DNA of 64,000 nucleotides, from positions 2,976,001-3,040,000 of the forward strand of contig OY101117.1 of NCBI GenBank assembly GCA_956465555.1, written 5' to 3'. The notes under the pieces are model-generated. The model saw only the letters and a list, made by a program, of their open reading frames with translations, was not told the DNA's origin and made no database searches. The translations under genes and the position numbers were made by a program. This DNA is from Nitzschia sp. pyKryTriq1 (taxonomy: Eukaryota; Bacillariophyta; Bacillariophyceae; Bacillariales; Bacillariaceae). Of this stretch, positions 1 to 64,000 are shown piece by piece (position 1 is the stretch's first letter; each line of letters opens with the position of its first letter).

Positions 1-129
1 CAATACAACTCAAACTTGGGATGATGGCCAATCCTTGTCTTTGGAGCTCTCTAGAGTTGCGGGCTACGGTGACACACGGGCAAAGATGAGAGATCCCCCC
101 TCCATTCAAAGTGAATGCTTCCATGTCGA

Positions 130-1206
130 TTACTCATCCGAATCATATTGCTCGGAAAAGAAGAGTTTCGTCGACATCAAACGGCCCTTGTTCCCGCGGC
201 TTGGTTGAGGCGAACTGGGCTCTTGAACCTCAGGCTTGGGTTTCGTGGGGGTTGGAAGGGATCGAGTTTTACCTCCCAGAGATACAATGATTTCCTTGGC
301 CCAACTATCGGGTTCTCCGACAATCGAACCCATCACTTTGGACAAACTGTTGGCCTCGGACAAGATACTATTGTGATCCGCCTCCGCCACAGTCACTAAG
401 GATGCCGAACAATTGCGTTCATTCATCTGTTGAACAAGCGCTGATACGGATTCCAACAAGACCAGATGATCCTTGCTTCCGTGGTATACAATGATGGGGC
501 TTCGAAGGTTGGACGGGATGTACACTTCCGACTTGGACAGCGCGAGACGGACCATTTCTTCATTGCCTTTGTTTCCTTGCAATGTAGCATACTCCGAGAC
601 AATTTTGGCGGCCTGAAATTGCTTGTGATGCGGATTCGACCATCCTACTAAATTGATGGTGCCCAATGAAAGATTGCTGAGCACTGTGGGGATGATGGCC
701 GATCGAAATACTTCGGGCAATGATTGTGCCATGGTAATCCACTGAGGATGTAGTTCTGTCGTCTCGTCAAAGTAAATCCAGGGACTCAAAAGGACGGTTC
801 TTGCAATTCTCTCTTTGAAAGACCGATCAGATAATAAGGCCAAAGCATGTAAGCCACCCAACGAATGACCCAGTAATCGAATACGAGTATAAGGATCCAG
901 CACTTTATCACAGAACTGTCGTGCATCATCGGCCCATCCAGAGAGAGTGCGATTTTCTTGTAAGGTCGACTCTCCAATTCCAGGATAGTCCACGGCCAGA
1001 ATCCTCAGATTATTTTGCAGAGCCGCTTGATGGGCAAACATAATGGCGACTGACGAAGTCATGAGACCGAAGCAAAAGAGAACCGGCATGCCGGATTCCA
1101 GATTTCCACACTCGCTGTACGACAAAACCCGACCATCCTTCAACGTGATCTTCTTTTTCGTATATCGAGGGTTCTCGATAAGCTTTCTGAGTCGATCCAT
1201 ATTCAT
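130..1206 (-). CDS. alpha/beta-hydrolase fold protein
   Basis: Single-exon protein of 358 residues. The nucleophile elbow GHSLGG is plain, with a later HGSKDHLV segment (likely acid Asp) and ADHNSI (likely catalytic His), so the Ser-Asp-His triad of the alpha/beta-hydrolase family looks complete. The tail after the fold is rich in Pro, Ser and Lys and is probably disordered. No signal peptide is evident, so a soluble enzyme is likely; substrate (ester, lipid or epoxide) cannot be told. The reading frame stays open upstream to a GTG at 1230, but the first ATG is at 1206, with a second at 1200. The family call is firm and the function open. Confidence 0.85.
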   Translation of the reverse strand: MNMDRLRKLIENPRYTKKKITLKDGRVLSYSECGNLESGMPVLFCFGLMTSSVAIMFAHQAALQNNLRILAVDYPGIGESTLQENRTLSGWADDARQFCDKVLDPYTRIRLLGHSLGGLHALALLSDRSFKERIARTVLLSPWIYFDETTELHPQWITMAQSLPEVFRSAIIPTVLSNLSLGTINLVGWSNPHHKQFQAAKIVSEYATLQGNKGNEEMVRLALSKSEVYIPSNLRSPIIVYHGSKDHLVLLESVSALVQQMNERNCSASLVTVAEADHNSILSEANSLSKVMGSIVGEPDSWAKEIIVSLGGKTRSLPTPTKPKPEVQEPSSPQPSRGNKGRLMSTKLFFSEQYDSDE

Positions 1207-2659
1207 GGTGTCCGACCTTGGGACAATCACGTCAGAGTAATCTGAGTAAATATGAATGAAGACGAATGAATCAGTCTATCGCGAGAATGAACGAGGAGTA
1301 AAATGTCGTGCGATCTTTTGTCCGTCCTTTTCTAGATAGCTTCTCGTAGGTCCATGTACATATTTTGAAGTAGATGGTGAGGCTTTGGTTCTTCTTCTTC
1401 TTCTCCTTGCTGTCAGTATTATAAATATCATTCATTCGATGGGAGGAGAATCATCGAAACAGCCGGTGGCTGATGGTTGATGATGGTTGATGATGGTTGA
1501 TGCTTTCTTGACAGATTATTCCATGAAAGGAAAGCATTCCTCGAGGACAGTCGTCTCATCGCCGTCGGGTGTGTGCGCCCGTCGAACCTTGTTATGGGAA
1601 TTAATGAGATGCTACATACCAAAGTATTCAGATTCGTTTATGTTTATTTCTCTAAAAATTTAACGAACAAATAATACCGGTACGTGTACTCGTAGTAATA
1701 ATAATCTATGCGCCATAGGGATGAAACTATTTTAGTACTTCCCCGAACTACAGTATCATACATTACCGGCGGCGTACCGTACTGCAGTAGCGGTATCATA
1801 CTTCGTACATTATTTTTCCAAACAGAGATGTGACGATTTCACTGCCCGAGGAAGACGCCACAATTCTTAGACACGGATCGAACCAGCGAGAACGCGATTA
1901 CACTTTGTATGGAACTATTCTGATATGATCAATGCGTGCAACAATCACAAGGAAGATGATATTGTCACTCGCATACCAGAGTACTATATCGAACATGGTC
2001 GGGAGTATTTGTTGTGTGGGGCGACCCCTTTTCTCCCTGTCCGCATCAAGAAATGATTGGTGGCACAAGACAATGTCCAATTCCAGGCTATATTTACTAC
2101 ATATCGTTATTGCTGCCAAGAGAGGTCGTTCTACAAAGGTTAAATAACAACGGCAGGGCTCCAATATTCAATTCATTCATGGCCGAAGAGGATAATAGTT
2201 GCCAGTCTTCCAACAACAAGTCAAATGTGAAGAGCGTCCAATACCTTGAAATGAACTACAGTAAGAACAACCAACAACTTTTTCACTAAAGGACATTCCC
2301 AATGCCAAACAAGGGTGCGCACACGGTGCACCCCGCTAGTTTTTTCCCTTGTTTCCTTCCCCCCTTTTTCACGTCCAAGAAGAAGAAACACCAGAAAAAA
2401 TTCCCAAATCATCAAGATTCCTGCGACCGAGATTCCCTCCAACGGATTTTTTGTGGGGCCAGGAACCACCCGCGGCCTCCCGCCGCCGCCATGGCGGTCG
2501 GATGAGGAGGGGGAGCAAAACACGATGGACGAATGGACGATGGGATGCTCTATTATCCAACAGCCAACCGCAAACAGCCAACAACCACTACACCTTCAAG
2601 ATTGACATCCTTTCATTTACTCACCAAGCCATCAATTCCATTAATCCACATAGGCAACC
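1207..2659. other. gene-free stretch between hydrolase and eIF3e
   Basis: No supported gene. It holds the divergent upstream regions of the hydrolase (minus) and eIF3e (plus), a 10-bp tandem repeat at 1471-1502, a GTAC/ACCGGTAC-rich patch near 1675-1810, and a pyrimidine-rich eIF3e leader. A tRNA-like T-loop at about 1877 fails on pairing. Confidence 0.6.
1471..1502. repeat. 10-bp tandem repeat, 3 copies
   Basis: Three exact copies of TGATGGTTGA (1471-1500) plus the start of a fourth. Confidence 0.9.
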
Positions 2660-4319
2660 ATGGCACCAACAGAGGGCATGGAACAGTGGGACTTGACGGC
2701 CAAGATTTCTCCGTACTTGGATCGTCACATGATGTTTCCCTTGTTGGAGTACCTGGACGGATTGATCGCCGATGGCACCGTCAGTTACTCGACACAAGAC
2801 GTGGCGGCCGCTCGTCTCGCCTTGTTGCGACCGACGCACATGGTGGACTACGCGATTGATATCTACAAGACGGTGCATCCCGACAATGCGATTCCTGCGG
2901 AAATGGAAGAGCAAAAGACGAGCGTGTATCAACGATTGGAGGAACTCGAAAAGGGATGCAAGGCCTTGCACGAGTTGTGCAGTAGCGAAGAAGAAAAGGT
3001 ATGTTGCTTCTTTCACTATTGTACTGTATTATCCATTCCCATTGCTTTTGCTATGTGTCGCTCATAATTTTCGTCATCCTCGTCCTCATCTCTTCCCTGC
3101 CCATTTGCTATCAACAACGACCCAGGCAAAAATGCAGGCGAGCGGCAAGTGGAACGTCGATGGCTTGGCGCAAACTCCCGATTTGAATATCACCAAAGAA
3201 ATGGTGGAGACGTATAGAGAAATGGCAAAGTTCAAGTTTGAATGCGGCGATTATCAAGCATCTCGGGAAATGCTGGCAAACTATATTTCCCTCTATGCCA
3301 AACCCCCATCGTCTCAGACGGGCAATGCAGAAGACGAGGAGCTGGCCGCCTACAGCAGTGGTGGCGGCAACAAGAAGGACGAAAAGAAGGAAGACGTTGG
3401 AAACCCTGCGATTTACTACCTCAAGTATGTCAATCATGGACTGATTCAAGTCTTGTGGGGAAAGCTTGCATGCGATATTTTGGAGAAGGACTGGGTGGCC
3501 GCCTCTGTGGCAGTCGATGCGGTCAAGTTTTCGATCGAAAGTATGGTCTCTTCCAACAAAATGACCCCTCTCAAGGCTCTTTCGGAACGAACATGGTTGC
3601 TTCACTGGGCCTTGTTTGTCTACTGGAACAATTCTTCCAAGGGAGGTTTGGAACAACTCGTGGAACTTTTCCACAACGAACGGTACAAGCAAGCCATCAC
3701 TACCAATGCCCCTCACCTCCTCCGATACTTGACGGCCGCTGTCTTGCTGTGCAAGCGTCGAATTACCAAAAAGGCTGCCTCAAGCTCTACTTCTGAAGCC
3801 CGTCGGCTCATGAAGAGCTTGATCAATGTCATGCAAGATTGTGACTACACGGATCCTATCGTCGAGTTTGTCAACTGCCTCTGTGTCAAGTTTGACTTTG
3901 AGTCGGCGCAGACCAAATTGCAAGAATGTGAAATGGTCTTGAATTCCGATTTCTTCTTGTGCCGGCAGACCAAGCTCTTTATGGAAGAAGCTCGAGTCTT
4001 TGTCTTCGAGAACTACTGCCGTATCCATAACAAGATTGATTTGAGCGCTTTGGGCACCAAGTTGGCCATGAACCAAGACGAAGCCGAACGTTGGATTGTG
4101 GATTTGATTCGAAATGCTGACTTGGACGCCAAGATCGACTCTCAAGAAGGATGCGTCGTCATGGGAGGCAATATTCAAAATGTCTACGAACAAGTGATGG
4201 AACGCACGCGAGACTTGAATGTCCGAAGTGCTACGCTTGTACAGAATCTGAATAACCTCATGACTGAAGCTCGAAAGGAAAAGAGCAAGAAGGTCAGGGC
4301 AGCACGAGAAGAAGAGTAA
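2660..4319 (+). CDS. EIF3E: translation initiation factor eIF3 subunit e (INT6)
   Basis: Two exons, 2660-2998 and 3126-4319, with a 127-bp GT-AG intron in phase 0. The ATG lies in a strong context (accATGG). The product aligns by eye along its whole length with eIF3e: the N-terminal DLTAKISPYLDRHMMFPLLE helix, AKFKFECGDYQASREML, the LWGKLACDIL and RTWLLHWALFVYWN segments, and the PCI/winged-helix part with EAERWIVDLIRNADLDAKID. A low-complexity stretch (about residues 180-200, Gly/Lys/Glu-rich) replaces a loop. The protein is a core non-catalytic subunit of eIF3, which brings mRNA to the 40S ribosome. It converges with the DRG1 gene, 170 bp away tail to tail. Confidence 0.97.
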
Positions 4320-4489
4320 ACATACCTACTGTAATTCAAGCAAACTAGGATATGCATGCGCATTTAACTAGACACCGTAAAGCCTTTCGAAACGATGTAA
4401 AAATGCAGAACCAATATAATACTCGTACACTGGTACTACAGTACCAGATAGGACATACCATACTCGTACCTCTCTACTCGGTAGACGGG

Positions 4490-5626
4490 TTACGACGCCA
4501 CCTTCTTGACAATTTGCACGATATCCTCATCACACAGGAGATGTTCTTTGCCGCAACGTTGAGGTTGATGCTTGGCCGATCTACCCCACACCCAGGCATA
4601 GGCGAATTCGGCCATGATTCCCTTGTGCAGTCGATTACAAAACTCCTCTATCGAAGGGCTTCCTTCCGAGTGCAAAATGACTGGTCCATCGTAGTCGGGC
4701 ATTTGACCTTGAGGCTTGGTGTAAATCCGAATCATGTGGCATCTAGTCCAAATCTCTTCCATAAGGCCTTCCAGATTCCACTGGTGCTGGGATGAAATCG
4801 GAACATAATTCGGCAATTGGTCGAGAATATCGAGTTCTTCAATGGTGATTGCATCGATTTTGTTGAATACATAGAGGACTGGCATATACGCTCGATTTCC
4901 TTCAATGACATCAATGAACTGATCCACAGTGATATCTTCTCTCAAAATAACCTCGGCACACGAGACCTTGTATTCTTTGCAAACCAAACGGGCAACCTCG
5001 GCGTTCATTCCCTTGGTCTGCAACACCGTTTCCTGGTAACCGATTCCACCCTTGTCTTTCTTGATGAATTTGACATCTGGTGGTTCTTGATTGATTCGAA
5101 TTCCAAAACTAAATAGTTCCTGTTCGATAATCTTTTTGTGCGTGACAGGTTTGCCACTATCGAGCACAATCAAGATGAGATTGCAGGTTCGTGCCGTCGA
5201 AATGACTTGCCGTCCTCTACCTTTTCCATCGGCCGCTCCTTCAATAATTCCAGGTAAATCCAAGACCTGAATTCGGGCGCCCTTGTATTTCATAGTCCCA
5301 GGGATGCACGTTAAAGTTGTGAACTCATAGGCCGCAGCCTCCGATCGTGTCCCGGTGAGCGCCGTCAACAGCGTCGATTTCCCGACCGAGGGAAACCCTA
5401 CAAGCCCAATACGAGTGTCCCCACTTTTGGTCACATCAAACCCTCGTTCAGCATTTTTCGTACCCGCTGATTTGCCCCCCGGTCCGTTGATGAGCTCGGA
5501 TTTGAGCTTGGCAATCTTCGCCTTGAGAGTTCCCAAGTGATAATTGGTGGCCTTGTTTTTTTGGGTCCGGGCCATTTCGGCCTCCAAGGCCGCAATTTTA
5601 GCTTGAATGCCATCTCCGTCGGACAT
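4490..5626 (-). CDS. DRG1: developmentally regulated GTP-binding protein 1
   Basis: Single exon, 378 residues, the usual DRG1 length. The N-terminal [18 protein letters not shown] helix-turn-helix is DRG1-type (not DRG2). GTPase motifs: G1 [10 protein letters not shown]3 DLPG, G4 NKID, G5 near VPISSQ, then the C-terminal TGS domain ([13 protein letters not shown]) ending in a conserved [12 protein letters not shown]1 is a translation-linked GTPase that associates with ribosomes together with a DFRP partner in other eukaryotes. The start ATG at 5626 is the only one that gives the family N-terminus. Its upstream region ends 115 bp away at the target duplication of an LTR element. Confidence 0.97.
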
Positions 5627-5745
5627 GATGAATGAATCAATGAATACAGGGAAAGCAAGTCAAATGGGGTGAATGAATGAACAAACGTTTGTTATTATTG
5701 GGAAGGAAAGTCAACAGTACGAGGGAGTGAATGAACTACAGTATG

Positions 5746-6040
5746 TGTTGAGTGAAAATGAAGGAGGCTGAACATACGAAGGTATGACAGCTGGTATACG
5801 TATGTATGAAGTATGGTGGTGTTAGACATCATATGTCGGGACGATATTTTGTGTGTGACAGCCAACCATTACTTGTAGATGAATTGAAATGTGCGAACGA
5901 TGAAACGTATCGGATTGTCATTAAATTTTAATAATCCGATTTGCATGAAAATATCAGATCGCAATAGACTATTGTAGCAACCAAGTGGATATCTTTACAA
6001 GATTCCAGGTCTGATACACACATAGCTATTTGCTTCAACA
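5746..6040 (+). repeat. left LTR of the copia-type element
   Basis: Starts TGTTGAGTG and ends TTCAACA, preceded by GTATG. Its last 108 bp (5933-6040) recur at 6540-6647. It shares the segment GAACATACGAAGGTATG and a block around ATATCAGATCGCAA with the minus-strand remnant at 23700-24235. Confidence 0.8.
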
Positions 6041-6539
6041 TTATTAAAATTTAATCGCGGAGGCATGGTGGAACAACCAGCCCAAACCCCAAGTAGTGGG
6101 ATCGGCGGCGGTCGTTACAACAAAAGACGCGGTAACAACACGAGCACGGCTACTGACAAACAGCGCCCTGCGCCCTCAACTAAGAAGTTTGAGGGCAAGA
6201 CGGACGACATCAAAAATGATGTCTACGACCTTTCCGAGCATTCGAAGGCGGAATCATTTTTACGAACAACGAAAGTGATCGCTGACTACATACAGCGCAC
6301 ATTCAAGGAGAATGCGGGGCTCTTGGCGGGGGCGGTAAAAAACATCGCTGACCCTGGATCATCAGACCTACCGCCCCAGCGGGTATATTCAACGCGACAA
6401 CGCAGGCTGTCGGACCACCAGATCCAACAGACCAGTTCGAGTTCGAGATGGAGATGAAAGCGTATGTGAGAGAGAAGCGCACCTACCAAAACGCCATGCA
6501 AAATGTGTATGGCATTATTCTCGGGCAATGCACCGACAA

Positions 6540-6647
6540 AATCCGATTTGCATGAAAATATCAGATCGCAATAGACTATTGTAGCAACCAAGTGGATATC
6601 TTTACAAGATTCCAGGTCTGATACACACATAGCTATTTGCTTCAACA
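6540..6647 (+). repeat. right terminal repeat (short copy)
   Basis: 108 bp matching 5933-6040 base for base by eye, followed by the target duplication GTATG at 6648-6652. Confidence 0.9.
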
Positions 6648-6652
6648 GTATG

Positions 6653-7188
6653 TGTGTGATATGTATTACGGTAGAGAAGTGAAGAAGCGGCACCATGCAC
6701 CATCATCGTCATACTGTATGAATACCGTACCGTGTGTGTTCATAGAGAAGAGCACTGACGGACGCTCGTCGTCATCCACCCTACACGTGGAGGAGGAGCC
6801 CACGAAGGCGACCGCCGACGACATGCCAAAAAAAAGAGCAAAGCGAATTCTCGCCCGACAATGGCCATCGTCCAACGGCCACTCAATGCAAATGCTCTAA
6901 TAATTCCCATTCCATACGATTGATTGACAACGATATACAGTACCAGGTACATCTGTTCTACAAGGTACTCTGACTATCTTCTCTTCATCTTTGGTTGGAT
7001 CGAAGTCTGCATTAGCATTAGCATTAGCATTAGCATTGCAAGCGAGACGGGGAACAAGTACTTGTACGGAGTAGTTGCACCTGGGACTGTGCGAATACTG
7101 ACGGGCTATCTCTAGTAGAGAGTGGGCTACTTCGTAGCACCACCACACCAGTAGCAGAGGCTTTGACAATTCACATTCGCACTGACTC
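6653..7188. other. gene-free stretch, upstream of AT-hook gene
   Basis: No supported gene. Contains a GCATTA hexamer array (7009-7038) and a palindrome of the CTCTACTAGTAGAG type near 7109-7122, then the leader of the gene at 7189. Confidence 0.5.
7009..7038. repeat. GCATTA hexamer microsatellite
   Basis: Four exact GCATTA units followed by one GCATTG. Confidence 0.9.
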
Positions 7189-9246
7189 ATGAAGACACAG
7201 GCCACCATTGCGGAAATCAAAAGTGTATCCTCGGCGTCTAAGCCAGAAGAAGAAGAAGCCGCCATTTTGAGCAGCGATTCGAGTACTTGCAGTGCTAATA
7301 CTGGTAGTGCTGGTGCGGAACAACCACCAACATCACCCCTCAAAGTTCGACCTGTCATCCAGCAGCAGCAGCAGCAGCAGCAGCCGGATTTTGACAAACC
7401 CAAAGTGGCACCTAGCCCGGCGCCCGTACCAGTTCAAGGAGGCGACGACGAAGTCATTCGAGTCTCTCACGTGCGAAAAATCATCATCAACACGAACACT
7501 ACTACGAGTACTTCTACTTCTACTAAGGAACCATCACCCGCATCGGCATTGCAAAGCAATCCTGCACCGCCTCGCGAGGAACCGAAAGATAGAACGAAAA
7601 GCAACGAGTCGTCGAAGAACCATCACACTCCTGGTCATCATAATCACCACACCAGTATCGAGAAAAAGAAGCAGCAAAAAACAATGAGTCGTCGCCATGC
7701 CGAAATGTCCGACGATGAGGAGGAGTCCGAGTCGTCGTCGGACTCGGAGCCGATGGATGTGATTGAGAAATCGCCTTACGAGGCGAACATGGATGCCGAA
7801 AAGGGTGAAGAATTGTTTACAAGAATGAAACATGTCTTGAAAGAAAGAAAAGAGGGAAATGACTATGGAACGCTCGACGCGGAGGCCACCCGGATATTTG
7901 GGGGCAATGCTTGGTCTTTAGTCAAAGCAAACGGTGCGTATATTTCGTTCGATTATTATTGGAGTGTCGGTGCCTGTAAAGGTGTACCGTACCGTATGAT
8001 CCACCGGCAGTTGTTTTGGTGATGATGTCTCTCACGTTGTTTTATTCTTTTTCTTTCCTGTTTCGCTACTGTTCTAGCTTTAATTGAAAAGTCTGGCATG
8101 GTATACAGTCAAGAATGGTGTAATGGAAACATTCGAGGCAACTACATGGGAAAAATACCCTTGGACTTGCTGTTGCTTTGTCTCGTTTCAAACCGATTAG
8201 CCAAAGCGCAGGATCTTCTACTGTCGGGCTTGACGAGAGATTTTGAAGTGACTGGAATTGTTCAAGAAGCCATCAAAACGTGGAAGCTCAGTGGCTATGA
8301 CAAGGTACGTGGAAGGAGGAAGAAAATGGACGAACAAGAATTCAGGAGTTGAGTTGTGTGTCGTGATGCTATTTCTCATTGCTTGTTTCTCCCTCTTTAG
8401 ATTCTTGGTGTATCGAACAAGAACATGCAGTTCCAAACGAGAAGACGAGATTGCTACAAGTGTGCTATTTTTGTCGGCCGTGCGTATGGTTGCTACAAGG
8501 CATTTTCGACGACAAAGAAGCTTGAATCCTCGCTGATGGCCAAGATAAAGACGTGCTTGGATATGATGGAGCTTCACCTCCAGGAGCCCAGTGCTTCCTC
8601 AAAGAAGAAAAGAAAGTCTGAAGAACTGGCGGCAACTATCGTGACGAGTAGTAAAGAGGTTCCGAACAAAGTCGCTTCGGATAGTGCTACTGGAGAGCCT
8701 CCGAAACGCAAACGTGGAAGACCCCGAAAGAATCCCCCCCTTAATACTGCGGCTAAAGCTCCTGACAATGGAGATGATATTGTTTCAAAAGACTCATTGG
8801 TGGAGGATTACGATGGCATGGTTCCTTACAATCCTCCCAAGAAAAGAGGCCGAACTAGTAGCTCAGTTTCCAAGAAGGCGAACAAGGACTTGTCAGACGA
8901 GGAAGTGGACGACGATGATGATATGGTTCCTTATAATCCTCCTGTTCGAGGGAGCAACGGAAAGGCTCGAAAGAGCTCAACTGCAAACAGCACTAGTGGA
9001 ACCAAGACGAAAAGCACTGCTGCGGCAGTAATTGCAGGCACGAGTACGAATTCACTATCCAACCTCGTTTCCAAGTTCGAAGCGCAATACGAAGCCATGG
9101 GTGAAGCATACAAGCAAATGGGTTTCACGCTACAAGAATTGAAATCCAAGATTCAAGAAAATCGCACTGCTACGGAAGAAGAAATTCGCAACGAGCTGTT
9201 GCTAGAAGTTCAAGACAATCTGTTGAGAAGCTTCGGAAAGAAATAG
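7189..9246 (+). CDS. nuclear AT-hook protein of unknown function
   Basis: Three exons: 7189-7933, 8078-8304, 8401-9246 (introns 144 and 96 bp, GT-AG, frame kept), giving 605 residues. The N-terminal 180 residues are low-complexity with a run of eight Gln and an acidic-Ser patch. A folded middle (about 195-325, GEELFTRMKHVLKERKEGND through NGNIRGNYMGKIPLDLLLL and AYGCYKAFSTTKK) matches no family I recognise. Then comes an AT-hook (KRKRGRPRKNP), two copies of a DxMVPYNPP motif (DGMVPYNPPKKRGR and DDMVPYNPPVRG), and a C-terminal coiled-coil (FEAQYEAMGEAYKQMGFTLQ). The AT-hook suggests minor-groove DNA binding in the nucleus. The exon joins are inferred from splice signals. Confidence 0.75.
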
Positions 9247-9337
9247 AATAGTGTGCAAGGCAAGGAATTATTATTGCAAGCATCACAGTCATAGTAGTGG
9301 CACTGTGAATCTTCTTTAGCATTATTTGTTTTTCTAG

Positions 9338-10810
9338 CTATGCACCGTCGTTATCGTTGCTGCTACGAATGTCGATCGAATTGGTGCCCCCCTTACCGTA
9401 GATATCCAGTCGTTTGACAGGAGAGATTCGCCCCATGGTCGACAAAAGGTCGTCCGCCTTGTCAAACATACCAAGAGCACCTCCTGTGTGCCAGAAAAGA
9501 ATATTCTTCCCTCGATAGCTTTCGGCCTCATCGCCCTCCAATACAGTGGTGAAAAAATGATAGAGAGCCTTCCCTGAGTAAACGGGATCCAAGACGACAC
9601 CCGTTTCCAGAGCAAGGGTCGAAATGAAATCAAGTTCTTCGGGAGTACTTGCGGCGTAACCCAATCCCTTTCCTTGATGGGCGATCATGTTCTTTCGGAT
9701 GTAGTCCTCTGTCGTCATTCCATCTCCCACTACCAATCCCATTTCATCTGCGATACCAGCGACGTAATTGTAAAAATAATCCGGAGAATCGCACACACCC
9801 ATGGCATGGACGATCGGCTTGCTTTGGAATATCTCGCTTTCAAAGGCCAGACCCATACCTACCGTAATACCAGCAGCGGTTCCTCCACTCCCACATGCAA
9901 ATAGTACATGATCCAATGATGGCTTGGATTCGATGGAATTCCATTGCGACAATAATTCATCGACTCCGTCAATATATCCGAACGTACCCAACCCATTGGA
10001 GCCACCCACTGGAATCGTGTAGACTTTCCCAGCAGCGGTATTACTAGTACCACCACTGGTATCGTCTTCTAGATGGCTGCGCAGTCGGCTCACCAGTTCT
10101 TTGGATCCTACTCGACCATATTCTCCTGGCGTGCAAGTGTAGATGGAGCTTCCGACCAGTCGATCAAATAAGATATTTCCAGTATAGCCCATCCCATTTT
10201 CACTGGGCGGCGCAGCCTGCTGAATTTCATTCGCTCTAGCGGTTCGCAAAATCAAATGCGGCTCCAAGCCGACCATTCGGCACGCTGCAGCTGTCGCTCG
10301 ACAGTGATTGCTCTGCTCTCCTCCAATGGTGATGATCTTTTGATACCCGTTTTGCAAGGCATCCGCCAACAAGAATTCCAGTTTGCGAATCTTGTTGCCA
10401 CCCGTTTCGCAACCTCCTGTCATATCATCGCGTTTGATGTACATCGTGATGCCCAAATCTTTCAATCGCTTCATCATGGACGATGATGTCTCCTTGCTGG
10501 TTGTGGTGCTGGTCCACTGGTAAAGCGGTGTCGGAAGATTAGCCATGTGCAATCGACCTGCCGTAGGTGGATTTTGAAATTTATCCTTGGCCCAGCTCGG
10601 AAGTTCGTAGTCGTATCGAGTAGACAGAGGCTGTCCGATGGACAACGCCCGTGTCGTAGCAGGCGGCGACGACGAAGTCGTGGCCATGATGATGGAGAGT
10701 TGGAGTAGTGATACCGATGCCAAGTGCCGAAAACTTCTTCTTGTCGTTGTTGAAGTGCGAGAAATATTCGTTTTAGTCCTGCTTGTGGCAATGAAACACT
10801 TCTTGTACAT
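9338..10810 (-). CDS. D-cysteine desulfhydrase / ACC-deaminase-like PLP enzyme
   Basis: Single exon, 490 residues. The family core is clear: LPTPLYQW, YIKRDDMTGGCETGGNKIRKLEFLLADA (Lys of GGNKIRKLE is the expected PLP lysine), GGEQSNHCRATAAACRMVG, PVGGSNGLGTFGY, FACGSGGTAAGI and a GKALY near the end. D-cysteine desulfhydrase turns D-cysteine into pyruvate, H2S and ammonia; ACC deaminase is the close alternative and cannot be excluded by eye. About 75 residues precede the core: MYKKCFIATSRTKTNISRT is Arg/Ser/Thr-rich and poor in acids, as in mitochondrial presequences. A second in-frame Met (MATTSS) could give a cytosolic form. Divergent from the sulfotransferase at 11276. Confidence 0.9.
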   Translation of the reverse strand: MYKKCFIATSRTKTNISRTSTTTRRSFRHLASVSLLQLSIIMATTSSSPPATTRALSIGQPLSTRYDYELPSWAKDKFQNPPTAGRLHMANLPTPLYQWTSTTTSKETSSSMMKRLKDLGITMYIKRDDMTGGCETGGNKIRKLEFLLADALQNGYQKIITIGGEQSNHCRATAAACRMVGLEPHLILRTARANEIQQAAPPSENGMGYTGNILFDRLVGSSIYTCTPGEYGRVGSKELVSRLRSHLEDDTSGGTSNTAAGKVYTIPVGGSNGLGTFGYIDGVDELLSQWNSIESKPSLDHVLFACGSGGTAAGITVGMGLAFESEIFQSKPIVHAMGVCDSPDYFYNYVAGIADEMGLVVGDGMTTEDYIRKNMIAHQGKGLGYAASTPEELDFISTLALETGVVLDPVYSGKALYHFFTTVLEGDEAESYRGKNILFWHTGGALGMFDKADDLLSTMGRISPVKRLDIYGKGGTNSIDIRSSNDNDGA

Positions 10811-11275
10811 ACTCGTAGTCCAAGGAGGAGGAAGATGATGCAGAGTTGGTCTCTACGCGTAGTAGAGAGTCTAGAGTAGAGTCGGTGGGAGCGCTTCTTG
10901 TGCGTGTTGTGTTTCGCATGTTCTTGTTTTCGACTAACGATGTGTTTTGAAAGATCTGGATCTTTGAAGCGGAAATACATCGATCCACGTACTGGTATGT
11001 ACCGGTATGTCTGTCCAGCATCCGTCTCATGTACCGGGTACTGATGTACCGGCGTATACTCGTACTGTAGACGCGCCCACCGCGGGGCCCGCCCCGCCTA
11101 TGCTAGAGTAATAGGGGGGCTACAGTACGCGTACAATACCTGTAGTAGGGACTACTACTACTACCGTAATTTACATGTTTACCTACGGGAAGAAATTCTT
11201 CGTACTTAGCGGCGTATTCGTTGTGTCTCTTTTTGTGTGGTCCTCGCCCGCTCCACAACAACAGCACGGAAAGAG
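10811..11275. other. divergent intergenic region
   Basis: Shared upstream region of the desulfhydrase and the sulfotransferase. Carries a GTAC/ACCGGTA cluster (about 10988-11075), CTCTACTAGTAGAG-like repeats (10854-10876) and a GTAGTAGGGACTACTAC palindromic patch (11143-11163). No gene seen. Confidence 0.5.
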
Positions 11276-12497
11276 ATGAAGGGTATCTACACTAATAGAA
11301 GAATCATCTTGAGAAGGATTCTTTCACTGTTAACTATTCTTGCATTGTCCAATCAACTGTGGGTGGGTGGGTCGTTATATTCTTCAAGACATGATCATGC
11401 GTCTCGAATGGAGGATTTTGATTTGATGGAAGCGGATAGACTCGAGCATGACAACTTTGGCAAAAGAATTATCCTGGACAAGCTCCACAATGCGGGCTTG
11501 AACCTGACCAGCCTCGATAAAGAAACTCTTGCTTCCATTCCGGATTGGATGACAATCAGAAATGTGCTCGGTTCATCGACACCCCATATCCTTGGGCTAG
11601 AGACCTGTGAGACGTTCCAGTCACTTGTTCAAAACAAATCACGGTACATTGGAGGTATGTCGATGATCGCACCTCAGTCACTCAGATACAGCATCATGTG
11701 TTTTTGATTCATTTGAGCTCATCTTCTTCATTTTTGGCTTTTATACTACTTGTTTGACAGTGAGTGGCTTTTTCAATAGTGGAACCAACTTGCTGGCATA
11801 TTTACTCGATGAAAACTGTGAGTTTCCTGACGGAAAGGGGCAACCACTTTGGCAGGTTCCATGGGGCAAACACACTGGTGCAACAGCACAAAATAAACGT
11901 ACAGTTCCTGGGTATGAGAAGTACAACAAAAGCCAAGTTCTACCGGCGGTAATGGTTCGGAACCCATTTGAAGCACTTGAATCTTTGTGTAAAAATCCAT
12001 ATTCTGTGCATTATACTTCTTCGGAAAATGTGGAAAGTGCCTGCCCATTCGTGGTGGATCACCAAACTGGCAAGCTCCTAGCTGTGGATGTTGGGAAACA
12101 TAAGCCTTGGACTAGATACCCTTCCATTGTGCACTACTGGAATCAATGGTATCAGGAGTATGCAAACAAGTTTTCACACCCTAGGCTCATTATCCGCTTG
12201 GAAGACTTGACCATATATCCAAAAGAGACTGTTCGCACTGTCTGCGAGTGTGCAGGTGGCACTGTGGTGGACGATGAAGATTTCAAATACCTGCTCTCTA
12301 GCGCCAAAAAAGATATGGGGCATGGTGAAGAAAGCGAAAAGAATGGATTGATAGAGGCTTGGTCCCGGATTGGCCGAGAGGTGCCATTTTCGGTGCAGGA
12401 TTATGAAGCTACACAGACTCATTTGGATAGGGAGCTTATGGCTGGTTTCCGCTACAAGTCACCACAGAGAAAACAAACAAAACTACGAATCTACTAG
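11276..12497 (+). CDS. membrane-anchored sulfotransferase
   Basis: Two exons, 11276-11654 and 11761-12497 (106-bp intron, phase 1), 371 residues. A single hydrophobic segment near the N-terminus after basic residues (LRRILSLLTILALSNQLW) fits a type II Golgi anchor. The 5'-phosphosulfate loop reads GFFNSGTNLLAYLL and the 3'-phosphate motif VMVRNPFEALESLCKNPY, both features of PAPS-dependent sulfotransferases; YPSIVHYWNQWYQEY and RLEDLTIYP follow in the expected order. It probably sulfates a glycan or glycoprotein in the Golgi lumen; the acceptor is unknown. The frame is open further upstream only to a GTG (11237), so the ATG at 11276 is preferred. Confidence 0.85.
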
Positions 12498-12979
12498 CTA
12501 TTGTGTGTGGGGATAGAGCACTTGTTATTATCTATCCTACTAGCTAGCTAGAGAGGAGTTGCTGCTATGGCCAACTGGACAGATTGTCCAAATAAATTCC
12601 AAGAGGCGGAAAGGCTTGAGGCAGGAAAGCAGAGTCAAGAATCCGATCCGGAGGGGACACCACCACTACGTGTATAATCGTAGTAGTAGTACGTGCTACA
12701 TTTCATTTCCGTGGTTTCTGAACACGATATTCTCTAGTAGTGTATAGTATTATCTTGAACACACCGCGGTGAAAGTACGCGCTTTTTGTTATTATTAGTT
12801 CATCGACAGGCATCGCGGTGAAAGTACACTATTGTAATACGTGCTTTTTGTTTTCGAGTTTGTGCTCACTGTGTTGAGTATTACTCGTAAATTGTCCCGT
12901 CTCTATCCTCTATTCTCCATTATTATTTTCAATTTCCATTGTCATCCTTTCGACTGATGATTGATTGAGTGAAGAAAGA
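12498..12979. other. intergenic, tandem genes
   Basis: No gene. Holds two imperfect copies of CGCGGTGAAAGTAC followed by GCTTTTTGTT (about 12763-12796 and 12811-12851), possibly a duplicated promoter element of MON1. Confidence 0.5.
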
Positions 12980-14752
12980 ATGAGTGCTATTAATACTAGT
13001 ACAGCGCCACCGCCATGGAAAGACAAATCCCGTAATAATGTGATTATCATGAGTGAGGCAGGCAAGCCGATTTTCGCACGGCATGGGTCGGATGATCCAG
13101 AAATTGTACGACTGTGCGGGTTGCTACAAGCGATTCGAACGGCTACCAATAATAGTAATACCCAGGGGAATCATCACCAACATCCATCGGCATTGGAATT
13201 GGGGGAGATTCAGTGTCTAGAATCTGACAATGTCTGCATCGTTTTCATGTCAGTCGGGAGCATCACGTTGGTTTCCATTTCGAAAAGGAGTAAAGAAGAA
13301 GGCAGCAAAGGGATGATTGTTGAAACAGAAGCGTTTCTGCGACTTCAATTGGAGTATCTCTATGCCCAATTGATATTCAACCTGACCGATCAAGTGCAAA
13401 CGATCTTTCAACATAATCCGGGGTATGACTTGAGAAGTATGATGGTTTCAGGCGACAACCTGCTACACGGTCTTTTGAATGAGAGTGGGCCCGATGGCAA
13501 TGCAGGTCCCTTTCTGGTCGGAGGTGTCCAATCGGTCTTTCCGATTTCCCACAGGAATCGAAAGAAGACATCACATGTATTGCATTCTGTGGGGAGCAAG
13601 ACGGAAAATCTAGCGTTTGCTTTGATTGTCTTGGGGGACAAACTCGTATCCTTGGTTCAGCCGTCATATCGAGGACATCAACTGAGGGTATCCGATTTGC
13701 ACTTGATTCTCAATTTTGTGAACAAACAACCCGGCCTCTTAACAAGTGAGCTTTGGATTCCCATGTGCCTTCCCCGCTTCAATTCTTCGGGATTTTTGTA
13801 TGCCTACACGCACTGTCTTGACGTGGAGTCTAGACTATGCCTAATTTTGATCAGTTCTCACAACACAACCGAGCAATTTCAACTCTTGCGAGCAGCCTCG
13901 GCCAAGATTCGAGACGAACTTAGTTTTCCATCGACAATCGATAGTGTTTTGACAATAACGACCAATACAACGCCATCGACAACGGAAGAAGAGGAATCGG
14001 CAACACCAAATAATATGACGCCGCGTAAAGATGTCGAATGGACGAGAGAAGAATCCTTTGATATTGATGACGACTACGTGACGATTTCCAGCGATATCGT
14101 GGACCGACGAAGCAATGCTGCAGGAGGCCACATTTCGTTACTCCAGGAAATTCGGGACAGCTTGGAATTCTCGTCCTTTGAGCACATTGCCAATCGATAT
14201 CTCGGTAGTGGCAACAACGATGATGATTCTTCTTTAATACTGCACTTTCTCTTTCGAGTGGACGTGGCTGTAAAATCGAGCTCCAGCAGACATTCCTCTG
14301 GCGGAAAAGGATATCTGACACAATGTATCAGTCCTCACCCTATTCCCTTTCCTTTTACAACAAGTGCGGCCCGACGACGTCTATGGACGTACTATCAACA
14401 GCTTAGCTTGCGCTTGAGACTCGGCTCGGCAACCCCAGAGTCTTGCCATGATGCATTTGATATGATTTCGAATGGCTCTAACACAACAGAGGCAGCCTTT
14501 CCAGGGATTGCCCGGGATTGTCCAGCAATGGGTTTACTGGAATCGCCGCCAAATGTCCACGGAGTCACGTATATTGCGGAAGAAAGCGAAATCTTCCTTG
14601 CCATGAACGGACGAGACTTCGAACTCTACATGGTCGCGTCCAACGTTATCCCTATCAAACAAGCCGCAGCGTTGGGGACCAAGCTAGTACGACGCCTCAT
14701 GGCCGACGAAAAGAAACTGTTTCTATCGTCTCCGTTGACATGGAAAGAGTAA
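12980..14752 (+). CDS. MON1: vacuolar fusion protein MON1
   Basis: Single exon, 590 residues. Opening NVIIMSEAGKPIFARHGSDD is the MON1 first-longin signature; QLIFNLTDQVQTIFQHNPGYDLRSM, LVSLVQPSYRGHQLRVSDLHLILNFV, WIPMCLPRFNSSGFLYAYT and the C-terminal FELYMVASNVIPIKQAAALGTKLVRR follow in family order, spanning the three longin domains. Acidic Thr/Glu-rich linkers (about residues 325-365) are insertions. With CCZ1, MON1 forms the exchange factor for RAB7 at late endosomes and vacuoles. The first ATG is at 12980 (12965 is a TTG). Converges with the G8 gene, about 100 bp apart. Confidence 0.95.
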   Translation: MSAINTSTAPPPWKDKSRNNVIIMSEAGKPIFARHGSDDPEIVRLCGLLQAIRTATNNSNTQGNHHQHPSALELGEIQCLESDNVCIVFMSVGSITLVSISKRSKEEGSKGMIVETEAFLRLQLEYLYAQLIFNLTDQVQTIFQHNPGYDLRSMMVSGDNLLHGLLNESGPDGNAGPFLVGGVQSVFPISHRNRKKTSHVLHSVGSKTENLAFALIVLGDKLVSLVQPSYRGHQLRVSDLHLILNFVNKQPGLLTSELWIPMCLPRFNSSGFLYAYTHCLDVESRLCLILISSHNTTEQFQLLRAASAKIRDELSFPSTIDSVLTITTNTTPSTTEEEESATPNNMTPRKDVEWTREESFDIDDDYVTISSDIVDRRSNAAGGHISLLQEIRDSLEFSSFEHIANRYLGSGNNDDDSSLILHFLFRVDVAVKSSSSRHSSGGKGYLTQCISPHPIPFPFTTSAARRRLWTYYQQLSLRLRLGSATPESCHDAFDMISNGSNTTEAAFPGIARDCPAMGLLESPPNVHGVTYIAEESEIFLAMNGRDFELYMVASNVIPIKQAAALGTKLVRRLMADEKKLFLSSPLTWKE

Positions 14753-14856
14753 ATTAAAAACGGAAGTAACATAATTTAGCTCCAACTACCGTACGAATAA
14801 CAGTGTGCATGAAATGCGTGTGTATCTCTTTAGTCTCTACTAGTAGATAGTCTAAC

Positions 14857-17793
14857 TTAACTTTGAAACTCTTGAAGCCCGAAAACCGAAGGCGCACTTG
14901 GGGTATCGAGATTAGGACGACTGTCGGTGTTGGTAGCGGCCATTGCATTCATCATAGCAGCTGCAGCTGCCTCGTCTTCTTCGTCACTGCATCCTCGGAC
15001 GTCAATGGTCACGGCGTTTCTTACTTGCACACCAGCAGGAGGGATAACAACCGGCTTGTCGAAAATGCCATTGATCACCGCCACTTGCTCAGAATCGGTA
15101 ATTTCAAGTGAATCTGCGTTGTTCAAATATAACGTCAAACCAACGATTCTTGCTTCGGACCATGGATGATACCCAGATACCCGTATAGCACTTGAGGTCA
15201 CACTATGAACGACATTGCTTTCGAAAATGCCCAAAGCTTGGGCATTCGTTGCTTCCGTTACCGTATCTTCTGAGTGCGGGCCTCGAGGTGTTTCACGAAG
15301 CTGCAACCAAAAACCATGCCCCTGGGACCCAGTCGCAACGTTTCCAATAAAATTATTCATTGGATTTGTGATCCAGAATATAGCAGGTGTGTCATCTGTC
15401 TCCTTTCCACTCACGCCCACTTGGGGCATGAGGCGGTGTGCCGCTTGGTTGTACACACCGAGGTTTCCTTGAAAAACATTTCCTTGTTCCAACCCACTTT
15501 CCAACGCAAAGCAATGACCTGTTACGTTAAAGGCAACGTTTGCTTCGACCCGCATGTTGTTGGTAGCGTGTAGAACAATACCCCGTTGTCTCGAATGACG
15601 AATTGTATTCTTGGCTACAACCGTACCCTTCATATCTTGGCAGTTGTCGAAATGAATAGGATAGCGGTCTCGCACTCCAGCTACTCCCCACCCATCAAAG
15701 TCAGCACCTTCGATGATCTGAGTGACACCTGAAGTGTGCAGAATTGTCAAATGGCCCCCCTGTTCAAAGACAATATTACGTGACAGGAGCACCACCTCAG
15801 TAGCGTAGTGACGACTCTCCTTGACCGTAACGGGAGACTGGATAGGCCGACTGATTTCGACCTCGACAGATTCTTCATCATGGTCGGATACCTCTTTGAT
15901 CTCAACAACCTCCCATTCATCCCATGCTGGTGATTGGGATGTGATCAACAAGTGAGCCCCTCGTACCCAATGATTCTTTATCGTATTTGGTAAAATCAAC
16001 CGGTCCACCGGTCCATCAACCAGTTCAAAAGAAATATCGTCGACATCGTAGTCAACAGAAGAGGTACCAAGCGTCTCGGCAATGATACTGACATGGTGAG
16101 AGTGCACAATATCGTTGGGGAGTGTGGTGAGTGCTCCCCTACAATGAACCCATTGTCCTTGCGATGGCGGGCAACGTGCGACTACTGCAAACTGAGAGAT
16201 TCTGCTTGATTCACCATGGACATTCCATTCTATGGTGACAGGCGTATTCGAGTGCACTCGTACCTTGGCCCGAAAGCGGTAGGTGGCTTTTGCCTTTACG
16301 CAAGAGGGGGGTATACTCAAGGTGATTCCACGTTTGCTCCTGTCATCATCGACCAACCCCCCTTCATCATGCAGAACAACCGCTCTTCCTGACAACTGAA
16401 AGAACCGATTCGAATTTTCTGAAGCAGTTCGAATCTGCACGAATTCTGAGTTCGTTTGAAATGGAAAGGGAGAAAAGGGGAACAATTCCGCATTGCCATT
16501 GGCGGCAACCAAGTTGGCACAGATCTTATCCGGGTCCGCAAAGGCTTCTTTTGGTGGCATTTCAATGGTAAACTCTAGGAGCTCTATTTCTTCCCCGGGA
16601 CCCGGCCCCTGGAGATAGAAAATATGATAAACGTTGGTCTCGTCAAACTCTTCTTGCGTGAATTCGAGGTATGTGTGAATGATAATGTCTTTTCCATATT
16701 CAGTTCGATGAGATTCGTTTTCATTCCATCGATCCACTGTTTGTTCCTCTGCAGATGCACTCCGATGTTTGGTACTGAGTTTCATACAATTCCTCCCTGT
16801 TGTAGCGCACTGTGTCAGACCTTCTCCCCTTGGTATCCGAACCTTGGCAGTCACAAGATAAGTAGACTTGGCCGAGAGGCAGTGTCGGATCTCGCGCGTA
16901 TCAATGACAAAGCCGTGATCCTGATGGCTTCGCCGTGTAATCTTCAAGGAGTGACCCGTCCACTCGGTGAAAGTTCCCCAAGACCCACTTATATAGCTTG
17001 GTGGTGGCTCAGTGAATCCGTGATGAATCAATTCTCCGTTCCTCGAAGGACAACCAGCTTGCTTTATTGGTTCCACATACTGCTTGTATTCAAAGTCTGG
17101 GACATGCCATCCCGTTTTGCTACCATCAACATCCAGGAGTGACACCCATGACGGCGTGTCGGGTGATGGCAATCCCTTTATTACCAGCTTCCCACCAGCT
17201 ACTACGAAGGGCCGTTCTCCCATATCGCACTCTTCAAAGTTTTCCTTTCCGCACGGATATGGATTGGTGGAAGTGTTGTTTTGTCTAGGTGGCCGAAAAG
17301 AAATAGGCCGTGGAGGAAGTTCTAGCGGTGCAATCCAAGTAACTGTCACTGCTGGAAGCCCATTAATGGCCTTGGCAGAATACATGTGCAGTTCGCCTTG
17401 CACCAATATCGATGTCGTCTTGACTTTGAGATGCGAATTGGGTGGAAAGACGAGCTTCCCTTGGACATCAATACCGTTGTGGAAAACGAGATCACGCCCC
17501 CAAACCTTGTGATCAATCTCCACACACTGCCCGCACGGGATGGTTATTCCTCGATTGAAAATGGTACCATCATCCGCTCCAAACAACGAGCTCCAAGGCC
17601 GACACTCCGCCCGGTCTAGCTCCGCGTTGCATTCTAGCGGTGAAAATGTGCCAGTAGGGTGGTCGATGAGTGCTGTCTGAAAGAGGTTCTCGACGGGCTC
17701 TGTTGCACTCCCTCGTAAACTCGCCTGAATAATAGCACATTGTCGGAACAAAAAGATCGTTGAGGCGACTGTCACGTAGCGTGACAAAAGCAT
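14857..17793 (-). CDS. secreted G8-domain, CBM-like and beta-helix protein
   Basis: Single exon of 978 residues, the largest single-exon extracellular protein here. An N-terminal hydrophobic signal peptide is followed by a G8 domain (about residues 68-140: FNRGITIPCGQCVEIDHKVW through VQGKLVFPPNSHLKVKTTSI). Two jelly-roll regions resembling CBM4/9-type carbohydrate-binding modules come next (about 290-430 and 450-600), then a right-handed parallel beta-helix (about 640-930) with NTIRHSRQRGIVLHATNNM and repeated short N/V-rich turns. The tail is acidic with an Ala run. G8/beta-helix proteins include animal CEMIP-type hyaluronan-degrading proteins, so binding or cutting of extracellular polysaccharide is plausible, but no catalytic residues can be assigned by eye. 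Confidence 0.8.
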   Translation of the reverse strand: MLLSRYVTVASTIFLFRQCAIIQASLRGSATEPVENLFQTALIDHPTGTFSPLECNAELDRAECRPWSSLFGADDGTIFNRGITIPCGQCVEIDHKVWGRDLVFHNGIDVQGKLVFPPNSHLKVKTTSILVQGELHMYSAKAINGLPAVTVTWIAPLELPPRPISFRPPRQNNTSTNPYPCGKENFEECDMGERPFVVAGGKLVIKGLPSPDTPSWVSLLDVDGSKTGWHVPDFEYKQYVEPIKQAGCPSRNGELIHHGFTEPPPSYISGSWGTFTEWTGHSLKITRRSHQDHGFVIDTREIRHCLSAKSTYLVTAKVRIPRGEGLTQCATTGRNCMKLSTKHRSASAEEQTVDRWNENESHRTEYGKDIIIHTYLEFTQEEFDETNVYHIFYLQGPGPGEEIELLEFTIEMPPKEAFADPDKICANLVAANGNAELFPFSPFPFQTNSEFVQIRTASENSNRFFQLSGRAVVLHDEGGLVDDDRSKRGITLSIPPSCVKAKATYRFRAKVRVHSNTPVTIEWNVHGESSRISQFAVVARCPPSQGQWVHCRGALTTLPNDIVHSHHVSIIAETLGTSSVDYDVDDISFELVDGPVDRLILPNTIKNHWVRGAHLLITSQSPAWDEWEVVEIKEVSDHDEESVEVEISRPIQSPVTVKESRHYATEVVLLSRNIVFEQGGHLTILHTSGVTQIIEGADFDGWGVAGVRDRYPIHFDNCQDMKGTVVAKNTIRHSRQRGIVLHATNNMRVEANVAFNVTGHCFALESGLEQGNVFQGNLGVYNQAAHRLMPQVGVSGKETDDTPAIFWITNPMNNFIGNVATGSQGHGFWLQLRETPRGPHSEDTVTEATNAQALGIFESNVVHSVTSSAIRVSGYHPWSEARIVGLTLYLNNADSLEITDSEQVAVINGIFDKPVVIPPAGVQVRNAVTIDVRGCSDEEDEAAAAAMMNAMAATNTDSRPNLDTPSAPSVFGLQEFQS

Positions 17794-18598
17794 CGCTGAT
17801 TATTCTTGTGCGCACGAAGTACGGTAATGTACAGTACGTAGCGTTCGAGTTTCGAGTTCTCTTGTTGAATGAAAACTGAAAACTGTCTGATGGAACTATC
17901 GCTTTTCTTTCCGGAAGAATGAATCGCCAGAATGAATGAACACGGCAACACAATATCGTAAGGATGTAGTCGTAGGGGTACGAGTGAGTAGAGGAGCAAT
18001 GATCTGTTGCAGTTAATATGTTATTTTTTTTAAAAGAAGACGACAGGCGACGTCGACTCCTCATTACTCCTCCATCGCGTCCTCTGCTTTTTGATGTCTG
18101 TCTTGTGTTCTTTGGAAAGGCGCGCGGTATCGGTAGTGTACCGTGTTGTGCCGTACCAGGTACAGTACAAGTATGGTATGGTGTGCTTTCGAGCTTGGTA
18201 CGGTGATACATAGGTCTACCGGTACCGGTAGGTCCCTGTCTGGGGTACCGGGGTACGGTAGGTCTACGTACGGTACGTAAATGCACGGCCCGACCGACCT
18301 GGCCGACCGGCGCGAATGAAAAAATTGACGACCTTTTCACCAATCTCACAATCTCTTTGTCATCATCATCAACATCATCTTATCCCTAATAACACTACTA
18401 GTAGTCTCTTTCATATCAAGACTAGGTGTACGGTAGTACTCGTGATTTTGCAGTGCCACTCTTTGTTTTAGCGTTTCTGCCCACTCGTACCGGTACAAGT
18501 AGTCTACAGTTGAGACACTGCCCTGGGTCAAGACCACTGCCATCTTCGCTGCCATCTGCCATTTTACGGGGTTATTTACATCCTTTCGCGACACAAAC
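17794..18598. other. divergent intergenic region with GTAC palindromes
   Basis: No gene supported. The block about 18125-18290 is a dense run of GTACCGG/CCGGTAC, GGTACGGT and GTACGTAC words; CTACTAGTAGT lies near 18395. Lies between the G8 gene and the LURP-one gene, so it presumably contains both promoters. Confidence 0.5.
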
Positions 18599-19270
18599 AT
18601 GGGCTTGATCAATCACTCAACTCCTATTCCGACTGACGAGGACTTGAATTATGTCCATCCGTCTCCCAAGAAAGTCTTGTGCCACGATCTACCAGCGGAC
18701 AAGTACTATCATTTGATCATGAAGGAAAAACTCTGGTCGAGCTGGTCTTCGGACTCTTTTGGAGTCTACTATGGAGGGACTGAAAAGAAACCATTCGAGG
18801 TTGATGTCAAGGGCAAGACACTTAGCATTCGCGATCGCATGGTATTGCGCGTGACGGAAACTGACACTCCCGTGGCAGTCATTTTACGCATGCATCTCAA
18901 ATTGGAGACAACTTTCAAGATTTACGGCTTTGTTCCCTACGAGGAGGGACAACCTCCCAGCGAGAACCAGAAACACGAAGACCACCCACTCTATGAATGG
19001 GCCGAGTGCAAGGACAAGTTCTTTTCGGTCCGTAAAACTATGACCATGTTTGATGGCGTACGCTACGTCATGGATGGAGTCGGTAAGGTGATTGCAGCCC
19101 ACCGTCAAATGAGAATTGCTCGTGATGGCAAACCTTGTGTTTACATGAGGGAACATAATCTCGGTTTCTTTACTGGAAACCAGTGGGAAATTAAAATCGG
19201 CCCCGGCATTGATCCCTGCATCATTATTGCCTTCGCAGCGATTATGGACGAGATGAATGAACAAGGCTGA
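18599..19270 (+). CDS. LURP-one-related (LOR) protein
   Basis: Single exon, 223 residues, close to the usual family size. The tubby-like 12-strand barrel pattern is visible: FEVDVKGKTLSIRDRMVLRV, HLKLETTFKIYGF, KFFSVRKTMTMFDGVRYVMDG and the buried C-terminal helix GPGIDPCIIIAFAAIMDEM, which is the best LOR marker. In plants LOR proteins are linked to defence responses; related phospholipid scramblases share the fold. There is no membrane anchor or signal peptide. The cellular role in a diatom is unknown. Confidence 0.85.
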   Translation: MGLINHSTPIPTDEDLNYVHPSPKKVLCHDLPADKYYHLIMKEKLWSSWSSDSFGVYYGGTEKKPFEVDVKGKTLSIRDRMVLRVTETDTPVAVILRMHLKLETTFKIYGFVPYEEGQPPSENQKHEDHPLYEWAECKDKFFSVRKTMTMFDGVRYVMDGVGKVIAAHRQMRIARDGKPCVYMREHNLGFFTGNQWEIKIGPGIDPCIIIAFAAIMDEMNEQG

Positions 19271-19436
19271 AAAATTAACTCAATCCCACGTACAGTATAT
19301 GAGCAACCCAGAGGACGAGGAGTCCCCCCTCCCGCCCGCCCCACTTCGCTGATTTTGATGTATTTACGAACTACAAACTACGGACATATGAATTGTAGAA
19401 TGAAAACAATAGTAATTTTTGTCGCTCCCACATATA

Positions 19437-20780
19437 TTATGTGGCGGTCTTCAGCAAACGGCTACGAATTCGATTCAGCATGCGCTCACATTGTTGTTTG
19501 GGCGACTCTTGTAGCAGCAGCGGTATCAGAGTTGAAATTTCCAGCAATAGCGATTCCAGTTCGTCGTGATATGGTGCTTGTTTCGATACGATCATGGCGT
19601 TGTCGACTGTTTCCTTCCCGGTTTGCTTCGCTTCCTGTTGGATATCTGCAGCAATCTTGACCTGCATTTCAAGGGCTTCCATCTGCAGCCAATTCACCCA
19701 AACGGAAACCAAGGACCAAATACTTCCCTCAACTAATCCTGACAGCAGTCTTCCAGCTATGGATGAGTACTCTTTGTTGTTGGATAAAAGTTCACGCAGA
19801 GTCTTGGCAATTTTGTTCAAGTCTTCGCTGTCGGCATAGGTTTCGTCTAGAACTTCCCCTTGGACCCGCAGATAAGTAGATTGCGTGACCCAATCCTTAG
19901 GATTCACAATGGTGTCAATCCGAATGGGATGCGTCACGAGGTGATGTGCTACCAGATGGATTTGGCCCTGCGTTTGGTCCGCCACATCTTCGACACGCAC
20001 AATTTGGTAGAGCCAGCCATACTTGGCGTATCGACCGGCGTGATAGGGATGAGCCACTGGTACCACAAACTGTTTGCTGCCATTGGACAAGACATCTTTG
20101 TACATTTCTCGATATCGTGGTTCAAAAATCTTCAAAGGGGTTTCCATGCCTGATACTGGGATATCTGTCAGGTGTGAAAACAGAGGGAGCGGGCTGTCGT
20201 CTTGGTCGCCCATTGGCATCACAGGACTTGATAGAGGGAAGAGTGGAAGATCGGACGGTCGATACGGCTTATCCTTCATTTCTTCCATCTTTGGCAGCCA
20301 TTCTACAGCTTCTACCCAATCGCGGGGAAATGATGCCAGTGTAGAATGATGATTCGTGTCACAGAGTTCCGTTGATTGCTTGGCTGGCAGCTTTTCGGGG
20401 TCGATGGAATGGAGCAGTCGAAGTCCATCTAACGCTTGTTGAAGGCCTTGTTTCACCACGGTTTCATTTTCACGACGAAATGACTTTCGTAATGATCGGT
20501 ATAAGTCATCCGAAGTCTCGACAGGAACGCCATCAATCTTTTGATTGAGATGCACGAGAGACAGATTCGATGGGGTCTGCCGACACCATCGTAGCAAGTT
20601 TCGATAAAGGTTGAGAGCTAAAAGACGTTGCTTGGGCGCTGACATTCTGCAAAGTGTGATCGATGAGCGCAATGGAACGATCGGTTGGGTTGCGCCGAAT
20701 GCATGCTGTAATGTTTTATGATGCTGTTGGGTGTTGGGTAGAAGTAATGACATTGCCATCGTGCCGTCATCATTCATCAT
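19437..20780 (-). CDS. LON-domain protein with LYR-like N-terminal helix
   Basis: Single exon, 447 residues. Residues about 50-115 (LLALNLYRNLLRWCRQTPSN, then LYRSLRKSFRRENETVVKQG) look like a complex1_LYR motif with the L-Y-R triplet and the following RxxF basic helix. After a linker, residues about 200-440 form a LON substrate-binding domain (PLPLFSHLTDIPVSGMETPL, KIFEPRYREMYKDVLSNG). There is no AAA+ ATPase or protease, so it is not a Lon protease. LYR proteins handle Fe-S delivery and respiratory-complex assembly in mitochondria; about 45 N-terminal residues could be a presequence. The combination could also be a chance resemblance of the first helix; the LON part is sure. Confidence 0.8.
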   Translation of the reverse strand: MMNDDGTMAMSLLLPNTQQHHKTLQHAFGATQPIVPLRSSITLCRMSAPKQRLLALNLYRNLLRWCRQTPSNLSLVHLNQKIDGVPVETSDDLYRSLRKSFRRENETVVKQGLQQALDGLRLLHSIDPEKLPAKQSTELCDTNHHSTLASFPRDWVEAVEWLPKMEEMKDKPYRPSDLPLFPLSSPVMPMGDQDDSPLPLFSHLTDIPVSGMETPLKIFEPRYREMYKDVLSNGSKQFVVPVAHPYHAGRYAKYGWLYQIVRVEDVADQTQGQIHLVAHHLVTHPIRIDTIVNPKDWVTQSTYLRVQGEVLDETYADSEDLNKIAKTLRELLSNNKEYSSIAGRLLSGLVEGSIWSLVSVWVNWLQMEALEMQVKIAADIQQEAKQTGKETVDNAMIVSKQAPYHDELESLLLEISTLIPLLLQESPKQQCERMLNRIRSRLLKTAT

Positions 20781-21150
20781 TCATCATCGCGTCATCGCGT
20801 TGGTTTTAGAGATGTGTCGATCTTTTTCTGCGTCATTCGGACGGATCGTTTTGCAGCGAAAACAAACGCAATCCGCAATACAGAAAGAGCAAGCAAGCTT
20901 CAGTTCCAAGCCTCAAGCCTCAAACTCAAGCCTACGACATTTCATTCATACTGTAAGATATTCTCATCGCATCATCAAGAACGAAGATCGAACTAAGAGA
21001 GAGGCGAGGGTCGACGATCGACGATGGCGCTCCAGGCTCCAGGTTTCACCAGTGAGGTTCCAGCCGGAGATCATCTCCATGATAGACGGTACCGGTATGC
21101 AGCATTAATCCCCCAAGATCGTCCACCCCGAGATCACCACCCAAGTCCCC
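20781..21150. other. divergent intergenic region (LON / BolA)
   Basis: No gene. Contains the BolA leader; a single TACCGGTA palindrome near 21089. In-frame stops precede the BolA start at 21106-21108. Confidence 0.5.
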
Positions 21151-21656
21151 ATGAACGGCTCTTCCGTAGCAGCTTTTTTCCAACAGTTGTCGAGAACGTC
21201 AATCCACTTAAGAAACATGAGCTCCGCATTTCCAGTCACTGCCGCAATTCAAGAAAAGTTGACCGCCGCATTCGAACCGACACATTTGGACGTGATCAAC
21301 GAGTCTCATATGCACAATGTGTAAGTACCGGTGCGATATATTTGATCATGGTGACTCAAGAATTCGTAATGGAGATAAAGCTTATATCCCCCCATTCAAC
21401 TCTTCCCACTAAAAGGCCAAAGAATTCAGAAACACATTTCAAGGTTGTAGTGGTATCGTCTCAGTTTGAAAGTGTCAAAACACCAATTCAACGACACCGG
21501 TTAATCAACGCTGCATTGGCAAAAGAACTAGAGGGACCCGTACACGCGCTGAGCATAGTGGCCAAGAGTCCTTCTCAATGGGAAAAGAACCAAGTGATCT
21601 CTGCCTCACCCAGCTGTAAAGGAGGCGATGGCAGTCTCCCCAAACGAAATGGGTAG
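21151..21656 (+). CDS. BolA-like protein, probably mitochondrial
   Basis: Two exons, 21151-21320 and 21416-21656 (95-bp GTAAGT...AAAAG intron, phase 2), 136 residues. The BolA fold is evident: IQEKLTAAFEPTHLDVINES, then ETHFKVVVVSSQFESVKTPI, QRHRLINAALAKELEGPVHA and LSIVAKSPSQW. The His after HFKV... (RHR) and the ESHMHN segment are the usual cluster-coordinating area. BolA proteins partner monothiol glutaredoxins in Fe-S cluster handling. The ATG at 21151 adds 22 residues (FFQQLSRTSIHLRN) that look like a mitochondrial presequence; the inner ATG at 21217 would give a cytosolic form. Exon 2 alone is open far upstream in another frame, which is why the first exon is easily missed. Confidence 0.9.
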
Positions 21657-21798
21657 ACGCGCATTCAAAGAAAATTGCAACAATTATCCTGGCGACTACT
21701 TAAGCAGTAACCATGTAATATTCTTTTTAAATTAAAACGTTGCTTAGGTGCGATTCGCTGATTCCATGCATGCAGAAGACGATCGATTGCAGATTGAG

Positions 21799-23237
21799 CT
21801 AATTATCAAGCAAGGAGCCCATAACATCCGCCAAGCAAACGAGAAGTAAACAGCACATCATCCCCTGTTGGATGTCCAGCATACCCATATTGAAACCAGC
21901 GTTGTCATGCATTTTTGATTCAGTAGCATTCACATTATAGGGCAAGTCCAAAGCAGTTCCACTATGGCAACAGTCCATCTACGAAGTCGGCAAGAGAGAA
22001 TGGCAAGTTAGGCTCCAGACAAAAAGTCGTCCGTAAAGTTACAGTAGAGCCAAGCTCTTGAATCGGCATCATTGCAAATGTCGAAACGTACCAGCACAGT
22101 CACGTGCACATCCTTCGGCATCTTCTTCACAAGGTGAATGAAAACTTCGTCATCCACGATCTGTCCTGCCGATTTGAAATCTACAGGGATCAATGTCTCA
22201 TCATACCCATCATCTTCATCTCCATCACGATCCACCACGCGTCCGCCGTGGCCTGAATAGTGAACGAATACTGTGTCGCCGGCCTTGCTGTATTGCGTGA
22301 TTCGAGCAAAAGCATCCATAATATTTTTGCGAGTCGGCTGGTGGTGTCGCCCGTCATCCATCAAAATAAGCATATCCTTTTCTAGAAATCCTTCCTTCTC
22401 GATCAAATGCTTTTTGATGTTGGCGACATCATTGTGGCAACCACTCAATTGCCCCTTTTGACCCACATAGTTGATCCCGATCAAGATGGCTCGTTTGGCT
22501 CCATTCATTTCTTGCGTTTCGGGTGCAACGATGTTGAATGAATGGCTAACATCCAACATGTAACTACTGCTCAATTGTGGCACTTGATCGAATCCTTTTT
22601 GTCGCAAGACATCTCGCATGCGACGGAGAATGTCAATCCAGCTTATGGAGCGACCGCCATTGTCATTCAAAACTTTGATCAATGTCGAAGTGCAGGCTCC
22701 CCCAGCCTTCCCAGCAGGATCGGGCAACTCAAAGGTTCCAACGTTGAAGACATCAGCCGAGGTTTGTTTGTCTTCACTTCCCGAAATCTGCGGAGGAAGT
22801 CAAAGCAGAACAATAACAATAACGATTTAAAGAAAACAAAACACATGGTGAGGACTATTGGATATCAGAGAATATCTTGGTAGCATGGCTTGCCTCATCG
22901 ATGCGTCTCCTAGGAGGCCGTTAAAGGGGGGCAAGCAAAACATCGTTCAATCGACACAAAGGACCGCTTCCATGGTACGTCGCTCTCTTGTACCTCGAAC
23001 ATTGCCACATTTTCAAGACTCTGTATCTGTATCATATCCATCGATAAGCCTACACGCCCATAGCTCCGCATTATTCCCCATGTTTTAGTAGGCATCTTTC
23101 GACCGCCACCTTTTCCCACCCTTTCCCTCGCTCCTTTCAATCAAGCATCCAACAAGTCATCCAACAAGTACTCTTTGTACCCTCACCATGTGAAACTTGG
23201 CGGGAATCGCCTTGGCGATCTGTTCAGCGCGCGACAT
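21799..23237 (-). CDS. type III metacaspase
   Basis: Three exons on the minus strand: 23237-23187 (17 codons), 22787-22092, 21978-21799; introns 399 and 113 bp, all GT-AG and in phase 0; 308 residues. The order is p10 first (DLPDPAG-like start, GGACTSTLIKVL, MRDVLRQKGFDQVPQLSSS) and p20 after it (KRAILIGINYVGQ, GCHNDVANIKKHL). The catalytic His is in HYSGHGG (about 197) with the Ca2+-type acidic loop DRDGDEDDGYDE, and the catalytic Cys in MDCCHSG (about 253) opens the last exon. p10-before-p20 is the type III arrangement of phytoplankton. Metacaspases cut after Arg or Lys and act in stress and cell death. The short C-terminus (MCCLLLVCLAD) is unusual and could be a mis-set end. Confidence 0.9.
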
Positions 23238-23699
23238 CGCAAAACAATCAAACGGGTTTGGATACAACCAGAAACTTTAGAAGAAAAGGGATATATTGGC
23301 TCCTTTCAATACCAGAACAACATAGGTCCGATGGATGTGTTGTTTGTGTTTTGAGACGTCCCATCGTTCCTCGTCGCGCCTCGCCCAATTCTTTCTCTTT
23401 CGTAGCTTTCTTCTTTCGTGACTCCGTGTCGATCAAAAATATTTGTCCGTTACTACAGGTACCGGCGTATGTTACAGTATTACCATTCCCATTGCCCTGC
23501 TTGTATCGTACAGTACGTACCAGTACAGTAGGTACTGCATACACTGTACTGGTACTGTACCATACCGGAAAGGCGACCGTTGAGAAAATACATAACAAGT
23601 ACAGTATCCATACTCAGAGGCACGCACGCTCGCGAGCTCTCGCGTCGGAGCTCGGAGCGACGTGATTAGTCAGTCGTGGATCTCGGCGATCGGACCGCG
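23238..23699. other. intergenic with GTAC cluster
   Basis: Upstream of the metacaspase. No gene seen. The block 23455-23600 is dense in GTAC, CAGTAC and ACCGG words; ends at the copia remnant. Confidence 0.5.
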
Positions 23700-24235
23700 T
23701 GTTGACGACGACGACTCAGGAATCCAGTAAAGATATCCACTCTCTAGTAGAGAGTAGAGTGTTGTAGTTGTCTCTTGCGATCTGATATTTCATACAAATA
23801 GGATTATTTTAATATTTTATGACTATCCAATATTAAATCAAGATCTTCTCCAAAAAATGAATGGCTTTCAGACGCCACATCTTCATTGGTGTCCAATACC
23901 ATCATCTTGTCATCGTCCATACCTTCGTATGTTCGGCATTCAATCAATCATCGTTTACTATACTTGTAGGGGCTTTGTAAACAAGTCAGTCACCATTTCT
24001 TCAGTAGTAGGGCAATATTCCAAAGTTACGCCCCCCTTCGCAATTCGATCAGTGACGAAGTAGTATCGTATGTGAATGCATGTGGTGGGTCCTTTTGCAG
24101 CTTGAGGCCAGACCGTTGCTCCCCAGAAGCATTGCGAGGTTGGATATCCCCAAACCGCCTGGTCTATCCACCTACCGGGAACCGGGACAGCTCGTACGTA
24201 CTGTAGTACCAGGTAAGGGGTCGCATCTGTCAAAA
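23700..24235 (-). mobile_element. copia-type LTR retroelement remnant
   Basis: Fossil on the minus strand. It keeps the extreme C-terminus of the copia RNase H (HIRYYFVTDRIAKGGVTLEY then TEEMVTDLFTKPLQ, about 24110-23960) followed by LTR-like sequence running to 23700 and ending CAACA. The LTR part shares GAACATACGAAGGTATG, ATATCAGATCGCAA and GGATATCTTTAC blocks with the LTR at 5746-6040, so both belong to one family, but here the copies have diverged, so this is clearly older. It is a fragment with several breaks. A palindromic CTCTACTAGTAGAG-type segment lies inside the LTR region (23739-23762) and is absent from the other copy. Confidence 0.75.
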
Positions 24236-24488
24236 CTCTCTCGGGAAATGTAGCTCTCTACTAGTAGAGTAGACTACATCATGAGCCACCCCTCGCTCTA
24301 CGGTACGAGAAAAAAGTAGACTCCTCTACTCCTGTAGTAGGAGCACTCCGTAGTGAAAAGTGCTGTATGATACTATCATTGTGATTTATGACCATCTTGG
24401 CGGTGTTTGTTAGTATCAGGAATCAGGATCGGAGTCCGAAACGCACCCGAGGGTGCGAAACAACGAAGACACAGATACTTGTCTATAG

Positions 24489-27465
24489 TCAATTGTCGTT
24501 TTCTGATTTCGTTTTCTTGGAAACAAACCAGGAACTGAGCTTGGTCTGACGGACCTGCTTGTGATTCGGGCGCTTGGTGTCTGGTTGGTCGGAAGAGGAG
24601 TCAGGATCTTGTTCATCAGGCACTTTTCGTTTGCGTTTCTTGTCCCTCTGGCTATCCTTGTTCTTTTTGTTGTTGGTGTCCTTGGGCGGAACGACCGGTG
24701 TTTCGACCTTCGCTGGGCTGTCGGGGAACGACTCCAAACTGGACGGACCGGAACTAAACTGAGATAGGATGGGATCCTCTTCGTCATCGTCGTCACAAAA
24801 TAAGGCACCCACTTTACTTTTTTCACTAGGATTCGGTCGCACATTGGAAGCTGTGGGTGTTACAGCGACTTGACTGGTATCGCGGGGGCTGCGTCTACTC
24901 GGCGAGGGCGGAGCAGTCGAGGATTCATCTTCGCATTGACCTTGTTGTTGATGCAATACTTGGGATCGAAAGCGATTGCTCCGTTCGTTGAGATTCATGG
25001 CCGCCAATGGGGATCTGGGGAGATCGTCGTCGCCGCATTCCGACGGTGTCACCGACAACTCTCGACCGATGATGCCAATCGAAGGGATATCTGGGCTAGC
25101 TGACATGTCCTGCTCTGACTTTGTGGGACTTGCCGGATCGGAATCGGTATGCTTCTCTAAGGGACCGTCAATATTATCTGTCGTTTCCACCGTATCCGTA
25201 GTATCCATTTGTTCGCCTTTCTCGGGACTAAACTCCATCTTGGAGGAAGTACTCGCATCCTCAGAAACGTCGGACGGCTCTCCGGTAGTGCCCACATCCT
25301 CGGCGTTTTCTTCCAGGCAGTTTTTCAGATCCACATAGTCCACGCTTTCAGCTCGTTGGTGTGACGACGTGGCAGCGGCGGCAAAATCTTCCTTGGACAG
25401 CATACTCTCTTTCGATACAATACTCTCCACATCTTCTTCTGCCATGGGCGCGGGATGCTGTTTCGGTTCGGTGGGTTCCGAAAAGAGACGTTTGCGGCCT
25501 GTCACGGCGGGGTCGTCCAAAGGATGAACATGTGTATCTCCGTCCTCGATATTTATCCACGGGTGATTGCAAGCTTGACGAACGGTAATGCGTCGCTTAG
25601 GATCCAAACGTAACATTTGTTGCACTAGTTCCTGAGCCTGAGGCATTCCTTTCCAAATGGGATGATCAAAGTCGATAGAGTCAAAGGCCTGTAGGGGGTC
25701 CAAGTCCGCCTCAAAAGGAGGATGTCCTGATAGTAAAATGAAAAGAATGACTCCGAGAGACCACATATCAGCGGGCTTGCCGTATCGTCCGGATCCCGCC
25801 ACAGTTGTGCGACGTTGCAAAACTTCGGGAGCGAAATACTGGGGTGTGCCACAAAACGTCTTGAGTCCATCAGATTGAATGATCTTGGCCAGCCCAAAGT
25901 CAGCTAGCTTGACGTGAGTTGGGTTGGATCCGCAGAGAATGTTTTCAGGTTTTAGATCTCGATGGACAATGTTTTTGTTTTGATGCAAATAGTGGACTGC
26001 CGACAAGAGGCGTCTCATGACACGCCTAGCATCCACTTCGGTATATCGTTCCTGTTGCACAATACGATCAAATAAGTCTCCACCCGACACAAGCTCCATG
26101 ACCAGATACATGGCAATACCATGGTGTACAAAGACATCGACCAACTGTACAATGTAGGGATGATCGAGGGACTGCATCATGTTGACCTCATGCTCCATGG
26201 AGGTGAGATCCAGCTGGCGCCGCAGCGAAATGACCTTGACTGCGTACTCTTGCCCTGTTTGTCGATGGATCGCCCGTCGAACTTGCCCCGACGTGCCATC
26301 CCCCAAAATTTCTCGAATTTCATAATGCGCTTCCACCCTTCTCGCTGATCGAGGCGACGCCAATCCTCGATCCACTGATGCGGCAGTCTGCGTCCCCACA
26401 TAGTTCATAGCTCGTGGATTAACACATGGCCGTTTCGGCTTGTTGGTTAGGACCAGAACATACGTGTATTGTTGCAATACCGTTTGCAACATACGGCTCG
26501 AGGCAATTCGTTTCCGCAAGGTTTCCGCATTGACTAGGCAAATCTCATCCCCACTATGAAGCATCCGCTGATGCCCCTTTCCTAAATGCACGGACTGATT
26601 GACAAAGGTTCCATTCCCCGAGTGATCTTCGATTACAATCTGAGGCGCCATGGGAGTTTGCTGCTGCTGCATGCCGCCAATACTACAACTTCTACTCGAT
26701 CCACCTCCACCACCCGCTTCATCAGCACTCCCCTCCTCCGCCTTGTGTTGAACGTTGCCAGCAGATGCTGTTGAACCGGTACCACACGTAGCCGGGGGAA
26801 GAAGGGTGATGCGGCAGTGCTGGTTCGAAATCATCGAGTGCGCCCACTCCATCATGGTATTCTCTCTCTTAGAGAGCGAGGTCCCCGGGAAGACAGGAAT
26901 GTCACACTTGGAAACACTCCGGCCCAACCAATACTCTGATTTTTGCACCAAGGCAATGGGTGGATTGTCCTTGGAAGGCACACAAGGCACCAATCGACCC
27001 CAGGGAAGCGGCGCGGGAGGACTCAAAGGAGTCGGTGTCATTACGTCTTCGAACTGTGATTGTTGTGTGCACTCCATCTGTGTGAGGGATTCGATCTGTG
27101 TGGAAATCATCTGGGAGTGTTGAGAGTGCTGCAAGGTGAGAGGTGCATGGCAAGGCAAGGCAAGGCATGAACAAAATGTGAGTGAGTGAGACCTATAGGA
27201 AATGCGACAGCTTGTTGCGAAAACGGAACGAACGCACCTCGAGAGCAGAGTCCTCCCGCATCATGCTACAACTCCGTTGCGAGGAGGAGAGGGGCAGCTC
27301 CAATGAAGAAGAAGAAGAACCATGGCATTGTGGGGTCGTAGTTGTACCGTCAAGGTCACCAGTTGCGGGTGTTGGGGTTTTCTTTGTAATACCGGCACTT
27401 GTACTGGCAGCGGCAGAAGCTGATGTTGTGACTGCAGCATTTGCCTCTTCTTCCATTGGCGACAT
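24489..27465 (-). CDS. CHK2/Rad53-type checkpoint kinase (SQ/TQ cluster, FHA, kinase)
   Basis: Two exons, 27465-27238 and 27128-24489 (109-bp intron, phase 0), 955 residues. Across the join sits an SQ/TQ cluster (SSQ, HSQHSQMISTQ, SLTQ, CTQQSQ), the ATM/ATR target type. An FHA domain follows (about 122-290: YWLGRSVSKCDIPVF, SNQHCRITLL, SGNGTFVNQ) with a 50-residue low-complexity insert. The kinase (about 345-620) has GDGTSGQV, catalytic Lys in EYAVKVI, HRDLKPENIL, DFGLAK and APEVL, so it should be active. The long acidic Ser-rich tail ends in KQVRQTKLSSWF (about 933-944), close to a PCNA-binding PIP box. Role inferred: DNA-damage or replication checkpoint signalling in the nucleus. The second exon alone would start at 27110 and lose the first 82 residues (the 76 encoded by exon 1 and the first six of exon 2). 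Confidence 0.9.
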
Positions 27466-28218
27466 GGTGAAAAAGTGAAACGAATGTCGTCGACTGCTAC
27501 CCTGTGCTCTCTCTTCAAGTACGGGTGCGCCCCAAATTTGAATGACGGCCTACAGATAGTACTCGTACGGTAGGCTCCTCGAGAAGGCAACAGATGGCAA
27601 GTTTCAATGCGACGGGAAGGCTCTCCTTCTGCTGATTTCAAAGTGCCTCAACGGTGGTGTACGAAGTAGTCGTCGATGTGGAGATGGAAAAAATAATAGT
27701 CGCAAGCGAAAATAATAATGGCGCAGGAGAAATCATACCGGTACCGGTACCGACCGCGGCGATGTTGTGTGCATCTCGATCGATGGGTGTCCCAACTTTG
27801 GACGTTGGTTCTTCTCACAATAACCCCGCGAGCAATGATGACCTTCCAACCCGGCCAGCGTGCTCTTCTTTCCGTTCAAATGCGCGCCACTCCGACCATT
27901 CATTGAGAGTCGAATGAGTCGGTTACACTTCAACTGCCATCATTCCGAGAGATTTGATTGGTCCATTTCATGTCCGACGACCTTGTGGCGAAAAAGATAC
28001 ATACCGGTATCATACCTACCGGTACGAGTACAGTACCGGTACTGGTGGTCTACCCACTACCGGATACCGCGGTACAGTAAAATGGTACGAACAGTAGAGG
28101 TCCCGATGAGATCCAGATAGATAGCATCCAAACTCTGAAAATGACAGATGCCCACAACATAACATTGTAGAAGTCCACAATACATTACCTTTTCAGACTA
28201 AATAACTACAGCAGCACG
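27466..28218. other. divergent intergenic region (CHK2-like / methyltransferase-like)
   Basis: No supported gene. Contains ACCGGTACCGGTACCG (27737-27752) and a denser GTAC/ACCGGTA cluster at 28005-28085. Confidence 0.5.
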
Positions 28219-29105
28219 ATGAAGATTGCTGTCTCGGCCCTTACGCTCGCAGCCTTATCGCTCATTTCAACGCCCGGTAGTACCGATGCCTTCGCTACTC
28301 CTTCCACTCGAGTAGTGGTCACTGCTGCTGCGGGTGGTACTCGTGCTACGACACTCCAGACGGCCTCGGTGTTGTTTGTGTCCGATTCGTCCAACAACGA
28401 AAACAACAATAACAATGAGGAACCTAGCATTAACTTTTCAGTCATATCGGATGCTGCCAATCGTGCAATGGAAGAGCTCCCCAAGTATGATGCGTCTCAA
28501 GTGCAAAACAATCTTCAACAAGGCGAACTAGGAAAAAGAGGAGAAGTCTATTTTGCGGCCCAAGCCGCTTTGATTGTTTGCATCTTGGCAGATGGTATCC
28601 CCTTGGTAGGTGATCCTGTTCGTATTGTTCTCGGTCCTTTGATTTTGTTGGCTGGATTGGCCACCGCATTGCTCAGTATCGTCGATTTGGGCTCGGATTC
28701 GTTGAGTCCCTTTCCCAAACCAACCGAGGACGGTGCGCTCAAGACGTCGGGACTGTACGCTCAGATGCGTCATCCCATGTATGCTGCCTTGTTGTGTGTC
28801 ATGCTGGGCGTATCGCTTGTGACCGATTCTGCCGACCGTCTTCTCTTGACGGGTCTCTTGTGGTACTTGCTAGAGGTAAAGTCGGACAAGGAAGAGGTTT
28901 TCTTGATGGACCGATTTGGAGGCGACTATGCTGACTATAAAGTACGTATTCATAGCTGCTTGCAATACTGCACTGTGTGAATCATTGGAAACTGGAGCTA
29001 ACCAAGATTGTCATACTTTTTCATCTTATTTTTATCATCCAGACCCAAGTGCCGGAAAAGTTTCTCCCTATGGCTTTGAGCAAAATCCTCCCTTGGACCG
29101 ACTAA
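28219..29105 (+). CDS. plastid-targeted isoprenylcysteine methyltransferase-family membrane protein
   Basis: Two exons, 28219-28941 and 29043-29105 (101-bp intron, phase 0), 261 residues. The N-terminus is a signal peptide ending TDA/FATPS, an ASAFAP-like diatom plastid signal. Three or four membrane segments follow (AALIVCILADGIPLVGDPV, LGPLILLAGLATALLSIV, LLCVMLGVSLV). The family motif RHPMYAALL and the late KSDKEEVFLMDRFGGDY match the ICMT/PEMT/NnrU-type membrane methyltransferase fold. The last 20 residues come from the small second exon. The substrate is unknown; lipid or quinone methylation in plastid membranes is an inference. The alternative without the intron ends early at 28980. Confidence 0.8.
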
Positions 29106-29615
29106 ACTGGTAGAGAGTCGTCAGGTGGTCGATGGAAATGGTGACATGATAAAAATATTTAATTGCAAGCAAAAAATGATGGATGGAGCCATGCGAATCC
29201 GGGCGATATTACGGGCATGGGATGTGGGCTGGTATAGTAAGCAACTGGAAACGGAAAAATACACAAGCATCTTTACTACCAGTACCTGTTAGAAGCCACG
29301 AATCATCATCATCATCATCTTCACCATCATCGTACTCACTGAGTGTAAGCGTCAAAAAAGACAATGAAATACAGAAAACCTTGAGACCATCTAGAGTAGT
29401 GACATTGAACATATTAAGCTAATCGTGTCCTTTCACCAATGATGATCTGCATCCGTTCCAACTGGCGATAGAGAAAAACTCCTGGCGTCGTGTATGCCGT
29501 TTGTGCTGCCAGCAATGCCGTCGGTACATGCAATCTATATATTTTTTCCTCGACATTGTGAATACTCTGTGTCCATTCCGATGAAATCCGGGGTGCATTG
29601 ATTTGGATTTGCTGA
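29106..29615. other. intergenic, convergent 3' ends
   Basis: No supported gene. Carries an ATC trinucleotide run near 29300-29320 (ATCATCATCATCATC). Confidence 0.5.
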
Positions 29616-30698
29616 TTATTTGTGAATGTTCAAATCGTATAGTTTGCGTTCGTTCCACCATTGAGGAAGTCGACCAAATCGAGTCTTGGTCCTTGCCATG
29701 GTCTCACCATTATCTGATTGAAACTGTGAGAACCAGCTCTTGAACCTGCGCATGGGGCTCATTGTATCAAGATATAAGTGGGGAAGGCCCATGCTCACGA
29801 GTAAGCCATCCAATCCTCCATAACCTTGATTCGATCCGGTGTAGTCATCGCCTACAAATCCAGCAGTGTGCCACAGAAGCTGTTTATCTGCAGTCCACAA
29901 AAAGGATTGCATTTCGGGTCCTGTCGTAAACGTCACTGGGTGATCTCCTTTGTTAGGTGGCGTCAATTTGAGATCCGTGCCGGGTACTGTGGCAGTTCCA
30001 ACATGCGTTCCAGAGTATCTCGCAATGACCCAGATCCGACTGGGATCGTGTGGATCCAAGTGCCATCCGTCGTACGAAACTTTCAAGTCAGGGATCGCAC
30101 TTGCCAGATCGAAGCCGCATAGCCTATAATAGTCCATCAGTTTGACATAATCAGGCTTGTTGAGTGGTCCAATGGTAGGGCTGGTGAAGACAAATTCCGA
30201 GGATAGCATGTGTTGGACTCCCACTGAAACTCGAGTCATACCTCCTGCCAAATCCACAGAATCAATATACTCTTGCGTCCAAGATTTTAGAACTTCTAAG
30301 GAAGGCTCCGTCGAATCAAAAGGTGTGCCATCCTCGTAGTATTCCGTAGACCACTCGTCTTCGTCGCCACTATTCGTGTACTCTTTTTCTTCCAAATCGT
30401 CCAACTCTAGAACACTTTGTTCGAGTACTGCCACACTTTCGCCTGTATCCTTGTAGCTCCCCCAGCTCGTATAAATCATATCAGCATTATTTTCCACACT
30501 CGCCGCAGTAGGCAGCTCGAAAAAGGTTTCTGTCTTGTTCTTGTAATAAAGAGATGTGCTGGATTTTGCTGCTGCTGTTGTCGTTGTTGTCATCGCCGCT
30601 GCTACAATTGGACGGGAAGGAACCACGGGGGTGTGGAAACCTAACGCAGGGGAAAGGACGAAGCACGTAGCCACGGAAAATTTTAACAAATTTCTCAT
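29616..30698 (-). CDS. plastid-targeted protein of unknown function
   Basis: Single exon, 360 residues. It begins with a signal peptide (LLKFSVATCFVLSPALG) followed by FHTPVVPSRP, matching the diatom plastid motif with Phe at +1. A Thr/Ala-rich transit part and an acidic stretch (ELDDLEEKEYTNSGDEDEW) come next. The folded part (about 140-330) contains VQHMLSSEFVFTSPTIGPLN, RIWVIARYSGTHVGTA and MQSFLWTADKQLLWHTAGF, a pattern reminiscent of an NTF2/SnoaL-like cone fold, but I do not recognise a family. It is divergent from another plastid-targeted gene at 31309. Confidence 0.7.
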   Translation of the reverse strand: MRNLLKFSVATCFVLSPALGFHTPVVPSRPIVAAAMTTTTTAAAKSSTSLYYKNKTETFFELPTAASVENNADMIYTSWGSYKDTGESVAVLEQSVLELDDLEEKEYTNSGDEDEWSTEYYEDGTPFDSTEPSLEVLKSWTQEYIDSVDLAGGMTRVSVGVQHMLSSEFVFTSPTIGPLNKPDYVKLMDYYRLCGFDLASAIPDLKVSYDGWHLDPHDPSRIWVIARYSGTHVGTATVPGTDLKLTPPNKGDHPVTFTTGPEMQSFLWTADKQLLWHTAGFVGDDYTGSNQGYGGLDGLLVSMGLPHLYLDTMSPMRRFKSWFSQFQSDNGETMARTKTRFGRLPQWWNERKLYDLNIHK

Positions 30699-31308
30699 AA
30701 CTACAGTTCAGCGGACTGATTGGAAGACTATTGAAGCAAGGATGACAATAATGAAAATGCGGTTCGTTCGATTTCGTCTGGTTTGGAGAGTTGGGGACTT
30801 TTGCCTTACATATATGATACTGTTCTTCTTCAAGATAATGCTACCGGTAATGGCAGCGCGTATTGCTTCCCAAAAAGACAAGACTGTATCCATACCAGAT
30901 CCATACCGGTACCATCAGATAGCAACGCAAGAAGGCTGAAAAGCTTCGTACTGTACATCGTACAGTACCAGGTACAGTACTGGTACTGTGTACTGTACCG
31001 GTACTTCAATGTTAATGTTGCATGTACGTACCGTACCAGGATCTGCGTACTGTACCAGTACGTTGATTGGCTACTTGTGCAGTCTGATGGTTCCAAGTCT
31101 ACGAGTACAATGACGACGGATGACGGATGACGCATCCAATAAAATCTCCCACCACATACATAGCGAAACAACGCAGAGGAATGCCATCATTCATCATCAT
31201 TCATGTCGCCGATAGCCGTCAATGCGAGCTGCATTTCATCGCACTTGTTCGCCCACAATAATAGCAATTTGCTTCCAAAAAAAGAAAGTACAGTACGAAT
31301 ACAGTATC
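30699..31308. other. divergent promoter region of two plastid genes
   Basis: No gene. A GTAC/CAGTAC/ACCGG-rich run occupies about 30893-31075. A short upstream ATG at 31222 is in frame with the next gene. Confidence 0.5.
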
Positions 31309-31887
31309 ATGACGAAGTTCCAGCCCGCTCTCAATGCGATAATTGCGTTTGCCTGCCTCTCCCTGTCGAGGGCGTGGTCGCCATCTCCCACCACCAATCA
31401 ACAAAATTCAGGACTCTCGAGAAGAAGTTGCATCGAGGGTTTGGCGACCGGACTCATTGGGGCCTCTCTGTTACCAAAACCGGCTTTTGCGGATGTGACC
31501 AACAAGGTGGCAAGCCCGACGGCTCTCAGAAGTGTCAAGCGCGCTCAGAAGCAACTCAAAGATCTTCTCCCTCCCGCACAAGCAAATGACTACATGGAAG
31601 TCAAGGCCTTTCTACGAACACCACCGTTTGTGGACGTGCGGAAAAATTGTTTTATTTTGGTGCGAGGCGCCGAGGAGGGACCCAAGGAGGATGAGATCAA
31701 GTCCACATACAAAGCTTTTATCAGCAGCATTGAGAAGATCGATGGAACGGCCAGCCTGGGAATGAGAGGGAGAAAAATTCCGGAATTGCAACTGTTGGAG
31801 GAATACGCGCTAGTAGAATCATCCATGCAAGAGTTCTTGAGAGTGGCCGAAGAAGCCAACGAAATTCCTGTTCTATCCTCCGAATAA
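31309..31887 (+). CDS. thylakoid-lumen protein, PsbQ-like helical bundle candidate
   Basis: Single exon, 192 residues from the ATG at 31309. Three targeting layers can be read: an ER signal peptide (MTKFQPALNAIIAFACLSL), a plastid motif at SRA/WSPS, and a twin-arginine lumen signal (RRSCIEGLATGLIGASLLPK then PAFA/DV). The mature part is all-helical (ALRSVKRAQKQLKDLLPPAQ, FVDVRKNCFILVRG, LQLLEEYALVESSMQEFLRV), like the four-helix extrinsic photosystem II proteins PsbQ or Psb31. Family membership is inferred from architecture, not from residues. An in-frame ATG at 31222 would add 29 residues and spoil the signal peptide, so it is not preferred. Confidence 0.7.
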   Translation: MTKFQPALNAIIAFACLSLSRAWSPSPTTNQQNSGLSRRSCIEGLATGLIGASLLPKPAFADVTNKVASPTALRSVKRAQKQLKDLLPPAQANDYMEVKAFLRTPPFVDVRKNCFILVRGAEEGPKEDEIKSTYKAFISSIEKIDGTASLGMRGRKIPELQLLEEYALVESSMQEFLRVAEEANEIPVLSSE

Positions 31888-32433
31888 ATGATGATGATGA
31901 AAATAGCGCTTTCTCTATGATCTCCGTCAGGGTACGGTAGATTTCAAATTGATACACGTACTCATAGTGCTGGTGGTACTACAGTCTAGTTCACGATCAA
32001 CTTGCAGTACTTGTAGAGAAGTGGAGTACCAGGTAACGTCATCTATCATCCAACCACCACTATTACAGACAGAGAGTAAAGTAGGATTCATAGGTCTACC
32101 AGAGAGTAGAAGGTACTGGTACTACTTGTACTACATATATGCCAAAGAAAGAAGCTTCTCCCTTGTTTGCGAGAGACAAAATCATTCTCGTGGCACGTGG
32201 GAACAATCTTCATCAAGTCGTGTGGTGGAAGCAGGATCTTGGAGCGAGGAATTTGCGATCTAGCTAGGAGTAATTTAGTACGGTACATTCTGCTTGCCCT
32301 ACACGACTATCCGTCGAGACATAGTTGATATTGTATGCGAGTGGACTATGCGAGTGGACTGGCCAATTCTAAACATCCGTGTCGTACTACTCGTAGGCGA
32401 TAGCTTTCCAGAAACAACGCACGTTGTATTATT
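31888..32433. other. intergenic, convergent 3' ends
   Basis: Nothing supported. A few GGTACT/AGTACC words near 32028 and 32113. Confidence 0.5.
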
Positions 32434-34599
32434 TCATCTTGGGGTCATCACTGCCCCTGCCGTGGAGATATGAGCTAAGAGAATGGAGGCCAGCGGTGCT
32501 TCATGTAGTGACTGAGGGTCTTTCTCTCTAGAGAGGGGCTCTTTGACAGACTCTGACAAGCACTCCAATAGCTCTGCTCTTCTTTCGTAGAGCTCCTTCT
32601 TGTAGAATTCGTGGATGACACTACGCGACACTCCACAAGATTGCTCCAAGTCGACAATAGACCGAGCCCAACACATTTGTTCTGCCCATGCATCCCACAT
32701 TCGTTTTAGCTCGTATTGTTGTTTTTCCGTTTGATCCCCCATGATGGCGGCATGAGAGAAGACATCAAATGGCACATCGTCGTCATCCGTCTTGAGTCTA
32801 GAATTCGCTGGCCCGAGTAGCTCGTCGTCATCATCGTCACTGTCACTACTGCTATTCGAGCCGATTTCAGTTTTCGCCATAGGAACCATTGCAGTGTGCT
32901 CCTTCTTGGCTTCGACTTTTATTGCCTTTTGCTTCTTACGAGGCGGGAACGATGCGCTTGCTGGCTTGTTGTGCAAGGAATTCCGATGTTGTCGAGCGAG
33001 TCGCTGCATCACCGATCCTGCTGTGCAGATCAGATAGGCAAGACTGGCACAAATTGTAGACAGCTTGGTTCCACTGTACCGGCCGAGTGTCAATTGCTCG
33101 TCCCGTAATTGGATCAACAAAGTTCGAATACAAGCCTCGGCGACCGGTGGTAGTTGAAGCTTGCGAAGCGAATGATCCGCAAAGTTAGCAGTAGCGTTGG
33201 CATCCTGAATGACGGTCGTCGATGGAAGATCTGAGGTAGCTGACTGCATAATAGTATGATATTTGCCATACTCTGGAAACAAGGATTGTATTTCTTTCAT
33301 GGCACGAGACACATGCTTGGCTTTGATGAATGCCGGGGCCTTCTTTTTGCTTTTTTCGTTGACCTGTATTTGATTATTCTTCGTAAAGCTAGAACAAATC
33401 TCCGCAATACATCTAGTCCACCCCAATGAGCGTGCCGTCAAGAACAATAGAGCTCCTCCCAATGCTGCCATTTGCTTTCGCAGATTGTATTCCTTGAGTT
33501 GCTTTACCATTTCCTTTTGTTCGATTTGCGAGCTGCTACCGACAGAATCGTGACTCAATCGGCTAGCCACCCCTGGAATTCGAACACCGTCCTTAAGTGT
33601 TACAAACCGCACCAGCCGATGTACCGACTCGGACAGGACTCGTTCGGGGAGTTGCAATGCCGTGGCTGCCTGAGAGAGCATGGAGTATGCCGTGTACAAG
33701 TCATTTGATGCCTTGCGGAGAATACTGTCCAACTTGCCCATGAGCTCTTCCCGCTCTTCGTCTGTGACTTCTCGCTGTTCGTGGTCTTGTCCGTATAGCA
33801 GCAGCGCACGATCCAGCGACCACTTTTCGGCATAAAGTGCTGTTTGTAATCGATGAGCGTCCTCCTCTTCTTGCAGAATCACATGCTCCAGTTCTGGTCG
33901 GATTGAATCATCATTGTGCAAAACATCTTGTTGATTCCGACTTCGTTTTAATCGAATGCGACGATCCAACTTTGCATCTTTCAAAGCATTGGAATGAATC
34001 TTTTCCATCATATAATCCAGCCTTTTGTTAGTGGTTTTGAGACGTTTTCGCATCCGCGCCATGCCGTATCCTCCATGACTGTCTCCGCCAAACGCGTGTT
34101 TAGAAAGAGTCGTCGGTTGCAGACCTCCCACATATTTTGATTCGTCCACAGCGACCAGACCGCTGCGGGCTCCTGAAGGCAGCCCCCTGACTATATCTTC
34201 GGCTTCGTTGAAATCCTTCCATTCGGGCCGGATATCTCTCAAGTGCCCTTCGGCCACCACACCACAATTCGTGCAGACACGATCTCCCTGAGCCCAGTCT
34301 GTATATAATGCTGCTGCATGACAGGCACGACACCGTTCATCTTCCTCCTCGTCCCACTCGGCGGCGGCGGCGGTCGCCGAGGGATTAAACAAGACAGGAG
34401 GGGAGTTGGGTCCGTTTAACGAGGTTCGGATGGTCGGGTCCGACATCATCGTTGCACTGCTGCCGAGGTGGTGGTGGATACTATTGTTCTGGTTGTTGCT
34501 GGTACGTGTATGGCTACTTCTTGCACCGGAACGAGGAGGAGCCACGCCTAACTGTCCTGTCGGTCTTCCAGTCGATGGATGCGACGACCAAGGGACCAT
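32434..34599 (-). CDS. TFIIB-like general transcription factor, large form
   Basis: Single exon, 721 residues from the ATG at 34599 (accATGG context; the frame is open to a TTG upstream). A TFIIB zinc ribbon (CRACHAAALYTDWAQGDRVC then TNCGVVAEG, four Cys in the CxxC...CxxC pattern) is followed by EWKDFNEAED, the B-reader-like segment of TFIIB. Two cyclin-type repeats appear later (SQAATALQLPERVLSESVHR, ALGGALLFLTARSLG; then ACIRTLLIQLRDEQ, AYLICTAGSVM). TFIIB is usually about 320 residues; here a charged linker of over 100 residues precedes the core, and an acidic tail is spliced into the second repeat. It probably bridges TBP and RNA polymerase II; BRF1 for Pol III is the alternative. Confidence 0.85.
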   Translation of the reverse strand: MVPWSSHPSTGRPTGQLGVAPPRSGARSSHTRTSNNQNNSIHHHLGSSATMMSDPTIRTSLNGPNSPPVLFNPSATAAAAEWDEEEDERCRACHAAALYTDWAQGDRVCTNCGVVAEGHLRDIRPEWKDFNEAEDIVRGLPSGARSGLVAVDESKYVGGLQPTTLSKHAFGGDSHGGYGMARMRKRLKTTNKRLDYMMEKIHSNALKDAKLDRRIRLKRSRNQQDVLHNDDSIRPELEHVILQEEEDAHRLQTALYAEKWSLDRALLLYGQDHEQREVTDEEREELMGKLDSILRKASNDLYTAYSMLSQAATALQLPERVLSESVHRLVRFVTLKDGVRIPGVASRLSHDSVGSSSQIEQKEMVKQLKEYNLRKQMAALGGALLFLTARSLGWTRCIAEICSSFTKNNQIQVNEKSKKKAPAFIKAKHVSRAMKEIQSLFPEYGKYHTIMQSATSDLPSTTVIQDANATANFADHSLRKLQLPPVAEACIRTLLIQLRDEQLTLGRYSGTKLSTICASLAYLICTAGSVMQRLARQHRNSLHNKPASASFPPRKKQKAIKVEAKKEHTAMVPMAKTEIGSNSSSDSDDDDDELLGPANSRLKTDDDDVPFDVFSHAAIMGDQTEKQQYELKRMWDAWAEQMCWARSIVDLEQSCGVSRSVIHEFYKKELYERRAELLECLSESVKEPLSREKDPQSLHEAPLASILLAHISTAGAVMTPR

Positions 34600-35321
34600 G
34601 GTCGGTGTTGTGTTGATAGTAATTTGTGTTGTTGCTAGCAGTGTGCTGTTATTGCTTTGTCTAATGTCTGCTGTTCCAAATAAATATTCCAAATTGAAAA
34701 ACAGGGGGAGATGAGCCTCTTGATCATCGTGCAGACCACTCTCTATTGGTACCGTAGTAGTCGCCGCTATGACAATACATAACACAAGCAAGAGAGGCGC
34801 CAGGAGGAAAATGAATGAATGAATGAACGATGGTCAGGCGAACAGATTTTCATTCGTACCGTCCGTACTGATGGCCGTAGAATTCTACGCAAGAAAAATG
34901 AATCACGTTTCTACGGGACTGACAACTGCTGGCTGTCGGCTGTCGGCTGTCGGAATCACGGACGTCTTGCCATCAACCGTTTTCGCTTTCACGCATTCTC
35001 ATCACGTACCGGTATTACTGTAGGGTATCGGTAGACACGTGTACGTTGTACGAAGTACGGTACCAGCGGTACAGTACCAGGTACCTGGTACTGGTAGACT
35101 TGGTACTTCAGTGTTCTGCATGCGCTCGGAGCCATCGGCCATCAAAAAGATGATGGATTTCTTCTTTTACGAGAGCATTATGTCTTCGCTCTTTTTTTAC
35201 TCGAAGGTTCCGTTGACCATACAAGTACCGGTACAGTACCACCTTTTCGAATACACACCTCTCTTCTGTCCTATCCTCTGCCCTTTCTATTTTTCTATTT
35301 CTGGAGACTCCAAACGGCACC
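34600..35321. other. divergent intergenic region (TFIIB-like / helicase)
   Basis: No gene. GTAC/ACCGGTA/CAGTACC cluster at about 35010-35110 and TACCGGTACAGTACC at 35226-35240, close to the helicase start. Confidence 0.5.
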
Positions 35322-37202
35322 ATGACTTTCAAGAGACCCAGTTGGATTGCAGCATTAGCCTTCGTCGTCGTCTCTTCGGTTCAAGAATCATCACATGCTT
35401 TCACTTGTAAAGTTCCACGAGCGGCGTCATCGTCAACGCATGGTGGCGGTGGCGGCGTGAGCTCTCACCACACATCGCAGAGTTTGGCAACACAACAACC
35501 TATCCTTGTCTCGTCTACCGCTACTCGAGGATCCTATCAGGATGATTATGATGAGGATGACTGGTTGACACCCTTTTCTTCTAGTAGTGATGATCGCGGT
35601 GAGGAGCCTTCGTTCGATGATTCGAGTAGTAGTAGGAGACAGGGAGGAGGAGGAAACTCTAAAGATTTTGCCAACCCCCGCGGTCGGAACCCCAATGACC
35701 CACGGAGAGGCCGGCGATTCAATGACAGGACACCGAAGAATCATAGTAATCATCGGCAACGAGACGGGTTTGTAGAAGCTGCAAACAAGGACCAACAACA
35801 AGTTGATATCACAGACACAAACGCGCATTTCTTCTCTAAAAAGTCACTGGAGGATCCCTCGCTCCAAATGGCAGACAATGCAGTATTTTTGCCCTTGTGT
35901 CGAGGCGCCGGAATTACGCGTCCCTCTCGCATTCAGTCCCTAGCGTGGCCACAAATTCTTTTAGGGAAACCAACACTCGTGGCGGATCAGACTGGAAGTG
36001 GCAAGACCTTGGCGTATCTCTTGCCACTGCTTCAGCGAGCTTTGTCGTCTGCGCCCTCGAAAACTCCCGGTGCTCCCAAAGTCTTGATTTTGGCCCCGAC
36101 TGCGGAACTCGCGGACCAAATTAAAGAAGTCTGTGAGAAGATCTCTAAAACAGTACCCTTTTCCACCATGGTTGTCACTGCCAATGGAAAATTCAAAACA
36201 TCCATTCGAGACCAAATTCGACGTATCCAACGAACGCCCATTGACGTTCTGATTTCGACACCCGGGCGTATCTCGACTATTTTGCGAACTCGAAACTCTG
36301 GATTGGATTTGGGCAGTCAACTTCAAGCTATCGTGTTGGATGAAGTCGATATCTTGTTGATTGATGAAACCTTTGGTCCGCAACTGCGGACCGTGAGCGC
36401 TGCTGTTTCAGACCTCGAAAAGACACAGTTTGTATTTGTCACGGCTACGTTGCCCGATCAGATTGTCCAAACAGTACAAGAAGAGTTTCCGGGAGTCATT
36501 CAAGTCCGAGGACCTGGATTGCATCGAACCGCACCTTCTCTCAAGGAACGACTGGTAGATGTTTCTGTTCCCTCACAATCCAATCGCGACGCCGCCATCT
36601 GCTTTGATGTCAAGGCCAAACAGCTCTTGCAAGCCTTGCGACAAAATAGATGTCGTCGGACTTTGATCTTCTGCAATACGGTGGAATCCTGTCGCGATGT
36701 GGAAAATCTTCTCAAGCGGCGGGACCGAGGTGGCAAAGTGTACGAGGTTGGAGCTTATCACAATGCGATGACTCCCGAAAATCGAAATGCCAATCTCGAC
36801 GTCTTTGCCAAAGGACGACAAGGATCCGAAGAAGTAGTGGACTATGTCTTGATTTGTACCGATCGAGCGGCCCGCGGTGTCGATTTTGATGCGGCGCCAG
36901 TCGATCATGTGATAATATTTGACTTTCCCGCGGATGCGGCTGAATACGTTCGGCGAGTGGGTCGGACAGCACGGGCGGGTCGTCTGGGAACCTGTACTGT
37001 TTTTGTGTATGGGTGGCAACTACCCATTGCACGAGAAGTCATGGGCAAGAAACTTGATAGCTTTACCATTGCGGGCACAGATTTGGGGGAGAAGGAGGAC
37101 AACGAAGATCTCTACTCGTTCCGAAAGAATCGACGAACCAAAAGGAGAAAGGCTGCTATTATCAAGGAAACCATTGAAAGTGGACAACTGTGGGACCAGT
37201 AA
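35322..37202 (+). CDS. plastid-targeted DEAD-box RNA helicase (DEVD variant)
   Basis: Single exon, 626 residues. A signal peptide ends at SSHA/FTCK (plastid motif). A disordered Gly/Asp/Arg-rich region runs to about residue 160. Helicase motifs in order: Q-motif area (ITRPSRIQSLAWP), I ADQTGSGKT (222-229), Ia PTAEL (259), Ib STPGR (312), II DEVD (340-343) in place of DEAD, III TAT in place of SAT, V TDRAARGVDF and VI YVRRVGRTARAG. The DEVD form still has the catalytic Asp-Glu. It is likely an ATP-dependent RNA helicase for plastid rRNA or mRNA maturation, by analogy with plastid DEAD-box proteins of plants. Confidence 0.93.
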   Translation: MTFKRPSWIAALAFVVVSSVQESSHAFTCKVPRAASSSTHGGGGGVSSHHTSQSLATQQPILVSSTATRGSYQDDYDEDDWLTPFSSSSDDRGEEPSFDDSSSSRRQGGGGNSKDFANPRGRNPNDPRRGRRFNDRTPKNHSNHRQRDGFVEAANKDQQQVDITDTNAHFFSKKSLEDPSLQMADNAVFLPLCRGAGITRPSRIQSLAWPQILLGKPTLVADQTGSGKTLAYLLPLLQRALSSAPSKTPGAPKVLILAPTAELADQIKEVCEKISKTVPFSTMVVTANGKFKTSIRDQIRRIQRTPIDVLISTPGRISTILRTRNSGLDLGSQLQAIVLDEVDILLIDETFGPQLRTVSAAVSDLEKTQFVFVTATLPDQIVQTVQEEFPGVIQVRGPGLHRTAPSLKERLVDVSVPSQSNRDAAICFDVKAKQLLQALRQNRCRRTLIFCNTVESCRDVENLLKRRDRGGKVYEVGAYHNAMTPENRNANLDVFAKGRQGSEEVVDYVLICTDRAARGVDFDAAPVDHVIIFDFPADAAEYVRRVGRTARAGRLGTCTVFVYGWQLPIAREVMGKKLDSFTIAGTDLGEKEDNEDLYSFRKNRRTKRRKAAIIKETIESGQLWDQ

Positions 37203-37434
37203 AGCAGTTTGTAGGAGTAATAAAATTGTCTCTCTAGAGAGAGTTTCGCGTACTGTTCGGGCACTGACTGTACCTCGACGCATGGGCGTGTACAATCGTA
37301 TATTCCCCACCTCTGTTCTATACGCGCGGTATCTATGAAGGAATGAACTCTTATAAACTACCGGTAGCGTTCCCGTGTGTACTACTTTGTATGAGTATAC
37401 GCTCGATGAAAAAGTTCAAACTATATTGATTATG

Positions 37435-37487
37435 CAACCATTTTTTCAAGCTTCGATGCTTCTTACATCTAGCTGTCATTCCAGTCG
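37435..37487 (-). promoter_or_regulatory. candidate SECIS element of the TrxR gene
   Basis: Read on the minus strand, 3' of the TrxR stop. The quartet side ATGA lies in GGAATGAC (37480 downward), helix II forms from AGCTAGATGT with GCATCGAAGCT (about 9 bp with one small bulge), the apical loop AAGAA carries the needed AA, and the other quartet side is TTGA. The ATGA-to-AA spacing is about 11 nt, within the usual range. Helix I is short (CGACT with GGTTG, two GU pairs), which is the weak point. It lies about 165 nt past the in-frame UGA. Confidence 0.6.
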
Positions 37488-37646
37488 ATTTCGCCATAGC
37501 TTTCCCGTTTTCTCGCGCCCTTTCTCCCTTCAAACTTCAAAGGAGAGATTGGACGCGCCTACAAATATTCCACATGCAAATAAAAAGTCGTCTCATTGGA
37601 TCGCTCCAACGGGAGCCCTTCAAGAACCAGACGGTTCTCGAAGGGC

Positions 37647-39723
37647 TTAGCCTCAGCAGCCTCCAGCAGCTGTTGGTTAAAAAAAAGTGAGTGAAAGTGA
37701 ACGATAGAACGCAAGTCAACATGACAACAACCACATCATTACTCACCGGCGTCCTCGCCACTGCTCTTGGTAATCGACAGAGTCACAATCTCTTCAGAAG
37801 AAGTTGGATGGATTCCAACCGTATCGGTAAGATCCTTGAACGTCAAGCCCTGCCTCATGGATACACCATATCCTTGCATGACTTCTCCCGCGTTGGGTCC
37901 AACATAGTGAATACCCAAGACGTTCTCCTCCTTGGTTTTGTCTACGACCACCTTGGTAAAGGCGTTCGACTCGTGACGGTTTTGAGACAAGGACCACTCC
38001 AATGGCAAGAATTCACGATGGTACACTTCAATACCATCTGCGCCGAACTTTTCCTTGGCGTCGTCCTCTGACAAACCAACACAAGCGTATTCAATAGGAG
38101 TGAAGACTGTAGTGCAAATGTTAACATAGTCCATGGCTTCCTTGGTCCCTCCAAACAATCGTCGCGCCAAAATGATACCTGCTTGAATGGCGACCGGGGT
38201 CAATTCGGGGCAGCCCTACGTAAATACGGTGCAGAAGGTTGAAGACATAGTTAGTATAAGCACATAACAGTCGGCACTCTGCACAGTCTTTCATCTCTGC
38301 ACGATTGATTCATTCTGAAGATTCGACTTACCTCCATGACATCGCCAATAGCATAAATATTGGGGGTCACCGTCTGTTCAAACTTGGTAGGAATCTTCTT
38401 GTTCTTTGGATTAGTCTTGATATTCACAGAATCCAAACCCAATTTTTCAGTGTCGGCGTATCGACCAATGGCTCCCAAGACGGTGTCATAGGTATCGCTA
38501 CTGCCATCCGAAAAGGTAACCTTGATTTTGTCCCCATCGACCTTTTCCATTTTAGAGGGAGTCACTTCCGTCTTGAACTTGACACCGTGATCTTTCATAT
38601 ATTCTCCAATCTTTTCGGAACACTCACGATCAAAGCCACGCAACAGGATGGACCGGACAGCCACTGTCACATCATTGCCAAAACCCGCCAAAAAGCCAGC
38701 ACACTCCAAACTGATATAAGAGGCACCAACGCAGAGAGTCTTGCCCGGATTCTTTTCCAAGAAAAATACATCATCAGAACTAATAGCCAATTCTCCGCCT
38801 TCACACTCGATGGGCGATGGCCGTCCACCAGTGGCCACCAAAAATCGAGAGCTGGTAATGGTGCTGCTTCGTCCCTTCTTATCGACGACCTCTACGGTAT
38901 GAGCATCCTTGAAGGTTGCCAATTTGTTCAGGTACTGTACGGACTTTTCTCGAAGACGCACTCGATACTTGAAATTCAAACCTCGAATGTAGTTTTGAAT
39001 ATTTCCCTTGACAACATCCCAGTGCACTTGAGTGGTAGGTGTGGCCAACTGACCCATCTCATCGGGCTTGGTACCTTCACCGGCTGCAATACCGTAAAAG
39101 TTGGAGTCTACATTGATCAACTCCCGAAGAGAGGCCCCAATGTGATAAAGTTTCTTGGGGATGCAACCAACGTTGACACAGGTTCCACCCAAGCCCCAGG
39201 TGGTCCCATGAGGACTCGGCTTGACAAAGTCACACAAGGCAACCTTGGCACCCAATTGGGCGGCTTCCTTGGCTGCCGCCATCCCACCGGAACCTCCTCC
39301 AATAACCACAAGGTCATAGTCATAGCTGTGGTCAGCGACATGTCCATCCTCTACCATGACCGCATCGGCCTTATTCCAGGGTCCTGGCTTGGCAGGTTGC
39401 ATGAAATCGCGGCACCAATCCAAAGTCGCATCGTGCCCTCCCAGATACTTTTCAATATCGGCCGGGTCGGGCGCATTACTAGTTCCACCACTGCTGCTGC
39501 TATCGACGGCAGCAGCGTTCTTACCAAACCAAACTACAGGGCAAGCCACGTGTTCCTTTCCGGCCTTGTCGTCAAAGTGATTGCGAAAGCCTCCATCCAC
39601 CAGCCATTCTCGGAACTTGGTGCGATCTCCGAAATCGTGCTCGACCAGCTTGACGCGGTTGGGAAACAGCAAACTCAAGGACGAGACACAAGAAGTAATG
39701 CGCTTGTAAAAGCCGCCTGCCAT
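37647..39723 (-). CDS. selenocysteine thioredoxin reductase (animal type)
   Basis: Three exons on the minus strand: 39723-38332, 38215-37747, 37669-37647; introns 116 and 77 bp; 627 residues. Residues 1-110 resemble a degenerate glutaredoxin fold (HVACPVVWFG, YLGGHDATLDWCRDF). Then FAD site GGGSGG (142), redox pair CVNVGC (182-187) in WGLGGTCVNVGCIPKKL, NADPH part VGASYISLECAGFLAG, VRSILLRGFD, and dimer domain with HPTSSEE. The 23-nt last exon encodes AAGGCUG with in-frame UGA at 37655-37653 read as Sec, then TAA: the GCUG end of mammalian TrxR. Ignoring the last intron gives the false end GEDAGE. It reduces thioredoxin with NADPH, probably in the cytosol. Confidence 0.92.
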
Positions 39724-40712
39724 ACCGGTGCGAACGAACGAAAGACCGAACGAACGGCATACAATGAGTGAGCGGACGAAAACTCGAAAATAAGTACAGT
39801 AATACCGGTGGTATGTACATGGGGGAATTGGGCCTTTTCTTTTTCTCCGACGCCGCATCTCCAACCAACCGTGATACCATGACTCGTACTTACAGGATTG
39901 CATGCCTGCGACATGCAAGATGTGAGGGGACGACATTGTTGAAAAGTAACAATATCCACTATCGTGCAATGCAGTACAGTGCAACAGCCACAACTCCAGC
40001 CACTTCGTATTACAATTTGAGGATGGGGGCGATGTGTGATGATGGGGCGAGATAATAATATTGTGATTTTACTACCGTATGATATGATCGTTGCTCGGCC
40101 GCGTTCCCAGTAATGATGGCCTATTTTCGCGTTGTTGCTGCGTTGGCGTCATTTTCGCCCCCGCTCGCCTTCTTTTCAAGAAGAACGACGACTTCGTTCT
40201 TGCGTCAGAAATAATCGGTACAAAAAGCACGTAAGTTCTACGTGCCTGTACGTACCGTACGAACTGCTGGTACAGTAACCAGTAATGTGCTGGTACCTGG
40301 TACACTTGTACAGTACCAGGTACTGTACTGAATACTGTACGCGGTAGATAGGCCGAGGTTCAATGGGGGAATTTTCGGGGTGAGAAATGAATTTTCGGGG
40401 TTGTTTGACGATGGATCTTGGATCGATCGGATCAAAAGACATCAATGGGAGGCCGCCGGCCGCCGCCACACACCGCACAGTGGAAAGTGGAAGTGGTCCC
40501 TGGTCCCGCAGGCGACAACAAGATGATCTTTTCTTCATTCATTTTCCACCTAAAATCGACTTCCCACTGCCATAGATACTCTTTTGCTGCGTATGAGTAT
40601 CTGGAATGGCAGCTACATAAAAAGAAGCCATGTCAAGATTGATTGAAGGTTGAATTTGTGTTTTGCAGTACTCGTATCTCGTACAGTATACAGTATTGGC
40701 AGTATCATCATC
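39724..40712. other. divergent intergenic region (TrxR / GT49)
   Basis: No supported gene in almost 1 kb. A dense GTAC, GGTACC and CAGTACC block lies at 40236-40345; GTACAGTATACAGTA (40682-40696) is just before the GT49 start. Confidence 0.5.
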
Positions 40713-42152
40713 ATGGTGGCTCCGAAAAGTCAAAGGGCAATAAGGACAAGGAACTCCTCTTGGGTCTTTCGACCGCTACTGATCCTATTGGTGGTCGGAG
40801 GTATGCTTCTCCTTTCCAGTGGAAATCGTCCATCTTCTTTGGAGCCCTTCGACACGAGCTTGTTTGACACAGATGATTCTTCTTCCGATAAGCTGGCGAA
40901 TAGTACTCGTACAAGTGCAGGAGGTACAGGTGCAGGTACAGCTACAGGTACGAGTGATACAACAAAGACTGCTGATGTGTCACCAGCAGCACCACCACCA
41001 CCACCGCCACCAGCAGTCAAGCAGCCCAGAATACAAGTACCGTCCAAAACGGCAAGGCCGAATGTGGTTATTGTCAGAGAAGAGGACTTGCCCCCCCCTG
41101 CGTTCGTTCCGAACCAGACTACTTTTTCGATCGAATACTTTTCTTCCATGTCGCCATGTACGCCCTTGACTCCGAGTGATGTTTCCTTTACCTTGACAAC
41201 TCAGCTCTCTGTGGATCGACTTTGGATCATGAAACATCAGTGTGAACGTTGGCCATCACCACTGCCGATTGCGATTGTTGTCTATCTTCCGCCAAACGCC
41301 CCACCCAACCAAGACTCGAAAATTCTAAATCGGCTCGAACACGAGATGAAGTGCGATTTGACGCGGATGAAAATTACCTTCTTTCAGGCAAGTCCAGACA
41401 GTCCCATTCATCAATATCCCGTCAATACGCTACGAAATCTGGCCTTGGAATCCATCACGACCACCCATGCGGCCTATATTGATTCCGATTTCTTAATTTC
41501 TGATGGCTTGCACGAGGATCTCATCACGACTGCTGCTGTATTGGCCAATGATACACATTCCGCCGTCGTCATGCCTGCCTTTGAGTATATTTCCAATTGC
41601 AAAATTACCCGTCGACAAAATGAAGTTTTGACTTGTTTGCGATCCGAGTGGGACATGATACCGAAGCACCACGAGGATATTGTCGCCTTGAGGGAGAAAA
41701 AGGAACGCCCACTGGTCAAAAATGGTTATCAAAGCAAACGGGGCAAGAACAAGTATCATGGAACTACCATGTACAATGCATGGATTGAGAGTAATCTATC
41801 TACACCCATCCCTATCCCATGTCTCAAACATTGGACCTATGAACCCTATCTGGCCGTACGGGTGTGCCACGATTTGCCGAAATTCCCAGAGATATTTAAA
41901 GGATGGGGATTCAACAAAATTATGTGGGTCAAAATACTGCTAAAAAAGCTGGGCTTTCGTCTTTGGCAAGTCTCACATGGATTTGTCATGCACATTCCTC
42001 ATGAGATTTCCATTTCTCGCCAAAAGGGTATGGACAAGCATCCGCCGGAATTCGACGCGTACATGGACTGGCTTAACACATTGCCGGCACATCCTGATCA
42101 GCTGCCACATTGCAGCGAATGGAAGAAGGAACACGGCCCTCTACAACCATGA
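40713..42152 (+). CDS. GT49 (LARGE/B4GAT1-type) glycosyltransferase
   Basis: Single exon, 479 residues from the ATG at 40713 (the frame opens at a TTG, 40650). Type II topology: basic N-terminus, one membrane segment (RPLLILLVVGGMLLLSSG), then a Pro/Thr-rich stem with PAAPPPPPPPAVK. The catalytic part follows GT49 order: TTQLSVDRLWIMKHQCERW, YPVNTLRNLALESITTTHAA, the DxD site in YIDSDF, VVMPAFEY, WTYEPYLAVR, FKGWGFNK and HGFVMHIPHE. GT49 enzymes in animals add glucuronic acid in matriglycan synthesis; the diatom acceptor is unknown. It probably sits in the Golgi. Confidence 0.9.
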   Translation: MVAPKSQRAIRTRNSSWVFRPLLILLVVGGMLLLSSGNRPSSLEPFDTSLFDTDDSSSDKLANSTRTSAGGTGAGTATGTSDTTKTADVSPAAPPPPPPPAVKQPRIQVPSKTARPNVVIVREEDLPPPAFVPNQTTFSIEYFSSMSPCTPLTPSDVSFTLTTQLSVDRLWIMKHQCERWPSPLPIAIVVYLPPNAPPNQDSKILNRLEHEMKCDLTRMKITFFQASPDSPIHQYPVNTLRNLALESITTTHAAYIDSDFLISDGLHEDLITTAAVLANDTHSAVVMPAFEYISNCKITRRQNEVLTCLRSEWDMIPKHHEDIVALREKKERPLVKNGYQSKRGKNKYHGTTMYNAWIESNLSTPIPIPCLKHWTYEPYLAVRVCHDLPKFPEIFKGWGFNKIMWVKILLKKLGFRLWQVSHGFVMHIPHEISISRQKGMDKHPPEFDAYMDWLNTLPAHPDQLPHCSEWKKEHGPLQP

Positions 42153-42311
42153 TAGATAGACCGACCGTGGATGCAAGAGACGCAAGTGGACCCCATCCTT
42201 CTTGGTTTGCGCCGCCACACCTCGACTGGTAGATAGAATGTTATGTCTAGCGATCGTTGCAAAGCAATATTTTTTCTTTCGTAGAATTCTAATGGGCGGA
42301 TCCCTCTATCA

Positions 42312-45300
42312 TTACTTTTTCTTGGTTGCGCAAACCTGTTTGTGCTGTCGCCACGCTAGCTTCTGGCATTCTTTGGAGCAATATTGGACTGCCTGGCATG
42401 GGCATACTAAGTGCTTTCCTACCTCTTCCTCGCCTTTGAAGCACTGGCTACAAGCCTTGGAGCATACCTTCTTATGCTCGGGAGAGTGCGCCTCCTTGCA
42501 CTCAGATGAGCAATATAAAACCTTTCCACAAACACATTGTGGTGTTACCTTATCGACCATCATCAAGGTTGAACAATCCGTGTTGTGGCACATCTCGTAA
42601 TACTTGCTGGTCGTTGAAAATTCGCGAGCACTCTTTTTTGACTCCTTCCGCACGTCTTTCTCTTGTGCATTCCTACTATCTCGATCGCGGATCATGGCAG
42701 ATATGCAAGAAGGACGCTTACAATCCAAGATCTTGGCCCGAAAGACGGACACATCCGGAGAATCTTTCACCGCTCGAATCAAAGCGTCTTTGCAGCGACG
42801 ACTTGCTCGCTGGAACTCCTGCTTCAAGACTGTCAGCTGAGATTTTCTGCCATCGACATTCACTGCTCGGCCAACAATACCACCTTGTCGTGCCTTGAAA
42901 CCCGCTCCAAACAAGAGACACGAAAAAACGATGAATGTGCTGTACTCCTCGCTTGTCCCTCCCATAGACGTCAACACTTCCTCAACACTGCTCGCTGAGC
43001 TCTGGGCTGCCCACATGTCATAGTTGACCATCACGTTGGTGATCAAATCATCAAAGAAATCATCGTTCATGTCCAACGTATTGTTCATGGCCTTGTAGTG
43101 AAAGTGCAGGGAGGCGATGTACTCCCTTTCGCCCTGCGCAAATTCACTGCACCGTCGATATGCTAGGCCTGCATTCATAGACAGTGTGCGGGCTTCGATA
43201 TATGTCCCTTGTTGTAAGGCGTACGCTGAGGCTCCCGAATACACCTTGGCTGCCCTTTTGAATTTTCCAAGCGATTCCAGGGATTCTCCGATCCAGTTAA
43301 GGCATGGCAAAATCGCTTCTTTCCTCTTGTCAGGGTCTTTGGCCAGTAAATCCGCTTCAACAACGGACATGTCCAAAGCATCTTTCCAGTTTTTGATGTT
43401 CGGTTTTTGGTAGGCCTCTCGAAGATAGTTGAAAAGTGGTCGTTGGCATGAGGTTGGACAGAGCTCAACAATTCTGGCCCCTTTGGCCCGAACTACCCAG
43501 TGGCACACACGTTGGCAGAGCGCAGTCTTTTGATTTTGGGTGTACCACGATTTGTACGGCTCGTCGAACAGATAAGTAGTCACGACAATGATACGGCCCC
43601 CTCTCTTATTGAAAACATACGCTGCCAAGAAAACTCGCTTGTTCGTGGTAAGACTATATACCAACAGTGACAAGACAACCTGACTCGTACCGGGTGTGGT
43701 GGTAGCATCCACACCAAAAGTCGCACGGTCGCCTACAACAACTTTCACGATGAAATGACCGTCGAAGATTTCCATGAAAATCCTCCCTGCGTCGCCACTA
43801 GTAGTACCAACGGCCGAAAGGGTGGGGGGAAGGGGGGCCAATGACAATGTTCGTGGCAACTCCACTGGGACGGGTGTCCACTGTAATCTGCCAGTATAAT
43901 CTCCATAGTGGCTTGGCATCGATGCATGTGGTCGAATCGAATATGATTCGATCCCATCCCCATCGATTCGGAGCGAGTCATCTTCCGCAACGAACCAAGT
44001 AGAAGTCCCGGTCCACAGTCTGAGTTCTTTCTTTAGTTTCTCGAAATCCTGCATGATGCCAGAGTCATCGTCCAATATTTCTTGGCTTATCCAAACACCC
44101 TGTCGGTACATCTCATATGCTCGCCCGAGGTATCCCATATTTTCGTAGGTTAGGGCCAAGTCACGATACACATGGCAAAGGACCAATGATTGGTCAGCGC
44201 GTTGGGCAAATTCTAAGGCGTGAAGATGCCACGGAAGGGCCTTTGGGTAGTCTTTCGTTTCATTTTCGCAGCACATGCCAATCGCACTGGCGTAGTTGTT
44301 GACCCATATATGATACATACGGTCGTGGTCACATCTTTCCTGAGCATCTGCAAAATTGGCAAAGTCTTTTGGGACGCGACGCTCGTGATTCCACATCCAA
44401 TGATTCATTTCAACAAAATCCATCGTTTTGTGACGCTCGTGGAGGACAGCGATTACAATTTTGGAGGCTTGTTTGTTGGATCTGACTTCTTTTAAGGCAC
44501 GCCACAAATGTTCGTTGTTCCAAAGCAGCAGTGGTTGAGTCATGAGAACCTTCTCTAATCCCTCCCAATCACTGGCTTTAACCAGTTCGATGAGTATCGG
44601 TCCAAAGATTGTGTTCATGTAGTGATCAAAGGCCTGGCGTTTGGGCGTTTGGATTGGAGCACATGTCCGTGAGTCACAATCTGGAGCCCCGAGGTACGAG
44701 GGAGTTCGTTCGGAAAATTCCTCGAGCAATATTTCTCGTTTGGCTTTCAACTCTGCTGGATTAAATTCGACTTGGAGTTGATAGAGATCGTCCTCCAAAG
44801 TACACATTTTGGGTTCCCAGGTGGGCGAAGGCGGGTCAACCCACTCAAAAGAAATCTTATCTGCGAGATCCCTCGAGGGATCACCGATTAAAGTCCCTCC
44901 ACCGTGTATGTTGGCCCTACCGATTTCGTATTTCAATTCCCGTACGGCTTTTAAGTTAGCAGGTTGAATGCCCATTGTCGATGAAGCGTTTTTGATCTTG
45001 ACTGCATAGCGACCTTGATCGTTTTTGCAAGCCATGACAACTCCGTATTTACCATTGTGCTGTTTGGCTTTTAGGCTATGAAGCTCCACCAATTGCCCCA
45101 AATCTGGTTCATCATCATTGTTGTTGTTGTTGTTGCCATCTGGACCGAGCGAAGAATCATCATCATCATTGAAGCGGACAGTCATATACCAAAGAGTGCT
45201 GGGGCTATACGGACCAGCACACCATTGCGAAAATCTCACGTTTTTGGCTTGCACCCACCTCGGGCTATCCTTTGCCATAAGTAGCTTGAGCCGACGGCCT

Positions 45301-45602
45301 GGCCAAAGGTGGGGATACTCCTTGGAGGCCGGCCCAGCACTGGAATATGCAGCGGGTTCTTTGAGAACCTGACGCACATATTCGTCGAAGAGTCGACCGA
45401 CATGCGACCCGATAAGGTCTTCAACCAGACCCTTCACATTTTTATTTCTGTCCGCGACGACTGCCTGAAATTCCGATGATCCATCGCTACTAGTATTCGG
45501 AATCATCATGCGAAGGCAGTTGGTGCCTTTGCCATGCCCTGAAATCGTAATGCCATCTTGTTTAAAGATGAAAGTCTCCTCGTCGTCTTCATCGAACGGC
45601 AT
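42312..45602 (-). CDS. large protein with two C-terminal MYND zinc fingers
   Basis: Single exon, 1096 residues from the ATG at 45602 (the frame starts at a GTG at 45611). The N-terminal part contains LGQLVELHSLKAKQHNGKYG, a short SH3-like loop also seen in other diatom MYND proteins. The middle is helical with TPR-like repeats (YPKALPWHLHALEFAQRA, YENMGYLGRAYEMYRQG, SLESLGKFKRAAKVYSGAS). Two MYND-type fingers close it: one from CHNTDCSTLM to HKKVC, the other from CSQCFKGEEE to WRQHKQVC. MYND fingers bind Pro-rich partners; the function here is unknown. No SET domain is present, so it is not an SMYD methyltransferase. Confidence 0.85.
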   Translation of the reverse strand: MPFDEDDEETFIFKQDGITISGHGKGTNCLRMMIPNTSSDGSSEFQAVVADRNKNVKGLVEDLIGSHVGRLFDEYVRQVLKEPAAYSSAGPASKEYPHLWPGRRLKLLMAKDSPRWVQAKNVRFSQWCAGPYSPSTLWYMTVRFNDDDDSSLGPDGNNNNNNDDEPDLGQLVELHSLKAKQHNGKYGVVMACKNDQGRYAVKIKNASSTMGIQPANLKAVRELKYEIGRANIHGGGTLIGDPSRDLADKISFEWVDPPSPTWEPKMCTLEDDLYQLQVEFNPAELKAKREILLEEFSERTPSYLGAPDCDSRTCAPIQTPKRQAFDHYMNTIFGPILIELVKASDWEGLEKVLMTQPLLLWNNEHLWRALKEVRSNKQASKIVIAVLHERHKTMDFVEMNHWMWNHERRVPKDFANFADAQERCDHDRMYHIWVNNYASAIGMCCENETKDYPKALPWHLHALEFAQRADQSLVLCHVYRDLALTYENMGYLGRAYEMYRQGVWISQEILDDDSGIMQDFEKLKKELRLWTGTSTWFVAEDDSLRIDGDGIESYSIRPHASMPSHYGDYTGRLQWTPVPVELPRTLSLAPLPPTLSAVGTTSGDAGRIFMEIFDGHFIVKVVVGDRATFGVDATTTPGTSQVVLSLLVYSLTTNKRVFLAAYVFNKRGGRIIVVTTYLFDEPYKSWYTQNQKTALCQRVCHWVVRAKGARIVELCPTSCQRPLFNYLREAYQKPNIKNWKDALDMSVVEADLLAKDPDKRKEAILPCLNWIGESLESLGKFKRAAKVYSGASAYALQQGTYIEARTLSMNAGLAYRRCSEFAQGEREYIASLHFHYKAMNNTLDMNDDFFDDLITNVMVNYDMWAAQSSASSVEEVLTSMGGTSEEYSTFIVFSCLLFGAGFKARQGGIVGRAVNVDGRKSQLTVLKQEFQRASRRCKDALIRAVKDSPDVSVFRAKILDCKRPSCISAMIRDRDSRNAQEKDVRKESKKSAREFSTTSKYYEMCHNTDCSTLMMVDKVTPQCVCGKVLYCSSECKEAHSPEHKKVCSKACSQCFKGEEEVGKHLVCPCQAVQYCSKECQKLAWRQHKQVCATKKK

Positions 45603-46013
45603 GATGTGCACTCGATTACGTCTTTAGATGGAGGGATGTAAATTTCTTAGAACTGCTGATGCATGCAATGAAGAGAATGAAGGATACGTACAGAAAGTGG
45701 AGATGATGATGTTGTGGTTGTGGATGAAGGACCTGCATGTCATTCATTATCTCTACGAGTACTACTCTACTCTGGAGTAGCGGAGTAGTTGAGCTCTCTA
45801 CTACTGCTGTACCAAGATAGCAGCTACGTAATCAGGAATAGAGCGCTCGCATCGGGCGGCATCAGGATCGCTGACTGATACGAGTGCAGGATTACTAGTA
45901 TTTTTTGTTGTGGGTCCCAGTAAACTACCTACTAGCGTTTGAACCGTTTGTACCCTACCACAATTGCAATGAAAAAGACCTGATCATTAGCTGGAGAGAG
46001 ACTATAGTACTCT

Positions 46014-46032
46014 GAGAGAGAGAGAGAGAGAG
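46014..46032. repeat. GA dinucleotide run
   Basis: About nine GA units. Confidence 0.9.
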
Positions 46033-46262
46033 CTGAGTCTACTCCACATGTATACATAGCTACTCTACCGTCCGTCTGGCGTGGCTATTGTCGTTCCGGC
46101 GCAAGAGAGATTTATTGCTCTTGAGCGTCAAGGTAGTAGCTAAATTATAGACTGTACTTTTTCGCTGCTTTGCGATATAGCTTTATTAGAGAGTAGTCTC
46201 TCGAGAGATATGACTCGCATTATTGGAGTACTCGAAAGTCTTTAATTAGAAGGGGTCCAGAG

Positions 46263-46306
46263 GCATGACGAAGAAAGAGCCCTCGCATGACGAAGAAAGA
46301 GCCCTC
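46263..46306. repeat. 22-bp tandem duplication
   Basis: Two exact copies of a 22-bp unit beginning GCATGACGAAGAAAGAG, at 46263-46284 and 46285-46306, 140 bp beyond the PGK stop. Confidence 0.9.
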
Positions 46307-46445
46307 CCAAAACTCCAAATTCTTGGGAGAAATTTGTACCGCAACATAAGTTCAGGCTGTTTGCTTGCGTGTTCGATTATGATAATTAGTAATTAGTCGA
46401 GAATACAGTGGGGTGGGTGCCTTTGGAAGTGTTTAATGGGAGATC

Positions 46446-47884
46446 TTAAAAGTCGGAAATAGCAGCCACTCCGGGAAGGACATCACCCGCCAACAATTCC
46501 AATGTAGCACCTCCTCCGGTCGACACATACGAGACAACGTCCATTTTCTGGAATTGTTCCAAAGCGGCGACCGAATCGCCTCCACCAACGACGGAGATGG
46601 CTCCCTTCTTGGTAACGGCCTCTAGAGTGTCAACCATGGCCTTGGTTCCAATATCAAACGGTTGAACTTCGAAGACTCCCATGGGTCCATTGAAAACAAT
46701 CTTGGTGGCCGAGCTCAAAGTTTCGTTAAACAAGGCAGACGTCTTGGGGCCGACATCGAGTCCCATGTATCCATCTTCTACACCACCTCCCGGTACCAAA
46801 TCAAATGTCTTGGTGTCCTCGAATTTCATGGGGCCCTTGGGAAATTCCTTGGAGCAGACAGCATCGACAGGTAAGACGATCTTCTTGCCCTTGGCGGCAG
46901 CCTCTTTGAGAAGTTCCTTGGCAGTCTCCACCATTTCTTCTTCGCACAAGGAGTTTCCAATACTCACGCCTTGGGCCTTGGCGAATGTGTACGACAAACC
47001 ACCGCCCAACACAAGAATGTGGACTTGGTTCAAAAGACCCTTAATGACGGGCAATTTAGTGGAAACCTTGGATCCACCAATCACTATTATTATGTGCAGT
47101 AGCAGTATCGAGCAGACGAGAAAAGAAAAAGGTGAGTTGACATGACGTGACGTGACGCGACATGAGCCAATATTTCGGCGAGTCACTTTGTTTCTTTGTC
47201 CATCCATGGCTTACCTGCAGCGACGACTTCGTTTTCTCCTAGGCTGGTAAAATCCAAAAAGGCGACTTCCTTGGCAACCAAGCAGCCAACTCCGCACTCT
47301 TCCTTGGGCAACAAGGCGGGGACGCCAGACACACTGGCGTGAGCGCGATGGCAAGTGCCAAAGGCGTCGTTGATGTAAGCATCCCCAAGAGAGGCGAGCG
47401 ACTGGGCGAATTCCGAATCGTTCTTCTCTTCTTGCTTGTAGAAGCGGAGGTTCTCGAGCAACAAGATGGCACCTCCCTCCTTGGGAAGGGCGGCGACGGC
47501 ACTCTTGACCTTATCGCCGATGCAGTCGTCGACGAATTGAACTTCGACTCCAGTGAGCTCGCTCAGACGCTTCTGGACGTGTTGGAGACTCATAGCCTTG
47601 CGTTGAGAGCCATCTGCGTCTTCACCCTTTTGGACGAGCTTGGGGCGGCCCATGTGGCTCATCAGAATGGCATTGTGCTTGGCTTTGAGGATGGCCTGGA
47701 TGCTCGGCAAGGCTCCTCGGATTCGCGAATCGTCGGTAATGTCAAAGTCGGCATTCATGGGAACGTTGAAGTCCACACGAACCAAAATATTCTTGGCACC
47801 GCCATCACTTGATAGAGCGTCCAAGACGTCGAAAATGTTGCGTTTGCGGGCTTGGCCCGGAGCGGTTTGCGGCATGTTATCCAT
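46446..47884 (-). CDS. PGK: phosphoglycerate kinase
   Basis: Two exons, 47884-47215 and 47083-46446 (131-bp intron, phase 1), 435 residues. Family signatures: ILVRVDFNVPMN, SHMGRPK, LLLENLRFYKQEE, DAFGTCHRAHAS, VVAAVIGGSKVSTK across the splice, FNGPMGVFE and the nucleotide-site VGGGDSVAAL and STGGGATLELL. It converts 1,3-bisphosphoglycerate and ADP into 3-phosphoglycerate and ATP. The preferred ATG at 47884 has a strong caccATGG context and gives a cytosolic protein. An in-frame ATG at 48001 adds 39 residues, basic and Ser/Thr-rich, that could be a mitochondrial presequence; diatoms are known to place lower glycolysis in mitochondria. No plastid motif is seen. Confidence 0.95.
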
Positions 47885-49150
47885 GGTGAAAGTAGAATTA
47901 ATAGTGTTGATTGTCTTTAGTTTGAGAATTGGTCGATGTACGGTCAAGTTCGATCCCGTAGATGTTTTGTGGGAAGGAAGAAGCCGAAAGATTTCACTCA
48001 TGGCTCATGCGACATGCATGGCGATGATCTTGCAGCTGCTCGTCGATGAAGGGTTCGCATCGTGCATGCAATCCTGCCGCGAAAAAAGGCGTGTGGAAGA
48101 TGTTCTTCAAAGGCCGGGTTACTGCACGTTTCATAAGCCTCGTCGTGACGTTCCTGTTCTTCGTCGAATAATGCAATTCCGTCGTTCTCATGTCGCATGA
48201 AGGGTGCCATGACGACACACGCCAGACACACGCATTCACGCACGATCGATGATGCGTGCCTGTGATGATGATGAAGATGATTTTGATGATGATCGATGAT
48301 GATTCACGATTGCCGATACGATTTTTTCTTCTCCATCCGTCTTGCACTCAAATTTTCGTCCGACTCTGATGATCAATGAAGTCAGTCGTCCTCAGTCAGT
48401 CCCACAAATCGCCAATAAATTCTCTCTTCTCGCTTGTGGAGGAGTCGTGTTTAGTATTCGTGGACGACTGACTGGTTGCTCTTCTTTTGTACTGTACTCA
48501 TACTAGCTCTACTCTCTCTACTTTCTCCTCTCTTACTCTCTCTACGTTCTCCTCTCTTGTAGATATAGATAGAAAGATTGAGTTCCGGTAGACTACTAGC
48601 TACTCACTTACTGCAAGAGCAACATGATATTTTATTTTAGTACGTGGTCCATCGATAGTAGTAGTACGAAGCCACACATCCCCACCCCGGGGGGGGGTGC
48701 ATGGGAAGTCTTTGCGATCCACCTACGTACTGCTCTAAAGAGTAGAGTGTAGCTCCTCCTCCTGCTCCTCGCTCTCTCTACTCTAGCTACCAAAGAGTCG
48801 TATTGTTTAAGGCTGCGGACAAAAGCGATACCATGAATGAAAAGGACGATGATCCTCTATTCAGCAATCCTAAAGACTGATCAGTATGATACGTTTATAT
48901 TAAAATTTGGACTTCCCCAAATATTAGAGAGCGACCTCCAGTCCAGCCCAGTTCGTTAGATTTGCATCTTGGTACTAGTAGCATGGTTCTCGACTGCGAT
49001 TGCGTCTACGGTACTGGTCGATGGTGATTCATTTCCAAACATATGGATAGTACAATAATACTGTAGTACTCGTCATACCCTACATTTATGGCAGATTCGA
49101 ATATAATGTTGCTAGTACAATAATACTGTCGTACTCGTCATACCTTATAT
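47885..49150. other. gene-free stretch
   Basis: No supported gene. Leader and possible alternative start of PGK (to 48001), TGATGATGA runs near 48260-48303, CT-rich tracts near 48500-48560, CTCTACTCTAGCTAC-type words near 48775, and part of a 65-bp-period repeat. Confidence 0.5.
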
Positions 49151-49160
49151 TTATGGCAGA
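49049..49160. repeat. 47-bp direct repeat, period 65 bp
   Basis: Copies at 49049-49095 and 49114-49160, starting AGTACAATAATACTGT and ending TTTATGGCAGA, differing at about three positions. Confidence 0.85.
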
Positions 49161-49390
49161 CGATGACATGAGGTTTCTTGGATCGTACTCCGCACAGTGC
49201 AGTACGTGTTCTTGAACATTCTGTACACATCTCGTATCAATGGCTCTGCCGTTTCACCATTTCCGGAAGTATCGCCCTCGAATAAATCGCAATCCTGCTT
49301 TTTCTCTATGAAGTAGGATACCCACACAGGCTCACAAAGGACCATTTCCCCAATGCAATGGAAACGCTGATATGTACTTGCTATACACAT
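49151..49390 (-). other. short open frame of unclear status
   Basis: 79 codons from the ATG at 49390 (MCIASTYQRF start). It resembles coding sequence in composition but matches nothing I know. Its end overlaps the second copy of the 65-bp-period repeat. It could be a gene fragment or a 3' region of the Pol III subunit gene just upstream. Confidence 0.2.
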
Positions 49391-49502
49391 TCCAGTTTCG
49401 AAGAAATTATTGGCAGGTACACGTGACACGGTTCACACGGGAAGGGCCGAGTGCCAAGGTCGGACTTCAAAGCAAGTCTTTCACTAGAAATATCCATTGA
49501 AA

Positions 49503-49841
49503 TTATTTGTCATTCCACTGGTGGTTGCATTTGACACACTTGTAAAAGATCGACATGGGCTCGTCAGCGGATCGGATTTGGATCTGCATAAAGTACGCCT
49601 CCGAGTGATTGCAGTGGGGACAAACAGACATTGTACGATCAACATTCTCCCAGGCTGCAGCACCCCCAAGGATATCGTCAACCATCTTGCGGGAAGGGAA
49701 GGCTTTCTTGGTCACCATATTATCGATGGTGCAAGAATAAGGGCATGTCGCACAAAAGAAATATCCAGATGGCATGGATTGTGACGATTGCTCCATGTGT
49801 CGCACTTGAAGCAGGGTGCCATCCAAAGGACAAAACCACAT
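49503..49841 (-). CDS. POLR3K: RNA polymerase III subunit C11 (RPC10/POLR3K)
   Basis: Single exon, 112 residues. The N-terminal ribbon (FCPLDGTLL, CATCPYSC) is followed by KMVDDILGGAAAWENVDRTM and the TFIIS-like C-ribbon CPHCNHSEAYFMQIQIRSAD with the RSADE hairpin, which drives RNA cleavage and termination by Pol III. In the first ribbon the usual CPxCG is CPLDG, so one expected zinc ligand is Asp rather than Cys. The first ATG that fits the family is 49841; upstream codons in frame are leader. Confidence 0.95.
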   Translation of the reverse strand: MWFCPLDGTLLQVRHMEQSSQSMPSGYFFCATCPYSCTIDNMVTKKAFPSRKMVDDILGGAAAWENVDRTMSVCPHCNHSEAYFMQIQIRSADEPMSIFYKCVKCNHQWNDK

Positions 49842-50429
49842 TGTGATTAGGATTTGCAGTTCGCTTAGTGTCTTGAATGGACTAACAGAGCCGGCAGAGG
49901 GCAGAGATAGTACCTGTACTTCGTACTGCAGTACCAATACAAGTAGGTACGGACAAGAAGTTATTTCATCGTCAATCGTTGTTGCGATTTTCGATTTCCG
50001 ATGTCACGGATGATGATGGAAGAAAAAATAATGATGATATGGAAGATGGACGGCCACTGGCCATGATTTCGTCCGTCCTCCTGCCCCGCCCAGCTTCATC
50101 TACTTCGAGCGCGCGCGCACCGGGTGTGAAAAATCGAAGAAGAATCAATCATCATCATCAAGCGACCGGCGATGGAAATCGGCGGGCGCACTGTTTTGAA
50201 ATTAACGCCTGAAATTTATTTAGCTTATCTAAACTATCGATGGCGGCCTAAAGCTGACAGGCGCAACGGCAGTCTATCATGTGAAACACATGCAAACCAC
50301 TTTGGCGAAAAATCGTTTGCCTTCTGGGTCCAACAATCGCAGAAGGCAAAACATCGGCCCTCACATTTTCGATCACTTTCTTGGTTCACCACATCTTGCA
50401 ACAAGCTTTGATACAAACAACCTTTCACC
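49842..50429. other. divergent intergenic region (POLR3K / importin alpha)
   Basis: No gene. Short TGATGATGG and ATCATCATC runs; a GTACTGCAGTACC palindromic word at 49923-49935 next to the POLR3K leader. Confidence 0.5.
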
Positions 50430-52283
50430 ATGTCACGAGAAAATGGTAAGTAGTCGGGAAGTATGACATTGCCTTTCTGCATGTTGAGATACGATCGATG
50501 AGCTAATTATCCCTTGCGTGGTCGGATCATCTTTCATGACAGAGCGACGAGCTGCCTTCAAAAAGACTGTTGACGACAGCGATGGACGTCGACGACGCGA
50601 GGAGACTACCAAACAAATCCGAAAGAGTAAGAAGGAGGATCAACTTCGCAAACGCCGAATGGGGATGAGCCAAGCCGAAGAAAGAATGGGGATGGACCAA
50701 TCGGAAGGAGCTATGACCACAACCGATGGATCTAATATTGCGGCGAACAACCCTGGGAAGCGAGTTACAGTCGACGACATCCCCCAGTTCAAGAGCGTCT
50801 TGGATTCGAACACGGCCACAATGGAGGATGTTGTTCAGGCAACCCGTGGGATCCGTCGCATCCTTTCTGTTGAACGTGATCCCCCCGTTGACACGGTTTT
50901 GCAAGCTGGAGTCCTTCCCCACTTGGTCCGGAACCTTGTCGCTAATCCGCAAGCCGCAACCTTGATTTTTGAATCTGCATGGGCACTGACAAACGTTGCA
51001 TCGACCACGAAGACTCATGTTGTGGTTGAAGCGGGTGCTATTGAACCGTTGATCCAATTGATGCGACATGAGAACCCAGATGTCCGGGAGCAAGCTGCCT
51101 GGTGCCTTGGAAACATCGCTGGGGATAAGCAAGAATTCCGTGATCTCCTCCTCTTCAATGGAATTGTGGAGCCATTATTGCTAAATATGAAACAACCCGC
51201 GAGCATCTCGCTTCTAAACAATGTAACGTGGACTCTTTCGAATCTTTGCCGCGGGAAGCCTGCTCCAGACATGTTATACCTGGCTCCCGCCATCAACCCT
51301 TTGGTCGACTTGCTTCACAACACAGATGTTACGGTCGAGGTGAAGGTTGATACTGTGTGGGCACTATCGTATCTATCGGATGGTCCGAATGATCGCATCG
51401 AGCAAGTCATGCAAACTGGAGTCACTTCCAAACTTGTCGAATACCTATCCGACATGAAGTCGCCGCTCCTCACTCCAACCATTCGATGCCTCGGAAACTT
51501 CGTCACTGGAAGTGACGTCCAAACTCAAGCTGTTGTCGATGCTGGTATCGTTAAGCACCTGGGAGCTCTTCTAGATCACCCGAAAGTAAGTCGACACTAT
51601 TTTTGGCTGTAAAATACCCCGCTCCCACCAAAACTCAACCCCCCTATCTCTATCCTTCCTGCTGTCTTCCGTAGCGAAATATCCGAAAGGAAACGTGCTG
51701 GCTTGCATCCAACATCGCCGCTGGGACTCATCAGCAGATTACTAGCTTGATGCGTGATAGTGGCTTGATGATCAAGTTGGTTGATACCGCCATGAATTCC
51801 ACATTTGAAACCAAGAAAGAGGCGCTTTGGACACTTTCGAATATCTGCACAACTGGTCATGATGAACATGTGAAGTGCCTAGTTCAAGGTCAAGGCATGG
51901 AGCCTCTGGCTGACGTTCTTAGCTTGAAGAATGTCGATGCACCCATATTGAACGCAGCTTTGGACGCCATCGAACGCATATTGGATGTTGGAGAGCGTCA
52001 CAACGAGGATTACGCAAAGATGTTTGACGAGTGCAACGGAATCGACCATTTGGAAGGTCTACAAGAGCATCCTAGTAACTCGGTGTACGAGAAGACAGTC
52101 AAGATCATCGAAACCTATTTCGGTGGTGAGGAACATGAAGACGAAAATCTTGCGCCTGTCACCAGCGCTGCCGGTACCTTCGAATTCGGCACTTCTTCTC
52201 CGAAGCAGCTTTTTCCTACCCAAGGACCTATGGCTGTCACACCAACAACATATCAATTCGGAATCGCCAATCGAGCCATCTAA
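50430..52283 (+). CDS. importin subunit alpha (canonical)
   Basis: Three exons: 50430-50445 (16 nt, MSREN plus one base), 50543-51585, 51675-52283; introns 97 and 89 bp; 555 residues. The IBB domain is basic (ERRAAFKKTVDDSDGRRRRE, KEDQLRKRR). Ten ARM repeats carry the NLS-binding Trp-Asn ladder: SAWALTNVAS, AAWCLGNIAGD, VTWTLSNLCRG, TVWALSYLSDG, TCWLASNIAAG, ALWTLSNICTTG. C-terminal ARM10 with MFDECNGIDHLEGLQEHPSN closes the fold. It carries classical NLS cargo into the nucleus with importin beta. The tiny first exon follows a caccATGT start. A diverged paralogue lies at 59704-61627. Confidence 0.95.
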
Positions 52284-52574
52284 ATTGTAGAAATGGGCAC
52301 TTCGCTTCTTCTTTCATCGACGATGAAGCATGAAATTGGGACCGGGTCGTGTACTGTGCCGCTACTGCACGAGTGCGGCCTTAAGTCTGGTAGAAGCAAC
52401 CTAGCTAATAAAGCTAAAAAGCATCATCAAATCAACTCTACCAAATTGTATCTACTTTCGTACCATCTATTGGTGGAGGTTATACCCGTACAAGTTGAAA
52501 AGTAGACTAATTGTATCGAAATTAAAAATCACACAAAACTATATATGGAATGATGAGCTCGGGAACAAAACAGC

Positions 52575-54743
52575 CTAAGCTTCCTGTACAGCCGCGGCGG
52601 CATCATCATGCTCCTCGGATCCCTCTGAAATCTTCTCAGCTGCAGCCATCTTGTTGGCGTCTGCGACAGACATTCGGGCGGCACGGTGGACGGTGGTATC
52701 GATGTTGGCCTCCTTGAACCAATCATCAAAGGCGTGACGGGATTCATCGTCAATTGGTTCTTCGATAGTCTTATCGTACTTGGCCGCAAATCCGATGATC
52801 ATAAAGGTTCCGGCAAGAATGAGATACGACACAAAGAACATCCATTGCTCGGCGAAGTCCCAGCATCCCGAAGCCGTGCACTGCTCCCAAAATGGCTCCG
52901 AAAAGTTGGAGAACCCGGCTTGAGGTACATGGATGATACCAAAAACCGCAAAGAGAGAGGCGACGATCGACCAGATGGTTGCCAACTTCCATTGTCGATC
53001 CAAGACGTTGACAAGGATTGCAGTCCAAAGCATGGAAACCAATAGGGCACCGCGTTTCCAGGCCAACACACCAATCCAACCAGGCGTTCCGGGAGTGTTG
53101 GTATTGTATGTTCCGTCGTCAGTGAGAGGGGCTCGGTCCGCAACATTGGTGACCCAATCGAAAACGGATGGGAACAATCCAATGATGTAGGCGGAATAGT
53201 GGCGGTGTGGCATAAAATCAAGCGCCTCTTGATTGACCATAAGACCGACGAAGAAAACAATGGGGCCGATGGTGGCTTGATTCACCAGGGACTGAATTAA
53301 CGCGAGGATCCCGAACCAGGAAAAGATCCTGGGGGAGAAGAAAAGAGTGAGATTCGAATCTCGTTCATATTCCACCGGTACCAACGCATCGCAACACTTT
53401 GAGAGCGACTTACAAGTAAATGCATCCGTTGGCCAAAGAATAACCAACTTTGGCCCCAGATCTCTTGTGAGCTGGGTGCCCAATGTAGATGACCGTTCCG
53501 AAGGGACTTCCGAAAAAAGAAGCAATCATGGTTCCAATGCCATCCACAATCATCGATTCACGAACGGGGAATGGGTCACTGTGATCGGTAGGAGTAGTAA
53601 AAATCAGTCAGAACTAAGTACAGTGATATTGCGGGATGCACATTCAAGACACTTTTGACATTCTTTGATACTCACCCAGCTTCCTTCGCAGAGACCAGGC
53701 ACATGAGTGTCGTAGCAGCGGCACTGATACCGATGGGAATGACGATACCAAGGTAATCAGCGACAAGCGAGAAATCGCTGAACATTTCATTAGCTGTCCA
53801 AACTGGTCCCCACCACTTGACAAGTTTAGCAGCGTCCTTTGTAGCTTCCGGGCTGTTAAGACCGGTCGCCCAGCCCAAAATCATGCCGACCAGAATAACC
53901 TGCAAGGCCTCGGGGCATCGGTAATTTCCGTATCCAATACGGATGCCCGAATACCATCCCAGGTACACCCACATAATGGTAGAGTAACCGACAATAGGGG
54001 CGGCAATACTGTAGGAAACTTGTTCGATGCCCAAGAAGGCAAATCCGATGCCTGCAATCGGCACAAGGAGCGCAGCTGGAGGAACGACCTTAAGAATGAG
54101 TCGGCCAAAGAGTCCCAGAAAGACAGAAATCAGGCCAGTGATGAAGTTGGCAGCTAGAGCGACCCTGTAACCCTTGATGAAACCATCATCACCACCACCT
54201 TCGGTGAAGAAGACGGTGTAAATGATGTTGAAGACGAAGGCAAATGCAGCTGGAGTATTCAATCCGTAGGGCTGTGCTGTGTACTGACGGCCACAAGAGT
54301 TCGTCAAGCGAATGGCCTGCCAGGAGTAGTAAATATTACCCGCAAGAAGGGTAACACCGACGCCTGGAACAATCTTTCCCCAAATGTATTCATTCAAAAC
54401 GTCTTGAGAGACAGAAATGTCGCCAAAATTTCCAAGAGCTTGAACGGCGAACAGGGCTCCCAGGAGAGTGGACAAGTTATCAAAGAACAGCTGGGAAAGC
54501 GAACCCAAGTCTCCTCCAGTCATAGAGAGACCATTCCAGAAGTCCTTGCCTTGCTGTTCTCGGCGAGAGATGATGTTGAACAATCCATTCCGTGAGAACT
54601 TCACTGGTCCCAAAAGAGAACAATTTCAGAAGCAAGCCAGTCAATTGTCAATTCGAACTTACCTTGATGATCTGAGCTGGGATGGAGAGCTTGTCCTCTC
54701 CCTCCGAGGTAGTTACCTTGGGGGTTTCTTCTATTTCCGCCAT
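52575..54743 (-). CDS. xanthine/uracil-type nucleobase permease
   Basis: Four exons on the minus strand: 54743-54663, 54598-53676, 53578-53414, 53328-52575; introns 64, 97 and 85 bp; 640 residues. About a dozen hydrophobic segments are visible, with GSLSQLFFDNLSTLLGALFA, YGLNTPAAFAFVFNIIYTVF, FITGLISVFLGLFG, PAALLVPIAGIGFAFLG and GSPFGTVIYIGHPAHK, wording of the xanthine/uracil (NCS2/AzgA-like) permeases. The hydrophilic C-terminus is acidic and Ala-rich. Purine, uracil or a related compound is the probable substrate, at the plasma or plastid membrane. The first intron is very short and its acceptor is an AAG that must be used to keep frame, the least certain join. Neighbours are two amidohydrolase-like genes. 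Confidence 0.88.
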
Positions 54744-55410
54744 GGTGAGAAGATTCGATCTTCAGTTGTTTCCAAGCAAGGACGACTTCTTTTTTATGAC
54801 GACCGCGGATGCAGGTTGCAGGTCGGCAAGTGTCAAGATCCGCGATCCGCCTGAAAAAGAACAACCAGGATGCAGCAGCACTACGTAGAAAAATAAATGA
54901 AGGCGCTAGCTTCCCACTCCCAGCGACCTCACCTTTACTTCCCAACAATCCAACGGAAGTGTTGGCATTCATTCAGTCAGTGTAGGTAGTACTTGCACCG
55001 ACCGTACAACTCTACGGCAGGGCTACGTATACCGCCTCCGCCGTACCAACTGAATCACGAGATACTTATGGTTCTGCTCTGAGATGTGACACTCGTATTT
55101 AATATTACATTTTTTAAATATGCCATTCGATTGCAAAACTCCCAACACAAGAACGGAAGTTGAAGTTCTAAAGCAGAACCTCCTCAGCAATGGAACGTTA
55201 AAGAGGGTATTTCATTTTAATTTTTGGGCTACTACAACAGTGTACCGGTCCGTCGTCGTCGCCGGTCCCAAAGATCCAAAATTTCGACCAAAAAAAATCT
55301 TCGCCAGAAAAAGTCGACCGTCGACCGCCACAACAGGAACTTTTCGTTCAGCATCTTGCATCTCCGACAAAGTCGCTACCGGTAGTCTAGTTAAGCAGAA
55401 AGGAAAAACA
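54744..55410. other. intergenic, divergent
   Basis: Nothing supported. An in-frame open stretch from an ATG at 55120 precedes the next start but reads like a leader. Confidence 0.45.
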
Positions 55411-56192
55411 ATGGCCGAGACTTATGTTGATAGTGCTCCTTATAAGTGGCCATTCAATGGCAACTTGACCCCTCAGAACACATGTATTATTGTGATTGTA
55501 AGTGCTGGTGGTCGCAGAAAAGAAAACGACAAAATAGTAGCATTATCGTGCATACTCGGCCTGACAGTTTTCTTTTTCGTGTGCTCGTTCAGGATATGCA
55601 AGTGGACTTTTGTTCCAAAGGCGGCTATGTTGATTCTATGGGTTACGACATTTCACTGACGCGGGCTCCGATTGTCCCCATTCAAAATGTACTCAAAGTG
55701 TTTCGAGAAAAAGGGTTCCACGTCTTGCACACTCGTGAGGGTCATCGGCCGGATTTGGCAGACTGCCCACCCAACAAGTTGTGGCGATCTAAACAAATTG
55801 GCGCTGCCATTGGAAGTTGTGGACCCTGTGGTCGAATACTCGTGAAAGGAGAACCTGGCTGGGAAATCATTCCAGAATTGGCACCGCTCGAGAATGAAAT
55901 TGTCGTCGACAAACCAGGAAAAGGTAGTTTTGTGGGCACCTCGTTGGATTTGATTCTACGCAACAAAGGTATTTGCAATATTATCCTAGCAGGCGTTACA
56001 ACAGACGTTTGCGTCCACACCACCATGCGTAATGGCAACGATATGGGCTATGAGTGTTTGCTACTGGAGGATTGCTGCGCCGCCACAGATCCAGCGAATC
56101 ATGCAGCGGCCATTAGCATGATTCAGAAGCAAGGAGGAGTATTTGGGGCTGTGGCGACCTCGGAGCAACTCATTGCCGCTCTTACAAAGTAA
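55411..56192 (+). CDS. isochorismatase-family cysteine hydrolase (RutB/biuret-hydrolase-like), copy 1
   Basis: Two exons, 55411-55497 and 55593-56192 (95-bp intron, phase 0), 228 residues. Triad: Asp in IVIDMQVDF (split by the intron), Lys in [16 protein letters not shown], Cys in [30 protein letters not shown] and [18 protein letters not shown] match biuret amidohydrolases and the ureidoacrylate hydrolase RutB more than nicotinamidases. It likely hydrolyses an amide or carbamate N-C bond from pyrimidine or biuret breakdown. Convergent with a second copy (stops 94 bp apart). An in-frame ATG at 55120 would add 97 residues of no clear structure. Confidence 0.88.
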
Positions 56193-56286
56193 TCTGATAG
56201 TATTATATTACATCATAACATGAATACAAAACAGTTAAATTGGATCATTGCACATTCATAATATTTTTTATTCAGAGTTGTTTTCA

Positions 56287-56979
56287 TTATTTCTTTCCGA
56301 CGCTGTCGAAGGCTTCAATTAGCTTAGTGGAGTCGCAGACGTAACCAAAAATGCCTCCTTGCGCAGTAATCATTTTCAATGCCATGCTGTGGAATTCATC
56401 AAAGTAGGAAGCGCAGCAATCCGAGACACATATGCAAAAGAATCCTCGATCGTTTGCTTCGCGGATGGTGGTGTGGACACAAACTTCTGTGGTGACCCCG
56501 CACACCAGAAGCGTGGTAATTTGCCTGGCCCGCAAAATGCAGTCCAGGTCAGTAGCATAAAAACTGCCCTTGCCAGGTTTATCAATGATGGGTTCTCCGG
56601 CGATAGGATATAGTTCTGGAATAATGTCATGTCCTTCCTCTCCACGGATCATCGTCCGACCTCGAAGACCGGGCGTTCCAATTACGGGTTCTCGTTTGCT
56701 GCCAGGTCTTTGGTGCTTGTTTGGATGCAAGTCAGCCATGTCGGGTCGATGTCCTTCCCGTGTATGAATCACCAGCATTCCCAGCGACCGAGCCGAATGC
56801 AGTAATTTTCTGCACGGCTCGACCGCACGTTGAAGCTTTGAAACATCGTTGCCCAATGCAGCCCCGAAGCCACCGGGTTCGAGGAAGTCTCGTTGCATGT
56901 CAATGATGACAACGGCGGTACGGTCCAAGTCAATTGGAGCCTCTTGAGGCTCCATGGAAACTGTTACAATCCTTTCCAT
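56287..56979 (-). CDS. isochorismatase-family cysteine hydrolase (RutB/biuret-hydrolase-like), copy 2
   Basis: Single exon, 230 residues from the ATG at 56979 (the frame is open to a TTG at 57003). Same triad: Asp in VVIIDMQRDF, Lys in RTMIRGEEGHDIIPELYP with the downstream [13 protein letters not shown], Cys in GVTTEVCVHTTIREAND. It shares [17 protein letters not shown] with copy 1 but has a distinct N-terminus (MERIVTVSMEPQEAPIDL) and no intron. A paralogue rather than a recent duplicate. Both probably act on the same type of substrate, next to the nucleobase permease. Confidence 0.9.
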   Translation of the reverse strand: MERIVTVSMEPQEAPIDLDRTAVVIIDMQRDFLEPGGFGAALGNDVSKLQRAVEPCRKLLHSARSLGMLVIHTREGHRPDMADLHPNKHQRPGSKREPVIGTPGLRGRTMIRGEEGHDIIPELYPIAGEPIIDKPGKGSFYATDLDCILRARQITTLLVCGVTTEVCVHTTIREANDRGFFCICVSDCCASYFDEFHSMALKMITAQGGIFGYVCDSTKLIEAFDSVGKK

Positions 56980-57663
56980 ATTTTTGTTCGACGGCGTATT
57001 CAATGATCGATATTGTCGGAAAATACAGGATGTACAAGCTACTATGTGCGAAGTAGACGGGAGATTTGGAGATGCATGACGAGTGAATGAATGGATGGCG
57101 ACGACGAACCTCCGTCGCTCTTCGTTGTGCCGTTATGCTGGTGATGGTTTGCGAGGATCTATCAAGAAAAAAGATAAAAGATCTTTGCGTTCTTGTGAAG
57201 GGGGCGAACTGCTGCGACACTTACCATCGTACAGTACAAGTACCAGGTACGTGCCGGTACCAGGTACTGTACTACTGTACGTATGTATCGTACCGGTAGG
57301 GTACCCCGCGGTACAGACTGGTGATACCCGGGGTACTTCTACTTCATACCTGGTTGTACTCAATGTACGCGGGCCTCAATTCTTCTCGGGATTGGACGGA
57401 AGTTGAAGCAGAACCGGGCGGCGCAAACTTCCGCGTGCGTGGTGTTCGGCGGCAGAAAAAGATCTCGTCGTTTCGGATTTCGTTGTTCTATTCTGAATGA
57501 ATGGATTATCGGATGATCTCTCCCTTTAGCTCGTCGTCGTCAGATGGGTGTCAGAAGACTGAATGACGACGACTCCAAATTGTTTATTCCACTCATAAAC
57601 GGCAAGTCCACCTATCCTCGCAAAGCCACACCTCCATTTCGAGATACATAATCAGTGTCGATC
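56980..57663. other. divergent intergenic region with GTAC cluster
   Basis: No gene. Block 57229-57345 is a run of GTACCAGGTAC, CCGGTAC, GGTACCCCGCGGTAC and GTACGTATG words. Confidence 0.5.
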
Positions 57664-58695
57664 ATGCAATTGTTTCGGTCTACATCAAGTAGGAGTGTTG
57701 CAGGGCTGACGAGCTGCAACAGATTTGGATTGTGGTGCCAGCAACTGCTTCTCCTGCTTCTCTTTTCTAGCTGTGGACGATGCCAATCCATGGAGTGCAA
57801 TCAAGAATATATTATTGTCGGGGTCTCGGGTGGCTTGCAAGCTGGTTTTCCTGATCACGAAAATCTGGACTATCACCCTGGCAAAGAGGATGAGGTGCAA
57901 GCTGTTTTTCTTGGCCGTGCCCTGGTTCGAGGCTATAAATCCTATTTGGATGTGATGGAGCCTGACTGGCGCCAATACACCCCGGAGCCGCGTCAACCGC
58001 TCATTAATTGCAATGTTTATCCGAGTGGATGCTACGAACACTCGAATCAGTATTGGATCTACCTTGTCGACACGAGACAGTTCCTTACAATTCTTATGAA
58101 GGAACCAAGATTCTTGTCCATCACACCAGATTTGGGATTGGTCGACTTGACGGTACGAGAGACAAGCCCAGTTGTCAAGCACATTGCAGCACACGAAATA
58201 TCCAAGCAGGGCAAAACAAATTCCTCTTATATTGGGTTTCCGATAGTCACTGCCGCCTGGTTTAACCCCTCCAGCCATGTGGAGTCTCCCATTTTGTATA
58301 CGCTAGAGGATGGCACCCAGGTTACGAACTTTGCACAAAGCCTGGCCACATGGGCGGGTGTCATTTCGGAGGACTCCTGTAGTGCCGCAGTCGACGGTGG
58401 AGACAACGCGAACGTCGATTCCGAATCCTTTGCGTTCTTGGCCCCCGAGGCACCGCAAGACTTCTGGAAGGCGATTCGAAAGTCCATTCGAGCGGGCGAG
58501 GAAAACCGATCCACTGCGTCGTCGAAAGCTGCTGGACCCCCATATGAATGCCAACGACAAGCTCGCTTTGGAGTCTCGAAAGATATGGCACAGATTAACT
58601 ATCCCTTCGTGCCCTCGGACTTTTCTGCAATGCTGGCAAAAGGTGGCTATTCAGTCGACTTTCAAAGTGCTGTGGTATCGGAAACTCTGGCATAA
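57664..58695 (+). CDS. unrecognised secreted protein
   Basis: Single exon, 343 residues from the ATG at 57664. A hydrophobic segment (LWCQQLLLLLLFSSCGRC) after about 25 basic or Ser-rich residues fits a signal peptide with a cut after GRCQS. The mature part has scattered Cys (MECNQ, INCNVYPSGCY, EDSCSA, YECQ) and YWIYLVDTRQFLTILMK; it ends YPFVPSDFSAMLAKGGYSV. I recognise no family. A role in the secretory pathway or cell surface is all that can be said. Confidence 0.7.
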   Translation: MQLFRSTSSRSVAGLTSCNRFGLWCQQLLLLLLFSSCGRCQSMECNQEYIIVGVSGGLQAGFPDHENLDYHPGKEDEVQAVFLGRALVRGYKSYLDVMEPDWRQYTPEPRQPLINCNVYPSGCYEHSNQYWIYLVDTRQFLTILMKEPRFLSITPDLGLVDLTVRETSPVVKHIAAHEISKQGKTNSSYIGFPIVTAAWFNPSSHVESPILYTLEDGTQVTNFAQSLATWAGVISEDSCSAAVDGGDNANVDSESFAFLAPEAPQDFWKAIRKSIRAGEENRSTASSKAAGPPYECQRQARFGVSKDMAQINYPFVPSDFSAMLAKGGYSVDFQSAVVSETLA

Positions 58696-59703
58696 CAATA
58701 TCGCTGCATCGCATTGCTTATTTCTTGTACTGGATAATCAATTGGTCTCATGTAGGAGCGATGACTAAGTATAAAGTTGGAAGTAGTGTAGATCTATGAA
58801 ACTTATTACCGATAGGTTTACATTGTCTACTACGACTCTCTATCTGATGAAGTAGAGTTAGTGGTAGATCCTACTACTAGCATTGTGTCAACATATAGTA
58901 CGTACTTCGTGATGATCTCCTGAAAAATGAACATGTTCTCCATTCAAACAAAATGAGTGAGGCACAGCACTTCCTGCCGGAGACTACTCGTCTTGAGACT
59001 TCTCTAGAGCTTTTGTCTACTAGCGGCGTCGGCTACTGGCGAGATTCTTTCTCGCTACTGGAATAGAGGACGGATGTAAATTTGGCACGATAGGAGGAGA
59101 TGGCTCAAACTATAGTCTTCTAACTCACTAACAATGGAATCACTCTACGATGTTTTGTTGGCACGCCACATTCGTCGATTGCACGCTCTCTACTAGTAGA
59201 CTCTAGTAGTAGAGAGAGTACCATACGACGAGACCCATTCCTTGTACAGACTGGATCGCTCATCGCCAGATCGCCATCCCTATTATTACCGATAGTGCTA
59301 CGATTGATTCAGTCGTGCTTGGGTCCTGAATCACTTGAGTCACGAGGCTTTCCCGCATGATCTCCGAGATTTTCAGGTACAAGTTCCACATACACTTTTT
59401 CTGGTACAGATTGAACGTAGTTGCGCGCCTGCCGTGTAGGTCGTCGGCTCTCTTTTGACTGTTGAGTGAGTCCTGTTGTCGCCGAAACGACTGTCGGCTC
59501 TCCGATCGAGAAAGGACCATCACATTTTCACGCATCAAACACCAAACACCAAACCCGACAAATCAATCATCATAAAACAAAAATCACACCCGCCCGTCGA
59601 AGCTTTCCATTCATTCTTTGCGCTTTCCAGTACGAGTAGAGCTTCATCTTGTTTCCCAATCAATCTTTTCATATTGATTCCATCGTATCAAGTCATCACC
59701 ATC
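58696..59703. other. intergenic, about 1 kb
   Basis: No gene. CTCTACTAGTAGACTC-type palindromic block at 59186-59222, and GTACGTACT at 58898. Confidence 0.5.
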
Positions 59704-61627
59704 ATGACTACACCCGGTGAGTCCACGGCGGCTACGAAGGTCGTCGTCATTTGTTCTGCATGTCAATCTGACATGCGTCGTTTCGCTCCCAAAGACCGAA
59801 AGAAGGCTTTCAAGCCACAAGTAGACCAATCACAGGCACGCCGCAAGCGAATGGAGGAGGCCTCTAACGTCCAGAAGGTAAAGAGGGAAGATTCGATGAA
59901 ACGGCGCAGAGTGGGGGAGAATCATCATGAAGCCATGCTGACGGACCCCACGGCAGAAACCCAAGAATCCATGACGATTGAACAAGTACCCCAAGTCCTC
60001 GCTGATCCGAGTTCTGATCAGAAAGATATTATACTTGCAATAGAAGAGTTTCGAGTGGTATTTGACTCTCATAAGATGCCGATTCCTGGAACGATCCCAC
60101 TCTTGTTGAGACAGTTGCAGGTGCACGGAAACTCTGTGATCGTCCTTGCAAGCGTTCTGTTCACGTTAGAATATATTGTGACTGATCACAAGATAGCCAA
60201 CGATTTGTATCGTCACCACGCAATTCAAATCGTTGCTCCACTTCTTGGTCACAACAATGACAACATCAAAAACAAAGCGTCGTTGTTCCTGGAAAAAATG
60301 GCTTCCGACAACATGTTGTACAAAGACACCATCCTCGCGCAGAACCGTCTACTCGAATATTTGTAAGTATCCCAATCACTTGATGACTTTCTTTCTTTCT
60401 TTTCTTGCGCTCGCTTCTTATGTTTCATTTCGTCGAATTCGATCATCACAGGATTCAAAACATGAAATGCCCACAGTCTTTGGGAGCAACCCTTCCACTC
60501 GTTGCAACTCTTTGCGATGGTACATCTCTAGGTGTCACGCGCCCACTTGTGCCGCATTTGAGATTCGATTTGATCCCAAGTGATGCGAAGCAAGTAGTTC
60601 GTGCATTTTCTTATCTTTCTACCGGACCCAGCGGTGCCCATCGAATCGACGAACGGATCGAACGGATTCAAGCTGTGATCGAGAGCGATGTCACAAATGC
60701 TCTTGTTCATTTTCTCCAAAGCGCCGACATGCAAATGGTGGAGTATTCTCTTGCATGCCTTCAAAACTTTCTCAAAGGTAACGATATTCAGACTCAAGTT
60801 GTTGTTGATGCTCCTGGCGCCTTATCAGCCGTCGGTCAGATCATTGATGCAAAGAAGGTGAGTTCTTTGGATTCCTCCACTTGACCAGTTGATCGAGTTT
60901 GATTTTTCTAAAGCTTGACGAATGTTGAATGTTGTACGAACAGGGAAGAGTTTCAGAGAAGGCTTGCCAGCTAATCAGAGATTTGTCTCGGCGAGCTCAG
61001 GAGCGTCAAATCACTGTATTGCTGACGAGCCAAACTACGGAAACCAGACCCCTCCTTCAATCGTTGGTCGAGGCAGCCGATCCCGATGAGCCAAAATCCT
61101 CCCGAAACCTTGCGTTGTTCGTGTTGACCGACCTTTGTCTCCGTGGCACGGAAGCACAAGTGCTAGAGGTTTTCAGACGGGATGGGTTGAAAGCATTGAC
61201 CCGGGCTCTTGGTCCATCCATGCGCGTTTTGCTGCTACCAAGTGTCCTCGATGCCATCGACCGCATCTGGAAAGTGAGCGCGGGAAACAATGAGGGGTCA
61301 GAATGCATTCGCATATTCGAAGAGAACGACGGCATAGAAAAGTTGGAGGGGCTATTGAACTATCGTTTCTCAAAGATCCAAGGTAAAGCTTGGGATTTGA
61401 TGGACCGCTACGAGAAAGACTTGGAATCGTTGGACCAAGGTTGCTCGTACGAAGAAGACACCCTGGACGAAAATCTGGCTCCTGCCCTGGACGATGGTGG
61501 TTGTTTAACCCTGTCTAGCCCGGTGGTGGTGAAGAGACTCGACTATGGGCCTCTCGACAACCACGGCCGTTCCGAGAAAGATAATACTCCTCGCACCTTT
61601 GGAAACCCAAATAATCGAGGCATGTAG
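59704..61627 (+). CDS. diverged importin-alpha paralogue (IBB plus ARM repeats)
   Basis: Three exons, 59704-60362, 60452-60857, 60944-61627 (introns 89 and 86 bp), 582 residues. An IBB-like basic segment (DRKKAFKPQVDQSQARRKRM, then KVKREDSMKRRR) precedes ARM-type helices. The C-terminus matches the canonical importin alpha at 50430 (FEENDGIEKLEGLLNYRFSK against FDECNGIDHLEGLQEHPSN; DENLAP in both), and the second intron falls at the same place (IDAKK / GRVSEKACQ against LDHPK / RNIRKETCW). The Trp-Asn ladder that binds NLSs is nearly gone (TLEYIV, FSYLST, LQNFL, IRDLS). It may bind importin beta but is unlikely to be a classical NLS receptor. The N-terminal CSACQSDMRR is new. Confidence 0.85.
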
Positions 61628-61638
61628 ACTTGACGGAG

Positions 61639-61670
61639 AATGAATGAATGAATGAATGAATGAATGAATG
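61639..61670. repeat. AATG microsatellite, 8 units
   Basis: Eight exact AATG units just past the stop of the diverged importin-alpha paralogue. Confidence 0.95.
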
Positions 61671-61838
61671 GTCAGTCCATTGGCAGATGTGATCAAATGA
61701 TGCTCTACCTGTACCGGTACGGTAGAAGTAGAAGACAACGTTTGACTTGCGAAGCACTCATATGAAAAAAGAAATACTTATTTTAGAAATTCAAGTATTA
61801 TGTGTCATCACTCCCCAGCCCGGATTATAGAGTATTAT

Positions 61839-62936
61839 TTAGTTAGTCTTTTCGATCCTCTTGGATTGCTTCAATATATTGGACAAGGACGAAAGATTCT
61901 CGACGGTCGTCTCCACTACCTGTCGTTCTTGACGGTAAGCTTCTTCCATTGTCAATACTCGTTTCTTTTGCAAAGCCGAAAGTTCGTCATGATCTTCCCC
62001 CGCATCTTCAGCTTCACTTGTAGAAGTTGGATTTTGCTTCCTTTTGCCTAGCTCGGATTGCAGACGCTTTCCTTCTCGCGTGAGTTCTTGCAGTCCCTGT
62101 CCACCCATGACAGCGGCCGTCACCGTGGCACTGGTTGTACTTGTACTACTACTAGTATTAGCTTCCAGAGACTGAACGGCGCCTTGTGTAAGGGATTGGG
62201 TGGCCGCAAGCAAAGCACCTTGTTCCAAGAGAGCATTACGGCGGTCCTTGGCGGTTTTCAGTTGCGTCGCAAGTTGCGAAAGCTCTTCTTGGAGTTTGGC
62301 CATCTCCTCCTTGGAAGGAATCTCTTCCTTGTTTGGGTAGACAGCGACGACGACCGCAGGAGTAGTAGTAGTAGTAGAAGAAGAAGACGAGGCTGCAGCT
62401 GACGATTCTCCTTCTTCGAGCGCTGTGTCTGTTTCTTTTGCTGCTGTATCGGACATCAAAACGCGCTGAACGATCATTTGGCGACGTCGCGGAGCCGAAT
62501 GACGCAAGGTAAAGATGTTTCGCTGAGCGTAAACTTCCACCACATCGATATTCTTCATGTACGGCTTTTGAATCATTTGCACTAATAACGCCTTCTTGTT
62601 GGTGGATTTTTTGCCGCCGGTACTTGTAGTAGTACTGGTATTCCTAGCAGCATCATTATCATCATCTTGCAGCAACGGCAATGACGCGACACCCGACTGG
62701 ATGCCGCGTTCCAAAGACTCTGCCAAGGCGTCTGCAAATTCCTCACTGATGGTATTTTTCCCAAAGACCACCGCCTCTTGTTCTTCGAGGGAAAGTATAG
62801 TATCAGCAGTAGTACTTGTAGTAGTAGTTTTCGAGGATGGTGTTGCCGGAGAAGATGATGCAGTCTCCTGTTCGCCGGATGCAACGGTACGTGTACCGGT
62901 TCCGGTAAGCGGCGACATCATGTTGATGGTTGCCAT
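61839..62936 (-). CDS. coiled-coil protein, possibly Mis12-like
   Basis: Single exon, 365 residues from the ATG at 62936. Low-complexity Thr/Ser runs break the sequence, but two parts look folded: VFGKNTISEEFADALAESLE, then NIDVVEVYAQRNIFTLRHS, reminiscent of the Mis12/Mtw1 segment with EIYxLRNIF, followed by coiled coils (EELSQLATQLKTAKDRRNAL and GLQELTREGKRLQSELGKR). Mis12 is a kinetochore subunit with this kind of layout, so a kinetochore role is a guess. The reading frame is open further upstream only through a repeat-derived leader. Confidence 0.5.
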   Translation of the reverse strand: MATINMMSPLTGTGTRTVASGEQETASSSPATPSSKTTTTSTTADTILSLEEQEAVVFGKNTISEEFADALAESLERGIQSGVASLPLLQDDDNDAARNTSTTTSTGGKKSTNKKALLVQMIQKPYMKNIDVVEVYAQRNIFTLRHSAPRRRQMIVQRVLMSDTAAKETDTALEEGESSAAASSSSSTTTTTPAVVVAVYPNKEEIPSKEEMAKLQEELSQLATQLKTAKDRRNALLEQGALLAATQSLTQGAVQSLEANTSSSTSTTSATVTAAVMGGQGLQELTREGKRLQSELGKRKQNPTSTSEAEDAGEDHDELSALQKKRVLTMEEAYRQERQVVETTVENLSSLSNILKQSKRIEKTN

Positions 62937-62940
62937 TTTG

Positions 62941-62982
62941 TAGTTGTAGTTGTAGTTGTAGTGGTAGTGGTAGTGGTAGTGG
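62941..62982. repeat. TAGTTG/TAGTGG hexamer array
   Basis: Three TAGTTG then four TAGTGG units directly upstream of the coiled-coil gene start. Confidence 0.9.
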
Positions 62983-63453
62983 CGAGGAGCAAAGTACTGG
63001 TACCGTACCTGGTACAGTACCGTATTGTGATGTGATGGTGGTGTCCCCTTCGTCATTGTCTCCTGCAACAACAGGAAGGAGCAAGACAAACGCAACAAGA
63101 GAAAGAGCCAGCAAAAGCCCTGGGCGGGCCTCCCTGCCGGTACGTACTACCGGTACAAGTGTACGGTACCAGTAGCTGGTACTACCGGTACGGCATTACG
63201 GTACAGTACCTGGTACAGTACAGCACAGGTACTGTACAATACTACGGTACCAGGTACAAGTAGCTGCCGTCCGCACATGTTGACAATAATGGCGCGACTG
63301 GTATGTATGCATATATATAATTGGGGCAGGGTGGGTCGCCTGTTACACCACTACTGGTACATACATACATATACAAAGATTTGTGATGAGAACATCATGA
63401 ACAGCTAATATATCCATATCAAGACCATCATTATCACTGTCTGTAGTATCATT

Positions 63454-63610
63454 TAATAAAGCAAAACTAGTGTTGCTAATCGATTGCTTTCTAATATTGT
63501 GAGCTTTAAACTATTTGCTTTTGGTTTGCTTGTAAGATGTAATAAAGCAAAACTAGTGTTGCTAGCTAATCGATTGCTTTCTAACATTGTGAGCTTTAAA
63601 CTATTTGCTT
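63454..63610. repeat. imperfect tandem duplication, about 70 bp unit
   Basis: Copies 63454-63520 and 63540-63610; the second has four extra bases (AGCT) and one substitution (AATATT against AACATT). Confidence 0.85.
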
Positions 63611-64000
63611 CTTTTGAATCAATATGTCCGAATAGTATGTAGCCAGCGGCGATGGCTTCTCTGTGTTTTCACCATCCTCATAACTTGCGACACTCTCAAT
63701 ATCGAATAGCGATAGCAAGAAATTTTCATCATAGCCCACCCGCCGCCGACCCTTCTTGTTTGACCGAGGAGCTCGATTCAAGCTATGCTTCAAGCTCGCC
63801 CGGTCAAAATTTGGAAAGGCACGGTTCGAGCATATGCTCCAGTAACTAGACCGCAAAATTTCCAACTATTTCAGTCCTACCAGTCCGGCGGAAGAAGACT
63901 ACTAGCAGAAGCGGTGAGCGGAGCGTGCCGCTCGTTAGATCGTGCCCCAGACGGAATAAAACCCCGTTAAATCGCACCCGACTGTACCGGTACGTACAGT

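Follow-up and report, generated by a model that had tools for sequence, protein, structure and literature searches.

A probable selenocysteine-tailed thioredoxin reductase in Nitzschia, with a candidate redefinition hairpin after its UGA codon

Selenocysteine (Sec) forms of thioredoxin reductase are already described from algae. TR is listed among 16 selenoproteins of Thalassiosira (PMC2375036), and a second paper gives algal TXNRD as mainly of the Sec form, with Sec-TXNRD one of the four Sec proteins of widest distribution across 36 algal genomes (PMC7539508). Local structure near a UGA is described from other genes: selenocysteine redefinition elements (SREs) adjoin Sec UGAs in several of these, including SELENON, SELENOT and SPS2, where a stem-loop just past the UGA occurs with a SECIS in the 3' UTR (PMC8704476 and PMC4561486), and stem-loops are reported to follow the UGA in all eukaryotic UGA-containing SPS genes that the latter study examined (PMC4561486). 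Within the literature that we searched, coverage of which was partial, we found no report of an SRE in algae.

Here we describe a thioredoxin reductase (TrxR) gene from the diatom Nitzschia sp. pyKryTriq1, situated in a stretch of 64 kb (hereafter the window, meaning the whole stretch analysed) that is part of a 40.65-Mb genome in 20 contigs. In keeping with a diatom source, a psbA reading frame on contig C20 finds its best PDB matches in the diatom photosystems 6jlu, 6j3y and 8iwh. Given that Sec-TXNRD has already been reported in Thalassiosira and is widespread in algae, the gene is of a known kind, and its likeness to the algal enzymes is that of a TrxR in Sec form (PMC2375036 and PMC7539508). 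Less expected than the Sec-TrxR itself, and the part that we consider worth testing, is a pattern of strong hairpins directly after the UGA in this gene and in some other Sec gene candidates. A gene finder for which UGA always means termination would cut this central redox enzyme short of its catalytic end, and, if the hairpins are SREs, diatoms would allow testing of how local structure and a distant SECIS divide UGA redefinition between them.

Gene model and identity of the enzyme

The gene occupies the minus strand from 39936 to 37647, and a four-exon model yields a product of 639 aa that starts MSSPHILHVAGMQSC (Table 1). The donor of exon 1 is the consensus GTAAGT at 39893, opening an intron of 177 nt that reaches 39717, and exon 2, which has GT-AG borders, carries the Pfam Pyr_redox_2 and TIGR01438 matches. 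The last intron has its donor, GTGAGT, at 37746, spans 77 nt and ends TTTTTTTTAACCAACAG at 37670. Joining 37747 to 37669 produces the C terminus GEDAAAGGC-U-G-stop, the final codons being GCT GCT GGA GGC TGC TGA GGC TAA. For introns of 40-400 nt there are 27 possible AG acceptors, and two of them lead to a GC-UGA-G-stop tail, with the first exon base at 37669 or at 37660; these lie 9 nt apart and leave the frame unchanged.

Table 1 Coordinates of the TrxR gene model and of its candidate RNA elements, in positions of the window
Feature	Position	Strand	Description
Probable exon 1	39894..39936	(-)	43 nt; encodes MSSPHILHVAGMQS and the first base of a Cys codon
Exon 2	39716-38332	(-)	Remaining N-terminal extension, FAD domain with CVNVGC redox motif, NADPH domain
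Exon 3	38215-37747	(-)	Dimerisation domain including GIHPTSSEE; Pyr_redox_dim match and PDB TrxR alignment
Exon 4	37669-37647	(-)	23 nt; AAGGC-U-G-stop; UGA 37655-37653, TAA 37649-37647
Hairpin	37614..37647	(-)	Stem of 15 bp without interruption, including one G-U pair; GUCU loop; candidate Sec redefinition element
Candidate SECIS	37420..37500	(-)	Helix I, core AUGAC (37479-37475) with UGAA, 9-bp helix II, apical AAGAA

The spliced translation matches the family model TIGR01438 at 639.7 bits over profile positions 1-485 of 485 (curated cut-off 475.85), and the unspliced translation scores 626.8 bits and stops at 478 of 485. The best PDB sequence match is the TrxR 1h6v (E 6.5e-152), in an alignment that runs to the final residue with U treated as C; both the CVNVGC motif and the C-terminal Cys-Sec pair are present and aligned with this enzyme. 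The core, residues 146-639, is a large animal-type TrxR. Compared with the animal enzymes 1h6v and 2zz0, likeness extends over residues 138-639 and 144-639, respectively, in each case to the last residue and including the C-terminal pair, whereas the Nitzschia protein differs in bearing an N-terminal extension, some 140 aa long, for which no relative was detected. The protein likewise resembles thioredoxin glutathione reductase (TGR; PDB 2x8c, 3h4k) in its match to the 'TGR' subfamily of TIGR01438 and in possessing an N-terminal extension, but differs from it in that the extension has no glutaredoxin match in Pfam and PDB searches.

Searches with this extension returned no Pfam family at E up to 1, and at E up to 10 a phmmer search of PDB returned two sequences, both at E 0.79 to a nucleoprotein, which we do not regard as meaningful. 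An AlphaFold model of the exon-2 part of the extension alone was poor (pLDDT 47), and none of its 163 Foldseek matches fell at E <= 0.001. Likeness to glutaredoxin was seen by eye only, in a CGFY that arises after splicing of exon 1 and an LGG near the end of the extension, and a glutaredoxin domain in this region is offered as a lead only. Pattern matches to relatives of the enzyme numbered 16 in viral contigs and 17 in prokaryote genome contigs, none of which was confirmed; the 45 phage records with a match all fell below 60% identity, and those annotated among the matches listed are glutathione or other disulfide reductases.

A second copy of the gene is present on contig C1, with an identical tail. 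The copies differ at 8 of 1920 CDS sites, five of them synonymous, and the three nonsynonymous differences (residues 81, 91 and 134) all fall outside the core. Exon 1 is identical save for one synonymous change, and no difference was found over 36100-38014, a stretch that takes in exon 4 together with the hairpin and the SECIS. Contigs C1 and C3 hold these nearly identical TrxR counterparts and also two MsrA pairs and two thioredoxin pairs of similar score, with positions relative to the contig ends that are likewise similar, so that C1 and C3 seem to have a long arm in common. For two GPx matches that lie further inward on C3, no counterpart appears among the C1 matches listed. The neighbours of the gene in the window are a DEAD-box helicase (35325-37202, plus strand), which converges on its 3' end, and, on the other side, a Glyco_transf_49 protein (40668-42152, plus strand).

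Much of the sequence-only reading from which this work set out is borne out. The 23-nt last exon, its 77-nt GT-AG intron and the in-frame UGA were all found in the sequence, the unspliced frame ends GEDAGE as had been stated, and the GCUG tail that it proposed fits the TrxR/TGR family model to the final position. Its description of the protein as mammalian in type holds insofar as WGLGGTCVNVGCIPKKL is found and the enzyme is of the large TrxR class, 'animal-type' being the name of an enzyme class only. The start that it gave, at 39723, is the one element that we would replace.

Two alternatives to this gene model have to be weighed, one at either end. If translation began at 39723 with MAGGFYK and without an upstream exon, as originally read, the in-frame ATG at 39723-39721 would serve as the start codon; however, this ATG directly precedes GCAG, the last four bases of the probable first intron and its acceptor, and an ATG exon upstream with a consensus donor defines that intron of 177 nt. 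We therefore consider the shorter start unlikely, and exon 1 probably supplies the N terminus, on the evidence of splice consensus only. At the other end, the last intron might be retained, in which case the enzyme would end GEDAGE without a C-terminal redox pair and the GCUG reading would be a coincidence. The unspliced frame is indeed open and ends shortly past the donor, yet the match of the tail to the family model, the SECIS-like element, the Sec machinery and the other Sec genes described below all speak against retention, which we hold to be very improbable. With splicing and Sec decoding both inferred from the sequence, we are highly confident that the gene encodes a genuine selenoprotein thioredoxin reductase with a Sec tail.

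Selenocysteine machinery and the SECIS candidate

Three tRNA-Sec genes score above the Rfam cut-off and are also found by ARAGORN, with anticodon TCA, and at one locus (C4:2830576-2830822) two tRNA-Sec genes stand in tandem, their starts 161 bp apart. SepSecS was found in the genome, as was SPS2, the latter with a UGA in LKG-U-ACK. Candidates for further Sec genes were drawn from seven Pfam searches only (PF00255, PF10262, PF08806, PF01625, PF13911, PF00586 and PF00085), and the UGA was placed by what we take to be the Sec position of each family. A UGA occupies this position in three GPx genes, SelT, two SelU genes, a SelM-like gene, the MsrA genes L032 and L050 and two PDI-like genes, which together with TrxR and SPS2 gives 13 UGA-Sec candidates. 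The MsrA-like L032 (C1:1879555-1879929) has an extra in-frame TAG in addition to its UGA at the Sec position, and may be decayed. In the PDI-like L049 (C2:990900-992700), the UGA of W-U-GHC would stand one base after an intron acceptor, and the gene counts as Sec only if the intron with that acceptor is spliced. An Rdx gene (L019) was rejected as a Sec gene: it has three TGA codons, its active site reads CTGC, and the TGA codons were read as intron.

The sequence-only reading had named the lack of a SECIS in the 3' UTR as grounds for abandoning its proposal; a SECIS-like element is found there, some 168 nt past the start of the 3' UTR, with a core common to other UGA-Sec candidates. An unconstrained fold of 37420-37500 contains both helices, an open core and the AAGAA loop at -15.4 kcal/mol. 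In shorter pieces of 59-72 nt the core is unchanged at -11.9, which misses the limit of -12.6, and the energy of the whole element is inside the limit only when the longer helix I is included. The distances (NTGA-AA 11 and AA-GA 15, by hand count) and the upper stem at -8.1 all fall within the limits for distance and energy that are given in PMC2375036. Two generic scans converge on this one candidate in the TrxR 3' UTR. The first was not distinctive, its score of -8.7 falling above the 10% and below the 25% quantile for kb-strands of the window; under a stricter scan that requires AA, scores of -8 or lower occur in 3% of 128 kb-strands, and of four control Sec genes only the GPx gene L016 returned an element, which was weak.

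On both strands of the 64-kb window GAAUGAC occurs at 16 sites, two of which have a closed helix, and the single one at -6.9 or below is that of TrxR. GAAUGAC with such a closed helix was found in 8 of the 12 other UGA-Sec candidates, a count in which the stop position of L032 is uncertain because of its extra in-frame TAG and possible decay; the remaining four have a closed helix with GAAUGAA (L016, L050), GAAUGAU (L022) or UUAUGAC (L048). None of 12 comparison 'CYS' loci, which include two duplicate pairs (L025/L026 and L030/L031), has GAAUGAC within 600 nt past the stop. At the rate seen in the window, its presence in 6 of the 8 Sec genes of the first set has a probability of 3.5e-6, for a descriptor that was noticed while TrxR and the controls were being viewed together. 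A looser form, GAAUGA combined with a helix of -6.9 or lower, fits 5 of the window's 83 GAAUGA sites and 2 of the 12 comparison loci, L025 and L026, which are copies of one gene with GAAUGAA inside a short repeat. As the looser form is thus also found in comparison loci and in the window, only GAAUGAC discriminates, and L016, L022 and L050 rest on the looser form.

When 36900-37700 was searched against Rfam (E up to 10), three matches came up (E 0.33-9.6), none of them a SECIS, and the SECIS_1 model found no match over the entire genome. Since this genome's Sec genes for GPx and SelT likewise go unmatched, the Rfam model seems insensitive here and we do not take its silence as absence. The GAAUGAC core provides a local rule for locating SECIS elements in this genome.

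Both the decoding factors and the route of the electrons are established in these families, and the gene can be placed within them as follows. Splicing of the last intron would add Gly-Cys-Sec-Gly through the 23-nt exon, and the 3' UTR SECIS would recruit SBP2/eEFSec and Sec-tRNA, such that the UGA is decoded. Electrons would then pass from NADPH through FAD to the CVNVGC disulfide, and onward to the Cys-Sec pair at the C terminus of the partner subunit, by which thioredoxin would be reduced.

Structure directly after the UGA

The hairpin begins 5 nt past the Sec UGA, with the last A of the TrxR stop codon as its first base, and lies nearly entirely in the 3' UTR. The stretch 37592-37660 folds at z -6.04, with none of 200 shuffles equally stable; the hairpin is the most stable of 6394 stretches of 60 nt in the window (20-nt steps), where no other stem with a loop of 3-10 nt is as long. 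We read it as a probable SRE. It is like the elements of SELENON, SELENOT and SPS2 (PMC8704476 and PMC4561486) in being a stem-loop just past a UGA with a SECIS in the 3' UTR, and unlike them in that it starts on the stop codon, has a stem of 15 bp without interruption and belongs to a diatom gene. In this position it would probably slow the ribosome and so favour Sec insertion over termination.

The same property was examined across the Sec genes by folding the 50 nt that follow the UGA directly (offset +3) and asking for z <= -3, an offset and threshold set after TrxR had been seen. Four of 12 genes reach this value: TrxR (z -5.86), the SelU gene L034 (-5.38), the PDI-like L048 (-4.06) and the GPx gene L016 (-3.65), with main stems starting 5, 5, 6 and 8 nt after the UGA, respectively. 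When 31 offsets between -157 and +143 were compared, genes at z <= -3 were most numerous, and the mean z was lowest, at +3; the SelU gene L035 also passes, at offset +13. The MsrA gene L050 was added last, with offset and threshold already fixed, and gave z -3.63 with structure from 2 nt after the UGA, as well as GAAUGAA with a helix at -25.9 past the stop. In total, 5 of 13 Sec candidates have z <= -3 directly after the UGA, as against 68 of 5116 stretches in the window and 33 of 2571 coding stretches, a background of about 1.3% for which fewer shuffles (40 and 60) were used than for the Sec genes. The binomial probability of 5 in 13 is 4e-7, or 1.3e-5 when 31 offsets are allowed for, and that of 4 in 12 without TrxR is 1.2e-5. 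Cys homologues at z <= -3 numbered none of six, these being what remained of 11 loci after five without a motif match (L024, L025, L026, L030 and L031) gave no value; in L030 and L031 the catalytic residue was not seen in the stretch read.

It is nonetheless a serious possibility, one that we rate somewhat below even, that the TrxR hairpin is a structure for 3'-end processing or mRNA stability, or has arisen by chance, and is not a recoding element. Such a reading accords with its beginning on the stop codon and its location almost wholly in the 3' UTR, and with the fact that 8 of the 13 Sec genes have no strong structure directly after the UGA (e.g. SPS2, z -0.55, and L049, z +1.43). The SPS2 of this genome is in this respect unlike the UGA-containing SPS genes of PMC4561486, in being without strong post-UGA structure. 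Processing, stability or chance is harder to reconcile with the other four hairpins (L016, L034, L048 and L050), which are situated inside coding sequence right after the UGA, with a signal that peaks at +3 among the 31 offsets, and with its absence from all six Cys homologues. On balance we lean modestly towards recoding by two signals, in which a subset of Sec mRNAs would combine strong hairpins about 2-8 nt after the UGA with a 3' UTR SECIS, tuned gene by gene; our leaning was strengthened because L050, fetched later, passed the fixed test.

In TrxR the UGA is the penultimate codon, and the hairpin rises from the stop codon itself. The hairpin is identical in both copies of the gene, and a repeated element was rejected as its identity, the sole other genomic match among the matches listed being that in the second TrxR copy.
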